52,394 nt of DNA from Deltaproteobacteria bacterium (GTDB lineage: Bacteria > Desulfobacterota > Syntrophia > Syntrophales > Smithellaceae): the NCBI GenBank assembly GCA_025361065.1, contig JANYAY010000117.1:1-52394 (forward strand). Reading direction: 5' to 3'. The position numbers and the translations under genes are program-made. Of this stretch, positions 1 to 52,394 are shown piece after piece. Under the pieces are notes generated by a model. The model saw nothing but the letters and a program-made list of their open reading frames with translations. It was not told the origin of the DNA and did not search any database. The first letter of the stretch is position 1, and the number at the start of each line of letters is the position of its first letter.

Positions 1-1
1 C

Positions 2-304
2 TGCTTCATCGGCCTGGAAAACAGCCCCACCTGCGGTATCCACTGGGGTCGGCACAAGGTGAATAGATATGGCACAGAGTCGCCCAATAGCGAAGAAGGA
101 TATGAGAAAAATCCAAAAGACCCGGTTCTCCGGGGGATCATGGCTGAGATCCTGGAGGAGGAATTGGCTAAAGAAGGAATCAAAACCCCATTTCTGGAAC
201 TGCCCGCACTTTCTCCTGCCGATTCGGACAAGAGACAACAGTTCTGGAAAGATCTTGAGGATGCTCTTTATTTAAATCCTGAAGAAGAGCGGGTCGTTTC
301 TTGA
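2..304 (+). CDS. C-terminal fragment of a cysteine-motif protein (DUF523-like?), cut by window edge
   Basis: The frame is open from base 2 with no stop and ends at TGA 302-304, so only about 100 C-terminal residues are visible. A GTG at 59 could be taken for a start, but the residues before it are clearly protein-like: they read CFIGLENSPTCGIHWGRHK. The G-x-ENSP-[ST]-CG pattern resembles the cysteine-containing loop of DUF523 / 2-thiouracil desulfurase-like proteins and of a related set of predicted delta-proteobacterial proteins. The remainder is acidic and helical (EILEEELAKEGI) and ends with a conserved-looking PFLELPAL segment. Family assignment is from memory of the motif and is tentative; the specific function is unknown. 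Confidence 0.55.
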   Translation, partial: CFIGLENSPTCGIHWGRHKVNRYGTESPNSEEGYEKNPKDPVLRGIMAEILEEELAKEGIKTPFLELPALSPADSDKRQQFWKDLEDALYLNPEEERVVS

Positions 305-480
305 GATCCTTCTACATGATTACGCGGAAATGTATTTCCCTTCGAACATGATAATGCATTTAATGCATGCTAACAATTGGCCTGATTTCGGGGACAGTAT
401 ACTTGTGACACGAGAGAATGCTTTGCGAATATCGGGGATTCTATTTGTTTTCGAAGTCTTTGCCATAGGCGAAAATATTA

Positions 481-759
481 TTATTTTTTAAATAAGTCTG
501 CATGCGTTCCGGTTCGTATTAAGAATAAAGTTTCTGCATCATATTTGTAAATCAGCAGCCAATCCGATTCTATATGGCAATCTCTGCAACCAAAATAATT
601 TCCTGTTAATTTATGGTCACGATATATTTGATCTAACTTTTCTCCACGCACAAGAGAGCGTATTATGGATTTAAGCTTTTCCATATCCTTGTTTCTTCTA
701 ATCAGCCTTTCAATGTCCTTTTCAAAAGCTGTGCTGCTTTGAACTCGCTTCATCATCAA
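481..759 (-). CDS. RelE/ParE-superfamily toxin, YafQ type
   Basis: A 92-residue protein with the features of the YafQ/RelE mRNA interferases: an N-terminal F-x-KD-hxRL helix (residues about 12-20), a central segment LDQIYRDHKLTGNYFGCRDC, and a C-terminal strand pair DWLLIYKYDAETLFLIRTGTHADLF. The H(K)LTG...RDCHI..DWLLIY pattern is typical of YafQ, including a histidine near the C-terminus (GTHADLF). It follows the antitoxin with an ATGA overlap (756-759), so the two are co-translated, as is usual for dinJ-yafQ-type modules. Three consecutive ATG codons open the frame, so the exact start is uncertain by two residues. Predicted role: ribosome-dependent mRNA cleavage, held inactive by the upstream antitoxin. 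Confidence 0.85.
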   Translation of the reverse strand: MMMKRVQSSTAFEKDIERLIRRNKDMEKLKSIIRSLVRGEKLDQIYRDHKLTGNYFGCRDCHIESDWLLIYKYDAETLFLIRTGTHADLFKK

Positions 760-1031
760 ATACCAAGATGCTTGAATAATTCATCTGCATTAGCGAATTT
801 CTTGCCGCCGTCATTTTCTATTTCTTTCATAGCAGCCACAGTTTCGGCATTAGGAATATTTATTTCAAAAGGCAAACCTTGGTGAAGTTCGACTTGCTTG
901 AAGAACAGCGTAATTGCCTGCGTGGTTGACAGACCGAGAATATCAAAATATTTTTCCGCTTTTGTCTTTAGCTCTGGTTCGATACGGGCGCGAACCATAG
1001 CGCTTTTTATTTTAGTTGTTGTTTTAGCCAT
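756..1031 (-). CDS. RelB/DinJ-family antitoxin
   Basis: A 91-residue protein. The start was chosen at the ATG ending at 1031 because a GGAGGAAT ribosome binding site lies about 7 bases upstream; the longer frame to 1064 has no such site. The N-terminal part has a ribbon-helix-helix pattern typical of RelB/DinJ (MVRARIEPELKTKAEKYFDILGLSTTQAITLFFKQ), followed by the family's GLPFEI segment and an acidic C-terminal helix that would wrap the toxin. The gene lies directly before the YafQ-like toxin and overlaps it by four bases. By analogy with known modules the protein should bind its own promoter, alone or in complex with the toxin; no operator was identified. Confidence 0.85.
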   Translation of the reverse strand: MAKTTTKIKSAMVRARIEPELKTKAEKYFDILGLSTTQAITLFFKQVELHQGLPFEINIPNAETVAAMKEIENDGGKKFANADELFKHLGI

Positions 1032-1082
1032 AATTTTATTCCTCCATATGATATTATGTAGCACGTATGGGGTACAATGTCA

Positions 1083-1110
1083 AGTTATGAAGAGTGAGTT
1101 ATGAAGAGTG
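1083..1110. repeat. exact 14-bp tandem duplication
   Basis: The unit AGTTATGAAGAGTG occurs twice in direct tandem at 1083-1096 and 1097-1110, between the antitoxin promoter region and the end of the response-regulator gene. It looks like a small duplication; no function is evident. Confidence 0.8.
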
Positions 1111-1122
1111 GTTTTGAGGCCG

Positions 1123-2487
1123 TCACTTGCGCAAATCGTATCTAATCATTTTAAGCTGTAACCCCTTGCGGCTCAGGCCCAGTTGTTTAGAAGCTTTAGT
1201 AACATTACCGCCGGATTCTTCCAGGCATTTGATAATCATTTGTTTCTCCACATTTTCCACATGGCCACGCATGAAATCTTTAAAGGTCTTTTTTTCAGCA
1301 TCCGCTTGCGTAATCAGTGCATTCTCCAGGCTGGCTTTAAATTCAGCGGGCACTTCATGGACAGTGACCAGATTATTTTTTGCCAGCAGAATCATTCTTT
1401 CCATCAGATTTTCCAGCTCCCGGATGTTGCCCGGCCATTCGTAGCGCAGGAGCATTTCTTTTACTTCGCCATCAATAGCGGCGGAAAGTTCCAGCTTTTT
1501 ATTAAATTTATCGGTAAAATAATCAACCAGCGGCAAAATATCATCTTTCCTTTCCCGCAGCGGCGGTACAACAATAGGAAAAACGTTGAGCCGGTAATAC
1601 AAATCTTCACGGAAATTTCCGGACTGGACATCCTGCAGTAAGTTTCTGTTAGTGGCGGCGATGATGCGCACGTCAACTTTGATTGTCCGCAGGCCGCCGA
1701 CACGTTCAAATTCCTGCTCCTGAATGAAGCGCAGCAGTTTAACCTGCATGTCCCGCGGAATTTCCCCGACTTCATCCAGAAATAGAGTTCCCTTGTGGGC
1801 GAGCTCAATTTTGCCCGGTTTGGTGATGGTTGCTCCGGTGAAAGCGCCTTTTTCATGGCCGAAAAGTTCGCTTTCCATCAACGTCTCGGCGATGGCGGCG
1901 CAATTGATTTTGATGAGCGGATTATTTTTCCTCGGTGAGTTGTAATGGATCGCCTCAGCCACCAGCTCTTTACCGGTGCCGGTTTCTCCGGTAATAAGGA
2001 TGGTGGTTGTAGTCGGGGCCACTCTTTTGATGGAGTCAAAAATCTCCAGTGAGCGTTTGCTTGTGCCGATAATTCCGGTTCGTTCTATTTCTTCCGGCGG
2101 TAAAAACAATTCATTTTCATTTAAAGTCCGGGTTTTAATCGCTTTAGAAATAACGCTCTTCAGATCATCGAGTTCAAACGGTTTGGTGATGTAATCCAGA
2201 GCTCCCCTTTTGAGAGCTTCAACGGCAGTGGCGACAGTGCCATGCGCCGTAATCATAATCACCGGCACTTCCGGATATTGTTCGGTGATGGAATGAAGTA
2301 ATCCCATCCCGTCGAGATGGGGCATTTTCAGATCGGTGACGACGACGTCCATCTTGCCGGCTTTCAAAATCTGCAGGGCTTCGAGCCCGTCGGCCGCCGA
2401 TGTGACGGCGTATCCTTCTTTTTTCAGCATGGCGGCCAGAACGAGCCGCATATTTAATTCATCATCTACTATGAGAACTTTATTCAT
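1123..2487 (-). CDS. NtrC/AtoC-family sigma-54-dependent response regulator
   Basis: 454 residues in the standard three-domain order. Receiver (about 1-120) with the acidic pair DD at 8-9, phospho-acceptor D52 in VVTDLKMP and the conserved KP. AAA+ sigma-54 interaction domain (about 140-375) with Walker A GETGTGKE, the sigma-54-contacting GAFTGA loop and LFLDEVGEIP. Fis-type helix-turn-helix at the C-terminus (GNVTKASKQLGLSRKGLQLK). The GAFTGA motif shows it should activate RNA polymerase carrying sigma-54. It lies 182 bp downstream of a membrane histidine kinase on the same strand, so the two probably form a phosphorelay pair. A sigma-54-type promoter sits just beyond the kinase, facing the acyl-assembly operon, making that operon a candidate target. 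Confidence 0.93.
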   Translation of the reverse strand: MNKVLIVDDELNMRLVLAAMLKKEGYAVTSAADGLEALQILKAGKMDVVVTDLKMPHLDGMGLLHSITEQYPEVPVIMITAHGTVATAVEALKRGALDYITKPFELDDLKSVISKAIKTRTLNENELFLPPEEIERTGIIGTSKRSLEIFDSIKRVAPTTTTILITGETGTGKELVAEAIHYNSPRKNNPLIKINCAAIAETLMESELFGHEKGAFTGATITKPGKIELAHKGTLFLDEVGEIPRDMQVKLLRFIQEQEFERVGGLRTIKVDVRIIAATNRNLLQDVQSGNFREDLYYRLNVFPIVVPPLRERKDDILPLVDYFTDKFNKKLELSAAIDGEVKEMLLRYEWPGNIRELENLMERMILLAKNNLVTVHEVPAEFKASLENALITQADAEKKTFKDFMRGHVENVEKQMIIKCLEESGGNVTKASKQLGLSRKGLQLKMIRYDLRK

Positions 2488-2539
2488 AAGCTATAACTAT
2501 TATGGGTTTAAATATAAATCAAGCTGGATTGTGTGTAAT

Positions 2540-2640
2540 ACTCTCTCCAAATCAAGCGCTACCTTTGTTGGCGTCGTCGTCTGTCTTCCTCAACGTATAT
2601 ATAAAATACGCCTCGTCAGCATCCTCCTCGCCGCCGCGGT
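2540..2640. repeat. dispersed intergenic repeat, copy A (partial)
   Basis: The gap between the kinase and regulator genes contains TTTGTTG...TCGTCGTC...TCCTCAACGTAT...ATACGCCTCGTC. The same ordered words recur at 13815-13880, and the small hairpin CGTAT...ATACG recurs in all three copies (also at 16652-16669). Boundaries are approximate. Confidence 0.55.
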
Positions 2641-2669
2641 ATCATCTTTATTTGGAAAGAGTATGGACT

Positions 2670-4193
2670 TCAGTTTACGGCGTTAAGCCGGATAAAAAAT
2701 ACGGTTCCCTGCCCGGGAATTGATTTTACCCTGATCAGTCCGCTGTTTTCTTTGATTATTTTCTGGCAAATCGCCAGGCCCAAGCCCGCACCTCTTTCTT
2801 TGGTTGTGTAAAAAGGTTTGAAAATACTTTTCAGAGATTCTTTGTTAATGCCCTGTCCGGTGTCGCGGATTGTTATCCCGACGGCATTGCCCGCCCTGGT
2901 TTCAATTTTGGATGTGCGCAAAGTCAAGGTACCCCCCTGGGGCATTGATTCAATGGCATTGAGAGCGATATTTAAAATCACCTGCATTAATTGCTGCTCA
3001 TCCACCTCCGCCTCCGGTAAATCGTCGTTTAATTCCTGAACAAGAGAAATTTTTCCAGCCAGTTCGTTCGCGGCAATGATGGAGACGGCTTTTTGGATAA
3101 GCGTATTGACGTTTTGCGCTTTGAGCGCGATGGTATAAGGGCGGGCATAATCCAGAAATTGGCTGACAACGGCATTGAGTCTGTTTGTTTCTTCAATGAT
3201 GACGTCAAAGAGCTTATGCTGTTCTTCCGTCACGGCTTCCGTTTTCAAATACTGGGCGGCACCCTTGATCGAACCCAGGGGATTGCGGATTTCATGAGCA
3301 AAGACCGGCGCCATTTCCTCCAGCATCATTGATTTTTCCTGTTCCAGCTTTTCATCAAATTCGTAGAGGGATGTAAAGACGTTTTTACTTTCCGGATAAA
3401 AGAAACTGAAGATCCTTTTCAAAATTATCCGGACCGGGGAAAGGGAAATTACGATTAAAAATGATGCCATGAGGATGCTGGTAAAAGACGGCAACTGACT
3501 GTTACTGAAGAATCCTGCTGCAAAATAGAAAATAATCATGCCGCAGACGGTGTTGACGAAAATGACCAGCGCGCGGGCGAAGAAGTCGTGCAATTCATGG
3601 AGCTGCGGGTAGGCGACAATAAGCAAGGTGAAGTAGAGAAGTGCTGATGTGATAATTCCGGATACGGGCGGGAAATTAAAACCGAAATGATTGAGCAGAT
3701 CAATGCTGCTGATAATTAACGCGATGGGGCAGGCAAACAGCAAATAGCCGAGCCGCTTTTTTTCCACACAGGGGAGTAATTTATTTACATGGTGGAAAAG
3801 TGCTATGTAACATAATCCCAGAGTGGCAAAAACATAGGACAGTAATAAAGGATTAAAACGTGGCCAGCGGGAAAGGGGAGTGAAAAGGAAAAGAATGCTA
3901 AGCGAACTCAATAAAGCAGAAAAGAAAATAAGCCCTCGTGGCAGAATGGATTTATTATGCGTAAGCTGGCGGAAAAACCAGAAAGCACAAGGAGCCGTCG
4001 CCAGAAGGCCTAGATATTGAATATTTTTCCAGAAATTGGATATAAAAATATCCTGGAAAAAAACACCCACCTGGGAAACAAACACAGCAAGGCAAAGACC
4101 GACAAAAGATGTCAGCAGTTTATCTTTCCTGTCGGTTATAATTAGAGAGACGGCAATAATAAAACTTGTTGCGGCAAGGGTAAACGTATCCAT
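2670..4193 (-). CDS. membrane sensor histidine kinase (NtrB-like)
   Basis: 507 residues. Roughly the first 265 residues form a multi-spanning membrane region with about eight hydrophobic segments, not a classic periplasmic sensor loop. A short linker leads to a HisKA dimerization helix with phospho-acceptor His in FAHEIRNPLGSIKGAAQYL. The ATPase domain follows: N box ALNAIESM, G1 RDTGQGI, F box FKPFYTTKERG and G2 GAGLGLAICQKI. The RNPLG..KG pattern and the paired sigma-54 regulator place it with NtrB/AtoS/PilS-type kinases. The signal is unknown; a sensor built only of membrane helices suggests a lipid, redox or membrane-state cue (inference). No strong ribosome binding site precedes the ATG, so the start is less certain than the domains. 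Confidence 0.9.
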   Translation of the reverse strand: MDTFTLAATSFIIAVSLIITDRKDKLLTSFVGLCLAVFVSQVGVFFQDIFISNFWKNIQYLGLLATAPCAFWFFRQLTHNKSILPRGLIFFSALLSSLSILFLFTPLSRWPRFNPLLLSYVFATLGLCYIALFHHVNKLLPCVEKKRLGYLLFACPIALIISSIDLLNHFGFNFPPVSGIITSALLYFTLLIVAYPQLHELHDFFARALVIFVNTVCGMIIFYFAAGFFSNSQLPSFTSILMASFLIVISLSPVRIILKRIFSFFYPESKNVFTSLYEFDEKLEQEKSMMLEEMAPVFAHEIRNPLGSIKGAAQYLKTEAVTEEQHKLFDVIIEETNRLNAVVSQFLDYARPYTIALKAQNVNTLIQKAVSIIAANELAGKISLVQELNDDLPEAEVDEQQLMQVILNIALNAIESMPQGGTLTLRTSKIETRAGNAVGITIRDTGQGINKESLKSIFKPFYTTKERGAGLGLAICQKIIKENSGLIRVKSIPGQGTVFFIRLNAVN

Positions 4194-4555
4194 AAATTAT
4201 TAATATAGTGCGAAAGAAAAAAAAGCTAATGGAAAATAATATCAGAGGTGCATGCATTATGCGGATAGGGTGTGTCTGCAATTCCGAATGTTGGGGAAAT
4301 GCTTAGTCTTGCCGGCGGGTCATTTCCTCATCCGGTGCGAAACGCCCTACGCACCTGTGAATTTAATTACGCAAAATATGTGATTTCAGAAAATATTTTT
4401 TCAGCTCTGCTTCGGCGCATTATTAATAACTTCGACAAGTTACAGTTTTATGGAAGGAACCGGCCTTTTGGCATAGATACTGCTGTTTCCGGGGCAGTTG
4501 TCATTACACATTAATAATTACTTATGCAATGGATAGATCAGCAGGGAGGTTTTTA
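4194..4555. other. divergent intergenic region between kinase and acyl-assembly operon
   Basis: About 360 bp without a convincing gene. An 80-codon open frame at 4272-4514 lacks a ribosome binding site and protein-like composition. The useful content is a sigma-54 promoter match at 4468-4484. Confidence 0.6.
4468..4484 (+). promoter_or_regulatory. putative sigma-54 promoter of the acyl-assembly operon
   Basis: The sequence TTGGCATAGATACTGCT has GG (4470-4471) and GC (4482-4483) separated by exactly ten bases, the -24/-12 geometry required by sigma-54. It matches TTGGCA perfectly and TGCT at the -12 element, with mismatches at C-to-T after TTGGCA and T-to-C before TGC. Transcription would start near 4495, about 60 bp before the first gene. 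An adjacent divergent gene pair encodes a sigma-54 activator and its kinase, which raises the plausibility. Confidence 0.55.
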
Positions 4556-5506
4556 ATGGCGGCAAATAAATGTATAGCGGTTGTTTTTCCGGGACAGGGT
4601 TCGCAGCGGCCGGGGATGGGAAAAGAATTTTATGAACAAATGCCCGTATGCCGCGAAACTTATGAGGAAGCTTCGGACACATTAGGCTGGGACGTTGCGG
4701 CCATATGTTTTGGTGAAGATGAAAGGATCAATCATACCGAATATACCCAGCCCTGTATTTTAGCTACGGAAACAGCCATGTACCGCGGTTTGGTTGAGCG
4801 TTATAATTTCGCGCCGCAGTATTTCGGCGGACATTCTTTAGGTGAGTTTACGGCGCTTGTGGCCGCCCGGGTTATGCCCTTTGCCCAATTGCTCACGATA
4901 GTGCAAGCCCGCGGTAAATTGATGCAGGAGGCAGTTCCTGCGGGAGTTGGGGGCATGGCGGCAGTCATCTCCGAAGGTCTTGATGCCAATCAGCTTTGTG
5001 AAATATTGAGAGGCTTACCCGTTGACGTTGCCAATATCAATTCAATAAATCAGGTCGTCATCAGCGGCGAGGCGAAGGCCTTGCCTCTGGCTGAAAAAAG
5101 ATTGTCACAGGTTCTCGGAGGGGAAAAGCCGTTGCGGTTTGTTCCCTTAAATGTCAGCGCTCCCTTTCATAGCCGTTTTATGAAGACAGTCGAAGAATCT
5201 TTTTCCTGTATATTAAAAGAAGCAAGCCGTGGATTAATCCCGGAGCATGCTCCGCAGGTAACATCAAATTTCACCGGCGCCTTCCATTCGGATTGCGTGT
5301 CCGAAATAATTAAAAATCTAGTCAGTCAGCTCAGTAATACAGTGAACTGGCGTGAAAATATGCAAGGTCTGGCCGCCCAATCCGCGAACATTTATGAGAT
5401 CGGCCCCGGTCGTCCTCTGCGCGAATTTTTTAAGACGATTAACGTCGCCTGCCAGTCGATTACCGGACTGGCAGCAGCACAAAAAGTTTTTGCCGGTGCT
5501 AATTAA
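4556..5506 (+). CDS. fabD: malonyl-CoA:ACP transacylase-like acyltransferase
   Basis: 316 residues. The start is the ATG at 4556, chosen because GGGAGG lies 7 bases upstream; the frame can be extended to 4529 without a site. N-terminal FPGQGSQRPGMG and the nucleophile elbow GHSLGEFTAL (Ser about 94) are the hallmarks of FabD/acyltransferase domains. A later catalytic His is expected in the APFHSRFM segment, which is present. The enzyme loads malonyl (or a related acyl) from CoA onto an acyl carrier protein. It is the first gene of a run containing KAS III, KR, DH, KAS II and ACP, so it probably supplies that ACP. Whether it is the housekeeping fabD or a cluster-specific paralogue cannot be decided from this window. 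Confidence 0.88.
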   Translation: MAANKCIAVVFPGQGSQRPGMGKEFYEQMPVCRETYEEASDTLGWDVAAICFGEDERINHTEYTQPCILATETAMYRGLVERYNFAPQYFGGHSLGEFTALVAARVMPFAQLLTIVQARGKLMQEAVPAGVGGMAAVISEGLDANQLCEILRGLPVDVANINSINQVVISGEAKALPLAEKRLSQVLGGEKPLRFVPLNVSAPFHSRFMKTVEESFSCILKEASRGLIPEHAPQVTSNFTGAFHSDCVSEIIKNLVSQLSNTVNWRENMQGLAAQSANIYEIGPGRPLREFFKTINVACQSITGLAAAQKVFAGAN

Positions 5507-5572
5507 TATTAGTAAGACTTGTTTTTTAATTTGCTGATCAAGACAATTTCTTGAGTGATAGGTGATGAAGGA

Positions 5573-7024
5573 ATGGCTTTGAAAAATTTAAATAAGATTA
5601 CATCTGATGCTGTAAGGATTCAGGATAATACTTTTCGCGATGGACATCAATCAATCTACGCCACCCGGATGAAAACGGAAGATATGATTCCCATTGCTGA
5701 AGAAATGGACAGCTGCGGCTTTTGGGCAATTGAAGTATGGGGCGGAGCAACTTTTGATACAATGCATCGCTTTCTGGGTGAAGACCCTTGGATGAGGCCA
5801 AAAATTTTAAAGAAATATATTCCTCAAACCCCTTTTTCGATGCTGTTGCGCGGACAGAATTTAGTCGGCTACCGCCATTATGCCGATGATGTAGTTCGGG
5901 CCTTCGTCGATAAAGCCTGTGAAATCGGCATTGACATTTTCCGTTGTTTCGATGCCTTGAACGACTTTCGTAATATTGAAACCTGCGCAGAAAGGATAAA
6001 AGATAACGGCAGGCATTTTCAGGGAGCCGTTTGTTATTCGCTGACTCAGGGGCGCCTGGGCGGTGACGTATATAATCTGAACTATTATATCCGGAAAGCC
6101 AAAGAACTGGAGCAGATGGGTGCGGACACAGTCTGCATTAAAGATATGGCGGGGATGCTTTCTCCTTACGATGCCCACGATTTATTTGTCGCCTTGAAAA
6201 AAGAAATTAAAGTGCCGCTGCATTTGCATACTCACTATACCAGCGGTATGGGCAGCATGACCTATTTGAAGGCAATTGAAGCCGGCGTTGATATTGTGGA
6301 TACCTGCCTTGCTCCTTTTGCCTTGAGAACTTCCATGCCGGCAATTGAGCCCCTGGTGGCCGCGCTGGGGGGAACGAAACGCGCAACCGGAATGGATTTG
6401 CATAAACTGCTGGTATTGGGTGACCATCTGGAAAGAATTGCTCCCAAATATAATAATCATCTGGCGAACCATAAGCTTTCCATTATTGACAGCGGCGTCC
6501 TGGCGCATCAAATACCCGGAGGAATGATTTCCAACTTGACCGGACAACTGAAGGAAATGAAAGCCTTGAACCGGTTGGAAGAAATTTACGAAGAAGTGGC
6601 GCGAACCCGCAAGGACTTGGGTTGTCCGCCACTGGTAACTCCGGTTTCCCAAATAGTTGGCGCTCAGGCCGTATTAAATGTTCTTTTCGGCCGCTATGCA
6701 AAGCTCACCAATCAGCTCAAGGATCTGGTTCTGGGGTTGTACGGGAGAACTCCGATCCCGATCAATCCGGAATTGGTTGAAAAAATTCTCGTCAATTACA
6801 AGCGGGGCAGCGAACCGGTAACAGGAAGGCCGGCTGACTATCTGCCGCCGGAAATTGCCGCAGCAACAAAGCGCATCGGGAATTTAGCGCGCACTGATGA
6901 AGACATCCTCGCTTATATATTATATCCGGCAACTATGCAGGAGTTCCTGCAAAAAAAGTATGGGGCCGATGCAATTTCCGGTGCGATGGCGGAGAGCCAA
7001 CCTCCCAAAAAAGTAGCCGCATAA
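5573..7024 (+). CDS. PYC_OADA-type carboxyltransferase (pyruvate carboxylase B / oxaloacetate decarboxylase alpha-like), no biotin domain
   Basis: 483 residues from the ATG at 5573 (AGGTGAT 6 bases upstream; a GTG at 5555 is the alternative). TIM-barrel carboxyltransferase signatures: RDGHQS (residues 22-27, metal binding), the lysine in VCIKDMAGML that is carbamylated in this family, and the metal ligands HLHTHYTSG. The C-terminal PYC_OADA conserved region follows (about 310-465). The protein stops at VAA with no biotinyl domain and no MKM motif, so biotin would have to come from a separate carrier, as with the 5S subunit of transcarboxylase or two-subunit pyruvate carboxylase. It moves CO2 between biotin and pyruvate/oxaloacetate. 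Its place between fabD and an acyl-CoA dehydrogenase is odd; supplying malonyl or methylmalonyl units is conceivable but not shown. Confidence 0.85.
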   Translation: MALKNLNKITSDAVRIQDNTFRDGHQSIYATRMKTEDMIPIAEEMDSCGFWAIEVWGGATFDTMHRFLGEDPWMRPKILKKYIPQTPFSMLLRGQNLVGYRHYADDVVRAFVDKACEIGIDIFRCFDALNDFRNIETCAERIKDNGRHFQGAVCYSLTQGRLGGDVYNLNYYIRKAKELEQMGADTVCIKDMAGMLSPYDAHDLFVALKKEIKVPLHLHTHYTSGMGSMTYLKAIEAGVDIVDTCLAPFALRTSMPAIEPLVAALGGTKRATGMDLHKLLVLGDHLERIAPKYNNHLANHKLSIIDSGVLAHQIPGGMISNLTGQLKEMKALNRLEEIYEEVARTRKDLGCPPLVTPVSQIVGAQAVLNVLFGRYAKLTNQLKDLVLGLYGRTPIPINPELVEKILVNYKRGSEPVTGRPADYLPPEIAAATKRIGNLARTDEDILAYILYPATMQEFLQKKYGADAISGAMAESQPPKKVAA

Positions 7025-7117
7025 AGCGGCAGCGAAAAAACGAATAGAAAAGGGAGTATCCTCTGTGATTTGTCTTGAGGACGCTGTAATTAATCATAAC
7101 TAGAAAGGTTATCTGCA

Positions 7118-8317
7118 ATGGATTTTAGCTTGAATGAAAATCAGTTGATGTATGTGGAGACGGTGCGAAAACTGGTAAAAAATGAGATCACACCCCACAT
7201 TCTGGAGATGGAAAAAGCGCACAAGTTTCCCTGGCCGATAATAAAAAAAGCCTGGGAAATGGGGATAATTAATTTATGCATGCCGGAATCTATTAAGGGG
7301 TTTGAAATCGATGTCATCTCGTCGGCAATGATTATCGAAGAGCTCTCCTACGGTGATACGGGAATTTCCACTTCGGCCATGTGCAATGATTTAGCCAATG
7401 TAGTTATTGCCCGGCATGGAACTCCGGAGCAGCAGGAAAGATTTCTGCGGCCTTTTGCCGAGCGGCCGATTCTGGCTTCTTTTTGTTTGACGGAGCCTGC
7501 TGCCGGCTCGGACAATTCCCTGATGACTTCCTTTATCGGCAAGAGGGATGACGGTTCCTATGTTTTGAACGGGTCCAAATGTTTCATTACCAATGCTTCC
7601 TATGCTTCCCAATATACTGTTCTTTGCAAGGTGGGAAAACCGACTGGTAACTTCATGGCCTGCGTTGTTATCCCGGTGGATCAGGTAACCGCGGAGGTAA
7701 TTCCTGACATGGCCAATAAAACACGGGAGATAATATTACCAACAGGCGGTAAAATTATTATCGGCAAACCGGAAGATAAATTGGGTCAGCGTCTTTCCAA
7801 CACGGCCAGTGTGACCTTTGAGGATGTTATTATCGGACCGGATCAAATTATCGGGGACAGAAGATTCGGCTTTAAATATATAGTCGATGTTCTGGATTAT
7901 GCCCGGCCGATGGTTGCGGCCATAGGTCTGGGATTAGCCAGAAGGGCGCTGGCGTTGACCCTGGATTACACCCGGGAGCGCAAACAATTCGGCTCGCGGA
8001 TTTGCGATCTGCCTGTAGCCCGCGATACCATTACGACTATGTGGAAAAAAGTGGAGCTGGCGAAGCTCGCTCTTTTAAAAGCAGCCTGCAAAATTCAGGA
8101 AAATGCCGATGATGCCGGAATTTATGCATCGCTCGCCAAAAACACCGCAGCGGAAGCGGCTATTTTCTGCTCCACGGAAGGCCTGCATCTGCACGGGGGC
8201 TATGGTTTTACCACTGATTATGAAATTTCGAAGCTCGCCCGTGATGCCCATATTGTCGATATTTATGAGGGCACACGGGAAGTGCAGAATATGATTATCG
8301 GGCGGGAGATTGTTTAA
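7118..8317 (+). CDS. acyl-CoA dehydrogenase family protein
   Basis: 399 residues, full length for the family. Visible: helical N-terminal domain, the central beta-domain signature ASFCLTEPAAGSDNSLM, substrate/FAD loop residues around YVLNGSKCFITNAS, the C-terminal RKQFGSRICDLP motif, and IYEGTREVQNMIIGREIV with the catalytic-base glutamate near residue 384. It should oxidise (or, coupled to a reductant, reduce) the alpha-beta bond of an acyl thioester with FAD. It sits between the carboxyltransferase and KAS III genes; the KAS III start lies immediately after its stop. No enoyl-ACP reductase of FabI/K/L type is visible in the cluster, so this flavoprotein could fill a redox step there (inference). 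Confidence 0.92.
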   Translation: MDFSLNENQLMYVETVRKLVKNEITPHILEMEKAHKFPWPIIKKAWEMGIINLCMPESIKGFEIDVISSAMIIEELSYGDTGISTSAMCNDLANVVIARHGTPEQQERFLRPFAERPILASFCLTEPAAGSDNSLMTSFIGKRDDGSYVLNGSKCFITNASYASQYTVLCKVGKPTGNFMACVVIPVDQVTAEVIPDMANKTREIILPTGGKIIIGKPEDKLGQRLSNTASVTFEDVIIGPDQIIGDRRFGFKYIVDVLDYARPMVAAIGLGLARRALALTLDYTRERKQFGSRICDLPVARDTITTMWKKVELAKLALLKAACKIQENADDAGIYASLAKNTAAEAAIFCSTEGLHLHGGYGFTTDYEISKLARDAHIVDIYEGTREVQNMIIGREIV

Positions 8318-8318
8318 G

Positions 8319-9311
8319 ATGCTTTATCTGCACTCAATGGGACATTTTCATCCCGAGAACATTATTTCCAATAAATTTTTAGAAGACCTGGATATCGGGA
8401 CTACTGACGAATGGATTCTGGAGAGGGTCGGTATTCGGAATCGCCGGACAATCCTGCCGTTGGATTATATTAAGCAAACGAAGAATGTAAATCCGCTGGA
8501 AGCTTTTGCCGTGCGGCAATACAAAAATGCGCAAATGGGGGCGGCAGCCGCCCTTGTGGCGATGAGACGCGCCGGAATAAAGGCTGAAGATATCGGCCTG
8601 CTGATTGCCGGCACTTCCTCGCCGGATAATGTTACCCCGGCGGAAGCGGCGGCGATCGCCGCAGAATTGGGCATGGAAGTGCCCTGCTTTGATTTGAATG
8701 CCGCCTGCGCAACTTTTGGTATGAATATAAATTTTTTGCTGCGGATGCAACCGGAAACACTGCCGCCTTACGTTTTGGTAGTTAATGTGGAAAGCATGAC
8801 CAAATCGCTCAATTATACCGATCGTGGCAACGCGGTACTTTTCGGCGACGGAGCTGTTGCCGCGGTCGTTTCGGCAAAGAATCCGGCGCGTGCCGCTTTT
8901 GTCAGCGGGGGCTTTGACGGACGGCCATCCGGTTGGACAAAAGTCGGCATTAATTGGGATTGGAAATTTCATCAGGACGGAAATGCCGTCCAGGGCTTTG
9001 CCATCCGGACAACAACAGAATGTCTCAAACTGCTTCAGGATTCCTATGCTGCCGAGGCGGGGCGGTTTATTTTTATCGGGCATCAGGCCAATTTAATGAT
9101 GCTGGGGAATGTTTGTGAACGTGCAGGTATAATGCCCCAGAACCATTGGTGTAACGTTGAGCAATTCGGTAACACGGCCTGCTGCGGCTCTCCCTCGGTT
9201 TTAAGCATGCATTGGGACAATCTTCAGCCCGGCGACAATATCGCCATGGTGATGGTCGGTGCGGGACTCGCCTGGGCTTACATGATGTTGCAGGTAGGAG
9301 GTGGACGATGA
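8319..9311 (+). CDS. 3-oxoacyl-ACP synthase III (FabH-like)
   Basis: 330 residues from the ATG at 8319, one base after the previous stop; a TTG at 8310 is an alternative. The KAS III thiolase-fold signatures are present: nucleophile Cys about 130 in FDLNAACATFG, His in FIGHQANLMML, and Asn in EQFGNTACCGSPS. The N-terminus GTTDEWILERVGIRNR matches the FabH dimer/CoA region. KAS III enzymes start chains by condensing an acyl-CoA primer with malonyl-ACP. Its stop overlaps the next start (ATGA at 9308-9311), so translation is coupled to the ketoreductase gene. Confidence 0.9.
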   Translation: MLYLHSMGHFHPENIISNKFLEDLDIGTTDEWILERVGIRNRRTILPLDYIKQTKNVNPLEAFAVRQYKNAQMGAAAALVAMRRAGIKAEDIGLLIAGTSSPDNVTPAEAAAIAAELGMEVPCFDLNAACATFGMNINFLLRMQPETLPPYVLVVNVESMTKSLNYTDRGNAVLFGDGAVAAVVSAKNPARAAFVSGGFDGRPSGWTKVGINWDWKFHQDGNAVQGFAIRTTTECLKLLQDSYAAEAGRFIFIGHQANLMMLGNVCERAGIMPQNHWCNVEQFGNTACCGSPSVLSMHWDNLQPGDNIAMVMVGAGLAWAYMMLQVGGGR

Positions 9312-10036
9312 TGGAAAAACCAGTTGCCATTGTCACCGGGGGAGCCACAGGCATCGGCGCCGCCTGCTGCCGGGCATTATCTCACGAAGGCTTTCATGTT
9401 GGCATCCATTATCGTAAGAGTGCCGAACAGGCGCAAAAAATTCTTACCGCAATAAAAGACGGTTTTTTGATTAAGGCGGATCTCGTCAATATCGAAGATG
9501 TCGAAGCTATGGTCATGAAATTCAAAGAAGATGTGGGGCGGGTCGATGTTCTGGTTAACAATGCCGGTCAATCGATTAATGCCGACATTCTTTCCATGAA
9601 GATTGAGCAATTCGATGAACAGCGGGCGCTCACCAGGGGTATCTGGTATCTGACCAAAAGGATTCTGCGGCAATTCATGCTGCGCCAGGCAGCCGGCCGG
9701 ATTATCAACATTTCCAGTGTTGTCGGCCATACGGGCAACGCCGGTCAAATCCCGTACACGATGGAGAAAGCGGCCCTGGATGCCTTTACTAAATCTCTGG
9801 CCCGGGAACTGCGCGGGCGCAATATTCTGGTAAATTCTGTTGCCCCGGGTTTCATCGCAACGGAAATGACCAGGGATTTACCGGAGGATGTAAAGAGCCA
9901 GATTATGGCGGGAATTACTTTGAACCGAATGGGTCTTCCGGAGGAAGTTGCGGAGGTTGTCGCGTTTCTTGCTAAAAAGGGCAGCTATATAACCGGCAGT
10001 GTAATTCATGTTAACGGGGGCCTTTATGGCGGCTGA
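9308..10036 (+). CDS. 3-oxoacyl-ACP reductase, SDR family (FabG-like)
   Basis: About 242 residues. AGGAGGTG at 9296-9303 fixes the start at one of two adjacent ATGs (9308 or 9311); upstream codons overlap KAS III in another frame and are not translated. Classical short-chain dehydrogenase motifs: cofactor-binding VTGGATGIG, NNAGQSI, catalytic Ser in INISSVVGHTG and the YxxxK pair in PYTMEKAA, and VAPGFIATEMT. The C-terminal YITGSVIHVNGG is typical of FabG. It reduces a 3-oxoacyl-ACP to 3-hydroxyacyl-ACP with NAD(P)H. It overlaps KAS III by four bases and the dehydratase by eleven, so these genes form one tightly coupled unit. Confidence 0.92.
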   Translation: MMEKPVAIVTGGATGIGAACCRALSHEGFHVGIHYRKSAEQAQKILTAIKDGFLIKADLVNIEDVEAMVMKFKEDVGRVDVLVNNAGQSINADILSMKIEQFDEQRALTRGIWYLTKRILRQFMLRQAAGRIINISSVVGHTGNAGQIPYTMEKAALDAFTKSLARELRGRNILVNSVAPGFIATEMTRDLPEDVKSQIMAGITLNRMGLPEEVAEVVAFLAKKGSYITGSVIHVNGGLYGG

Positions 10037-10496
10037 TGCGAGTATAATTCAGGAAGTATTAGCGCTGGTGCCGCAGCAGGAGCCTTTTCGCTTCATTGAT
10101 GAAATTATCAGTCTGAATGAAGAGGAGATCATCGGCACTTACCGTTTCCGGGAAGATGCCTTTTTTTATCGCGGCCACTTTCCGGGCAGGCCTATCACCC
10201 CAGGGGTGATTCTGATTGAAACGATGGCGCAAATCGGTGTGGTTGCCTACGGCATGTATCTTTTGGCCTGTCAAAAAAATATCCGTCCGAGCCGGATGAA
10301 AAGGCCGTTGAGCTTATTTACCCTCGCCGATAATGTCGAGTTTAAGGGGATTGTGGCGCCCGGGGAACGGGTGATTGTGAAGGGTAAAAAAATTTATTTT
10401 CGTCAAGGGGCTATAAAAGTGGATTTAGCTATGGAAAGAGAAAACAGGGAAATTGTCTGTTCGGGGAAATTAGCCGGAATGGGAGTAGATAAATGA
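10026..10496 (+). CDS. FabZ-like 3-hydroxyacyl-ACP dehydratase (hotdog fold)
   Basis: 156 residues from the ATG at 10026, which overlaps the end of the reductase gene. The hotdog core has the FabZ/FabA signature RGHFPGRPITPGVILIETMAQ split as RGHFPGRP (His about 51) and GVILIETMAQ (Glu about 65), the two residues forming the dehydratase active site. PFRFIDEI near the N-terminus is also typical of FabZ. Function: dehydration of 3-hydroxyacyl-ACP to trans-2-enoyl-ACP. The stop overlaps the KAS II start by four bases (ATGA, 10493-10496). Length is slightly above usual FabZ (about 145), so a cluster-specific relative is as likely as the housekeeping enzyme. Confidence 0.88.
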   Translation: MAADASIIQEVLALVPQQEPFRFIDEIISLNEEEIIGTYRFREDAFFYRGHFPGRPITPGVILIETMAQIGVVAYGMYLLACQKNIRPSRMKRPLSLFTLADNVEFKGIVAPGERVIVKGKKIYFRQGAIKVDLAMERENREIVCSGKLAGMGVDK

Positions 10497-11770
10497 AGAA
10501 GAGAGTGGTGGTAACGGGAATGGGTGTGGCTGCTCCCAATGCCCATGGCTTGAATAACTTTGAGCAGGCATTGCGGGAAGGCCGCTCCGGCATCCGTTTT
10601 ATTCCTCTTTTGCGCGAGTTGAATTTTTCCTGCCAGATTGCCGGGGTACCGGAAAATTTTGAGGCGATTCGCAAAGAATATTTTGATCATGAGAAGCTGT
10701 TATCCATCAATGATAATATCGGCTACGCTTCAGTTGCAGCGATTGATGCCTGGGTAGATGCCGGTTTTAAAATACCGGATAATGAGGATGATGAGGTGGA
10801 TTGGGATACCGGAGTTATAGCCGGATCAGGAATCGGGGGAATGGACACAATTGCCAACACGGTTGTGCCGATGATTAATGAAGGCAAAGTGCGGCGGATG
10901 GGCAGCCGGATTGTTGAACAGGTCATGAACAGCGGCACCAGTGGCCGGATCGGCGGTTTAATAGCTGCAGGCAATCAGGTTACCTCTAATTCCTCAGCGT
11001 GCAGTACCGGGAACGAAGCAATCATTGAAGCTCTGGCGCGAATAAGACTGGGATTGGCCAAACGCATGGTGGCCGGCGGTTCGGAAGGCGCATCGCCGTA
11101 TATCTGGGGTGGGTTTGATGCTATGCGCGTAATCTGCCGTAAATATAATGACAATCCGGCAGCCGGTTCGAGGCCGATGAGTGCTTCCGCCTGCGGTTTT
11201 GTTCCTGGTTCAGGTGGAGCAATGCTGGTTCTGGAGGATTTGGAAACGGCGCAATTGCGGGGTGCCAGGATTTATGCGGAAGTTCTCGGCGGTCATGTGA
11301 ATAGCGGCGGGCAGCGGATGGGTGGCTCTATGACTGCTCCTAATCCCGAAGGTGTGAAAAGATGTATCCGTGCGGCAATTACAGATGCCGGCATCGATCC
11401 CCAGGAGATAGACGCAATTAACGGCCATTTAACGGCAACATTTGCCGATCCTTATGAAATAAAGAACTGGGCGGCGGCGCTGGGGCGAAATCCTGCGAAT
11501 TTTCCCTATATCAATTCCACAAAATCGATGATTGGACATTGTTTAGGTGCGGCCGGCGCAATCGAATGTGTGGCCACAGTCCTGCAACTCTATAAAGGGT
11601 TTTTACATCCGTCCCTCAACAGCGAAGATGTCCATCCGGATATTGCTAAGTTCGCAGAGCGGATTCCGCAAAAATGTATGGAGTATCCGCTGCGAATTTT
11701 TGCCAAAGCCGGCTTCGGGTTTGGCGATGTCAACAGTTGTCTTGTCTTTAAAAAATGGGAAGAAAAATAA
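10493..11770 (+). CDS. 3-oxoacyl-ACP synthase II family (FabF-like KAS)
   Basis: 425 residues, normal for KAS I/II. Catalytic triad: Cys170 in NSSACSTGNEA, His312 in INGHLTATFADP, and Lys344/His349 in STKSMIGHCLGAAG. It departs from common FabF in the His loop (NGHLTATFADPYE where most have N-x-H-[GA]-T-S-T-x-x-N-D) and carries an insert-like segment rich in NSGTSGRIGG before the nucleophile, suggesting a subfamily of its own. It should elongate acyl-ACP with malonyl-ACP by decarboxylative condensation. It is coupled to the dehydratase by ATGA overlap and is followed after 24 bp by an ACP gene, which is its probable carrier partner. Confidence 0.92.
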   Translation: MKKRVVVTGMGVAAPNAHGLNNFEQALREGRSGIRFIPLLRELNFSCQIAGVPENFEAIRKEYFDHEKLLSINDNIGYASVAAIDAWVDAGFKIPDNEDDEVDWDTGVIAGSGIGGMDTIANTVVPMINEGKVRRMGSRIVEQVMNSGTSGRIGGLIAAGNQVTSNSSACSTGNEAIIEALARIRLGLAKRMVAGGSEGASPYIWGGFDAMRVICRKYNDNPAAGSRPMSASACGFVPGSGGAMLVLEDLETAQLRGARIYAEVLGGHVNSGGQRMGGSMTAPNPEGVKRCIRAAITDAGIDPQEIDAINGHLTATFADPYEIKNWAAALGRNPANFPYINSTKSMIGHCLGAAGAIECVATVLQLYKGFLHPSLNSEDVHPDIAKFAERIPQKCMEYPLRIFAKAGFGFGDVNSCLVFKKWEEK

Positions 11771-11794
11771 TTATATTAAAAGGAGAGTGGTATC

Positions 11795-12043
11795 ATGGAA
11801 GAGAAAAAAATATTTGAAGAAATGGTTAATATTTTAAAGGCTTATACCAAAGACGTGACGCTTTTGGAAAAAGCGACACAAGAGACGCACATTTTAAATG
11901 ATCTGAAGGTCAATTCCGCCCGCCTGGTTGACGTTATCATCAAGTGTGAAGATGTTTATGGAATCAGCATTGATGATGATGAGGCGGATAAGATTCGGAC
12001 AATCGGCGATGCCGTAAGAGTAATTAAACAAAAACTGGGGTAA
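11795..12043 (+). CDS. acyl carrier protein
   Basis: 82 residues, with AAAGGAGAG upstream. Acidic four-helix pattern with the 4'-phosphopantetheine attachment serine at Ser41 in NDLKVNSARLVDVIIK. The common DSL motif is altered to NSA, so this is not a textbook housekeeping AcpP and may be dedicated to this cluster. Helix III/IV residues ISIDDDEADKIRTIGDAV align with the usual [VI]-x-[IV]-[PSD]-D-x-E...x-[TI]-[VI]-x-D-[AV] pattern. It lies between KAS II and the PlsC-like gene; the phosphopantetheinyl transferase that could activate it is two genes downstream. Confidence 0.9.
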   Translation: MEEKKIFEEMVNILKAYTKDVTLLEKATQETHILNDLKVNSARLVDVIIKCEDVYGISIDDDEADKIRTIGDAVRVIKQKLG

Positions 12044-12047
12044 AAAA

Positions 12048-12872
12048 ATGGATGGAAAATCCAAATTGTTTCTGCAGATGCAAAATTTTATCGGACGAAT
12101 CGCCATTATTATTATTGCGCCGTTATATTTTTTTAGTGCCCGGATTTTATTTTACCGGATGCGTAATTTAAGAGAAATCCGCCGTCAATGTGCCGAAGAA
12201 TTTTCCCGGCATAAAGGACCTTGGATCATTTGCGCTAATCATCTGACGATGATTGATTCTTTTATTTTGACGTACGCGCTGTTCAGTTTAGGCGGGCATA
12301 TAAAAGATTACAGAAAACTGCCGTGGAATCTGCCGGAAAGAAGCAATTTTCAGAGTAACATTGTTTTGACCGTATTATGTTATCTGTCCAAATGCATTCC
12401 GATTGATCGCGGTGGTCCTCGGGAAAAGACAAAGAAGATTCTGGATAAATGTGTCTATCTGCTTTGCAGCGGTGAGAGTATCATGATCTTTCCGGAAGGC
12501 GGGCGAACGCGCACCGGGCGGGTGGATAAAGAAGGCTTCTCCTATGGCGTCGGTCGTTTTGTCAAGGATGTCGTGGGCTGCAAGATTATGTGTATCTATC
12601 TGCGGGGCGATAAACAGGTTAATTATAGCCTGATACCGGCCTGGGGAGAGAAATTTTCTGCCGCGGTGGAAGTATTTACACCCACTGCGGCCACGGGCCG
12701 CGGGCTGCGTGCCCAGCGTGAATATGCGGCGCAAATTATCGAGCGGTTGGTGCAAATGGAGGAGAGGTATTTTGTCTGGCATCGGGAACGATATTGTGGA
12801 TTGGAAATATCCGGCGAATGCACAGAAAAGCGGCGATTCCCGGTATCTGAAGAAAATCCTCACCAGTGTTGA
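12048..12872 (+). CDS. PlsC-like 1-acyl-sn-glycerol-3-phosphate acyltransferase family protein
   Basis: 274 residues. One hydrophobic membrane segment (about 17-34) precedes the acyltransferase fold. Motif I is NHLTMID (His65, Asp70; HxxxxD), motif III FPEGGRTRTG (148-157). The family transfers an acyl group from acyl-ACP or acyl-CoA to a hydroxyl, usually lysophosphatidate. The start is five bases after the ACP stop, so acyl-ACP made by this cluster is the obvious donor. The 3' end overlaps the next gene by about 100 bp in a different frame; residues after about 240 are therefore under double constraint and look less conserved. Confidence 0.87.
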   Translation: MDGKSKLFLQMQNFIGRIAIIIIAPLYFFSARILFYRMRNLREIRRQCAEEFSRHKGPWIICANHLTMIDSFILTYALFSLGGHIKDYRKLPWNLPERSNFQSNIVLTVLCYLSKCIPIDRGGPREKTKKILDKCVYLLCSGESIMIFPEGGRTRTGRVDKEGFSYGVGRFVKDVVGCKIMCIYLRGDKQVNYSLIPAWGEKFSAAVEVFTPTAATGRGLRAQREYAAQIIERLVQMEERYFVWHRERYCGLEISGECTEKRRFPVSEENPHQC

Positions 12873-13401
12873 AATTGAATTTGTCCATAATGCGGAAAAT
12901 CCGGATAGGGAGCTTTGGTCACTCTGGGCTTGCAAAGAAACAGCCTATAAAGTGATCAGTAAATCTTCTGCGCGTCTATCTTTCCTGCCCCGGCAGTGGT
13001 CAGTGCAGTTAAAGCAGCCTGATGGCCTATCCGGGAAAGGCCGGGTTATTTTACCGGGGGGAAACACAGTTTTTGTTCAATTCTCTTGTGCGGAAAGTTA
13101 TGTGCATTGTATCGGCGCGGATAATTTACCGGATCTGGATAAAATAATCTGTGGTGTTGAGTCCTTGCCCCAATCCGTATCCGGGGAAAATGTTGAACCT
13201 TCGTTATTTGTCCGCGAATGCCTGTTCCGGAGGTTGGCCGATATTTATCAATTAAATTTCCGGGAAATGGCAATCAGGAGAGCAAAAAAAGGTCATGAAC
13301 TCCAACCGCCTGTGCTCTACTATGAAAATAAAAAGGCTCCCTTCGATATCAGTTTAAGCCATGATGGGAGATTTGTCGCCTACGCATTCATTCGTCTTTA
13401 G
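12772..13401 (+). CDS. 4'-phosphopantetheinyl transferase superfamily protein
   Basis: 209 residues from a TTG at 12772. This start was chosen because GGAGGAGAGG (12758-12767) stands just before it and because it yields MSGIGNDIVDW, the usual AcpS/Sfp opening; the frame's upstream extension is only the shadow of the acyltransferase gene. Conserved residues: GIGNDIVD (Mg/CoA binding) and WACKETAYK (the WxxKEA-type motif). A C-terminal part FDISLSHDGRFVAYAFI matches the SxSHxxxxVxxA-type motif of Sfp-family enzymes, although that motif normally precedes the KEA motif. It transfers phosphopantetheine from CoA to carrier proteins, presumably the ACP encoded just upstream. The order of motifs and about 209-residue size suggest a non-standard architecture. 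Confidence 0.8.
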   Translation: MSGIGNDIVDWKYPANAQKSGDSRYLKKILTSVEIEFVHNAENPDRELWSLWACKETAYKVISKSSARLSFLPRQWSVQLKQPDGLSGKGRVILPGGNTVFVQFSCAESYVHCIGADNLPDLDKIICGVESLPQSVSGENVEPSLFVRECLFRRLADIYQLNFREMAIRRAKKGHELQPPVLYYENKKAPFDISLSHDGRFVAYAFIRL

Positions 13402-13449
13402 CTTTCTAATCCGCGTGGTTAATCATACGGAGAAGTCATCGATTATTTA

Positions 13450-13477
13450 TTTTAATCCCGCTCTCGCGGGATTAAAA
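13450..13477. repeat. 12-bp perfect inverted repeat (palindromic hairpin)
   Basis: Arms 13450-13461 (TTTTAATCCCGC) and 13466-13477 are perfect complements around the loop TCTC. No T-run follows on either strand, so this is not a standard intrinsic terminator, though it lies just after the operon. A shorter version (TCCCGC/GCGGGA with loop ACAC) occurs at 50850-50865 after the same GATTATTTAAT-like lead-in, so it may be a dispersed palindrome. Confidence 0.75.
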
Positions 13478-13685
13478 AATAAACACCTTTTATTTCACAC
13501 TCAGCCACATAATATCCGGGAAAAAGGAGAAAAGTATTAGATAAAGCTCCAACGCCGGAATGAAATAAAAACGTAATCTCCCGTAATAACAATAAAATTT
13601 GGCGTTGCCGCGTACCGGCAAAAATTTGAGTTGATTCCTGTTCATTTATCAATTAAAAGCCACGGTGAAGCTTATTGAAAATAGT

Positions 13686-13784
13686 GTGGCCGGGTCCCGC
13701 GCAACGGAGGCTTGTGAACCCCGTCAGGTCCGGAAGGAAGCAGCGGCAGCAATGTCCGCCGTGTGTTGCGGTAAACCTGGCCAC
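13686..13784 (+). ncRNA. ffs: signal recognition particle RNA (4.5S type)
   Basis: The 5' arm GTGGCCGGGT (13686-13695) pairs with ACCTGGCCAC (13775-13784) with one G-U pair, closing a single long hairpin. Inside is the almost invariant SRP domain IV sequence: CTTGTGAACCCCGTCAGGTC followed by CGGAAGGAAGCAGCGGCA, including the GGAA tetraloop and the asymmetric AGCAG/CAGG loops that bind Ffh. At about 99 nt it is the short bacterial form without an Alu domain. It stands immediately upstream of dnaX, an arrangement common in bacteria. Confidence 0.97.
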
Positions 13785-13799
13785 CAGATATACCCTCTT

Positions 13800-13890
13800 C
13801 GCGCTCGCAGGCTAACTTTGTTGTCATTGTCGTCGGCATCCTCAACGTATTTAGTAATACGCTTGCGGTGTCTCTTTTGTGCCGCCTGGT
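13800..13890. repeat. dispersed intergenic repeat, copy B (partial)
   Basis: The gap between the SRP RNA and dnaX carries GCTAACTTTGTTG...TCGTCGGCATCCTCAACGTAT and the hairpin CGTATT-tagt-AATACG. The ordered words match the repeat at 2540-2640 and the hairpin matches that at 16652-16669. Edges are approximate. Confidence 0.55.
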
Positions 13891-13955
13891 TATCCCTGGA
13901 AATCGACGGGCAGAAATATAATCTCGATACTTTGTAATAAATTTAAGGAGTTCAG

Positions 13956-15671
13956 TTGGAATATCTCGTTTTAGCCCGCAAGTTCCGCCCCCAAACTTTT
14001 GAAGATGTCGCCGGTCAGGAGCATGTTGTTAAAACCCTGCGCAACTCCATCAGCCAGGATCATGTGGCTCATGCTTTTCTTTTCAGCGGGCCGCGCGGCG
14101 TGGGCAAGACCACAGTCGCCAGAATTCTGGCCAAATCTCTCAATTGTGAAAAAGGCCCGACGCCGATACCCTGCAATGTCTGCTCTAACTGCCGGGAAAT
14201 TACCGATGGCTCTTCACTGGATGTGCGCGAGATAGACGGCGCCTCCAATCGCGGTATTGATGAAATTCGGGAACTGCGGGAAAATGTGAAATTTGCTCCT
14301 GCGGCTGCGCGCTATAAAATTTACATCATTGATGAAGTGCACATGCTGACGCGTGAGGCTTTCAATGCACTTTTGAAAACGCTCGAAGAGCCTCCTGCCC
14401 ATGTAAAATTTATTTTTGCCACAACAGAAAACTATAAAGTTCCCGCGACAATTCTCTCCCGTTGCCAGTGCTACGATTTCCGCCGGATTTCGCTCAAAGA
14501 GATCGCTGAGAATTTAGGGAAAGTGGCGGACAGTGAAAAAATCCAAATAACTCCTACGGCGCTTTCCTGGATTGCCGAAGCCGGGGACGGCAGCATGCGC
14601 GACGCCCAGAGTATTTTTGATCAGGTTATATCCTACGCCGGAATGAATATTAACGATGCGGATGTGGAAGACATTCTCGGCCTTGTTGACCGTAAATATC
14701 TTTTCCGCCTTGCGGACGCTGTTCTTGGGAGAGATGCCGGTACCTGTCTGCTTATTCTGGAAGATGCTTATCTGGCCGGCTTGGATATGAAGCAATTTTA
14801 TCAAATGATGCTCAAACATTTTCGCAACATGCTTTTAGTCAAAATTGCCGCTGACGGCAGTTCTTCTTTTGACATTGCTCCGGAGCAAATTGCAGCTCTG
14901 AAAAAACAAGTAGAGAACACGACACGGGAAACATTACTACGGCATGTGGAAATTCTTATAGCCGAAGAAGATAGCTTCCGCCGCAGCCAGGAAACGCGTT
15001 TAAAACTGGAAACAATTCTAGTGCGGATGGCTTACCTGGAGCCGGTAATTCCCATTGATGAAATCGTGGCGGCAATCGAAGCTGTTGAGCAAAAACTTAA
15101 GCTCGGACTTGTTGCCGGAGGGAATATTCGTGAGCAGGAATCAAACTATCAATCATTGACGAAAATGCCGGTAGCAGCAGCTCAACCAAGTTTAGAAAAT
15201 AGTTTTACGGCGGCAGTTGTCGTGCCGGATAATCCGATAGTAGAAGACAATCAGGTAATAAATCCCGTTGAAATTTGTGATAATCTCAAAAAATTTATCA
15301 AGAAAGAAAACCCGATTTTAGGGGCGAAAATTGTTTCGGCGGAAACTATCAATTTCGCCGCAGGCCTTCTGACATTCAGCTTTCCTAAGGGTTATATCTT
15401 CCTGGAAAATATCAGTGAAAAATTGCAGAAAGAACAACTGAAGCAAATTGCGCAAAAATTTTTTCATCAGGATGTAATGGTCGAAATAGCAACAATTGAT
15501 GTTGGTAAGACCAATATTAATGCCGGTAACGGACGTAGTAGATCCAATAACTCCAATGACATCAAGCGTGAAGCGATGCATAGTCCCCTTTTGCAGAAAG
15601 TTATGGATGAATTTGCCGGTGCGGAGATAGTGGAGATTAAAACAAAAACCGAGAAAAAACAGGAGGTATAG
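13956..15671 (+). CDS. dnaX: DNA polymerase III subunit gamma/tau
   Basis: 571 residues from a TTG start with AAGGAG five bases upstream. The N-terminus YLVLARKFRPQTFEDVAGQEHVV is diagnostic of DnaX. AAA+ motifs: Walker A GPRGVGKTT (about 45-53), zinc-binding cysteines CNVCSNC, Walker B YIIDEVHMLT, sensor I FATTENYKVPATILSRCQ with the SRC arginine finger. Domain III runs to about 370; the tail (about 400-571) is the poorly conserved tau region that binds polymerase and helicase. No obvious frameshift signal for a short gamma form was seen. It forms the clamp-loader motor and starts the dnaX-ybaB-recR operon; the next gene begins seven bases downstream. Confidence 0.96.
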   Translation: MEYLVLARKFRPQTFEDVAGQEHVVKTLRNSISQDHVAHAFLFSGPRGVGKTTVARILAKSLNCEKGPTPIPCNVCSNCREITDGSSLDVREIDGASNRGIDEIRELRENVKFAPAAARYKIYIIDEVHMLTREAFNALLKTLEEPPAHVKFIFATTENYKVPATILSRCQCYDFRRISLKEIAENLGKVADSEKIQITPTALSWIAEAGDGSMRDAQSIFDQVISYAGMNINDADVEDILGLVDRKYLFRLADAVLGRDAGTCLLILEDAYLAGLDMKQFYQMMLKHFRNMLLVKIAADGSSSFDIAPEQIAALKKQVENTTRETLLRHVEILIAEEDSFRRSQETRLKLETILVRMAYLEPVIPIDEIVAAIEAVEQKLKLGLVAGGNIREQESNYQSLTKMPVAAAQPSLENSFTAAVVVPDNPIVEDNQVINPVEICDNLKKFIKKENPILGAKIVSAETINFAAGLLTFSFPKGYIFLENISEKLQKEQLKQIAQKFFHQDVMVEIATIDVGKTNINAGNGRSRSNNSNDIKREAMHSPLLQKVMDEFAGAEIVEIKTKTEKKQEV

Positions 15672-15677
15672 ATTAAA

Positions 15678-15986
15678 GTGAATAATTTTGGCAATATCAT
15701 GAAACAGGCAAAAAAGATGCAGGAACGGATAGGCCAAATGCAGCAGGAATTGGAGATGAGAACAATTGAAGCTCAGGCCGGCGGCGGTATGGTCAAGGTT
15801 ATAGTCAATGGCAAGTTTGAAATCGTCTCCTTAAAAATTGAAAAGGATGTGGTCAATCCCGAAGATATTGAAATGCTGCAAGACTTAATTGTAGCAGCAG
15901 TCAATGAAGGCATCCGCAAAGCACAGGAAATGGCATCTGAGGAGATGGCAAAAATTACCGGTGGATTGAATATTCCCGGCATGTAA
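15678..15986 (+). CDS. ybaB: YbaB/EbfC nucleoid-associated protein
   Basis: 102 residues from GTG 15678; this start keeps NNFGNIMKQAKKMQER, which aligns with the E. coli EbfC beginning GNLMKQAQQMQ. A coiled N-terminal helix, then GGGMVKVIVNGKFEIVSLKIE and the EMLQDLIVAAVNEGIRKAQE helix typical of the family. The protein is a small dimer that binds DNA and is nearly always encoded between dnaX and recR, as here; the recR start is 12 bp after its stop. AGGAGGT precedes the start by about 10 bases. Confidence 0.95.
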   Translation: MNNFGNIMKQAKKMQERIGQMQQELEMRTIEAQAGGGMVKVIVNGKFEIVSLKIEKDVVNPEDIEMLQDLIVAAVNEGIRKAQEMASEEMAKITGGLNIPGM

Positions 15987-15998
15987 TATAAGGTTTAT

Positions 15999-16598
15999 AT
16001 GAAAGCATATGCCCAACCAATTAAACGCCTGATCTCCGAACTGGCTAAGCTTCCCGGTATCGGTGAAAAAACAGCTGCCCGACTGGCCAATTACATTTTG
16101 CGAGCAACGGAAGATGATGTCCGCAAACTAGCCGAAAGCATTGTCGAGGTTAAACGAAAAATAAAACTATGCCGGATTTGCCTGAATCCGACGGAAGATG
16201 ATATTTGTTATATTTGTCATGATGAAACCCGCGATCAGAACGTAATTTGTGTTGTGGAAGAGCCGGACGCTCTGGCCGCAATTGAAGAAAGCGGAGTTTT
16301 TCACGGAACTTATCATGTTTTGCATGGAGCTTTGGCGCCGCTCGACGGTATCGGTCCCGAGCATTTGCGTCTGGGGGAACTTCTTTTGCGGATCGAGAGT
16401 GGTCACATTAATGAAATAATTCTTGCCACCAATCCCAATGTTCATGGCGAGGCAACTGCCTTGTTGATTACCGGCATGCTCAAAGAAAAAGGCATAAAGT
16501 TAACCCGCATTGCCATGGGTGTGCCTATGGGCGGTGATTTGAAATACATTGACAAGATGACGATATCCAAATCCTTGGAATTCCGTCGTGGCATGTGA
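15999..16598 (+). CDS. recR: recombination mediator protein RecR
   Basis: 199 residues, standard length. Helix-hairpin-helix [17 protein letters not shown] (about 18-34), a four-cysteine zinc finger (C..IC at 58-61, CYICHDE at about 69-75), a TOPRIM domain with [19 protein letters not shown], and the C-terminal Walker-like [15 protein letters not shown] plus [25 protein letters not shown]. RecR acts with RecO/RecF to load RecA on gapped DNA. It closes the dnaX-ybaB-recR operon; a dispersed palindromic repeat begins on its stop codon. Confidence 0.96.
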
Positions 16599-16722
16599 TG
16601 ACATCGGAAAAAGTCCATATGCTGCGTTACGCTTCATCCTTCGGCGTTGCGGCGTATGCAAAAATACGCCTCACTTCTCAGGATTCGCGCGCCTTGCCTC
16701 TGGATCTTTTTGCGGCGTCATC
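16597..16722. repeat. dispersed intergenic repeat, copy C (complete, with inverted ends)
   Basis: The ends are inverted copies: GATGACatcggAAAAAGTCC at the left, and on the other strand GATGACgccgcAAAAAGATCC at the right. Inside is a central hairpin GCGTAT (16652-16657) / ATACGC (16664-16669). It starts on the recR stop codon. The same central hairpin type appears at 2540-2640 and 13800-13890, so this seems to be a mobile-like palindromic family of about 125 bp with no coding capacity. Confidence 0.7.
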
Positions 16723-16768
16723 AAAAAGTGATAATGTCTTTTAGAATTATTGATAGTGGATATTAATT

Positions 16769-16909
16769 ATGAGAGACAAGCCTTGGCAGCGACGAATCAA
16801 AAAAGTTAAAATCAAGGGAGATCCGGTTTCTGAAACTATTGTCAGGGCACGATATGAAGAAGCAAAAAAAGATGTTAAAAAGAGACTTCTACAAAAGGTA
16901 GTTTCATAA
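16769..16909 (+). CDS. small basic hypothetical protein (46 residues)
   Basis: ATG 16769 to TAA 16907-16909. The product is lysine/arginine rich (MRDKPWQRRIKKVKIKG...) with a helical second half. No strong ribosome binding site, only GTGGA about 8 bases upstream. The surrounding 500 bp has no other gene. It could be a genuine small DNA- or RNA-binding peptide, a remnant of an antitoxin, or chance. Confidence 0.3.
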   Translation: MRDKPWQRRIKKVKIKGDPVSETIVRARYEEAKKDVKKRLLQKVVS

Positions 16910-16942
16910 AAATTAAATGTTGGCCCTTTTTTGTCATTCCGG

Positions 16943-16975
16943 GGTAATTCGGGGGACATAACACATAATTATTGG
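16943..16975. repeat. possible end of a REP/RAYT-type element
   Basis: The stretch AATTCGGGGGACATAACACA, continuing TAATTATTGG, resembles short sequences that often border IS200-like (RAYT) transposase genes in related genomes, and a similar TTTCGGGGACAGTATACTTG lies at 386-405. No transposase is next to either, so they would be solo remnants. Recognition is from memory only. Confidence 0.3.
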
Positions 16976-17103
16976 TATTTTCTTCCTCCCCCAAATTTAT
17001 TTTTATATAGCTCGGATAGACAAGAAGCCCAAAGTAGTACAGGCAGGATAAAAGATGACATTGGACGGGATTCGGGATAAGATCAAAGACAGAGGATTAT
17101 GGA

Positions 17104-17403
17104 ATGCAATTCAATTTCGAATGGGATCCTGCTAAGGCTAGGATGAATCTGATTAAGCACAAGATCAGCTTCGAACGCGCTGCTGAAATTTTTCTCGATC
17201 CGTTGGCCGTTTCCATATATGACAATACCCAGAGCCTGCAGGAGGATCGGTGGATTACCATGGGCAAAGACCGCGCAGGTAAAGTTTTACTGGTTATTCA
17301 TACGTTTTTAGAACAGCAAAAGAACCTCTGTCTTATTCGCATCATTTCTGCGCGTAAGGCAACAAAGAATGAAACGAAGCAATATGAAGGTGAATCAATA
17401 TGA
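17104..17403 (+). CDS. brnT: BrnT-family ribonuclease toxin
   Basis: 99 residues. The N-terminus FEWDPAKARMNLIKHKISFERAAEIFLDPLA is the family signature (FEWDxxKAxxNxxKHgVsFeeA). The middle EDRWITMGKDRAGKVLLVIHT and the end IRIISARKATKNETKQYE are equally characteristic; IISAR.A...E...Y holds the conserved residues of this RelE-like ribonuclease. The stop overlaps the antitoxin ATG (17400-17403), so toxin precedes antitoxin as usual for brnTA. The ribosome binding site is weak (GAGGATTATGGA). Confidence 0.92.
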   Translation: MQFNFEWDPAKARMNLIKHKISFERAAEIFLDPLAVSIYDNTQSLQEDRWITMGKDRAGKVLLVIHTFLEQQKNLCLIRIISARKATKNETKQYEGESI

Positions 17404-17597
17404 AAAAAGAATATGACTTCTCTAAAGGCGTTCGGGGCAAGTTTTATAAACCGGACATTCAATTGAACATCCCCGTTTATTTGGAGCCGAAATTGAAAGA
17501 ATATTTTCCCGATTCCAATTCGGTAAATGAGGCCCTCCGCTGTCTCTTACCACTGATGGATAAAAGAAAATCGAAAGAACGGTTAAAACACAACTAA
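17400..17597 (+). CDS. BrnA-like / CopG-type antitoxin
   Basis: 65 residues, coupled to the BrnT gene by a four-base overlap. It begins MKKEYDFSKGVRGKFYKPD, a pattern common in small antitoxins paired with BrnT, then LNIPVYLEPKLKEYF...NEALRCLLPLMD, which fits a short ribbon-helix-helix DNA-binding unit. The basic tail (DKRKSKERLKHN) fits operator binding. Together with BrnT it forms a complete type II toxin-antitoxin module next to the fumarase operon. Confidence 0.8.
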   Translation: MKKEYDFSKGVRGKFYKPDIQLNIPVYLEPKLKEYFPDSNSVNEALRCLLPLMDKRKSKERLKHN

Positions 17598-17654
17598 ACA
17601 TTTAGGAATATTCAAATGGTTTTTGTGCCAGTCACGTGCCCACGGGTGACGACA

Positions 17655-18539
17655 ATGGACTGTAATATGGATAAAGACATACAAGAAAAAAATAGATTGA
17701 GGCGGATTGACTGCCGGCGCATTACCGCCGCAGTGAAGAAGCTTTTCATCGAAGCCAATACGGATTTGGGCGCGGATGTTCTGGCCTCACTGCAGGCATC
17801 ATTACGAAAAGAAGAATCAGCTATAGGCAGGCAAGTGCTCGAAAAGATAATTGAAAATGCCGATGTTGCCTGCCGGAGCAAAATGCCGATTTGTCAGGAT
17901 ACGGGGCTTGCTGTTTTGTTTATCGAGATGGGCCAGGATATCCATGTTGTCGGGGGTGATTTGCGCAAAGCGATTGAAGAAGGGGTAAGGCAGGCTTATG
18001 CAGAAGGATTTTTGCGTAAATCCATTTGTGATCCGCTGTCGCGAAAAAACACACAGGATAATACTCCGGCAGTAATTCATATTGATATTGTTGCCGGCAA
18101 TCGGTTAAAAATTATTGCCATGCCCAAAGGAGGCGGCAGTGAGAACATGAGTGCCGCTCAGATGCTGACACCCGCGGCAGGCATAGAAGGCATCAAAAAA
18201 GTTGTTGTGGAAAAAGTGCTTGCGGCCGGCGCCAATCCCTGCCCGCCGGTGATTGTCGGAGTCGGTATTGGCGGTACATTGGAACAAGCCTGCATTCTGG
18301 CAAAGAAAGCTCTTTTAAGACCGGTAGGCGAGGAAAATAAAACAGATGAGCGTCTGGCTCAGATGGAGAAGGAATTATTCGGTAGCATCAACGAATCAGG
18401 TATTGGACCGGCCGGGTTGGGCGGCCGTGTTACGGCGCTGGCGGTAAATATCGAAATGATGCCCTGCCATATTGCTTCATTGCCTGTGGCGGTAAATATA
18501 CAGTGTCATGTGGCCAGGCATAAAGAAGTAATTATATAA
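17655..18539 (+). CDS. class I fumarate hydratase, alpha subunit (tartrate dehydratase family)
   Basis: About 295 residues; GGGTGA lies five bases before ATG 17655, but ATGs at 17616 and 17667 are possible. Three cysteines expected to hold the catalytic [4Fe-4S] cluster are present: KMPICQDTG, NPCPPVIVGVG and NIQCHVARHKE. MPKGGGSENMS is the substrate-loop signature. Class I fumarases are oxygen-sensitive and interconvert fumarate and malate; two-subunit versions are typical of anaerobes. The beta subunit follows, but the two genes are separated by a 150-bp palindromic element. L-tartrate dehydratase is a related alternative, though the beta subunit looks fumarase-like. Confidence 0.9.
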   Translation: MDCNMDKDIQEKNRLRRIDCRRITAAVKKLFIEANTDLGADVLASLQASLRKEESAIGRQVLEKIIENADVACRSKMPICQDTGLAVLFIEMGQDIHVVGGDLRKAIEEGVRQAYAEGFLRKSICDPLSRKNTQDNTPAVIHIDIVAGNRLKIIAMPKGGGSENMSAAQMLTPAAGIEGIKKVVVEKVLAAGANPCPPVIVGVGIGGTLEQACILAKKALLRPVGEENKTDERLAQMEKELFGSINESGIGPAGLGGRVTALAVNIEMMPCHIASLPVAVNIQCHVARHKEVII

Positions 18540-18566
18540 AAAGCGACCATAAAAATTAGCAATCCA

Positions 18567-18716
18567 GTGCAGAGACTGTGTCGTATTACCATTATTGTCA
18601 TTCCGTGCAAGCGAAGCGCGACACGGAATCCAGTATCATCAGTAAGCTCTGGATACCGGCCTGCGCCGGTATGACTATTTTGATGGTACTTTCTGACATT
18701 GTGACACAGTGTTGCA
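18567..18716. repeat. nested palindromic element inserted between fumarase subunit genes
   Basis: Three nested inverted repeats: outer ACTGTGTC (18575-18582) with GACACAGT (18703-18710), both next to TGCA-like bases; ATTCCGTG (18600-18607) with CACGGAAT (18622-18629); and ATACCGGC (18653-18660) with GCCGGTAT (18665-18672). The words CTGGATACCGGCCTGCGCCG resemble the widespread proteobacterial repeat family around CTGGATTCCCGC. No coding capacity. The insertion sits in what should be a continuous two-gene operon. Confidence 0.75.
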
Positions 18717-18739
18717 GACGGGAATCCAGGAAATTTTAT

Positions 18740-19300
18740 ATGTCAACAACACATCAAATCCAAACACCATTAAACAGTGAAGTCATTGCTTCGCTCCATG
18801 CCGGAGACATGGTCCTGTTGAGTGGAGATGTTTATACGGCCCGGGATGTCGCTCATCGCCGGCTCTATGAATCATTGGAACGCGGTGAAAAATTGCCGAT
18901 CGATTTAAAGACGGCGATCGTCTTTTATGCAGCCCCGTCTCCTACTCCGCCCGGGCGGGTTATCGGTTCCATAGGTCCCACAACCAGTTACCGGATGGAT
19001 TTTTTCACGCCGAAGTTAATCGAAAACGGCTTGCGGGGTATGATCGGTAAGGGCAATCGCTCTCCGGAGGTTTTAACCGCGACTAATAAATACGGAGCCG
19101 TTTATTTTGGAGCCATTGGCGGTATTGCTGCCTTGACCGCGCAATGTATTAAAAAAGTTGAACTTGTCGCTTATGAAGATCTTGGTCCCGAAGCAATTCG
19201 GAAGATCACTATGGAAAACATGCCTTTGATTGTTGTTCATGATGCCCGGGGGAATGATTTGTACGCCATTGCCCGGGGCCAATGGTGCGTAAAACATTAA
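18740..19300 (+). CDS. class I fumarate hydratase, beta subunit
   Basis: 186 residues from ATG 18740 (CCAGGAAA upstream). The reading frame extends back to 18578, but that part is the translated palindromic repeat and is excluded. Conserved blocks: LLSGDVYTARDVAHRRLYE, FYAAPSPTPPGRVIGSIGPTT, YRMDFFTPKLIENGLRGMIGKG, and YFGAIGGIAALTAQCIK followed by YEDLGPEAIRKI. This is the swivelling domain that completes the active site of class I fumarase/tartrate dehydratase. With the alpha subunit it links malate/oxaloacetate to fumarate. Confidence 0.92.
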   Translation: MSTTHQIQTPLNSEVIASLHAGDMVLLSGDVYTARDVAHRRLYESLERGEKLPIDLKTAIVFYAAPSPTPPGRVIGSIGPTTSYRMDFFTPKLIENGLRGMIGKGNRSPEVLTATNKYGAVYFGAIGGIAALTAQCIKKVELVAYEDLGPEAIRKITMENMPLIVVHDARGNDLYAIARGQWCVKH

Positions 19301-19416
19301 CTCCGTTGAACATTTTTCGGCGTTGCGAATAAATATTGACAGGGAAAACCAAATATAATAGGAATTCGCCTCAATTTATTTTGTAATCACTAATCCAGTA
19401 GGGGAGATTATAATCC

Positions 19417-19965
19417 ATGATAGAAGTAAGATGGCACGGCAGAGGCGGCCAGGGAGCAGTAACATCCGTGGAACTGCTTGCTCAGGCTGCCATTGCAGCG
19501 GGAAAGTACGCTCAGGGCTTCCCCAGTTTCGGTCCGGAAAGAAGGGGTGCGCCGGTGGCCGCTTTCAGCCGCATTGATGACAAAAAGATAAAAGTCCGCT
19601 CGGGGATTTATAAGCCGGATGTGGTTATAGTGCTTGATTCCAGCTTAATAGGTTTGATTGATGTAACCGACGGTATGAAGCCCGGCGGAAAACTGATTGT
19701 CAATACAACGAAAACGCCGGAAGAAATTCGCCGGGAACTTAACTTCACTGGTACGGTCGCAACCGTTGACGGGACCGGTATTGCCCGCAAGGAGATGGGA
19801 GTGCCTATCGCCAATACAACAATGATCGGAGCGTTGTTGAAGGTGGCAGGATTTATGGGACTCGATGCGCTGAAAGAATCGGTAGAACACCGTTTCGGCA
19901 GAATCGCGCAGAAGAATCTTAATGCGATGAAGCGAGCTTACGACGAAATTAAAATAAGTAATTAA
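19417..19965 (+). CDS. porC: 2-oxoacid (pyruvate):ferredoxin oxidoreductase, gamma subunit
   Basis: 182 residues; GGGGAG upstream. WHGRGGQGAVTSVELLAQAAI is the hallmark of the gamma (EKR) domain, followed by FPSFGPERRGAPVAAFSRID. First gene of a gamma-delta-alpha-beta set, the order usual for four-subunit pyruvate or 2-ketoisovalerate oxidoreductases. The complex makes acetyl-CoA (or acyl-CoA), CO2 and reduced ferredoxin from a 2-oxoacid, or runs in reverse as a synthase. Substrate assignment to pyruvate is from the overall look of the delta and beta subunits. Confidence 0.92.
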   Translation: MIEVRWHGRGGQGAVTSVELLAQAAIAAGKYAQGFPSFGPERRGAPVAAFSRIDDKKIKVRSGIYKPDVVIVLDSSLIGLIDVTDGMKPGGKLIVNTTKTPEEIRRELNFTGTVATVDGTGIARKEMGVPIANTTMIGALLKVAGFMGLDALKESVEHRFGRIAQKNLNAMKRAYDEIKISN

Positions 19966-19981
19966 TAAGAGGTAGATAAAT

Positions 19982-20272
19982 ATGACAAAGAAAAACGGGC
20001 CGGCCGGCTGGCAGGAAATAACAACTGGTTGTGTTGTCTTAAGACCGGGCAGTGCCAGTGAATATCATACGGGAAGTTGGCGTTCGCAGAGGCCTATCTG
20101 GGATAATTCCAAATGCATAAAGTGCGGTATCTGTTACGTTTTTTGCCCGGAAGGTTGCGTGCAGCAGACAGAAGACGGTTTTTTCAAGGCAAATATGGAT
20201 TATTGCAAAGGTTGCGGTATTTGTGCTCACGAATGCTGGCCCCGGGCGATAAAGATTGTGGAGGAGGGATAA
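19982..20272 (+). CDS. porD: 2-oxoacid:ferredoxin oxidoreductase, delta (2[4Fe-4S]) subunit
   Basis: 96 residues with AGAGGTAG upstream. Two ferredoxin motifs: CIKCGICYVFCPEGC (about 45-59) and CKGCGICAHECWPRA (about 79-93). The second cluster's last cysteine is followed by W where most have P, giving ECWPRA. The N-terminal half (GCVVLRPGSASEYHTGSWRS) is the PorD-specific extension. Electrons from the TPP site in the beta subunit pass through these clusters to external ferredoxin. One base separates its stop from the alpha subunit start. Confidence 0.93.
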   Translation: MTKKNGPAGWQEITTGCVVLRPGSASEYHTGSWRSQRPIWDNSKCIKCGICYVFCPEGCVQQTEDGFFKANMDYCKGCGICAHECWPRAIKIVEEG

Positions 20273-20273
20273 C

Positions 20274-21449
20274 ATGGCCAAGCGCGTTGGGATGGAAGTA
20301 GCACTTGCGGTGGCCGAAGCAGTCGGGCAGTGCAACATTGATATGGCAGCCGTTTACCCTATTACACCGCAGTCGCACATCGGAGAACACCTTTCCGATC
20401 TGGTAGCTGACGGCAAAATCGATGCGGAATTTGTTACAGTGGAATCGGAACATTCGGCAATCAGTGCGATTATAGGTGCTTCCGGAACCGGAGCCCGTGT
20501 CTATACGGCAACAAGTTCACAGGGCTTGATGTTAATGCATGAAATATTACCCATTGCCTCGGCGATGCGTCTGCCGCTGGTTATGGGAATTGCCAACCGG
20601 GCTGTTTCCGGTCCTTTGAATATATTAAATGATCATTCGGATATTATGCCGCAACGTGATTCCGGCTGGATTTCAATGTTTGTCGAAAACGGCCAGGAAG
20701 CAATTGATTTATCAATTCAGGCTTTTAAAATAGCCGAACATAAGGATGTTAATCTGCCGGTCTGTGTGAATATTGACGGCTTTCAATTAACCCACATGGT
20801 GGAACCGGTGGAATTTCCCGATCAGGAACTGGTGGACAAATTTCTGCCGGCGAGAGTTCCGTTTGCCACTCTGCATCCGAGCAATCCGGTAACGATGGGT
20901 GCTTTTGCCATGTCCGATTATTTTACGGAAATTATGAAGGCGAAAGACGAAGCGCTGAAAAATTCGAAAAAAACAATTCTCGCCGTCTGGGACGAGTGGG
21001 CCAAAATATTCGGCCGCACTTATAAGCCGGTGGAAACTTATAAAGCGGAAGGCGCCGACATTCTGCTTGTCACCATGGGTTCCATGGGTGAAACGGCGGA
21101 AATAGCCATTGATGAATTGCGGGAAAAAGGTGTGGCCGCAGGCCTCGTTAAACTGAGATTGTGGCGTCCTTTTCCTTTTGCTGAAATCAAAGAAGTACTG
21201 ACAAAAGCGAAAAAAGTGCTGGTAACCGATCGCGCAGTTTCCTTTGGCGGTCCCGGTGGTCCGGTTTGTGGCGAAATTAAGGCAGCTCTCTATCATGAAG
21301 CAGTGAAGCCGGCGATTTACAATTACATTATAGGCCTGGGCGGCAGAGATGTGAGAGTTTCCGATTTTACTTCCATGATCAATCAAGTTGCCGCGGCAGA
21401 TGCAAGCAAGGTTACAGACACCTATGAATTTTTGGGGGTGAGGGAATAA
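20274..21449 (+). CDS. porA: 2-oxoacid:ferredoxin oxidoreductase, alpha subunit
   Basis: 392 residues from ATG 20274, preceded by GAGGAGGG. GMEVALAVAEAVGQCNIDMAA then YPITPQSHIGEHLSDLVADG is the pyrimidine-binding domain signature; ATSSQGLMLMHEILPIASAMRLP and GPLNILNDHSDIMPQRD are conserved. The C-terminal transketolase-like domain II begins about residue 255 (ADILLVTMGSMGETAEIAID). Length and motifs match PorA of four-subunit enzymes. Confidence 0.94.
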   Translation: MAKRVGMEVALAVAEAVGQCNIDMAAVYPITPQSHIGEHLSDLVADGKIDAEFVTVESEHSAISAIIGASGTGARVYTATSSQGLMLMHEILPIASAMRLPLVMGIANRAVSGPLNILNDHSDIMPQRDSGWISMFVENGQEAIDLSIQAFKIAEHKDVNLPVCVNIDGFQLTHMVEPVEFPDQELVDKFLPARVPFATLHPSNPVTMGAFAMSDYFTEIMKAKDEALKNSKKTILAVWDEWAKIFGRTYKPVETYKAEGADILLVTMGSMGETAEIAIDELREKGVAAGLVKLRLWRPFPFAEIKEVLTKAKKVLVTDRAVSFGGPGGPVCGEIKAALYHEAVKPAIYNYIIGLGGRDVRVSDFTSMINQVAAADASKVTDTYEFLGVRE

Positions 21450-21450
21450 A

Positions 21451-22401
21451 ATGAATATCGTAGAGAATTTTGATTTATTTGCCCCGCGGCTGATCAATAA
21501 AAAAGAATTGTTATCATCGGGTCATCGTGCGTGTTCCGGTTGTGGTGAAGTGTTGGGTGTGAGATTAATGTGTAAGGCGCTGGGTGAAGATACCGTTATC
21601 GCCTCGGCCACCGGTTGCATGGAAATCGTCTCCAGCATGTATCCGACGACCGCCTGGGAAGTGCCCTGGATTCACGTAGCTTTTGAAAATGCGGCAGCCG
21701 TGGCCTCCGGTGTGGAAGCAGGTCTCAAGGCGCTGCGTCGAAAAGGCAAAATTGCCGATCGCGATATTAAAGTTGTCGGCATGGCCGGTGACGGCGGAAC
21801 AATGGATATCGGCATGCAGGCTCTTTCCGGAGCAATGGAACGCGGTCATAACATGCTTTTTGTCTGCTTCGATAATGAAGCATATATGAACACCGGTATT
21901 CAGCGCTCCAGTGGCACGCCGATGGGCGCATCCACTACAACAGCTCCGGCAGGTAAAGTCAGCATGGGGCAAAAAACCTGGAAAAAGAATATGGCCGAAA
22001 TTATGGTAGCCCATAATGTTCCTTACGTGGCCACAGCTTGTCCCAGCTTCCCGCTTGATTTTATCCGCAAGGTGGAAAAAGCTAAAAAAGTAAAAGGGCC
22101 TTCCTATATTCACTGTTTTACAGTGTGTCCAACCGGATGGCGCTGTCCTTCGGATCAGGCCATTTCCCTGGGGCGTCTGGCTGTCGAAACCGGAATTTTC
22201 CCGCTCTATGAAGTGGAAAACGGACAATACAAGCTTTCTGCGGAAATGCCCAAAAAACTACAGCCGATTAAAAATTATTTCAAGTCGCAGGGGCGTTACC
22301 GCCATCTGGGTGAAGATGAAATTAATATGATTCAGGGCAAAGTGGATAAAGAGTACGGAAAATTATTAAACAAAGTTGAATGCCTGAAGGCATGGGACTG
22401 A
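21451..22401 (+). CDS. porB: 2-oxoacid:ferredoxin oxidoreductase, beta (TPP) subunit
   Basis: 316 residues, starting one base after the alpha stop. TPP-binding motif GDGGTMDIGMQALSGAMERG...FDNEAYMNTG; cluster cysteines CSGCGE near residue 29 and the later TGCME and CPTGWRCPSD. The segment NEAYMNTGIQRSSGTP and the CPTGW motif are typical of pyruvate-specific enzymes. This subunit holds TPP and the proximal [4Fe-4S] cluster. Operon with porC, porD and porA, and closely followed by the NuoE-like gene, so ferredoxin and NADH chemistry are probably coordinated. Confidence 0.94.
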   Translation: MNIVENFDLFAPRLINKKELLSSGHRACSGCGEVLGVRLMCKALGEDTVIASATGCMEIVSSMYPTTAWEVPWIHVAFENAAAVASGVEAGLKALRRKGKIADRDIKVVGMAGDGGTMDIGMQALSGAMERGHNMLFVCFDNEAYMNTGIQRSSGTPMGASTTTAPAGKVSMGQKTWKKNMAEIMVAHNVPYVATACPSFPLDFIRKVEKAKKVKGPSYIHCFTVCPTGWRCPSDQAISLGRLAVETGIFPLYEVENGQYKLSAEMPKKLQPIKNYFKSQGRYRHLGEDEINMIQGKVDKEYGKLLNKVECLKAWD

Positions 22402-22442
22402 TATTGAGGGGCAACTCTGAATAATTCTGAGGTGATTTGAGC

Positions 22443-22919
22443 ATGAAAAAAGCCACGACAACAGAGGCAAAAACAAAAGAAATAGTTAAAAAACATGGCC
22501 GGGACAAGAGCGGCCTGATCGCTATATTGCAGGATATTCAGGAAGAATATAATTATCTGCCGAAAGAAGCTTTGTCCGCTGTAGGTAACGAACTGGAAGT
22601 TCCCTTAAGCCGCATTTACGAAGTGGCGACTTTTTATAATACTTTCAGTTTAAATCCCCGTGGCCGTTATCTTGTCGAGGTTTGTGCCGGGACTGCCTGC
22701 CATGTGCAGGGAGCTTTCAATTTAAAGGACAGACTGCAGAGAGATTTGGAAATTGACTGCGGCCAGACGACAAAGGACAATATGTTTACCCTGGAAGAAG
22801 TAAGATGTCTTGGTTGCTGTTCTCTGGCGCCGGTTGTGCGGATTGGCGGCAATATCCATCCATATCTCACACAGAACGAAATTCCCGGGATATTGAGAAA
22901 TTATAGAAAACAGGGGTGA
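22443..22919 (+). CDS. NuoE-like NAD(P)H-oxidoreductase 24-kDa subunit ([2Fe-2S])
   Basis: 158 residues from ATG 22443 (GAGGTGAT ending at 22436). Helical N-terminal domain (GLIAILQDIQEEYNYLP), then thioredoxin-like fold with the four [2Fe-2S] ligands in CAGTACHVQGA and CLGCCSLAP. It is the small diaphorase subunit in HndA/HydC/NuoE-type enzymes. Its stop overlaps the ribosome binding area of the NuoF-like gene; the two must be co-translated. It lies 41 bp after porB. Confidence 0.93.
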   Translation: MKKATTTEAKTKEIVKKHGRDKSGLIAILQDIQEEYNYLPKEALSAVGNELEVPLSRIYEVATFYNTFSLNPRGRYLVEVCAGTACHVQGAFNLKDRLQRDLEIDCGQTTKDNMFTLEEVRCLGCCSLAPVVRIGGNIHPYLTQNEIPGILRNYRKQG

Positions 22920-22923
22920 GAAA

Positions 22924-24837
22924 GTGAAGAAAATCAGCACACTTGATGATTTGAAAAAAGCCGGGGATAAAGGATTAAAATCTCTTTTTCCCGGCAGCGT
23001 AAAAATAGTTGTTGGCATGGCGACAAGCGGCATTGCTTCCGGCGCCAGAGAAGTTTACGAAGCACTGAGTGCCGAAATTAAGAAGAGGAAACTGCCCTAT
23101 ATCTTAACCGGAACCGGTTCGATGGGCATGGATTTTATTGAACCGCTGGTCGATGTGATCGAGAAAGACAAACCGCGTCTTTCTTACGGGAAGATGACGA
23201 TAGATAAGGTGCCCCAGCTTATTGACCAGATTGTTAAAGGTACGATTGATAAAATTAAGCCTATTTACCGGGTTGATGAAGAAGACATCATTGCTAAAAA
23301 AGAGAAGAAGCAGTACCTGAAAGGGGCATTGCCGGAGTATCTGCGGGAGATACCCGCGATGTACGACATTCCCTTTTATAAAAAACAAGTCAAAATTGCG
23401 ACGAGAAATTGCGGAATCATTGATCCGGAAAACATTGAAGAATATATTGCCCGCGGCGGTTATCTGGCGGCGCAAAAGGCATTGACTTCCCTGTCGCCGG
23501 AGTCAATTGTGGAAGACGTGATTAAATCAGGTCTGCGCGGACGGGGCGGCGGCGGATTTCTCACCGGTGTGAAATGGCAGAGCTGTGTTGCCGCCAAGGG
23601 AGATATCAAGTACGTAATTTGTAACGGTGATGAGGGTGATCCCGGCGCCTATATGGATCGGTCTGTTATGGAAGGTGATCCCCACAGTGTTCTTGAAGGA
23701 ATGATTATCGGTGCTTATGCCATTGGTGCACAGGAAGGTTATATTTATGTGCGCAATGAATATCCGCTGGCCGTAGCCAATTTGACTAAGGCCATCAGCG
23801 ATGCCCGCAGCCGCGGCCTTTTAGGGAAAAATATTTTCGGATCAAACTTCAATTTTGATCTTAAAATCGGTAAAGGAGCCGGCGCTTTTGTTTGCGGTGA
23901 ATCCACGGCTTTGATGGCTTCTCTGGAAGGAAAAGCCGGTGAGCCCAGGGCCAAATATGTTCATACGGTGGAACACGGTCTTTGGGATCGCCCGACAAAT
24001 TTAAATAATGTGGAAACATGGGCCAACGTACCGGTGATAGTTGCCCGCAGCGGCAAATGGTTTTCCGAGATCGGTGTTCCCCACAGCACGGGTACAAAGG
24101 TCTTTTCCCTGGTTGGTAAAATTAATAATATCGGTCTGGTGGAAGTGCCGATGGGTATTCCCTTAAAAGACATCATTTATGATATCGGCGGTGGTATTCC
24201 CGGCGGTAAGAAATTCAAGGCGGTCCAGACCGGCGGCCCGTCCGGTGGCTGCATTCCGGCAAAGATGATGGATCTATCCGTTGATTTCGATGCGCTCTGG
24301 GAAGCAGGTTCGATGATGGGTTCCGGCGGCATGATTGTCATGGACGAAAAAACCTGTATGGTCGATCTGGCCCGTTATTTTATTGAATTTCTGGCTTCTG
24401 AGTCCTGCGGTAAGTGTACACCCTGCCGCGAAGGCGTCCGCCGCATGAACGATATTCTCCATGATATCTGCGCCGGTCACGGCCAGGAGGGCGACGTCGA
24501 AATGCTGGAATCAATGGCTCAGGGAATTGTTGACGGTTCCTTGTGTGCGTTGGGTGGCAGTGCTCCTAATCCCGTTTTGAGTACGATTAAATATTTCCGT
24601 GAAGAATATGATGCCCATATCAAGCAAAAGCATTGTCCGGCAGGTGTTTGCCGTGCACTTATCCGTTATGAGATAGCAGCGAAAAAGTGTACGGGCTGCG
24701 GTGTTTGTGCCAAGAAATGTCCTTCGGAATGTATTAGCGGAGAAAAGAAAAAGGCGCATAAGATTGATCAGAAAAAATGTATAAAATGCGGCATCTGTAT
24801 GGAAAGCTGCAAATTTGACGCAATAACCGTTAAGTAA
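22924..24837 (+). CDS. NuoF-like NADH-binding/FMN subunit (HndC/HydB type) with C-terminal ferredoxin domain
   Basis: 637 residues from GTG 22924. Order: N-terminal thioredoxin-like domain (about 20-100); linker; FMN/NADH core with GLRGRGGGGFLTGVKW, CNGDEGDPGAYMDR and GAGAFVCGESTALM; [4Fe-4S] motif CGKCTPCREG; and two C-terminal ferredoxin motifs CTGCGVCAKKCPSEC and CIKCGICMESCKFDA. The N-terminal domain, which holds [2Fe-2S] in HndC/HydB, here has no cysteines at the expected sites: GMATSGIASGA and GTGSMGMDFIEPL. This enzyme oxidises or reduces NAD(H) and exchanges electrons with ferredoxin or a partner subunit. Confidence 0.93.
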   Translation: MKKISTLDDLKKAGDKGLKSLFPGSVKIVVGMATSGIASGAREVYEALSAEIKKRKLPYILTGTGSMGMDFIEPLVDVIEKDKPRLSYGKMTIDKVPQLIDQIVKGTIDKIKPIYRVDEEDIIAKKEKKQYLKGALPEYLREIPAMYDIPFYKKQVKIATRNCGIIDPENIEEYIARGGYLAAQKALTSLSPESIVEDVIKSGLRGRGGGGFLTGVKWQSCVAAKGDIKYVICNGDEGDPGAYMDRSVMEGDPHSVLEGMIIGAYAIGAQEGYIYVRNEYPLAVANLTKAISDARSRGLLGKNIFGSNFNFDLKIGKGAGAFVCGESTALMASLEGKAGEPRAKYVHTVEHGLWDRPTNLNNVETWANVPVIVARSGKWFSEIGVPHSTGTKVFSLVGKINNIGLVEVPMGIPLKDIIYDIGGGIPGGKKFKAVQTGGPSGGCIPAKMMDLSVDFDALWEAGSMMGSGGMIVMDEKTCMVDLARYFIEFLASESCGKCTPCREGVRRMNDILHDICAGHGQEGDVEMLESMAQGIVDGSLCALGGSAPNPVLSTIKYFREEYDAHIKQKHCPAGVCRALIRYEIAAKKCTGCGVCAKKCPSECISGEKKKAHKIDQKKCIKCGICMESCKFDAITVK

Positions 24838-24851
24838 AGGTAGGATATAAG

Positions 24852-25565
24852 ATGGTAAATTTTATTATTGACGGCAAAAAAATATCAGCGGAAAAAGGTA
24901 CAATGGTTCTGGAAGCCGCCCGTGCCAATGGTATCGATATACCGACTCTTTGTGCTCATGAAGCAGTTTCCCGATCCGGCGCCTGCCGGCTTTGTGTAGT
25001 GGAAATGAAGAAGGGTAAAAGAGCAAAAATCGTAACTTCCTGCCTCTATCCGGTTGAAGAAGGCATCATTATTGAAACGAAAAATGAAAGAGTAATGAAT
25101 GTCCGCCGTCTTGTGTTACAGCTGCTAATGGCTCGATGTCCGGAATCGGATGTCATTCGTGATTTGGCCTCGCAGCTGGGAGTTGATGCGCAGCCGAGAT
25201 TTGCCGCAGATGAAGATAAAAGCAAATGCATCCTTTGTCGTTCCTGCGTGCGGGTCTGCGAAGAAGTAGTCGGTGTCAGCGCAATCGGTTTTTCCTGCCG
25301 CGGTGCGGATAAAGCCGTCAGCACCCCCTTCAACGAGGATTCAGCTGTTTGTATTGGTTGTGGCGCCTGCGCATTTATTTGCCCGACAGGTCATATCGAG
25401 ATGGAAACAACCGAAGAGACAAGGAAAATCTGGGGGCGTACTTTTAAAATGAAGACCTGCGACGTTTGCGGCCGCTATTTTGCTCCCGAAGATCAGCTAA
25501 AATATATCAGTAAAAAAACCGGAGTTCCGTTAAAAGAACTTGCAGTTTGCACCAATTGCAGGTAA
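24852..25565 (+). CDS. NuoG/HoxU-like iron-sulfur subunit
   Basis: 237 residues. N-terminal plant-type [2Fe-2S] domain with cysteines in TLCAHEAV, GACRLCVVEM and TSCLYP; two [4Fe-4S] motifs CILCRSCVRVCEEVVG and CIGCGACAFICPTG; then a C-terminal CxxC...CxxC (KTCDVCGRY, AVCTNCR) that looks like a zinc ribbon. It stops there: no [FeFe] H-cluster domain and no formate dehydrogenase domain, unlike HndD or HydA. It would wire the NuoF-like subunit to an unknown partner. Third gene of nuoE/F/G-like set, 14 bp after the second; a tRNA follows, so no catalytic partner is adjacent. Confidence 0.88.
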   Translation: MVNFIIDGKKISAEKGTMVLEAARANGIDIPTLCAHEAVSRSGACRLCVVEMKKGKRAKIVTSCLYPVEEGIIIETKNERVMNVRRLVLQLLMARCPESDVIRDLASQLGVDAQPRFAADEDKSKCILCRSCVRVCEEVVGVSAIGFSCRGADKAVSTPFNEDSAVCIGCGACAFICPTGHIEMETTEETRKIWGRTFKMKTCDVCGRYFAPEDQLKYISKKTGVPLKELAVCTNCR

Positions 25566-25650
25566 AGACATTTTCCCGATAGCTGAAACAACGTATGCTG
25601 TTGGAAATAAGAATTATTTATCGCTTTAGATGTTGTTGGAAAATTTATGT

Positions 25651-25726
25651 TCCTCAGTAGCTCAGTCGGTAGAGCGGGTGGCTGTTAACCACCATGTCCG
25701 TGGTTCGAGTCCGCGCTGGGGAGCCA
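25651..25726 (+). tRNA. tRNA-Asn (anticodon GTT)
   Basis: A complete cloverleaf. Acceptor arm TCCTCAG (25651-25657) pairs with CTGGGGA (25716-25722) with one wobble; D arm with GTAGCTCAGTCGGTAGAGC; anticodon loop CTGTTAA giving GTT (Asn); T arm with GGTTCGAGTCC; discriminator G and an encoded CCA (25724-25726). The single tRNA stands alone after the NuoG-like gene, followed within 10 bp by a strong terminator. Confidence 0.97.
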
Positions 25727-25733
25727 AAACATG

Positions 25734-25777
25734 TCGGCTGTGAGAACTTTACCTGTTCTTGCAGCCGATTTGTTTTT
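25734..25777 (+). terminator. intrinsic terminator after tRNA-Asn
   Basis: Arms TCGGCTGTGAGAAC (25734-25747) and GTTCTTGCAGCCGA (25755-25768) form a 14-bp stem with two wobble pairs and a 7-base loop, followed by TTTGTTTTT. Confidence 0.9.
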
Positions 25778-26372
25778 CAGGGCACAAAGCAGTTGTCTTG
25801 GAGACTGGAAAACGCAAAATCGATGATAGGGTTGTTGCCGATTATTAATACCCAAAAAAAGCAAACATAAAACGAGTTAATCTTTATAATACTTCACCTA
25901 TGACAATTATAAGTCCAATTAAAATCCATTAATTGGACTTTCAGTCAGTTATGAACAAATCCTGTTTAAAAAACTGTCGATAAACCTGTTGATGAATATT
26001 CTAACTGCCCAAAATAAGCCAATATATAACACATTGCATAATGATTACGCATCAAATATTAATATATAATATCAATATGTTATAAGTTATGTTATGAAAT
26101 TCTAATGGGTTATGATCATGTAAAAATTGAGTTATCAACGATGAGAGAAAATGTATGTCAAAATATTACGATAATATGTAGGAAGACGGACCCAGTTTAA
26201 TATTTGTGTGGAAAGGGTAATCAGTTACCTCCTGGATCGTTCCACGGCAATTAAATTGCTTGTTAATATTGATATTTTACGACTTAATTGGATAACCATC
26301 ATTGATACTGAATTCCAAGAAAGATTTATAAACGGGAAAATTTGTTAAAAACATATTATCTGGAATTTCGAT
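25778..26372. other. AT-rich gene-free stretch with one perfect inverted repeat
   Basis: About 600 bp with stops in all frames and low GC. The only clear structure is a perfect 12-bp inverted repeat AAGTCCAATTAA (25911-25922) / 25929-25940 around the loop AATCCA. No T-run follows, so it is more like a protein-binding palindrome or degenerate insertion end than a terminator. Confidence 0.6.
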
Positions 26373-26958
26373 ATGCAAATTAAATCGGTGATATTTGACC
26401 TTGATGGAACGATAACGCAGCCTTTTTTTGATTTTGCAGCGATTCTCCGGGAGATGGGATATCCTCCTGATTCAGGGCCGATCCTGGAATTGATGAAAAA
26501 GATGACGCAGAAACAGCAAGATGAGACAGAGAAAATTTTGCTGGCTCATGAGGATAAAGCGGTCACAGAATCAACATTAAACCCCGGAGCAAAAGAGACT
26601 CTTACAGAATTGCGCAGGAGAGGCATTCTCATAGGGATATTGACACGCAACAGGAGAGATAATGCCCTTGCTGTTGCCCAAAATACATGGTTTAAAATTT
26701 GACGCGGTTGTAGGCAGAGATGAAGGTCCGGTCAAACCCGATGCATTTGGTGTTTTGCATCTTTGCAAGCAGTTCGCGATTATGCCGCAGGAATCGCTCG
26801 TTGTTGGTGATTATCTTTTCGATTTGCTTTGTGCAAGGGCGGCAGATGCGGTTGCCGTACTATTGAAAAATCATTACAAGGCCGATGAATTTGTAAAGCA
26901 CGCCGATTTTGTTATTGAAAATATTGCGGATATACTCAAGATCATCGACAGCCGATAA
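26373..26958 (+). pseudogene. HAD-family phosphatase (phosphoglycolate phosphatase-like), frameshifted
   Basis: Frame 1 (26373-26702) begins MQIKSVIFDLDGTITQPFFDF, motif I of HAD hydrolases (DxDGT) and reaches motif II ILTRN. It then runs into a stop. The next frame continues the same protein: FDAVVGRDEGPVKPD (motif III lysine) and VVGDYLFDLLCARAADA (motif IV), ending at 26958. Removing one A from the AAAA run at 26680-26683 joins them as AVAQIHGLKFDAVVG, so one extra base explains the break. Intact length would be about 194 residues. Either a true recent mutation or a homopolymer sequencing error. An alternate ATG at 26662 is unlikely to be a real gene start. Confidence 0.85.
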
Positions 26959-27096
26959 AAAAACAATGCCTCTTACAGTCTTTCGATTGTTAATCAATAT
27001 TTCTTCCCTTCTATAATTGTGATATGCCGTGTTGAAGGCTGTTATGCAGAAAAATAAAAAAGAGAATTTACAAAACAAACCAAGGGGAAGGCATTT

Positions 27097-27654
27097 ATGA
27101 AACCTGCTCTCATTGTTGTGGACATGATAAAGGATAATGTCGGAATGCACCTGTCGGCAAACAGATCGAACGAATTTACGAAGATCATTCCCAATTTGCA
27201 GCGATTGCTGAAGGAATGCCGCACGCGGGGGATTCCAGTCGTCTTTGCCAATGACAGTTTTATGGTTGGTGATCTTTTATTCAGGGGACGGATGAAACCG
27301 CATGCCATCAGGGGAACTCAGGGCGTCAAGGTCATCGAGGAACTGGGCCCCGAACCGGGGGACACAGTCCTGGAAAAGCGGAGACTGAGCGCCTTCTTCA
27401 AAACGGATATGGACATGACCCTGCGGCTTTGGAAGGTCGATACAATAATCGTTACCGGGATCGCCACTCCAGGATGTGTCTACATGACTGCAATGGACGG
27501 CTTCTCCTACGATTTCAAGGTCATCATCCTGGAGGACTGCTGTGCGGCCCACAAACGGGAAATCCACGAGACCTTTCTGTCTGCGGTGAAAATGATGCCA
27601 CTGGATCCTATGGTTCGAATCATGAAACTGGATGAAATGCTGGGTGAATGGTGA
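27097..27654 (+). CDS. isochorismatase/nicotinamidase-family cysteine hydrolase
   Basis: 185 residues with AAGGGGAAGG upstream. Catalytic triad of the superfamily: Asp9 in LIVVDMIKD, Lys94 in VLEKRRLSAFF and Cys127 in VTGIATPGCVYMTAMDG, including the expected cis-peptide region before the cysteine. FANDSF and the C-terminal ILEDCCAA are also typical. Members hydrolyse nicotinamide, ureas/carbamoyl compounds or isochorismate; the substrate cannot be told from the sequence. It stands alone between a broken HAD gene and a region without large genes. Confidence 0.88.
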   Translation: MKPALIVVDMIKDNVGMHLSANRSNEFTKIIPNLQRLLKECRTRGIPVVFANDSFMVGDLLFRGRMKPHAIRGTQGVKVIEELGPEPGDTVLEKRRLSAFFKTDMDMTLRLWKVDTIIVTGIATPGCVYMTAMDGFSYDFKVIILEDCCAAHKREIHETFLSAVKMMPLDPMVRIMKLDEMLGEW

Positions 27655-27969
27655 TCTCTCTTTCCCTGGTTCTGGAAGATGTTTGTCACTGAAAAGTTGT
27701 TGTCGCAACATCAACATGCCTTCCTGTAAGCGCTGAATCGTTAACCTCTGCGAATATGCAGGACTTCAATCCGTAATAAATATGGCATTTACACCTGACG
27801 ATTATTGTTGCAGCGCTGTTTCTAATTTCATTAAAATTATTTTTGCCAGACAAATAGAATGAAACTACGCGCTGAAAATGCTATAAGTAGACCTCGCTCA
27901 AATTCGGATTGCGAAAGTTTTGAAAGCAGGATTGACTTTCAATAATCATAAGGCAATAGGAGCTTTGCG
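27655..27969. other. intergenic, nothing recognised
   Basis: About 315 bp. No gene, tRNA or terminator was recognised. It leads to a short membrane-protein gene with its own ribosome binding site. Confidence 0.5.
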
Positions 27970-28131
27970 ATGATAAGCGCTATAATTAAATCTACTGCAA
28001 AAGTGATAAAAGAAATGCCTTGGTGGCAAAAGATAATTTTGGGATCAGCTGCAGTTATTGCTTTCAGTGCTACGGCAAAAGCGATGGAATATTTAATTCA
28101 GGAGATAGAAGAACCGGAAGACCGTTTATGA
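27970..28131 (+). CDS. small single-pass membrane protein (53 residues)
   Basis: ATG 27970, TGA 28129-28131, with TAGGAGC about 8 bases upstream. The product has an amphipathic basic start (MISAIIKSTAKVIKEMPWWQK), one hydrophobic helix (IILGSAAVIAFSATA) and an acidic tail (QEIEEPEDRL). This K-in, D/E-out layout and the good ribosome binding site make a true small membrane protein plausible. No family recognised. Confidence 0.5.
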   Translation: MISAIIKSTAKVIKEMPWWQKIILGSAAVIAFSATAKAMEYLIQEIEEPEDRL

Positions 28132-28565
28132 TCCCTTATGCCTGAATCAGTATTAGCAGTTTTAGACAATCAACCCAGAAGAAAATAAAGCAAACCGATT
28201 GTTGCAGATTATGTGACACTATCAGAGACGTCAGTACAACTCGTAATCCATACTCCCCTGCAAAATGAAAGTTACGTATAGGTAGATGAAGCCGATAAAA
28301 TTCAAGGGAGCGGTTGGATTGATAGGCAAAACGAGGGCTCCTTCCTGCTAACAAAGCATCCAGCAATTTTGGCAGATATACTTTCTTTCAAACGGTAATC
28401 AATATTGACTGTCCTCAACAAAGAATAGATTTTGAGATATGAAAGCTTTCTTTCGGTGATGATCAATTCTTGAGTCCATTACTAATTCCAATATATTCCA
28501 ATATATTCATTGACATAAAATCATCGTTTCCTTATATTTTACTCATAGCGAGAGGCGGATATGGG
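28132..28565. other. intergenic upstream of the PAS-LuxR regulator
   Basis: About 430 bp. A 76-codon frame on the minus strand (28136-28366) lacks a ribosome binding site and is not supported. No promoter or repeat could be assigned with confidence. Confidence 0.5.
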
Positions 28566-29927
28566 ATGAAAGCCAAATCCAGATCAAAGCAGCCGGATAA
28601 AAAAGGTAAGCAAAATGAAGAAGCACCTCCCTGGAGTGAAGCAGTATTCCGGGAACTGGCAGACAACATCATTGACAGCATCTACTGCATCAGCACTGAC
28701 GGATATTTCGCCTTTGTAAACAGAGCAATGATCGATCGATCCGGCATTTCTCCTGATAAATTTTATGCATCTCACTTCCTCGATATAGTTCATCCGGCAT
28801 ACCGTGATCTAACCGCACAGAACTTTCAAAGAGTCATGAGCGGGGAAAATGGCATAACGTATGAGTTGGGATATAATACTGCCGATGGAGAGACAAGGAT
28901 CGTGGAAGTGCATTCAAAACCGATCCGCAGTGGCGGGAAGGTCGTCGGCTTATTCGGCATTGCGCGAAACATCACGCAGCGGAAGCAGACAGAAGAAGCC
29001 CTGAAGACTTCAGAACTGAAATACAGGAGCCTCATGGAAAATGCGAGTGATGCTATACTCCTCGCTGATACCCAGGGAAACATCATAGAGGCAAACAGGA
29101 AAGCTGAAGAGTTGTGGGGATACGCGAAAGAGGAGCTGTTGCAAATGCATTATACTCAGCTCCACCCGCTGCCGGAAATGGAACGAACAATTGCTGCCTT
29201 CCAGGAAATTATCGAGAAAAACACAGACCATTTGAGTGGCGGCTTCATCCAGAGGAAAGATGGGGAGATCGTTCCTGTCGATATCACATGTAATGTCATT
29301 GAATATGCCGGACGAAAAGTTGTTCAGGGCTCATTCAGAGATATCTTTGAGCACAGACAGGCACAAGATATCTTGGAGAAGCTTGTTAGGGAGAGAACAG
29401 CGGAACTATCCCGGAATAATGAGCAACTGAAACTGGAAGTCAAAGAGCGAAAACGCGCCGAAGCCGCAATGAAGAAAAAAACAAATGAATTGAAGCAACA
29501 CACCGACAAACTAAATGAACTGAACACCGCATTAAGAGTTCTCCTGAAACAGCGGGAGGACGACAAGAATGATCTGGAAGAAAAGGTGACATCAAACGTG
29601 AAGGAATTACTTCTCCCTTATATAGAAGAGATGAAAAATAGGAAGATCGATTCCAAGAGCAAGGTCTCCCTGAGCATTTTAGAAACAAACCTGCAAAACA
29701 TCATTTCACCTTTCACGCAGAGGTTATCCTCAAAATACCTGGGTCTCACTCCCCGGGAGGTGCAAGTGGCCGATCTTATCCGTCAAGGAAAGTCCACCAA
29801 AGAAATGGCCAGATTCATCGGCATATCGGCAAGTGCCATAAGTATTTACCGTTATCACATCAGGGAGAAACTGGGACTCATCGAACAAAAAATCAATCTG
29901 AAAACTTACCTGCAAAACCTCTCCTAA
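28566..29927 (+). CDS. PAS-PAS sensor with C-terminal LuxR-type DNA-binding domain
   Basis: 453 residues from ATG 28566 (GAGAGGCGG upstream); a longer frame to 28470 adds a poorly coding, hydrophobic stretch and is not chosen. PAS 1 (about 25-140) with FRELADNIIDSIYCIS...GYFAFVNRAM and a PAC end VVGLFGIARNITQRK; PAS 2 (about 150-265) with YRSLMENASDAILLADTQGNIIEANRKAEELWGY split here as separate words. A coiled coil (about 270-370) follows. The C-terminal helix-turn-helix LTPREVQVADLIRQGKSTKE is the LuxR/GerE type. No kinase domain, so this is a one-component, probably ligand- or redox-sensing, transcription factor. It sits directly before a set of small proteins and is likely to control them. 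Confidence 0.88.
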   Translation: MKAKSRSKQPDKKGKQNEEAPPWSEAVFRELADNIIDSIYCISTDGYFAFVNRAMIDRSGISPDKFYASHFLDIVHPAYRDLTAQNFQRVMSGENGITYELGYNTADGETRIVEVHSKPIRSGGKVVGLFGIARNITQRKQTEEALKTSELKYRSLMENASDAILLADTQGNIIEANRKAEELWGYAKEELLQMHYTQLHPLPEMERTIAAFQEIIEKNTDHLSGGFIQRKDGEIVPVDITCNVIEYAGRKVVQGSFRDIFEHRQAQDILEKLVRERTAELSRNNEQLKLEVKERKRAEAAMKKKTNELKQHTDKLNELNTALRVLLKQREDDKNDLEEKVTSNVKELLLPYIEEMKNRKIDSKSKVSLSILETNLQNIISPFTQRLSSKYLGLTPREVQVADLIRQGKSTKEMARFIGISASAISIYRYHIREKLGLIEQKINLKTYLQNLS

Positions 29928-29961
29928 TAGTAATTTCCTATTACTGATAACTTATTGATAA

Positions 29962-30015
29962 TTTAACAACTTATTTTGCTTTTCCATATAGCATCAAAAT
30001 GTAAAAGTTGTTAAA
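29962..30015. promoter_or_regulatory. inverted repeat in the leader of the small-protein cluster
   Basis: TTTAACAACTT (29962-29972) and its complement AAGTTGTTAAA (30005-30015) are separated by 32 bases, just after the LuxR-type regulator gene and upstream of the small genes. Spacing suits a bipartite operator for a dimeric regulator or a stem; the role is inferred. Confidence 0.4.
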
Positions 30016-30094
30016 ATCAAATCAATTTTTCGGTTTTCCTAATGTCTATTTCAATAAACCCATTAACCTAACCCTTAACCTTTAGGAGTTCACC

Positions 30095-30202
30095 ATGAAA
30101 AGGTATTATCGGAAAGTGCCGATATTTAGCCTCTATGGGGGTTACCATACCTCTGTGGGGGCTTACGTTTACCGATACTCAGAATATCTAATTTTCATAT
30201 AA
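30095..30202 (+). CDS. 35-codon leader peptide or small ORF with strong ribosome binding site
   Basis: ATG 30095 to TAA 30200-30202 follows TTTAGGAG at 7 bases. The product starts MKRYYRKVPIFSLYGG and is rich in tyrosine (8 of 35 residues). The same stretch has RNA structure options: TATCGG (30107-30112) can pair either with CCGATA at 30119-30124 or with CCGATA at 30172-30177. It could be a regulatory leader peptide for the downstream small genes, or an RNA element in which the reading frame is incidental. Confidence 0.4.
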   Translation: MKRYYRKVPIFSLYGGYHTSVGAYVYRYSEYLIFI

Positions 30203-30233
30203 AACAAATTTGGACATTCACCTGCCTGTAAAA

Positions 30234-30533
30234 ATGGTTATCATAGGAATGAATTCTTTCCCCACGGAAAGCTCAAAGGAGATGGGCAAGCGTTTTGTGA
30301 AGATACCCCCTTTGCCCGCATACATAACCAAGAAAGGACCATATTTCAGCAGCGAATTAGGTGCGGGCATTAAAGCTATATCTGTATTTGAGTTTGAACC
30401 ATCCAAAATGGCAGAAGCGAATCAATATATTAGTAATTACTACGCAACCTACATCGGCGTACCTGGCTATACATATACCATTGGTACGTGGCAAGAAGCA
30501 ATGGAGGCACTCAATATGATTGGAATGGCTTAG
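30234..30533 (+). CDS. small conserved-looking protein, unknown function (first of three)
   Basis: 99 residues if started at ATG 30234; TTG 30210 and ATG 30249 are alternatives, none with a strong ribosome binding site. The sequence MVIIGMNSFPTESSKEMGKRF...LPAYITKKGPYFSSELGAGIKAISVFEFEPSKM...YYATYIGVPGYTYTIG has an alternating strand/helix pattern suited to a dimeric alpha-beta barrel (ferredoxin-like) fold. I recall similar proteins as uncharacterised in delta-proteobacteria. First of three genes of nearly equal size behind a PAS-LuxR regulator. No signal peptide or metal-binding motif. Confidence 0.6.
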   Translation: MVIIGMNSFPTESSKEMGKRFVKIPPLPAYITKKGPYFSSELGAGIKAISVFEFEPSKMAEANQYISNYYATYIGVPGYTYTIGTWQEAMEALNMIGMA

Positions 30534-30612
30534 CATGGCAAATCTAAATGCAGCCTTGTAGCAAGCAAATTCTTAACCTTAACATTTAAATCCTTAAAAA
30601 GGAGGAAGAGCT

Positions 30613-30909
30613 ATGGGAAGATATCTGTATCTTTGGGAAATTGACCGGACAAAAATACCAATGGATCCAAAGGAACGTGGGGTTGGATTTAGTATGCTAA
30701 TGGAGATGGTTAAGCAAGATATGAAAAAAGGCATAACCAAGGATTGGGGAGTATTTGTTGGCGAATTTAACGGATACTCAGTCGTTGAAGGAACGGAAGT
30801 AGAAATTATGAACCAGATACAACAGTACACCCCTTTTGTTTTTTTCAAGGTCCATCCAATTGGCTCAGTATCTCAAGCAGAGGAAATGATAAAAGCTCTG
30901 ACCAAGTGA
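30613..30909 (+). CDS. small alpha-beta protein, unknown function (second of three)
   Basis: 98 residues with a very strong AAGGAGG ribosome binding site. MGRYLYLWEIDRTKIPMDPKERG...LMEMVKQDMKKGITKDWGVFVGEFNGYSVVEGTEVEIMNQIQQYTPFVFFKVHPIGSVSQAEEMIKAL reads as beta-alpha-beta-beta-alpha-beta, like dimeric alpha-beta barrel (Dabb/DUF3303-like) proteins. No cysteine and no metal motif. Similar proteins are remembered only as hypothetical. Its strong translation signal suggests an abundant product under the control of the upstream regulator. Confidence 0.7.
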   Translation: MGRYLYLWEIDRTKIPMDPKERGVGFSMLMEMVKQDMKKGITKDWGVFVGEFNGYSVVEGTEVEIMNQIQQYTPFVFFKVHPIGSVSQAEEMIKALTK

Positions 30910-31022
30910 TTATTTAATTCAACCGATTATGTAGGGGGGTGGTGCTGTCAATGATTTCGGAAACGAGCCACAGCATTTATTTTTTTCAACAAATTGTTTC
31001 TCTCAAATGAAAGGAGACGAAA

Positions 31023-31328
31023 ATGAAAGTAGCCATGTTTGTTATGTGGGATATGAGCAAAACTGCGGAGGTCGCAAAGGCGGCAGATAGCGTAGTAAAC
31101 ATGCCAGGGAGAAAGTTACTGGTCAACTATATGTTTCAAGGAAAGCCATTTGACGGCCTTCCGCCAACCACAGTAGTAAGTATGGCCGTCTCGGAAGTCG
31201 AAAGCAACGAGGCATTGACTGCTATTGAATATACGTATGGGCTTGCAGGGGCAACAACTTGGGCCGTACCTGTATTCGAGATACCAGTAGGAAAAAATGT
31301 AGAAACCGAGAAAAAAGTCAGAAAGTAG
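31023..31328 (+). CDS. small alpha-beta protein, unknown function (third of three)
   Basis: 101 residues with AAAGGAG 8 bases before the ATG. MKVAMFVMWDMSKTAEVAKAADSVVNMPGRKLLVNYMFQGKPFDGLPPTTVVSMAVSEVES again alternates strands and helices like a ferredoxin-like or Dabb fold; the basic tail (KNVETEKKVRK) is probably disordered. About 110 bp separates it from the previous gene. A hairpin terminator about 100 bp after the stop closes the cluster. Confidence 0.68.
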   Translation: MKVAMFVMWDMSKTAEVAKAADSVVNMPGRKLLVNYMFQGKPFDGLPPTTVVSMAVSEVESNEALTAIEYTYGLAGATTWAVPVFEIPVGKNVETEKKVRK

Positions 31329-31428
31329 CCAATGTCAGGCCGTTTTATTTTTACCACTGTTAGGGAACTCGGGAGACAAAGACGGAAATTTCTGATATTG
31401 ACTACAGCGGTTAATATTCGATGCAGCG

Positions 31429-31458
31429 AGGCAGAGTCAGAAATGGCTCTGCCTTTCA
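31429..31458 (+). terminator. intrinsic terminator with GAAA tetraloop closing the small-protein cluster
   Basis: AGGCAGAGTCA (31429-31439) pairs with TGGCTCTGCCT (31444-31454) over 11 bp (one wobble) around GAAA, followed by TTCATTTA. The U-tract is short, so it may be leaky. Confidence 0.7.
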
Positions 31459-31703
31459 TTTATGCTCATTTAAACTGTAATCCTCAATTCTGAAGACTGC
31501 CATCTACTAATACTTTGTATTTGCTATCGATAACCAAGGCCGGAAATTTTAAAAAGCGCCCCAAAATAATTATCCTTCTATAATCAAAACTCATTTGATT
31601 ATGTGTAAAAGCAAACCATCCGTAAAGCATTTGTAAAGCATCGTGTAAGTGACTTATCGTAATTTTCAATACTTAGTTATTACACCCCTCCACACGATCA
31701 TGA
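31459..31703. other. gap before the IS110 remnant
   Basis: No gene. The last 30 bp contain a TGATCATGATCATGA self-complementary repeat next to the truncated transposase end and may mark the breakpoint of the deletion. Confidence 0.45.
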
Positions 31704-32438
31704 TCATGATTTTCTTGACTTACAAGACAGCGTTTCCTTGGGCGCGAGTCCTATGAAAGACACCATTTCTCGAACATGTTTGAATTTCTCCAAATCGTCT
31801 AGTTCTGCCAGGATGTGAGGAATTGTTGCCTTGCCGATCGCAGGAATAGAATCCAGTAATTCTTTTCTCTGTTTAAGATTCGGGTCTTGTCCTATCAGAT
31901 CGTTAATTTGACGTCTGATCTTTTCAATTTCCTGATCCAAATAGGCTATATGTTCTTTAATCAAAGAAACTATAGATTCATGCGCCGTGCTGAGCCGATT
32001 CTTCTCCTGACTGCGCATGTCGATAAGGCTATCAACCCGTCTGACCAGGGCTCTCAAGGATCTGATCGCAGGTGTTGGCGGCATCCATTCACCTGGTTTC
32101 ATAGCCTGGCAGAACCGGGCAATCAAGGCGGCATCAATCTTATCAGTTTTGGTGCGGATCAGTTCACTCTGACCAAATCCCTTGATGCGGGCAGGATTAA
32201 CAATACTGACAACATGGCTGGCCTCATAAAGATAAATCGCCAAATCCTCTCCATAATTGCCAGTGTCTTCCAGGCAGGCATGGACCTTGTGAATTCCCTG
32301 CTTCTCCAGCCAGAGCCTCAGGGCCTCAAAACCTTCCGCAGAGTTCTTGCAGGCCTTATGTTTTGTCTTCCCATCTACAAGAAGTGCAGCATCGAATTTC
32401 TGTTTCGATATATCTATTCCAAGAACCTCTACTGACAT
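31704..32438 (-). pseudogene. IS110-family (DEDD) transposase, C-terminally truncated
   Basis: The start at 32438 has GAGAGGTATTTAT before it. The N-terminal DEDD/RuvC-like domain is intact: LGIDISKQKFDAALL, HACLEDTGNYGEDLA, and RTKTDKIDAALIARFCQ. The C-terminal domain begins (LLDSIPAIGKATIPHILAEL, MVSFIGLAPKETLS) but the frame ends 7 residues later. Intact relatives run about 80-90 residues further, including the serine of the SG motif. At 245 residues against about 330 the enzyme should be inactive. The truncation point lies near 31735. Confidence 0.88.
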
Positions 32439-32660
32439 ATAAATACCTCTCATAAAATTATAAACAGCTACCTTGGTAAAAAAGCTTCGTCCGAATCAAC
32501 CTTGCAAGTGCAAACTCAGTCCCATCTGGGAAGGTTTATGATACCGTACGAGTTACTGAACAAAGCAGAGGGAAGAGGAGCTACTCTACAAACAATGCTC
32601 TCTGGCATTAGGTGAAACACAGATTCACTCCTCCCATTTTACCCCGGCGTCCCAGGGCGT
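31704..32660 (-). mobile_element. truncated IS110-like element with 5' non-coding end
   Basis: Contains the truncated transposase and about 220 bp of upstream non-coding sequence (32439-32660) in which IS110-group elements carry a structured bridge RNA. On the minus strand this region has AATGC-CAGAGA-GCATT and other small hairpins. The left boundary is the truncation; the right boundary is not defined by any repeat I can see. Confidence 0.5.
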
Positions 32661-32700
32661 CTTATAACATTTTATTGATCATTGAGAACACAAGGTGAAA

Positions 32701-32850
32701 TTGAGATGCGATTCTCTTCTTTGTTAAGATAATGATATATATTCAATCCATTGCCCATCTTGCTCTTTCCGGGCGAGCCAATACATCATCCGGGGAAGTC
32801 CGGATAAGTGCAAGAACCCACTAGAAATAGTGGGTTCTTTGTTGCTTTTT
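32701..32850 (+). ncRNA. candidate small RNA with promoter and strong intrinsic terminator
   Basis: A sigma-70-like promoter TTGAGA (32701-32706) with 18-base spacer and TAAGAT (32725-32730) is followed about 80 bases later by a perfect 12-bp stem AAGAACCCACTA (32812-32823) / 32828-32839 with a GAAA tetraloop and TGTTGCTTTTTTTT. Between them ATCCGG-ggaagt-CCGGAT forms another hairpin (about 32788-32805). No open frame lies in between. The transcript would be about 110 nt. The promoter is a weak match, so the terminator could instead be left from a lost gene. Confidence 0.45.
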
Positions 32851-33015
32851 TTTGTCCGGAGACGTGCAATACGATTTTATCCAATTCAAGCCCCCGTCCA
32901 TTCCGAGATGATTGTAATCAAAAAGGCAATGTCCCCATTGCTGTTATGCTTCATTTAAATCCTGGAAGAAGTTCGGACTGAAATACTCTTATTTCATTCA
33001 AAGCCCTATATTTGT

Positions 33016-33222
33016 TTAACCGGTTCCGGCGATGAGCCCTAAAATATTTTGCCGCTTAGCATAATATTGTCGCAGCTCCTTGGGCGATATATGATGAGCT
33101 TCAAAAAGTAATTTTAAGCTCTGACATAACCGGGGCATTAATCTAGCTCTTGTTCTTTCATAATCTTCCAAGACAGGCACCCATAGTTCAATGACCACCT
33201 GCTGTTCATGTTTCATCCGCAT
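33016..33222 (-). CDS. short hypothetical protein or gene remnant
   Basis: 68 residues, MRMKHEQQVVIELWVPVLEDYERTR...LCQSLKLLFEAHHISPKELRQYYAKRQNILGLIAG. The composition is protein-like and the middle resembles a helix-turn-helix-like helical stretch, but there is no convincing ribosome binding site and no family was recognised. It may be the remains of a larger gene in this IS-rich gap. Confidence 0.3.
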   Translation of the reverse strand: MRMKHEQQVVIELWVPVLEDYERTRARLMPRLCQSLKLLFEAHHISPKELRQYYAKRQNILGLIAGTG

Positions 33223-33480
33223 CTAATGTGGTCTTTTCTGCCTTTACTTCTTATACCAAAAGAGTTAGCTAATAACTGAGCTTTAACATCCGGCCCGAGT
33301 CAGGCAGATGTTGCCGGAGGATGTTTGTCGAAAAAGTATTTTAGGCCGGACCGAAACATCCGATAATAAATGTGACGTCCCGCAGTTGTTCTGCCCGCCA
33401 TTTCCGGAAACCCGGATATCATAAAGAGGGATTGAACTGACTATTTTGAGGGACCATTAAACATAACTGGAGAAAAAGGC
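33223..33480. other. leader region of the ankyrin-caspase locus
   Basis: About 260 bp with no gene. GGAG about 12 bases before ATG 33481 is the only translation signal; no promoter could be assigned. Confidence 0.45.
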
Positions 33481-35721
33481 ATGACAAGCAAATGGTTTGC
33501 CGGGATAGTTATTGTGTTGCTGCTGGTGGGATTATGGCCTGCCGGGAGTTCTTCGGAGAGCCGTCTTCCGCCGCCCGATTATCCTCTTCTGGAAGCAGTT
33601 AAGAAAAATGATGTTGATGCGGTCAGAGCCATCCTGGGAGCATTTGCAAGCCATTCGGAAATCAACCGGCGCGGGGTGACCGGTGATCTGCCGCTGGTGA
33701 GGGCCGCCCGCAACGGGAATCTGGAAATCGTCCGATTGCTGATCGAGCGCGGCGCGACAGTGGATATCGGCAAGGAGAACGGCGACCGGACGCCTCTACT
33801 CGAAGCCGCCGGGCAGGGCCATGTTGACGTTGTAAAATTCCTGCTTTCCAAGGGTGCTGATGTCAACGCCAGAGGAAAAGGGTTGACACCGTTGCTTCTG
33901 GCCTGTGCCTGGGGGCAACTGCCTGCCGGCCCTCCCGGCGATAAAACGACAACGATTCATATCCTCCTGGAAAACGGAGCGGACGTTAATGCCCAGGATG
34001 AATCCTGGTTGAAAACGGGCCGGACACCTCTGATGTATGCAGTGATGCAGGGAAATGCGGCATTAGTGCAGACACTCCTGGGCAAAGGCGCCAGGCTGGA
34101 TTTGAAAAATAAGGATGGCGACACCGCTTTGTCGCTGGCGAAAAAAGACGGCCTGGAATATATTGCGCAATTGCTGGAAAAGCATGCCGGCAGCGCAAAT
34201 GAATCGGCCGGGCAAGCCGATCCGGATAAAGTTAAGGCGCTCATCTCCAAGGGCGCGGATGTCAATCTCCGGACGCCGACGGGCAGTACGCCTTTAATGT
34301 ATGCAGCCGATGGCAACAAACTTGAGATTATCCGGGCATTGCTCCGTTCCGGCGCCGACGTGAACGCCAAAAACGGCGCCAACAGTACCGCGCTGATCTT
34401 TGCATCCGTTAAGGGCCATCTCGGAGTGGCGAAGGAGCTTTTGAGAAGGAAAGCAGATGTGAATGTGAAGAACATCGGCGGTGCGGATGCCCTCATCTAT
34501 GCCGTGGTGAATAAAAAGGCGAAAGCAGTTGAGGCATTGCTCGCGCATGGAGCAAACGTAACCGATACTTATGACGAAGGAAAAACCGCGCTGCTCAAGG
34601 CCGCAAATGACGGCAGTAACGATATTGCCGGTTTGCTTATCGCCTGCAAGGCGGATGTGAACGCCGCAGATAATAATGAAATGACCGCGCTCATGATAGC
34701 CAGCGAAAAAGGCAATGCCGCTTTGGTGGAAATGCTTTTAAAGGCCGGCGCGGATATCAGCAAGAAATCAAAATACGGGGATACGGCTCTCAGTAAAGCG
34801 ATCCAAGGTCATCATGTTCCGATTGTTAAAAAATTAATCAAAAGCGGCTGGAAGTATGACAGGCGGGATGCTCTTTCTTCTGCAGTGATTGCCGGTGATC
34901 CGGAGATCGTCAAGCTTCTGCTGACGAAAGATACGGATGTGAATGCGAGAGGCTTCGCGGGGGGGACTTTGCTGATGCTGGCAGCCGACGGAGATTCGTC
35001 CCTGGTAAAATTTCTGGTTGAAAGAGGTGCGGATGTTAACCTTAAGGATGACGAAGGGACGACGGCTTTAATGAAGGCGGTCACATCTTATCATAAAACA
35101 AATACGGCTGCGATGAAGTATCTGATTGATCGTGGTGCGGATGTCAATGACTCAAACAACAAAGGTGAGACGGCGCTGATTCTGGCAGTCAAAAAAGGCA
35201 ATCCGGAGATGGTCAAGATATTGGTCGAAAAAGGAAGCGCTTTTGCGCTGAAGGATAAAGCGGGAAAATCGGCCTGGACCTATGCGGTCGAAGGCGACCA
35301 TCCTGAAATTTTCGGCCTTCTGGAAAAAATGGGCGCATTACGGGATTATTCCGGTATGGAATGGAAGGGAAATGTCTCCAATCAGAAAGAGCCCTTTATC
35401 AAGGTTGTGGACACGCGAAAGGAATGGTCCGAACTCTGGCGGCGCGCTTTTGACAAGCCTGCGCCCGATATGGATTTTGAAAAGTATGTTGTGGCGTGTG
35501 TTTTTCTGGGCTATTCCGCCGACTGGCTGTATTCGATCTCCATGGGTAAACCTGTTTTGCGCGACAACCAATTGGTTGTTGAATATGCGCTCATTGAAAT
35601 GATTTTACGCCTCTCCGGGCCCTTTAAAGCGGGTGGTCAGTATCATATGCAGGTTCTAGAAAAGGTGAAAAACGTAAAGATGGTTTTGGAAGAGGCCGGT
35701 CCAACTTCCCGGAGAAGGTAA
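33481..35721 (+). CDS. secreted ankyrin-repeat protein with PrcB-like C-terminal domain
   Basis: 746 residues. N-terminal signal peptide (MTSKWFAGIVIVLLLVGLWPAGSSS). Residues about 35-620 are a continuous array of roughly 16 ankyrin repeats (for example TPLLEAAGQGHVDVVKFLLS and TALILAVKKGNPEMVKILVE). After the last repeat a globular domain (about 630-740) reads FIKVVDTRKEWSELWRR...DFEKYVVACVFLGYSADWLYSI...QLVVEYALIE...YHMQVLEKVKNVKMV. This pattern of EW-x-x-LW, hydrophobic VVAxFLG strands and a final strand resembles the PrcB_C domain of proteins that stabilise secreted proteases in spirochaetes. If so, a periplasmic scaffold or chaperone for a protease is plausible, and caspase-like genes lie just downstream. 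Starts a likely operon with the next gene 2 bp away. Confidence 0.85.
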   Translation: MTSKWFAGIVIVLLLVGLWPAGSSSESRLPPPDYPLLEAVKKNDVDAVRAILGAFASHSEINRRGVTGDLPLVRAARNGNLEIVRLLIERGATVDIGKENGDRTPLLEAAGQGHVDVVKFLLSKGADVNARGKGLTPLLLACAWGQLPAGPPGDKTTTIHILLENGADVNAQDESWLKTGRTPLMYAVMQGNAALVQTLLGKGARLDLKNKDGDTALSLAKKDGLEYIAQLLEKHAGSANESAGQADPDKVKALISKGADVNLRTPTGSTPLMYAADGNKLEIIRALLRSGADVNAKNGANSTALIFASVKGHLGVAKELLRRKADVNVKNIGGADALIYAVVNKKAKAVEALLAHGANVTDTYDEGKTALLKAANDGSNDIAGLLIACKADVNAADNNEMTALMIASEKGNAALVEMLLKAGADISKKSKYGDTALSKAIQGHHVPIVKKLIKSGWKYDRRDALSSAVIAGDPEIVKLLLTKDTDVNARGFAGGTLLMLAADGDSSLVKFLVERGADVNLKDDEGTTALMKAVTSYHKTNTAAMKYLIDRGADVNDSNNKGETALILAVKKGNPEMVKILVEKGSAFALKDKAGKSAWTYAVEGDHPEIFGLLEKMGALRDYSGMEWKGNVSNQKEPFIKVVDTRKEWSELWRRAFDKPAPDMDFEKYVVACVFLGYSADWLYSISMGKPVLRDNQLVVEYALIEMILRLSGPFKAGGQYHMQVLEKVKNVKMVLEEAGPTSRRR

Positions 35722-35723
35722 TT

Positions 35724-36269
35724 GTGATAAGGGAGATCGCTTATACAACCCTGGGCAGGAATGCTCTTGCTGCCGGGTTGATTTGTCATGCAGCAGCCAT
35801 CATTCTGGGGATGACGTCCGCATCCGGCGCCGATATTTTTTTCAAAGCCGTTTATCTTTTTTCCTGCCATGCCCTTGGCGCCGGCGCGTTTGTGGAATTA
35901 CGCCATCGGGGTATTCGTCCCTGGAACACCTGGCGATTCTACCTGATCTTGTCGTTGACAGTTCTTCCCGTCCTGGGGCCGCTGGTTCTTCTTGGCCTGA
36001 TCTACAGCTTACCCCGGGAAGGGCAGCAAGGGCAAAGGTATTGGACCGATCTGTTCCCCGCGATACTGAAACTCAGAGCCAACGTCATGATGGTTTTTGC
36101 CTTGATCATCCTTCTTTTCCTTCTGTTTACCGTTCTTCACAGCAGGCATGACCCTTATTTCAAGCGGCGGGCTCCCAGCAATCGATCAGAGCAATCCGTT
36201 TTAAACACCGGTCATCCTGAAATTGCCGCGCGGATACTTATTCTGAAAAAAGGTGAGGAATTATGCTAA
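35724..36269 (+). CDS. polytopic membrane protein of unknown function
   Basis: 181 residues from GTG 35724, two bases after the ankyrin gene stop, so co-translated. Hydrophobic stretches at about 15-35, 38-56, 72-94 and 120-140 suggest four membrane helices; the C-terminal 40 residues are hydrophilic. No family recognised. The gene overlaps the next by seven bases. Confidence 0.65.
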   Translation: MIREIAYTTLGRNALAAGLICHAAAIILGMTSASGADIFFKAVYLFSCHALGAGAFVELRHRGIRPWNTWRFYLILSLTVLPVLGPLVLLGLIYSLPREGQQGQRYWTDLFPAILKLRANVMMVFALIILLFLLFTVLHSRHDPYFKRRAPSNRSEQSVLNTGHPEIAARILILKKGEELC

Positions 36270-36798
36270 AAAAATATCAGCCCGAACGCACGGATTTATG
36301 GATGAACAATGATTGGGCCATTCTTCACCATGACTTAGCAGCACAAGAAGCCCCAAGCAGAACGATGCTGCTTTATAAAAGTGAAAAAAGCGCGCCTTTA
36401 TTGTTTATCCCGGGTTGGATCGGCTTGTATTATCTTTTGCGCAGGACAGCCCGGAGAATCCTCCGGCCCCAAACCGGATCAAAACCGGTTTGGTATAAAA
36501 AATTCCGGCCATCCGTCATGTCATTTATGGGATTGCGCTTTTGACCGGGTTAGGAGTCGGGTATGTTATCAACGATCTGAGCCAGGCCCGGCGCATGGCT
36601 GCCGGTGCCTGCGGGCAGGCGGCAGCGGGAATGCCAATGGAATAGTTTTTATTAAAATTCCCCGCAGCGGTTAACAAAATCATTCGGGGTTCGGAAAGGA
36701 TCACGATCGTGCCGAAAAGAGTTATGGGCCGGAACCACTGCCGTGTCAATTATGACGAGCGAGTGCTTATCGGCGCCAAAACAGGATTTGCCGATTAA
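36263..36798 (+). pseudogene. decayed membrane-protein gene (frameshift plus in-frame stop)
   Basis: The frame from ATG 36263 encodes MLKKYQPERTDLWMNNDWAIL...PLLFIPGWIGLYYLL and then ends at 36544 in the wrong frame. Shifting frame at the A-run near 36497-36502 continues into IRHVIYGIALLTGLGVGYVINDL, a clear membrane helix, up to a TAG at 36643-36645. Reading through that stop in the same frame gives another protein-like stretch, IIRGSERITIVPKRVMGRNHCRVNYDERVLIGAKTGFAD, ending at TAA 36796-36798. One lost base plus one nonsense change (TCG to TAG would do) therefore explain about 178 residues: a two-helix membrane protein with a soluble tail. Lies 45 bp before the first WD40-caspase gene. Confidence 0.7.
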
Positions 36799-36842
36799 TT
36801 AAAGAAGAGAATGTTCGAAAAAAAAAGGCAGGAGTATCCAAT

Positions 36843-39800
36843 ATGTTTGCATCCACTAATTTATTACGTCCATTGGCGGTCGTGATCGGCTTGATCACGA
36901 TATTGTCCATTTTGCCTGTTTCCGGATTTGCCGCCGACAATCTGGTTTCAATGGAAGGACGAGAAAAGCCGGAAACCTTCGTCCAGATTGGGCACACGTC
37001 ATCAATCAACACGATAGATTTATCGCCGGACGGCAAGTGGATTCTTTCCGGAAGTGATGACGACAGCATCAAACTATGGGAAGCCGAAAGTGGGAGATTG
37101 ATAAGAACCTTCAAGGACAACGATAATGTTGAATTTGCCGCCTTTCTGCCCGGCGGCAGATCATTTTTCTCCTTTAACTGGAAGGGGAATGTCAGTGTCT
37201 GGGATATCCGGACCGGCGGGAAGATGCGGGAGTTTGCTATGAGTGAAATGAGCGGAGCCACAAGCGGTCATTCCCTTTCTTACGACGGTGCCGTGCTGCG
37301 GGCGATCGTCGGCCTCAGGCTGTATATCGCCGATATGTCCAGGGGCGTTGTCGCAAGCGTCGTCGAGCGGCCCAAATCCGGCCCTATTGCCAGCCGTCTG
37401 GGATTTGCTTTCGGATCTCGCAATGCCATTTCCACCGACGGCAGGCTGATGTTTTCCTCCGTGCGGGAAAGCTCGTCGGAGTCGATCATGCAAAGCAAAG
37501 ACAGAGCACTGATGCTTTGGGAAATCGCCACCGGCCGGATTCTGGCCACGCTGTCCGGGCACACAGACAGAATCGACGTTGTTACCTTGTCCTCCGACAA
37601 TCGCCATGCGCTTTCCGGCAGCCGCGATAAAACCGTGAGACTTTGGGATTTAAAAAAGGGGCGGGCCGCAGCCGTGTTCACCGGCCACCTAAAAGCGATT
37701 GAAGCCCTCGCCTTTTCTCCCGACGGTAAATATATTCTTTCCGGCAGCCGCGACAACATGATGAAACTGTGGAGCGTTGACGATGAAAAAGAAATCCGGA
37801 CTTTTGCTCATGATTGCGAGGTCACCTTTGTCCGGTTCTCACGGGACGGCCGGTACGCCCTGTCTGGCGACGATAACGGGGCAATCAGGTATTGGGATAT
37901 CCAAAACGGCCAGGAGATCAAAGCACTGAAAAGTCATGCCGCCGATACCAATGCGTTCGCGTATTCCCCGGACGGGAAATATCTGCTGACCGGTTCTGCG
38001 AAAGGGCAGCTCAGGCTCTGGGATGCGGCCGCAGGAAGGATGCTGAGAAATATCGATGCCCATCGGGAAACCATTACGGCTGCGCAGTTCACGCCCGACG
38101 GCAAATACGTCCTTTCCGCCAGCTACGACAAGACGATGAAATTGTGGGATAGAAACGACGGACAACTGAAGAGAACCTTTCGGGGGCATACCGGGCAGGT
38201 ATACAGGGCTGTCGTCTCTCCGGACGGTCAGTATATTCTGAGTTCTGCGCAAGGCAACGATATCCGGTTGTGGAACCTCGCCAGCGGTGCGGAAATGACC
38301 GTCCTGAATTTATCAGGCGTATATCTCTGGTCCATCGGATTTTCGGCAGACAGCCGGCATATGCTGATCGCCCACGATCAGAAGAAATCAGGCCATACGG
38401 TCAAAGTTTTGGCTTTGGACGGCCGCGAAGTGAAGCGCTATGTGGATGCCGCTTTCGGCGGCTACTCGGTCGACGGGAAATATTTTTTATCACGGGAGTA
38501 CCGGGAACAGACAGGCCAGGAGCAGAAACTTTTTGCCCCTGATGCCCAACCAAAAAAGAAGATCAATCATCGGGACCAGCTCAACGAAAACGAGCTGGTG
38601 GATATAAGCACCGGCAAGGCGCTGGGCCGCTTCGGGCAAAAGGGCGCGATTGTTTCCGTCTCCATATCCACCGAGCCGAACGTTGTTCTGACCAAGAACC
38701 GCTATGACCGGGACATTCGCCTGTGGGATGTCACAAGCGGCAAGGAGATTCGGCGGTTTCCCGTCCGCTTCGGTCTGCTCACTTATGACGGGAAAAAAAT
38801 CATCGCACCGTCAGCCCAGACACTGCAGGCCTTCGACACGGCGACAGGCCGCACAGGTGCGCCGTTTGCAGGCCTCGCCGCAGCGAAGATCAGCGCCATG
38901 GCCCTTTCCGCCAGAGGCGGCTACGCCGTTACAGGCGATGAATCGGGGATGATGCAGTTTTGGGATGTCGGCACCGGTAAACTTTTGAAAACCATCAAAG
39001 CCGAAGAACGAAATAGGATCATCGCCGTCGCCTTTTCGCCGGACAATCAATATGCAGCAACGATGGCCCGTTTCGGCATGCTTAAAATCTGGAATTTGCG
39101 AGACGGCCAAAAGATCTCCGAATTCAAAACGGACTATGTGCCTGCCAACTACGAAGAGGTCGAAGCCGGTGATTATGTGAATTATGGAAACGGCGTTCTG
39201 GCCTTTTCCCCCGACAGCCGTCATATTGCCTGTGGTCCCGTACTCCTCGACGCCGCCACAGGCCGTAAAGTGCTCGATTTTCAAACCCCCAACGGCCCGG
39301 GCTACTGGGTGACTTTCTCGCCGGACGGCGCCTACCTGCTTTCCAAAAACATGCTCTGGGATACGGCTACGGGCCGCCGTGTCCGGAAGATGGAAAGCAT
39401 CACGGATGGAACCTTCTCTCTTTTCTCCGCCGATGGGAAAACGATTTATGCCGCCGACGTTGACGGAGTTTTCAGCGTGGTCGATCCGGATACAGGCAAA
39501 CTCATCCGCAGGTATAAAGAGTATATCTCCGGCGCTACGTTTGCCGTTTCCCGGAATCAGAAAATGATGGTTGCGGCGGATCGGGATGTAAACGAGCTCA
39601 CCTTGTGGAATCTGACATCGGGCAAAAAAAGCGCCGCGATCGCTGCCAATCGGAATATTTCGAGTGTGGAGCTTTCTTCCGATGCCCGCAGAGTGATGGT
39701 CAATCACCGTGTTTCTGCGGCACAGTATGACTTCGGGGCTGGCAAGGAACTCGCGCAGTTTATCAGCTTCACGGATGGGGAATGGATCGTGATCACGCCG

Positions 39801-41048
39801 GAAGGCTACTACAATACATCGGCCGGAGGAGAGCGTTACCTCAATGTTCGTGTGGGTGAACAGGTTTACGGTATTGAAAATTACCGGGAGACTTTCTTCC
39901 GTCCCGATCTGGTCAAGGTGGCGCTGTCCGGCGGATCTCTCAAAGACTTCCGGAAACTGGCCGACGTAAAAGAGCCGCCGGCCGTGAAAATTGTCGAGAC
40001 GCCAGCTTCCGTCAGCACGGATGAAGTCACCGTGCGGCTTCAGCTCACCGATCAGGGCGGCGGCATCGGCGACATTCGCCTTTATCTCAACGGCACCGCC
40101 GTGGTGATGGACAGCCGCGCCGTGCAGATCCGGGAAAAAACGGGCAAAGCGGTTTTGAAGAGTTATGATCTGAAACTGGTGAACGGGAAAAATACGATCA
40201 AAGCTGTGGCCTTCAACGGCGACAACAGCATGCAGAGCAATGAAGCGACGCTCGAGGTGACGGCAAGCTATGCCAGGGCGGGAAAGCCGTCGCTTTCGGC
40301 GCTGGTGATCGGCATTAACCAATTTAAGAATCCGAAACTCAAGCTGCAATATTCCACCGCGGATGCGGATCTGTTTGCCGCCACGCTGCAGAGCGTGTCG
40401 GAAGGCCTCTTTGACCGGGTGACTATCAAAAAACTGATCCGGCCGGAGCAGACCACAAGCGAGGCGATCCTCCGGGAGATCAGAGCTTTTCAGTCTTTGC
40501 GCCCGGATGACCTGTTTGTTTTTTACATCGCGAGCCACGGAACGGTGGATGAAGGAGAATATTTTCTGATTACATCCAATGTGGGATCGCTCCGGACGGA
40601 GAAACTCAAGGCGGATGCCATCTCCCAGCACAAGCTGAAAGAGGCTATTGCCAATATTCCGGCGACGAAGAAACTGATTATCATCGATACCTGCAACGCA
40701 GGCGCTTTAGGAGAAGCCATCCAGGTGGCGATGATGACCCGCGGCATGAGCGAGGATACGGCACTCAAGATTTTAAGCCGCGCTGTGGGTTCGACGATTC
40801 TATCGGCATCCACCTCCATGCAGGAAGCGCTCGAAGGATACAAAGGACACGGTCTGTTTACGTATGTATTGACCGAAGGGCTGAAAGGCAAGGCGGATAA
40901 AGGGAAGACCGGATATGTGAGGACCACGGAGCTTGCCGATTATGTGGATAATGAGGTGCCGATACTGGCGGAGAGGGTGTTCAAGCGCGCACAGTATCCG
41001 ACGATTTCCATCAGCGGGCAGGCGTTTCCCATCGGGCAGGTCAGGTAG
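36843..41048 (+). CDS. exported WD40-repeat protein with C-terminal caspase-like (C14) peptidase domain, copy 1
   Basis: 1401 residues; AGGAG 8 bases before ATG. Signal peptide MFASTNLLRPLAVVIGLITI followed by LSILPVSGFAADN. From about 50 to 1000 the protein is a long series of WD40 repeats (for instance FSPDGKYILSGSRDNMMKLW and FTPDGKYVLSASYDKTMKLW), enough for two or more beta-propellers. A beta-rich linker with ITPEGYYNTSAGGERYLNVR and an Ig-like stretch (about 1050-1140) leads to the caspase-like domain (about 1146-1390): SALVIGINQFKNPKL, catalytic His1232 in FYIASHGTVDEG, and nucleophile Cys1284 in LIIIDTCNAGALGE. Both catalytic residues are intact. WD40-caspase fusions are known from cyanobacteria and myxobacteria, usually cytoplasmic; the signal peptide here implies an envelope location. 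Confidence 0.92.
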   Translation: MFASTNLLRPLAVVIGLITILSILPVSGFAADNLVSMEGREKPETFVQIGHTSSINTIDLSPDGKWILSGSDDDSIKLWEAESGRLIRTFKDNDNVEFAAFLPGGRSFFSFNWKGNVSVWDIRTGGKMREFAMSEMSGATSGHSLSYDGAVLRAIVGLRLYIADMSRGVVASVVERPKSGPIASRLGFAFGSRNAISTDGRLMFSSVRESSSESIMQSKDRALMLWEIATGRILATLSGHTDRIDVVTLSSDNRHALSGSRDKTVRLWDLKKGRAAAVFTGHLKAIEALAFSPDGKYILSGSRDNMMKLWSVDDEKEIRTFAHDCEVTFVRFSRDGRYALSGDDNGAIRYWDIQNGQEIKALKSHAADTNAFAYSPDGKYLLTGSAKGQLRLWDAAAGRMLRNIDAHRETITAAQFTPDGKYVLSASYDKTMKLWDRNDGQLKRTFRGHTGQVYRAVVSPDGQYILSSAQGNDIRLWNLASGAEMTVLNLSGVYLWSIGFSADSRHMLIAHDQKKSGHTVKVLALDGREVKRYVDAAFGGYSVDGKYFLSREYREQTGQEQKLFAPDAQPKKKINHRDQLNENELVDISTGKALGRFGQKGAIVSVSISTEPNVVLTKNRYDRDIRLWDVTSGKEIRRFPVRFGLLTYDGKKIIAPSAQTLQAFDTATGRTGAPFAGLAAAKISAMALSARGGYAVTGDESGMMQFWDVGTGKLLKTIKAEERNRIIAVAFSPDNQYAATMARFGMLKIWNLRDGQKISEFKTDYVPANYEEVEAGDYVNYGNGVLAFSPDSRHIACGPVLLDAATGRKVLDFQTPNGPGYWVTFSPDGAYLLSKNMLWDTATGRRVRKMESITDGTFSLFSADGKTIYAADVDGVFSVVDPDTGKLIRRYKEYISGATFAVSRNQKMMVAADRDVNELTLWNLTSGKKSAAIAANRNISSVELSSDARRVMVNHRVSAAQYDFGAGKELAQFISFTDGEWIVITPEGYYNTSAGGERYLNVRVGEQVYGIENYRETFFRPDLVKVALSGGSLKDFRKLADVKEPPAVKIVETPASVSTDEVTVRLQLTDQGGGIGDIRLYLNGTAVVMDSRAVQIREKTGKAVLKSYDLKLVNGKNTIKAVAFNGDNSMQSNEATLEVTASYARAGKPSLSALVIGINQFKNPKLKLQYSTADADLFAATLQSVSEGLFDRVTIKKLIRPEQTTSEAILREIRAFQSLRPDDLFVFYIASHGTVDEGEYFLITSNVGSLRTEKLKADAISQHKLKEAIANIPATKKLIIIDTCNAGALGEAIQVAMMTRGMSEDTALKILSRAVGSTILSASTSMQEALEGYKGHGLFTYVLTEGLKGKADKGKTGYVRTTELADYVDNEVPILAERVFKRAQYPTISISGQAFPIGQVR

Positions 41049-41140
41049 TTGATGGTTTTTAATTCACGGCTCAGCGCTCGAAGCGCTCAGAAGAATTCGG
41101 GCTTTAAGACAGCTTGTTCCAGGAAGATGAAAGGATATTT

Positions 41141-44100
41141 ATGACCAGGAAGTTAATTATTGCTTATTGTTTTTTGATAATTTCATTTTTTTCAACCGAA
41201 GCATTTTGTGCCGGTCAGCCGGAATTTTTTGTGCAGCTGGGGCATTCGGCAACCGTCCATTCCACCGCTTTTTCCCCGGACGGAAAATACGCCGCATCGG
41301 GCGGAATGGACAATAATGTGAAGCTCTGGAGCGTGGAAACAGGCCGCGAAATGAGAACCCTCCAGGGACATACCAGTTATATCACCTTCGTGACCTTTTC
41401 TCCTGACGGACGTTACATTGTCTCGGCAAGCCATGACATGACCATCCGGCTTTGGGATGTCCCGGGCGGAAGGGAAGTCAAACGGATCAGCGATGTGCTG
41501 GTCGTTCAGCATATTGCTTTCAGTCCTGAAGGAGATTTATTGTTTGGCAACACCCTGGGGACCATCACTATCTGGAATATACAAACGGGCGCCTCCAGAA
41601 AATTAGAGGCTGCTTACGGAAAAGGAGAAATTCAGGCGGTCACTTTCCTTGAAAAGGGAAAGTATATCCTCGTGGCCCGGAAGTCGGGCTTTACGGTGGT
41701 GGACACGAAGACGGATAAAATCGTCCGTACCTTCGGAAGCAACACGGCGTCATCTTCAGATGTGTCCATCGCTTTTTCCAAAGACGGGCGCTTTGCGCTC
41801 GTCGGTAAATTTAATCAGATGATTTTGTGGGACATTCCATCAGGAAAAGAGATTCGCACGTTTTCCGGAACAGCGGGTAAATTCAATAGCGTCGCTTTTT
41901 CACAAGACGGCCGTTATGTCCTGTCGGGCGATGAAGGTTACATGCTGAAAATATGGGAGACGGCAACGGGCAGGGAAGTCCGTTCGATCTATCATTACCG
42001 GCGTTATATCTACGGCGCCCGCTACGGCGTGACCGCTGTTGCCTTTTCGCCTGAAGGAAAGCGCGCCCTGGCCGGTTACAAAGACGGGTCTATAAAATTA
42101 TGGGATGTCTTTCGGGATGACCCGGTGGTGGGCGGTGTCAGGCAAAACTCCGCGGCGCAAAAAGCCGCTCTTACCGAGGGCGACACTATCCTTTCCGTCG
42201 ATGGCAAGAAAATCCATTCATGGCAGGAATTTACAGACAAAGTCAAAGGCAGCCCGAACCAGGAACTGCGCATCGCGGTTATGCGTCATCAGCAGGAGCG
42301 TTCCGTTGTCATGACTCCTGCGGCCGTTCCGACCAGAGACAACCGGGGAAAAGAGATAATCGCAGGTGAAGCCGGCCTTCTGGAAGGGGGCGTCTGCCTG
42401 CATCATCTGGAAGGCTACAAGCAAAAAGTATCGTCCGCGGCTCTTTCAGCGGATGGCCGGCATCTGGCAGCCGGACACGGGGATGGCGCAATGTCCTTGT
42501 GGAATATGCAGACGGCAAGCCAGTTGCGGAAGGCCCATCCTTATCGAAATGAATTCTCCGTTGCCTTTTCACCCCGGAAAAACATATTTCTTTCGGCCGG
42601 TGATGAAAACATAACGGTGTGGGCAACAGACAGCGCCCAGCCCCTGGCCAGGTTTGAGCAGGCCGACATATCCCTGGTCGCCAGAGCGCTTGCGTTTTCT
42701 CCGGATGGCCGGTATGCCGCTGCCGGCGGGGACAAGAAGGTTGCGCTCTATGACATGCAGACGCTGCGGGAAATCCGCTCTGTGCCGCTGCAAAGGGGCG
42801 CAAAAGCCGTTGCGATATCATCGAACAATAACTATCTCGCCTCCGGGGCGTCCATGGAAGTGAAGGTATGGAATGCACAAACAGGCGCAGAGATCAGAAC
42901 CATGCGGCACGGTTCTTTCGTTTATGTCGTTGATTTTGCTTACGGCGGCCGGCGTCTGGTATCCGGAGCGCAGCGCTATTCGGGCATCGGTTTGGATTAC
43001 GAAAATACCATCAAGCTGTGGGATGTCTCCACGGGCCGGGAACTGCTTAACTTCAGCAGATACAAAAAGTCCGTTTATGACGCCAGGTTTTCACCGGACG
43101 GCCGCCTGCTGCTTTCAGGCGGGGATGAGCTGATCTTGTGGGATGCGGACACGGGAAGCATGTTGAAAACTTTTTCCGGTCATCATGGTATGATCGAGTC
43201 TGTGGCATTTCTGCCGGATGGAAAGTCCATCATGTCGGCAGGCGATGACGGGACCGTCCGGATATGGTCTTTGAAAACCGGCCGGGAGATGGTTCAATTG
43301 GTCAGTTTTGCCGACGGCGAATGGATTGGAATTACGCCGGAAGGCTATTTCAATGCCTCGCCTGGCGGAGCAAAGCATCTCAATGTCCGGGTCGGAAACG
43401 ACGTCTATGGCATCGATCAGTTTTATGCAAAGTTTTACCGGCCGGAACTGGTCGAGCTCGCCCTCGCCGGCAAGGCACTTCCCCGGAGCGAGTTGATTAC
43501 GGATATTGCCGCTCAAAAACCCGCACCTAATGTTCAGATCCTGTCGCCCGTCACCAACAGCTCGGTGGATCAGGACAGCATTTCCGTTACACTCAAGGTC
43601 ACGGACAGCGGCGGCGGGATCGGCCGTGTGAATGTCTATCTCAACGGGGCGCAGGTCGCCAATGACACTCGGGGTGTTATCGTATTGGGCAAGGGGGCGG
43701 CCAATGAAAAAATCCTGTCGTTTACCGTCGCGCTTGTTCAAGGGCAGAATGAAATTCGTGTCGTCGCTTTCAATCATGAGCACTCCATGGAGTCGAATCC
43801 TGCCCGAATCAGCGTTGTCTCCCGCGCCATGATGCGTAAGCCCAATCTCTATGCGCTGGTGATCGGCATCAATACCTACAGGAACCAATCCATTTCCCTA
43901 ACCTATGCAGTTCCCGATGCTGTTGCTTTTGCCGGGACGCTGCAGAAAGTTGCCGCCCCGTTGTTTGAGAAGGTGGACATCCTGACGCTGACCGCGCCGG
44001 AGGCGACCACGAAAGAGGCCGTTACGAAAGCCTTTGAGGGGCTGCGGCAGAAGGTCGGACCCAACGACCTGTTTATTTTCTACAATGCTTCCCACGGCAT

Positions 44101-44623
44101 TGTTGACGTGGTCAACGGGGAAGAACAGTATTTTCTACTGACGAGTAATGTCCGGCTCCTTTCGTCCCTTCATATAGGCAAAGACGCCCTGAGTCATAAA
44201 GACCTGGTCAGTCTGATCGGCAGCATTCCGGCGCAGAAAAAACTCGTGATTCTCGACACCTGCAATGCCGGCAAGGGAGGCAAGGAGATTCAGATCGCCC
44301 TCCTGCAGCAGACGAGAGGTCTCACCGACGCTACAGCGGTCAAACTCCTGCAGCGGGCGGTAGGCTCCTCGGTCTTTTCCGCTTCTTCCGATACTCAACA
44401 GGCTCTGGAAGGATATAAAGGACACGGTCTGTTTACCTACGTGCTCCTCGAAGGTTTGCAGGGTGCGGCGGACTTCAAAAAAGACGGATTCATCACCGTT
44501 AAGGGGCTTGCTCTCCATACAGAGGAGAGGGTGATGACGCTGTCCGAGGACGTCTTCAAGCGTCAACAAAATCCGATGATTGAAACGGGTGTCAATGATT
44601 TTCCGATCGGCAGGGTGAAATGA
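41141..44623 (+). CDS. exported WD40-PDZ-WD40 protein with C-terminal caspase-like (C14) domain, copy 2
   Basis: 1160 residues from ATG 41141 (GAAAGGA upstream). Signal peptide MTRKLIIAYCFLIISFFSTE-AFCA. WD40 repeats fill about 30-325 (FSPDGRYIVSASHDMTIRLW). A PDZ-like domain of about 65 residues is inserted at about 328-395: GGVRQNSAAQKAALTEGDTI then LSVDGKKIHSWQEFTDKV. A second run of WD40 repeats covers about 420-720. A linker (ITPEGYFNASPGGAKHLNVR) and an Ig-like region lead to the caspase domain with His985 in FYNASHGIVD and Cys1041 in VILDTCNAGKGG. The 5' and 3' halves parallel copy 1, so the two are paralogues, 92 bp apart in tandem; the PDZ domain is unique to this one. Confidence 0.92.
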   Translation: MTRKLIIAYCFLIISFFSTEAFCAGQPEFFVQLGHSATVHSTAFSPDGKYAASGGMDNNVKLWSVETGREMRTLQGHTSYITFVTFSPDGRYIVSASHDMTIRLWDVPGGREVKRISDVLVVQHIAFSPEGDLLFGNTLGTITIWNIQTGASRKLEAAYGKGEIQAVTFLEKGKYILVARKSGFTVVDTKTDKIVRTFGSNTASSSDVSIAFSKDGRFALVGKFNQMILWDIPSGKEIRTFSGTAGKFNSVAFSQDGRYVLSGDEGYMLKIWETATGREVRSIYHYRRYIYGARYGVTAVAFSPEGKRALAGYKDGSIKLWDVFRDDPVVGGVRQNSAAQKAALTEGDTILSVDGKKIHSWQEFTDKVKGSPNQELRIAVMRHQQERSVVMTPAAVPTRDNRGKEIIAGEAGLLEGGVCLHHLEGYKQKVSSAALSADGRHLAAGHGDGAMSLWNMQTASQLRKAHPYRNEFSVAFSPRKNIFLSAGDENITVWATDSAQPLARFEQADISLVARALAFSPDGRYAAAGGDKKVALYDMQTLREIRSVPLQRGAKAVAISSNNNYLASGASMEVKVWNAQTGAEIRTMRHGSFVYVVDFAYGGRRLVSGAQRYSGIGLDYENTIKLWDVSTGRELLNFSRYKKSVYDARFSPDGRLLLSGGDELILWDADTGSMLKTFSGHHGMIESVAFLPDGKSIMSAGDDGTVRIWSLKTGREMVQLVSFADGEWIGITPEGYFNASPGGAKHLNVRVGNDVYGIDQFYAKFYRPELVELALAGKALPRSELITDIAAQKPAPNVQILSPVTNSSVDQDSISVTLKVTDSGGGIGRVNVYLNGAQVANDTRGVIVLGKGAANEKILSFTVALVQGQNEIRVVAFNHEHSMESNPARISVVSRAMMRKPNLYALVIGINTYRNQSISLTYAVPDAVAFAGTLQKVAAPLFEKVDILTLTAPEATTKEAVTKAFEGLRQKVGPNDLFIFYNASHGIVDVVNGEEQYFLLTSNVRLLSSLHIGKDALSHKDLVSLIGSIPAQKKLVILDTCNAGKGGKEIQIALLQQTRGLTDATAVKLLQRAVGSSVFSASSDTQQALEGYKGHGLFTYVLLEGLQGAADFKKDGFITVKGLALHTEERVMTLSEDVFKRQQNPMIETGVNDFPIGRVK

Positions 44624-44669
44624 TGTTTATGGACACGCAAAAGTACGGGCACTGAATGTCGCGACTGCT

Positions 44670-44996
44670 ATGAGTGCGCTGGTTTTATTGATGAGCTCAG
44701 CCTGGGCTTCGGACAAGCCGGGAATCTTTGTCCAGTTGGGCCATTCCGGCGTGCAGCCGACGGCCTTTTCCGCTGATGGAAAATGGATCATGTCTGGCGG
44801 TGATAAAACGGTAAAGCTCCGGGATGCGGTGGCAGGCGCGCACACGTGCTATGCTGCAGCGGTTGCTTTTTCAACCGGTGAGCGTTTGTTCTTTCTTGCA
44901 ACCGGTATTAATAATTTTCAGTTCCACTGTCCCGGGAACAAATCTCCACCCGGGCTGACCGGTTTTGGGGAAATCCTCAAAAAAGCTGAACTCTAA
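44670..44996 (+). pseudogene. remnant of a third WD40-caspase paralogue
   Basis: The first half parallels the N-terminus of the two large proteins: signal-like MSALVLLMSSAWASDKPG, then IFVQLGHSGVQPTAFSADGK and WIMSGGDKTVKLRDA, i.e. the same FVQLGHS...FS.DGK.....G...VKL opening as copy 2. After about residue 55 the similarity stops and the rest (YAAAVAFSTGERLFFLATGI...) has no WD40 or caspase pattern. A 108-codon remnant of a gene more than 3 kb long, left by deletion immediately after copy 2. Confidence 0.75.
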
Positions 44997-45120
44997 CTAA
45001 ACATGTGGTACAAATCCTCTGGCGATAAGTCTAAAGATTTGGTAACACACCCAGTGCGCATAAAGGTTGCTTGAGCCTAATAAATTCCGAAGCAATGGAT
45101 TACAGGGAAAGGAGAAAGAA

Positions 45121-47052
45121 ATGTTTCAGCACTTGTTCACCCCCGGACGCATCGGCAACATAGAGGTCCGGAACCGTATCGTTATGCTGCCCATGACTAT
45201 GGGCTATTCGGAGGCCGACGGCACTGTCGGGGAGCGCTTCATTACCTATTTTGCCGAGCGGGCAAAGGGTGGAGCCGGTCTCATCATTATCCCTTTCAGC
45301 CCCCTGAATGCGGGGTCGCATATGGCGCCGGGCGTGTCTGACGACCGGTACCTGCCGGGGATTCGCCGGCTCACAGCGGCGATCCAGTCTCACGGGGCCA
45401 AGGCTGCCTGCCAGCTTATCACCGCTTATTCCATGGTTTTTGGTGACAATCCACCCGAACTGGTGGGGCCTTCACCATTTCCGAATAAATTGATGCGGGG
45501 AACACCGCGTGCGCTTACGGTGGAAGAGATCCACGGGCTTGTTGAAGGCTACGGGAAGGCGGCCCGCCGGGCCCGTGAAGGAGGCTTCGATGCCTTGGAG
45601 TTCATTGTGGGTGCAGGGTATATCCTGAACCGCTTCCTGTCACCTATCAGCAATCAGCGCGAAGACGAGTACGGGGGAAGTCCGGAGAACAGGATGCGGA
45701 TCATCCTCGAGGTTATCGCGAGCATCCGGAAGGAAGCGGGGGAGGATATCCCGCTGGGCGTCCGCCTGAACGTGGAAGAGCAGATGCCGGGGGGGTACAC
45801 CATCGATGATGCAAAGATTATTGCCCGGGCTCTGGAGCAAGCGGGCGTGAATTTCATTAATACCTACACGGGGTGGCATGAGTCCAGTATTCCCACGGTG
45901 GCGCCTTTTGTGCCGAAGGGAGCTTTCGCAATTCTGTCCGAAAAAATCCGGGGTGCCGTGAGCATTCCCGTTATCGCCGCGAACCGGATCAACGACCCCT
46001 TCACAGCCGAGCGAATTCTCGCCAACGGTCAGGCGGATTTCATCGGCATGGGCCGGGCCCTGATCGCCGACCCCTACCTCCCGAATAAGGCCAAGGATGG
46101 ACGTATCGAAGAGATCGTGACCTGTCTGGCCTGCGGGAACTGCCTTTCCGACATCATGGTCGTCTATAAGGATCCCCACTGCGGCGCTTCGGCCTCCTGC
46201 ACTGTCAACCCCTTCGCCGGTAAAGAGGTCAAATATGTTGCGTCTCCTGCCGCGAAATCCAAAAAGGTCTTTATTGCCGGGGCCGGGCCGGCGGGCATGG
46301 AGGCGGCTATGATTGCGGCGGAACGAGGGCACAAGGTTACGCTCTTCGAGAAGGAAAACGAACCGGGAGGCTGGCTCCGGATCGGCTGCCTGCCGCCGCA
46401 CAAAGGGGATATCGCGAACCTGTCCCGCAGCCTGGCTGCCCGCGCCCGGAAGGCAGGCGCAGAGTTCCGCCTGGGAAGCGCACTGGATGCGAGGATTGTG
46501 GAGCTAGAACATCCTGACGTACTGGTCGTGGCTGTGGGCGCCACCCCAATTGTTCCGGATATTCCGGGAATAGGCGGAACCAACGTCGTATCCGCGGAGG
46601 ATGTCCTAACGGAGAAAAAGAAAGTCCAGGGTCGTATCATCATCATCGGCGGCGGCCTCGTCGGCTGCGAAACAGCGGAGTTCCTGGTGACAAAAGGCCA
46701 GGGCATTACGAGTGTCACCGTCCTGGAGATGATGGACCGCCTGGCGCCGACAGTCTCGTCGAGCTACCGGCCTTTTTTTCTGGGAATGTTGAAGATGCTG
46801 GGCATCCGCCTCGAAAAGCAGACAGTCGTGGAGGAAGTCACCGGGACGGGTGTGAAGGTAAACCGCCAGGGAACCCCTGAGTTTATCGAGGCCGATGCGG
46901 TGATCCTCGCTGCGGGCCTCCGGGTTGACCCGAAGACTGTGGAGGAATTTCAAGGGAAGGCCCGGGAAGTTTACGCCGTCGGCGACTGCGTCCGGCCCCG
47001 GATGATCCGGGAGGCCCTCGAAGAAGGACTGATCGTCGGATTAAAGATCTGA
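45121..47052 (+). CDS. Old Yellow Enzyme / 2,4-dienoyl-CoA reductase-type flavin oxidoreductase
   Basis: 643 residues from ATG 45121 (AAAGGAG upstream). N-terminal TIM-barrel OYE domain (about 1-340): FTPGRIGNIEVRNRIVMLPM, GYSEADGTVGERFITYFAERA, SPISNQREDEYGGSPENRMR. A [4Fe-4S] cluster motif follows: CLACGNCLSD plus CGASASCTVNP. Then FAD/NAD Rossmann domains: FIAGAGPAGMEAAMIAAERG and IIIGGGLVGCETAEFLV. This is the FadH/TMADH-like architecture, typical for reduction of unsaturated acyl-CoAs or other enones with NAD(P)H. It is followed 20 bp later by a molybdopterin oxidoreductase and likely transcribed with it. Confidence 0.93.
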   Translation: MFQHLFTPGRIGNIEVRNRIVMLPMTMGYSEADGTVGERFITYFAERAKGGAGLIIIPFSPLNAGSHMAPGVSDDRYLPGIRRLTAAIQSHGAKAACQLITAYSMVFGDNPPELVGPSPFPNKLMRGTPRALTVEEIHGLVEGYGKAARRAREGGFDALEFIVGAGYILNRFLSPISNQREDEYGGSPENRMRIILEVIASIRKEAGEDIPLGVRLNVEEQMPGGYTIDDAKIIARALEQAGVNFINTYTGWHESSIPTVAPFVPKGAFAILSEKIRGAVSIPVIAANRINDPFTAERILANGQADFIGMGRALIADPYLPNKAKDGRIEEIVTCLACGNCLSDIMVVYKDPHCGASASCTVNPFAGKEVKYVASPAAKSKKVFIAGAGPAGMEAAMIAAERGHKVTLFEKENEPGGWLRIGCLPPHKGDIANLSRSLAARARKAGAEFRLGSALDARIVELEHPDVLVVAVGATPIVPDIPGIGGTNVVSAEDVLTEKKKVQGRIIIIGGGLVGCETAEFLVTKGQGITSVTVLEMMDRLAPTVSSSYRPFFLGMLKMLGIRLEKQTVVEEVTGTGVKVNRQGTPEFIEADAVILAAGLRVDPKTVEEFQGKAREVYAVGDCVRPRMIREALEEGLIVGLKI

Positions 47053-47072
47053 TTCTCTAAAAGGAAAAAGCA

Positions 47073-49310
47073 ATGGGAACTATTCATAAGACCGGCTGTG
47101 TCCTCTGCGCCCAAAACTGCGGCCTGGAGGTCGAGGTGGAGAACAACCGCATCGTGAAGGTGCGGGGAGATAAGAGTAATGTCCGCAGCGAAGGGTACGT
47201 CTGCCGGAAGGGGATGAATATTGCCAATCACCAGCACAACACCGACCGCTTAGAGTACCCCCTGAAGCGTGTTGGAGATGCATTTGAGCGGATCTCCTGG
47301 GAGCAGGCCATCGAAGAGATCGGGGCGAAACTCAAGGGTATTGTCGATCAGTATGGCCCGCGTTCATTTGCCTATATGGGGGGAGGCGGCCAGGGGTGCC
47401 ACTTCGAGGCGGCCTTTGGTGTCCGCCTGCTCAGAGGTCTGGGATCGCGCTACCATTACAGCGCCCTGACCCAGGAGTTCTCCGGCCTGTTCTGGGTTAA
47501 CGGCCGGATGCACGGTCGCCAGAATATCCATGCCGAGGTCGATGCGGAGGAGACGGATTTCCTCCTGGTGTTCGGCTGGAACGGTATGCAGAGCCACCAG
47601 ATTCCCCAGGCCCCGAAACACCTCCAGCGGATCGCCAGGGATCCGGATAAAATGCTTGTTGTCATCGACCCGCGCCGATCCGAGACGGCCAGAATCGCCA
47701 ACATCCATCTGCCCATTCGTCCGGGGACGGATGCCCTGCTCATGCGGGCCATGATCGCCATCATCCTCCAGGAGGGTTGGGAAAATAGTGACTATATTGA
47801 AAAGCACACATCCGGCGTGAAGGAGATCCGCCCCCTGTTTGCGGGGTTCGACGTCCGTCAGGCTGTCCGCACCTGCAACCTTGACTACGAGCAGGTCCGC
47901 GAAATCTGCCGCCAGTTTGCCACGCGAAGGTCCTGCCTGCGTTACGATTTAGGAATTATGATGAACCGACACAGCGCCGTATCGTCATACCTGGCCGTGA
48001 TGCTTCTATCTATCTGCGGACGTATCGGTGTGCGCGGTGGCAATGTCTTTCACGGTCAGATGATGCCCCTGGGAAACCATTCCGACGAGAGGGATCCAAA
48101 AACATGGCGGACTGTGGCGACGAAAATTCCCGCCATTGTCGGCTGCTTTCCGCCCAATGCCATGCCCGAGGAGATCCTCTCCGATCACCCCGAGCGCCTG
48201 CGGGCAGTAATAGTCTCCGGGGCAAATCCTCTGCGTTCCTACGCGGATACGACGGCCTACGAAGAGGCATTCCAACGTCTGGACCTCCTCGTAACGGCAG
48301 AACTGGCCATGACAGAGACGGCGGTTTTGTCTCATTACGTCCTGCCGTCCCGGTCGGCGTACGAATCCTGGGACGGTACCTTTTTCCCCATGACCTTTCC
48401 CGGGATCTTCTTCCAGATGCGCCGGCCCATCATCGAGCCGGATGGGGAGCCTCTGGAACTGGGTGAGATTCACCTGCGCCTGGCGGATCGGTTGGGCCTG
48501 ATTCCACCCATACCCGACAGCCTTTACAAGGCGGCCGAAGAAGGTAACGACGCCTTTGGCCTCGCTCTCTTGGATTACGCCGCCAAAGAACCGGCGGCCC
48601 TCGGGGCCATGCCGTTTATACTGGGAAAAACTCTGGGCAGAGCCAAGGGGTCCGTCCATCTGGCAGCCCTGTGGGGCATGATGCAGACTGCCCCTAAAGC
48701 CTTTCGCAAGAACGCCGTCCGCGCGGGCTTCACACCGGGCATGGGCATGGGAGAGGAAATATTTCAGAAGATCGTCAGCCATTCCGAGGGGCTTTGGGTC
48801 GGTAAGGTCGATCCGGACGATAATCTTGCCAATATCCGGACGGAAGACGGGAAGATCAATCTCGTGATCCCGGAACTCAGATCAGAGTTGGAAAGCCTTG
48901 ATGCAGAGCAGGAGGAGGCAGCACTAATGCCGGACCCGGCATTCCCCCTTGTCCTCATGGCCGGTCGGCACTTCAGCATGAACGCCAATACCCTGATGCG
49001 CAATCCTGCCTGGAACGACGGGAAACGGGACTGTACTCTCATGATGCATGCAGCCGATGCCGAAAGATTGAAGGTGAAAGACGGTCAGATGGTCCGGGTG
49101 ACGACAGAGGCCGGTTCCGTGGAGATCGAAGTGGAAGTGACGGACATGGCACAAAAAGGGCATGTGGTCATCCCCCATGGTTTTGGTATGGCCTATAATG
49201 GTAAAGTCCATGGCGTCAACGTGAATCGTCTAACGAAGAACACGAATCGCGACTGGCTGGGGACACCCATGCACCGTTATGTTCCCTGCCGGGTAGAGTC
49301 ATTGGAGTAA
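47073..49310 (+). CDS. molybdopterin-dependent oxidoreductase, catalytic subunit
   Basis: 745 residues with AAAGGAAAAAGCA before ATG. N-terminal [4Fe-4S] motif CVLCAQNCGLEVEVENNRIV...SEGYVCRKG (residues about 8-48), MopB core with RFLLVFGWNGMQ-type and VVIDPRRSETA segments, and the C-terminal molybdopterin-dinucleotide domain (about 625-740): MLMAGRHFSMNANTLMRNP-like start and KGHVVIPHGFGMAYNG. No twin-arginine signal, so it is cytoplasmic. The residue that would ligate molybdenum is not obvious (no Cys or Sec in the FSGLFWVNGRMHGRQN loop). Substrate unknown. Pairing with an OYE-type enzyme suggests a joint role in reducing or oxidising an organic acid, aldehyde or enone. Confidence 0.88.
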   Translation: MGTIHKTGCVLCAQNCGLEVEVENNRIVKVRGDKSNVRSEGYVCRKGMNIANHQHNTDRLEYPLKRVGDAFERISWEQAIEEIGAKLKGIVDQYGPRSFAYMGGGGQGCHFEAAFGVRLLRGLGSRYHYSALTQEFSGLFWVNGRMHGRQNIHAEVDAEETDFLLVFGWNGMQSHQIPQAPKHLQRIARDPDKMLVVIDPRRSETARIANIHLPIRPGTDALLMRAMIAIILQEGWENSDYIEKHTSGVKEIRPLFAGFDVRQAVRTCNLDYEQVREICRQFATRRSCLRYDLGIMMNRHSAVSSYLAVMLLSICGRIGVRGGNVFHGQMMPLGNHSDERDPKTWRTVATKIPAIVGCFPPNAMPEEILSDHPERLRAVIVSGANPLRSYADTTAYEEAFQRLDLLVTAELAMTETAVLSHYVLPSRSAYESWDGTFFPMTFPGIFFQMRRPIIEPDGEPLELGEIHLRLADRLGLIPPIPDSLYKAAEEGNDAFGLALLDYAAKEPAALGAMPFILGKTLGRAKGSVHLAALWGMMQTAPKAFRKNAVRAGFTPGMGMGEEIFQKIVSHSEGLWVGKVDPDDNLANIRTEDGKINLVIPELRSELESLDAEQEEAALMPDPAFPLVLMAGRHFSMNANTLMRNPAWNDGKRDCTLMMHAADAERLKVKDGQMVRVTTEAGSVEIEVEVTDMAQKGHVVIPHGFGMAYNGKVHGVNVNRLTKNTNRDWLGTPMHRYVPCRVESLE

Positions 49311-49520
49311 ATGTACATCTCCGAAATTGCGGTGATCTAAACAACTGTATCGCCTGCGTCGCATGCAGGTTCCAACAGTAATCGACACGCCATATAAGGC
49401 ACGAAAACATTGCCTTGAAGGTGCAACGTATACGATCTCCAGCACTCTGTTCCAGAGATACGGTGTGCCGCTATGGAATGATTTTTATACCTGCCGCAGA
49501 TGCGGGAGTATCCCGGCTGT

Positions 49521-50759
49521 TTAAAGGCCGTTGAATTGCTTCAAAAAAATCTTTGTAATCACCCTTGAGTCAGAAATTACTTTTGTTCTCCAGGCCGGAG
49601 ATGACGGGAAATACATCTCCCGGAAATTTTTTTCCACGGCAATTTTATCTTTGTCTGACTTATAACCGAAGTTGAAACCCTGATTTTCCAGTATTGTTGT
49701 CTGCAGCGATTTTATCGAGCCTATGGTGGTCTGACTGTTGAGGGTGCCGTATTCGAATGTCATCGGGATATAAGTGCTTCCGGTAATGAGTTTTTCTAGA
49801 TAGCCCGGGAAATCTCCGGTTGTAGTGTAAAAATCCTTGCCGTCGCCCCAGTCTATATTGTAGCCTTTAAATATTCTCTCCGTCAGGGCCTTGATTTTAT
49901 TATCCGCCGGGTTGGGAAACAGGTGCAGAGTTCCCCTTTCGCCATAACCTGTATGCAGGTCGATATTCATAACAAAGGGGTACCCGGTGGAGTATTGTTT
50001 AATAAAAGGGGCGATATTTTTAATCTGTGGTTCAGCAGCGGCTCCGCCGTAATATACACCTGCCGGAAATTGGTATTGGCCCTGGAGAATAGCCTGTCGG
50101 AGAACAGGCATGGATGCTCTTACTATTTTACCGATGGCCCGAAGCTCGAAGAAGATATTATCTGCCGAGTATGTGTTGACCTTACCCTGAGGATTTATCA
50201 GATCAATCACAGCGGGGTACCCTGTGTTTATGGTTTTATAAAGGACGTCGTCCGCTGAGCTGTTGCGGTTCAGATCAACGTTGTTTTCCGTTACGCGCCT
50301 GTTGTTTTTAAAACCGTATGGATTCATGCCGTGAATAAAAAGAAATCCTGTTGTGGCGAGATTTTCCTCCGTCATAAACTCTTCCAATATCATGTGCGAA
50401 ACCGCGCTGCCGGTGTAACCCTCTACTCCGTGAATACCGGATGAAAAGATGATCAGGCCCTTTTTGCTTTTCTGCGCCGGTATGTAAAAGATGTCCACCG
50501 TAAGGTCCTTGTCATTTTTTGCCGGTACCTGGAAAGAACCCTGATAGGTATTTTTAAATTTTTTAGAAAGCAAAACCGCAGAGGTTCGGAAGGCTTCCCT
50601 CGACTCGTTATAGCTCTCTTGGAAATATTTAAGGGATGCATCATCGGGTTTGGTATTTACATCTTTGGGCGAGTAGAAATTGTAGCTTAGAGTTGCCCAT
50701 GTTAAGCCCATGGCAATAAGAATAATGACTACGATGAGAGCAATCTTTAGTTTTTTCAT
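49521..50759 (-). CDS. membrane-anchored DUF2817 (M14-like) zinc peptidase
   Basis: 412 residues. N-terminal membrane helix (MKKLKIALIVVIILIAMGLT) without a clear cleavage site, so it is probably anchored with the domain outside. Zinc-binding and catalytic pattern of the M14/DUF2817 fold: HGVEG (His110, Glu113), NVDLNRN, and DLHTGYG (His269); a glutamate in the TFEYGT segment is the likely general base. DUF2817 proteins resemble carboxypeptidases and the succinylglutamate desuccinylase/aspartoacylase family. It is transcribed opposite to the neighbouring OYE/molybdopterin pair. Confidence 0.86.
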   Translation of the reverse strand: MKKLKIALIVVIILIAMGLTWATLSYNFYSPKDVNTKPDDASLKYFQESYNESREAFRTSAVLLSKKFKNTYQGSFQVPAKNDKDLTVDIFYIPAQKSKKGLIIFSSGIHGVEGYTGSAVSHMILEEFMTEENLATTGFLFIHGMNPYGFKNNRRVTENNVDLNRNSSADDVLYKTINTGYPAVIDLINPQGKVNTYSADNIFFELRAIGKIVRASMPVLRQAILQGQYQFPAGVYYGGAAAEPQIKNIAPFIKQYSTGYPFVMNIDLHTGYGERGTLHLFPNPADNKIKALTERIFKGYNIDWGDGKDFYTTTGDFPGYLEKLITGSTYIPMTFEYGTLNSQTTIGSIKSLQTTILENQGFNFGYKSDKDKIAVEKNFREMYFPSSPAWRTKVISDSRVITKIFLKQFNGL

Positions 50760-51016
50760 CAGCTTACGTCTCCTAGTCGCGAATTATTCATCCTTTTATA
50801 ATTTTCTGATTGGCAGGATGATGGAATGTTAAAGACCTTGATTATTTAATCCCGCACACGCGGGACGAGCGTTAATTCTCGTGAGCGCGCTCGCGATATA
50901 ATGACGTTCATTTCATACATCGACAGCGAGCTCGCGAGGTGGTTGATTAATTCATGGTTTCTGTGTGTTTAACTTTAAGCTTTTCGGTCCGGTGAGTCAA
51001 GAATATTAAAATCCTA
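50760..51016. other. palindrome-rich gap between DUF2817 gene and insertion sequence
   Basis: Contains TCCCGC/GCGGGA hairpin (50850-50865) and two further GCGAGCTCGCGA- and GAGCGCGCTC-type palindromes at about 50880-50940. The hairpin relates to the larger one at 13450-13477. Confidence 0.55.
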
Positions 51017-52394
51017 TGTAGGAAGCAAATAGTATGCCCGGTCTGTAGCACATAAACTGTCCGGTTAATAAGTTACCCAATAGGAGGTAACGGATGAAGC
51101 GGACAGAGATACTACAGGAGATCCGGAGGATGCGATTTGAAGAGGCATATGGGGGATGGCAGAAAGGGAGATTAAGCCAGGAAGAAGCGGCGGAGATATT
51201 GGGAGTATGTAGCCGGACATTTCGGCGACAGATTAATAGCTATGAAGAAGACGGGCTTTCGGGGCTGGATGATAAACGACTTACACAAGCCTCACATCGC
51301 CGTGCCCCGGTAGATGAGGTCATGGCGTTAGGCGTACGATACAAAGGCAGTTATAGAGGCTGGAATGTAAAGCATTTTTACTCCTGGTATGCAAAAGAGG
51401 GCGGAAAGCGGAGTTACACCTGGGTCAAGAATACGCTTCAGGACCAGGGATTGGTTTTGAAGTCAAAAAAGAGAGGTTCTCACCGTAAAAAAAGAGATCG
51501 CCGTCCCTTGTCAGGGATGATGATACATCAAGACGGAAGCAAACATGAATGGGTTCCAGGCAAGCAGTGGGATCTGATCGTAACGATGGATGACGCAACA
51601 AGCGAACAATACAGCATGTTTTTTGTTCATGAAGAGGGAACGGACAGCAGCTTTCAGGGCGTACAGGAAGTTATTCTGCAAAAGGGGCTATTCAGTTCAA
51701 TTTATACGGACAGAGGCAGTCACTACTGGTTTACGCCGAAGGAAGGTGGCAAGGTTAGCAAAACCCAACTCACCCAGTTCGGTCGGGCCATGCAACAGTT
51801 AGGCATTGAAATGATTCCCGCCTATTCTCCGGAAGCAAGAGGGCGGAGCGAAAGAATGTTCCGTACGCATCAAGGCAGACTGCCCCATGAACTTGCCGCA
51901 CATAACATCAGCACCATGGATGCAGCCAACCGCTACTTGAAAAAAGTGTATCACCCGGCATTCAACAAAGAGTTCACCAAAAAACCATTGGAGGAAGGTT
52001 CGGCTTTTGTTCCATGGGTGGGAACTCATATCGAGGACACGCTTTGTGAGCATCAAGAACGAACGGTCAGTCCCGATAATTGTGTCAGTTTTGAAGGGAT
52101 AATCTTACAGATTCCGCCGGACAAATACCGTTGCCACTACGTCAGAGTTAAAGTTAAGGTTCATCGCTACACAGATGGTTCTCTGTCCATTTTCCATGGT
52201 CCAAGGAAATTGGCTGATTATGATGAAAATGGAAATCTGAAAACAAAGAAAAAAGAAAAGGTAGCGTAAGTCCGCCGCTCGCCAAAATCGAAGTAAAGGG
52301 GCTTCCGGCTACGCCTTCAGCCCCTTTACTTAAGCATAGTAAAAGCGGACATATCATGTGCTACAAAATAGGACTTTTCTATTTGCTCCTAACA
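51017..52394 (+). mobile_element. complete insertion sequence with long terminal inverted repeats (ISNCY type)
   Basis: About 1.38 kb. The left end TGTAGGAAGCAAATAG (51017-51032) and TGTAGCACATAAACTGTCCG (51044-51063) are matched in inverse order at the right by CGGACATATCATGTGCTACA (52346-52365) and CTATTTGCTCCTAACA (52379-52394), giving terminal inverted repeats of about 50 bp. The element contains one transposase gene. The right end coincides with the last base of the window, so the target duplication on that side cannot be seen. Confidence 0.85.
51094..52269 (+). CDS. ISNCY-family DDE transposase
   Basis: 391 residues with GGAGGTAA upstream. N-terminal helix-turn-helix (LSQEEAAEILGVCSRTFRRQ), a helical linker with R-rich stretch, and an rve integrase core. 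The acidic triad is visible as Asp in MMIHQDGSKHEWV, Asp in SIYTDRGSHYWF and Glu in SPEARGRSERMF. The C-terminal part (IIPxRCHY...VKVKVHRYTDGSLSIF-like) matches transposases annotated ISNCY/IS1202-like. Intact; with intact ends the element could be mobile. Confidence 0.9.
   Translation: MKRTEILQEIRRMRFEEAYGGWQKGRLSQEEAAEILGVCSRTFRRQINSYEEDGLSGLDDKRLTQASHRRAPVDEVMALGVRYKGSYRGWNVKHFYSWYAKEGGKRSYTWVKNTLQDQGLVLKSKKRGSHRKKRDRRPLSGMMIHQDGSKHEWVPGKQWDLIVTMDDATSEQYSMFFVHEEGTDSSFQGVQEVILQKGLFSSIYTDRGSHYWFTPKEGGKVSKTQLTQFGRAMQQLGIEMIPAYSPEARGRSERMFRTHQGRLPHELAAHNISTMDAANRYLKKVYHPAFNKEFTKKPLEEGSAFVPWVGTHIEDTLCEHQERTVSPDNCVSFEGIILQIPPDKYRCHYVRVKVKVHRYTDGSLSIFHGPRKLADYDENGNLKTKKKEKVA

Follow-up and report, generated by a model that had tools for sequence, protein, structure and literature searches.

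Gene content of the locus

The window, that is, the whole stretch of 52,394 nucleotides that was analysed, comes from a Deltaproteobacteria bacterium of the family Smithellaceae (order Syntrophales). ORF calls gave reading frames of 746, 181, 1401 and 1169 aa at the coordinates reported in an earlier reading of the letters without database searches (hereafter, the sequence-only reading); the last of these is 1160 aa long when counted from the ATG at 41141. The features are as follows.

33481..35721, + strand: ankyrin-repeat protein, 746 aa, with an export-like N-terminus (hydrophobic residues 6-24) and a C-terminal PrcB-like domain; Ank_2 match at 1e-118
35341..35718, + strand: stretch taken as the PrcB-like domain, 126 aa
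35724..36269, + strand: mem1 (181 aa, starting with GTG), a small membrane protein without a Pfam match above cut-off
36263..36800, + strand: mem2, membrane-protein pseudogene with an internal deletion and a frameshift
36843..41048, + strand: WD40-caspase A, 1401 aa; an export-like N-terminus is followed by WD40 propellers, an Ig-like linker and the C-terminal caspase
40299..41012, + strand: Peptidase_C14 domain of caspase A (profile match and dyad H1232/C1284)
41141..44623, + strand: WD40-caspase B, 1160 aa counted from its ATG; an export-like N-terminus is followed by a PDZ domain flanked by WD40 repeats, a Big_7 Ig-like domain and the C-terminal caspase
42152..42307, + strand: PDZ domain of caspase B, the part covered by PDZ_2
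43850..44587, + strand: Peptidase_C14 domain of caspase B (profile match and dyad H985/C1041)
44652..44894, + strand: 5' remnant left by a third WD40-caspase gene (in tblastn it matches the middle caspase of the sister genome G001 over residues 12-100, with 60% identity and E 2e-27)

Neighbouring genes are spaced so closely that their ends almost touch or overlap, an arrangement suggestive of an operon. Promoter and terminator scans stayed near the level of shuffled sequence (12 versus 8.7 and 15 versus 15.4, respectively) and were uninformative. The third-caspase remnant, downstream of A and B, falls within the coordinates of the sequence-only reading, where it had no name. Upstream of the locus lies a truncated transposase gene.

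The description of two membrane-protein genes, one of them decayed, was confirmed by comparison with G001, in which mem2 has an intact orthologue of 274 aa. Three or four hydrophobic segments are visible in mem1 and mem2, neither of which had a match named EACC1, and relatives of mem1 occur in 15 of the 155 genomes of the order. As both mem2 and the third caspase gene are decayed here, not every part is essential.

Two tandem WD40-caspases with intact dyads

Matches to Peptidase_C14 (PF00656) were of 68 bits for A and 56.5 bits for B (curated cut-off, 21.4), and Pfam located WD40 arrays in both proteins, in agreement with their earlier description as tandem WD40-caspases. The His/Cys dyads, H1232/C1284 and H985/C1041, are exactly the residues that had been claimed. 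Both dyad residues are kept in 42 of 44 aligned C14 members, the alignment comprising the 46 C14 ORFs minus L130 and L133, which are at contig ends. B also has a PDZ domain, matched by PDZ_2 with 29.2 bits (cut-off, 27).

Foldseek, run with a model of the C-terminal part of A, listed caspase-3, -6 and -7 among the best matches; the mean pLDDT of this model is 63, and the caspase fold is visible in it by structure comparison only. A PDB sequence search with the same part returned no relatives. The dN/dS values of the caspases, 0.16 and 0.21, indicate purifying selection. In A this selection is strongest at the catalytic end, and divergence is greater in the propeller parts than in the catalytic ends.

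Export-like N-termini

The ankyrin protein, caspase A and caspase B each carry a single hydrophobic N-terminal stretch. Our own signal rule was positive for both caspases of the window and, across four genomes of the genus, for 42 of 46 C14 ORFs, against a background of 49 of 158 other ORFs. The signal peptides claimed by the sequence-only reading correspond to these export-like N-termini, export itself being predicted. Almost the whole C14 set of these four genomes appears exported, so that its substrates would be expected among envelope or extracellular proteins.

In the available part of the metacaspase survey of Asplund-Samuelsson et al. 2012 (PMC3501461), WD40 is the most frequent partner type (73 of 671 sequences), and some metacaspases have a single N-terminal helix that is possibly a signal peptide. 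The window's proteins share with these metacaspases and orthocaspases a C14 domain with a His/Cys dyad joined to WD40 repeats. However, their caspase domains are C-terminal, after an Ig-like linker, and their genes are in tandem and linked to PrcB-like and membrane-protein genes. As to the earlier remark that bacterial WD40-caspases are mostly discussed as cytoplasmic, that survey already noted likely signal peptides in a minority of metacaspases, and in this genus most C14 ORFs look exported by our rule.

A remote PrcB-like domain in the ankyrin protein

The C-terminus of the ankyrin protein had been said to resemble PrcB_C. A direct match, the lack of which the sequence-only reading had named as counting against itself, was absent: PF14343 (PrcB_C) gave none with the isolated C-terminus up to E 10 (filters drop most matches above 0.1), nor did it match in any of 40 genomes (that of the window and its relatives). 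On the other hand, hhalign aligned the domain with seven PF14343 proteins at a probability of 96.9% (E 1.5e-10), 40 shuffled controls reaching at most 2.4%, and still at 95.4% (E 1.7e-8) when the bridging G299 protein was left out. The dentilisin PrcB model NF033596 matched with 19.5 bits (E 6.7e-4), below its equivalog cut-off of 125 bits. It is by profile comparison only that the ankyrin C-terminus is recognized as a remote PrcB-like domain.

The AlphaFold model of this domain consists mostly of strands plus one helix (pLDDT 87.4). No PDB relatives were found by sequence, and none by Foldseek under E 0.001 (best, 1.7); with VIA-align the best Z was 3.0 over 47 residues, which is uninformative. 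Pfam confirmed ankyrin repeats for three proteins only, those of the window, L099 and L117; the other Ank-PrcB proteins are named from size and sequence by eye. The names MzaA and Dot/Icm Ank, suggested by NCBIfam and PADLOC, were rejected; they are due to the ankyrin repeats, and the NCBIfam scores are far under the cut-offs.

C14 genes near PrcB-like loci

At 6 of 10 evaluable loci in Syntrophales, a C14 gene lies within 10 kb of the PrcB-like locus. This count is without G080, whose contig ends inside the gene; a short additional C14 match in L062 (9769-10032), next to where the first caspase frame ends, was not taken for a separate gene, and L119 (G181) has a match to the PrcB-like domain, yet no PrcB ORF from the ORF caller. 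The stretches read around relatives from other orders held no C14 gene, so the link with caspases is lineage-specific and unproven. The sequence-only reading had asked whether ankyrin-PrcB and caspase genes co-occur; they do so at these loci of Syntrophales, and not in the stretches read beyond the order.

Linkage of PrcB, mem1 and a WD40-caspase was seen in two genera. In G072, an ankyrin-less PrcB-like protein is followed by mem1 and a WD40 ORF. In G154, from another family of the order, mem1 and a caspase gene are linked and overlap. In G282 (another family), mem1 directly follows Ank-PrcB, with no C14 gene in 20 kb. The Syntrophales loci G011, G017 and L099 are without a linked C14 gene, and G017 has no C14 match anywhere in its genome. 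In the window's own genome (G000), where the PrcB-like domain was found once, 8 of the 10 C14 genes are located elsewhere.

Over 33212-36374 the window shares 94.6% identity with G001, compared to 85-88% for the next tracts, and dS is 0.07 versus 0.35-0.47. These contrasts along the locus point to separate recent histories. The linked caspases are scattered over several parts of the C14 tree, which was built without one partial C14 (G079).

Kunitz domains and subtilases near PrcB-like domains

The known partner of PrcB is a subtilisin-family protease. An S8 subtilase gene adjoins the PrcB_C gene, as in dentilisin, in 2 of the 7 genomes with PF14343; it is absent from beside this gene in the other five, two of which are without any S8 match. 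We found no S8 family in the locus proteins or in the C-terminal parts of the caspases (for the whole caspases, among the best 25 of 65 and 63 matches).

The main known role of Kunitz domains is to inhibit serine proteases; they are not known as caspase partners. In G017, the protein with the PrcB-like domain is not of the ankyrin type and has the order DUF2330-Kunitz-PrcB-like (Kunitz/BPTI, 47.5 bits; Pfam cut-off, 21). In G282 and G507, a DUF2330-Kunitz gene directly precedes Ank-PrcB (51.4 and 50.5 bits, respectively). The Pfam search gave no Kunitz match in the window's ankyrin-PrcB protein. This Kunitz company suggests a protease-related role for the PrcB-like domain.

Proposed role: envelope proteases with a controlling partner

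We tentatively favor, at somewhat less than an even chance, that the locus encodes envelope proteases guided by WD40 propellers and a PrcB-like controlling partner. Its products would be cysteine proteases of the caspase superfamily that are exported. In the periplasm or on the cell surface, the propellers, together with the PDZ domain in B, would bind substrates or ligands and either present them to the C-terminal caspase or switch it on. The ankyrin-PrcB protein would control the caspases outside the cytoplasm: by analogy with PrcB and PrtP in dentilisin, its PrcB-like domain may bind the protease and then stabilize, mature or hold it, while the ankyrin solenoid may contribute a binding surface. 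The mem1 and mem2 proteins could hold the complex at the inner membrane. The most likely purpose would be processing or turnover of envelope proteins. In favor of this reading are the C14 domains with intact dyads and their caspase-like model, the export-like N-termini, the PrcB-like domain seen by profile comparison, the S8 and Kunitz genes or domains that accompany it or its PF14343 relatives elsewhere, the linkage of PrcB, mem1 and WD40-caspase genes together with the ankyrin-less version in G072, and the purifying selection on both caspases.

In dentilisin of Treponema, according to the available part of PMC8167434, PrcB is needed for PrtP. The window shares with the PrcB-PrcA-PrtP system the remote PrcB homology, a partner gene upstream of that of the protease and an extracytoplasmic location, the latter being predicted here. 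However, its PrcB-like domain scores under the PF14343 and NF033596 thresholds and is fused to ankyrin repeats, the signal region as read from the sequence has no lipobox cysteine, a caspase takes the place of the subtilisin-family protease, and no PrcA was seen.

Several of the above results count against this reading of a controlled envelope protease, namely the lack of C14 genes near PrcB relatives outside the order, the unlinked loci G011, G017 and L099, and the 8 of 10 C14 genes elsewhere in G000. Likewise, the known PrcB partner is of the subtilisin family, 5 of 7 PF14343 genes are without an S8 neighbor, PF14343 itself does not match and parts of the locus are decayed. The interpretation offered by the sequence-only reading is partly supported: its export-like signals, remote PrcB-like domain and conserved linkage survived testing, whereas the ankyrin-PrcB protein as a scaffold for the caspases, and any part of the system in cell death or kin conflict, are inferences.

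Discussion of bacterial caspase homologues mostly concerns programmed cell death or conflict. The present caspase-like proteases, apparently built for export in uncultured Smithella relatives and often encoded beside an ankyrin-PrcB-like protein, hint that the bacterial envelope, too, may be a place where caspase relatives act. The linked PrcB-like domain is a concrete candidate partner, and so an entry point to what such caspases cut. Our searches of the openly accessible literature listed nothing on this arrangement. An extended version, speculative and on balance rather unlikely, is that a PrcB-type protease-control domain has been taken over by exported caspases, the diverging WD40 propellers picking the target and ankyrin-PrcB and the membrane proteins controlling assembly or self-protection, as an extracytoplasmic propeller-caspase machine without an NTPase.

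Alternative explanations

The exported ankyrin-PrcB protein could instead be an immunity protein, inhibiting the exported caspases (or other proteases) until the target is reached and so shielding the producer. We regard this as unlikely, though it is a serious alternative. A precedent is the Bdellovibrio ankyrin protein Bd3460: it binds two endopeptidases, inhibits both, and is required for self-protection (PMC4686830). The likeness, on our side predicted from sequence, lies in a bacterial ankyrin protein directed at the cell's own hydrolases; the targets of Bd3460, however, are peptidoglycan endopeptidases rather than caspases, and the available part of that paper does not mention a PrcB-like domain for it. 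The position of an ankyrin gene with an export-like start upstream of hydrolases predicted to be exported is consistent with immunity, as are the greater divergence of the propeller parts and the Kunitz domain fused to or encoded beside the PrcB-like domain in three genomes, which raised the weight that we give to it. However, the window's protein has no Kunitz domain, the G072 version has no ankyrin repeats, most C14 genes of the window's genome have no ankyrin-PrcB neighbor, and Ank-PrcB occurs in other families without nearby C14 genes.

It is less probable still that the genes are neighbors only. Ank-PrcB and mem1 (with or without mem2) would then be an envelope module in its own right, and genes for exported WD40-caspases would accumulate alongside in a recombination-prone locus. 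The contrasts in tract identity and dS, the scatter of linked caspases over the tree, the truncated transposase gene upstream, the G282 arrangement and the unlinked loci G011, G017 and L099 are in keeping with such a history. On the other hand, PrcB and C14 genes are linked in two genera, as are mem1 and a caspase gene in another family of the order (G154), the near-abutting or overlapping gene ends suggest an operon, and the Kunitz company, by suggesting a protease-related role, lowered the weight of this explanation.

System 4 of Kaur et al. 2020, in the available part of PMC7159879, pairs a membrane protein with a caspase, and the window resembles this EACC1-caspase two-gene system in having a membrane-protein gene 5' of a caspase-superfamily gene. 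The window's caspase domains, however, are C-terminal in both proteins and not N-terminal, the starts are export-like, and mem1 and mem2, with several hydrophobic segments, appear unlike the single-helix EACC1. That the locus is a conflict or cell-death system of this kind relocated to the envelope is very improbable: caspase_w_EACC1 is the best-scoring NCBIfam model (76.4 and 62.0 bits), but under its cut-off of 140; no NTPase, adaptor or EACC1 is among the families listed (for the whole caspases, the best 25 of 65 and 63 matches); and, although propeller divergence would suit conflict and the PADLOC candidate ankyrin model PDC-M72A matches with 297 bits, that match is confined to the repeats, in proteins that look exported.

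Organization of the locus

The ankyrin protein with its C-terminal PrcB-like domain (Ank-PrcB), the membrane-protein genes and the WD40-caspases form a real and conserved arrangement. In the window, which is contig C47 in the draft genome G000 (3.95 Mb), the five genes lie close together on the + strand, and are followed by a gene remnant.

33481-35721, +: Ank-PrcB, ORF of 746 aa
from 35724, +: mem1, membrane protein, ORF of 181 aa
between mem1 and A, +: mem2, second membrane gene, decayed
between mem2 and B, +: WD40-caspase A, ORF of 1401 aa
ATG at 41141, +: WD40-caspase B, ORF of 1160 aa
44652-44894, downstream of B: 5' end left over from a third WD40-caspase gene; in the sister genome G001 its match is the middle caspase

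Both caspase domains matched the Peptidase_C14 (C14) profile PF00656 (68 and 56.5 bits; cut-off 21.4), as the sequence-only reading had proposed, and its His/Cys dyads were found at exactly the predicted residues (H1232/C1284 and H985/C1041). A PDZ domain is also present in B with WD40 stretches on both sides; the caspase is preceded by a Big_7 Ig-like domain. The decay noticed in one membrane gene is real: in the window, mem2 has lost an internal stretch and also carries a frameshift. For the final 482 residues of A, AlphaFold gave a model with a middling confidence score (pLDDT 63); in Foldseek an Ig-like module ranked first, and caspase-3, -6 and -7 (E between about 1e-6 and 1e-4) were among the best matches together with other Ig-like modules. 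A truncated IS110-family transposase gene lies upstream of the locus (31704-32453).

Export-like caspases are usual in the genus

Export was scored by a home-made signal-peptide rule on ORFs from four genomes of the window's genus (G000-G003), which contain 10, 6, 10 and 20 C14 matches, respectively. Because 42 of the 46 C14 ORFs have an export-like N-terminus, against 49/158 among the remaining ORFs of 200 aa or more at the same loci, exported caspase homologues are, by this rule, usual in the genus, and this is one main interest of the locus. Among the four negative ORFs (L125, L129, L133 and L148, named by fetched locus), L125 has a hydrophobic start that the rule rejected and L133 is cut by a contig end. 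All 44 members scanned matched Peptidase_C14, 23 of them matched WD40, and 42 kept both dyad residues (one Cys to Tyr and one His to Tyr change in the others). According to PMC3501461, a minority of metacaspases have likely signal peptides; a TAT-like signal is described for cyanobacterial pseudo-orthocaspases (PMC6426788), and one Microcystis orthocaspase is described as carrying a receptor domain that is probably extracellular or periplasmic (PMC5756287).

Other caspase-domain genes of G000 were also observed. One WD40-caspase paralogue (L013:5912-9130, - strand) has Tyr for the catalytic Cys and is likely a pseudo-enzyme. Two more exported-looking genes stand in tandem on a small contig (L010:4790-8377), beside a gene that by eye resembles lipocalin. 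A 481-aa ORF (G000:C147:29697-30920) has a lipoprotein-like start and itself carries an ankyrin-like stretch; a similar ORF occurs at L144:5342-6649.

The PrcB-like domain and its protease-related company

The PrcB-like domain comprises the C-terminal 126 aa of Ank-PrcB. A Pfam search with the limit raised to E 10 gave no match, the dentilisin PrcB model scored 19.5 bits (E 6.7e-4) without reaching its cut-off of 125, and the PF14343 (PrcB_C) profile over own and related genomes gave a match in 0/40. The resemblance to PrcB_C claimed from the sequence thus has no direct profile match, but it stood in profile-profile comparison: hhalign of nine PrcB-like sequences with seven PF14343 proteins gave 96.9% (E 1.5e-10), or 95.4% (E 1.7e-8) without the bridging G299 protein, whereas 40 column-shuffled alignments gave at most 2.4% and a mem1 alignment 0.5%. 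PF14343 was found in 7/297 genomes of the phylum, one of which (G299) was also recovered by the profile of the window-type domain. The predicted structure of the PrcB-like domain has a good confidence score (pLDDT 87.4), and none of the solved structures compared was clearly similar. Among ten named records with the domain, HGW-Deltaproteobacteria-12 is nearest (domain identity 95%); others carry the names Smithella, Smithellaceae, Syntrophaceae and Syntrophus (order Syntrophales).

Of the seven genomes with PF14343, G156 and G299 have an S8 subtilase gene next to the PrcB_C gene, and the other five do not. These pairs recall the Treponema prcB-prcA-prtP arrangement, for which PMC8167434 describes that PrcB interacts with PrtP and that PrtP is undetected upon non-polar prcB deletion. 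In G017 (Syntrophales), whose genome gave no match in a C14 search, the PrcB-like domain lacks ankyrin; its fusion partners are DUF2330 and a protease-inhibitor domain of the Kunitz/BPTI type (47.5 bits against a cut-off of 21). Outside the order, a DUF2330-Kunitz gene directly precedes the Ank-PrcB gene in G282 and G507 (51.4 and 50.5 bits).

DUF2330 then Kunitz/BPTI, in the PrcB-like protein itself or in the gene just before it
L055:8245-9906, - strand
L117:4142-5599
L118:4564-5808

Two Ank-PrcB loci outside the order also share an upstream secreted-looking protein (L117:2406-3821, L118:2591-4039), which carries ..EGNCVCA(S/Y)C(N/D)R.. and has no Pfam match.

Protease-related company in several arrangements supports a part for the PrcB-like domain in protease control, without telling help from restraint; its place beside caspases is the other main interest of the locus. 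We tentatively favour a system of exported envelope proteases, in which WD40 propellers would guide caspase-type proteases of putative activity and location, Ank-PrcB would be their controlling partner through putative binding, and mem1 (and mem2) would anchor the complex. That Ank-PrcB is an inhibitor or immunity protein is somewhat less likely; the Bd3460 precedent, as described in PMC4686830, and the Kunitz company of PrcB-like domains speak for it. It is unlikely that the locus is a mere recombining gene neighbourhood, and very unlikely that it represents a relocated version of the EACC1-type conflict system described in PMC7159879.

Linkage with caspase genes

The PrcB-like domain occurs in 10/155 genomes of the order and also in the named record L099. 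G080 was left out of these 11 loci as its contig ends; at six of the ten judged (G000, G001, G018, G067, G076 and G079), C14 genes lie no more than 10 kb away. By arithmetic only, ten C14 genes spread over 4 Mb would place one this near a random gene about once in 20, so 6/10 is far above chance, but the loci are related and not independent. No linked C14 gene was found at the loci of G011, G017 and L099. In G072, mem1 comes after an ankyrin-less PrcB-like protein (168 aa, hydrophobic start); next is a WD40 ORF cut by the contig end, with no caspase domain in the part present.

Relatives of mem1 were found in 15/155 genomes of the order. In eight of these the fetched flank contains a C14 gene; one of the eight is G154, from another family, in which mem1 and a WD40-caspase gene overlap. 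A WD40 ORF is cut by the contig end in G072 and G077, and the fetched flanks of G011, G030, G006, G126 and G064 (contig of 3.7 kb in G064) showed no C14 gene. Among 395 genomes of the phylum sampled outside the order, the stretches fetched around PrcB-like relatives in G350, G282, G507, G181 and G352 contain no C14 gene, and in G282 mem1 stands directly behind Ank-PrcB. Therefore, the pairing of Ank-PrcB with mem1 reaches beyond caspases, and the co-occurrence with caspases suspected from the window holds at six of ten loci in Syntrophales but not in the stretches fetched outside, the caspase link belonging to this lineage.

Two other proteins recur at these loci. One is small and lipoprotein-like, carries the motif CIGPVPVDVVMID and lies beside exported caspase or Ank-PrcB genes.

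L009:8860-9342
L062:13779-14231, no Pfam match for this copy
L063:9654-10106
L099:11374-11850

The other, of ~287 aa and starting MRK(I/V)LF.., comes after the caspase block in three genomes; in G011 it comes after Ank-PrcB/mem1, as though the caspases had dropped out of, or been inserted into, the interval in between.

L063:15482-16345, DUF4384 in this copy
L054:9202-10065
L083:3920-4795
L085:4484-5347

Phylogeny and divergence

In a C14-domain tree of 58 sequences, 17 caspases were labelled as linked to a PrcB-like gene or mem1. This label needed 6 changes, compared to 15.1 in shuffles. Seven linked caspases, A among them, make up a single well-supported group (100/98). The remaining ten lie in other parts of the tree with unlinked paralogues in between, and the locus has therefore acquired caspases of more than one kind.

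Identity to G001 is 94.6% over 33212-36374, 88.1% in the A tract, 85.3% in the B tract and 87.6% in the next gene. The dS is 0.07 for Ank-PrcB and mem1, compared to 0.35-0.47 for A, B and the oxidoreductase gene beside them, which points to a probable recent exchange of the Ank/mem1 tract.

Residues 1209-1401 of A are 89-95% identical in protein to those of three genomes of another genus at dS of 0.68-1.18, and this conservation of the C-terminal end is, on these alignments, attributable to purifying selection. Between G000 and G001, dS in A and B is 0.46 and 0.59 in the propeller part and 0.16 and 0.30 in the C-terminal part, the low dS between these two genomes suggesting recombination as well.
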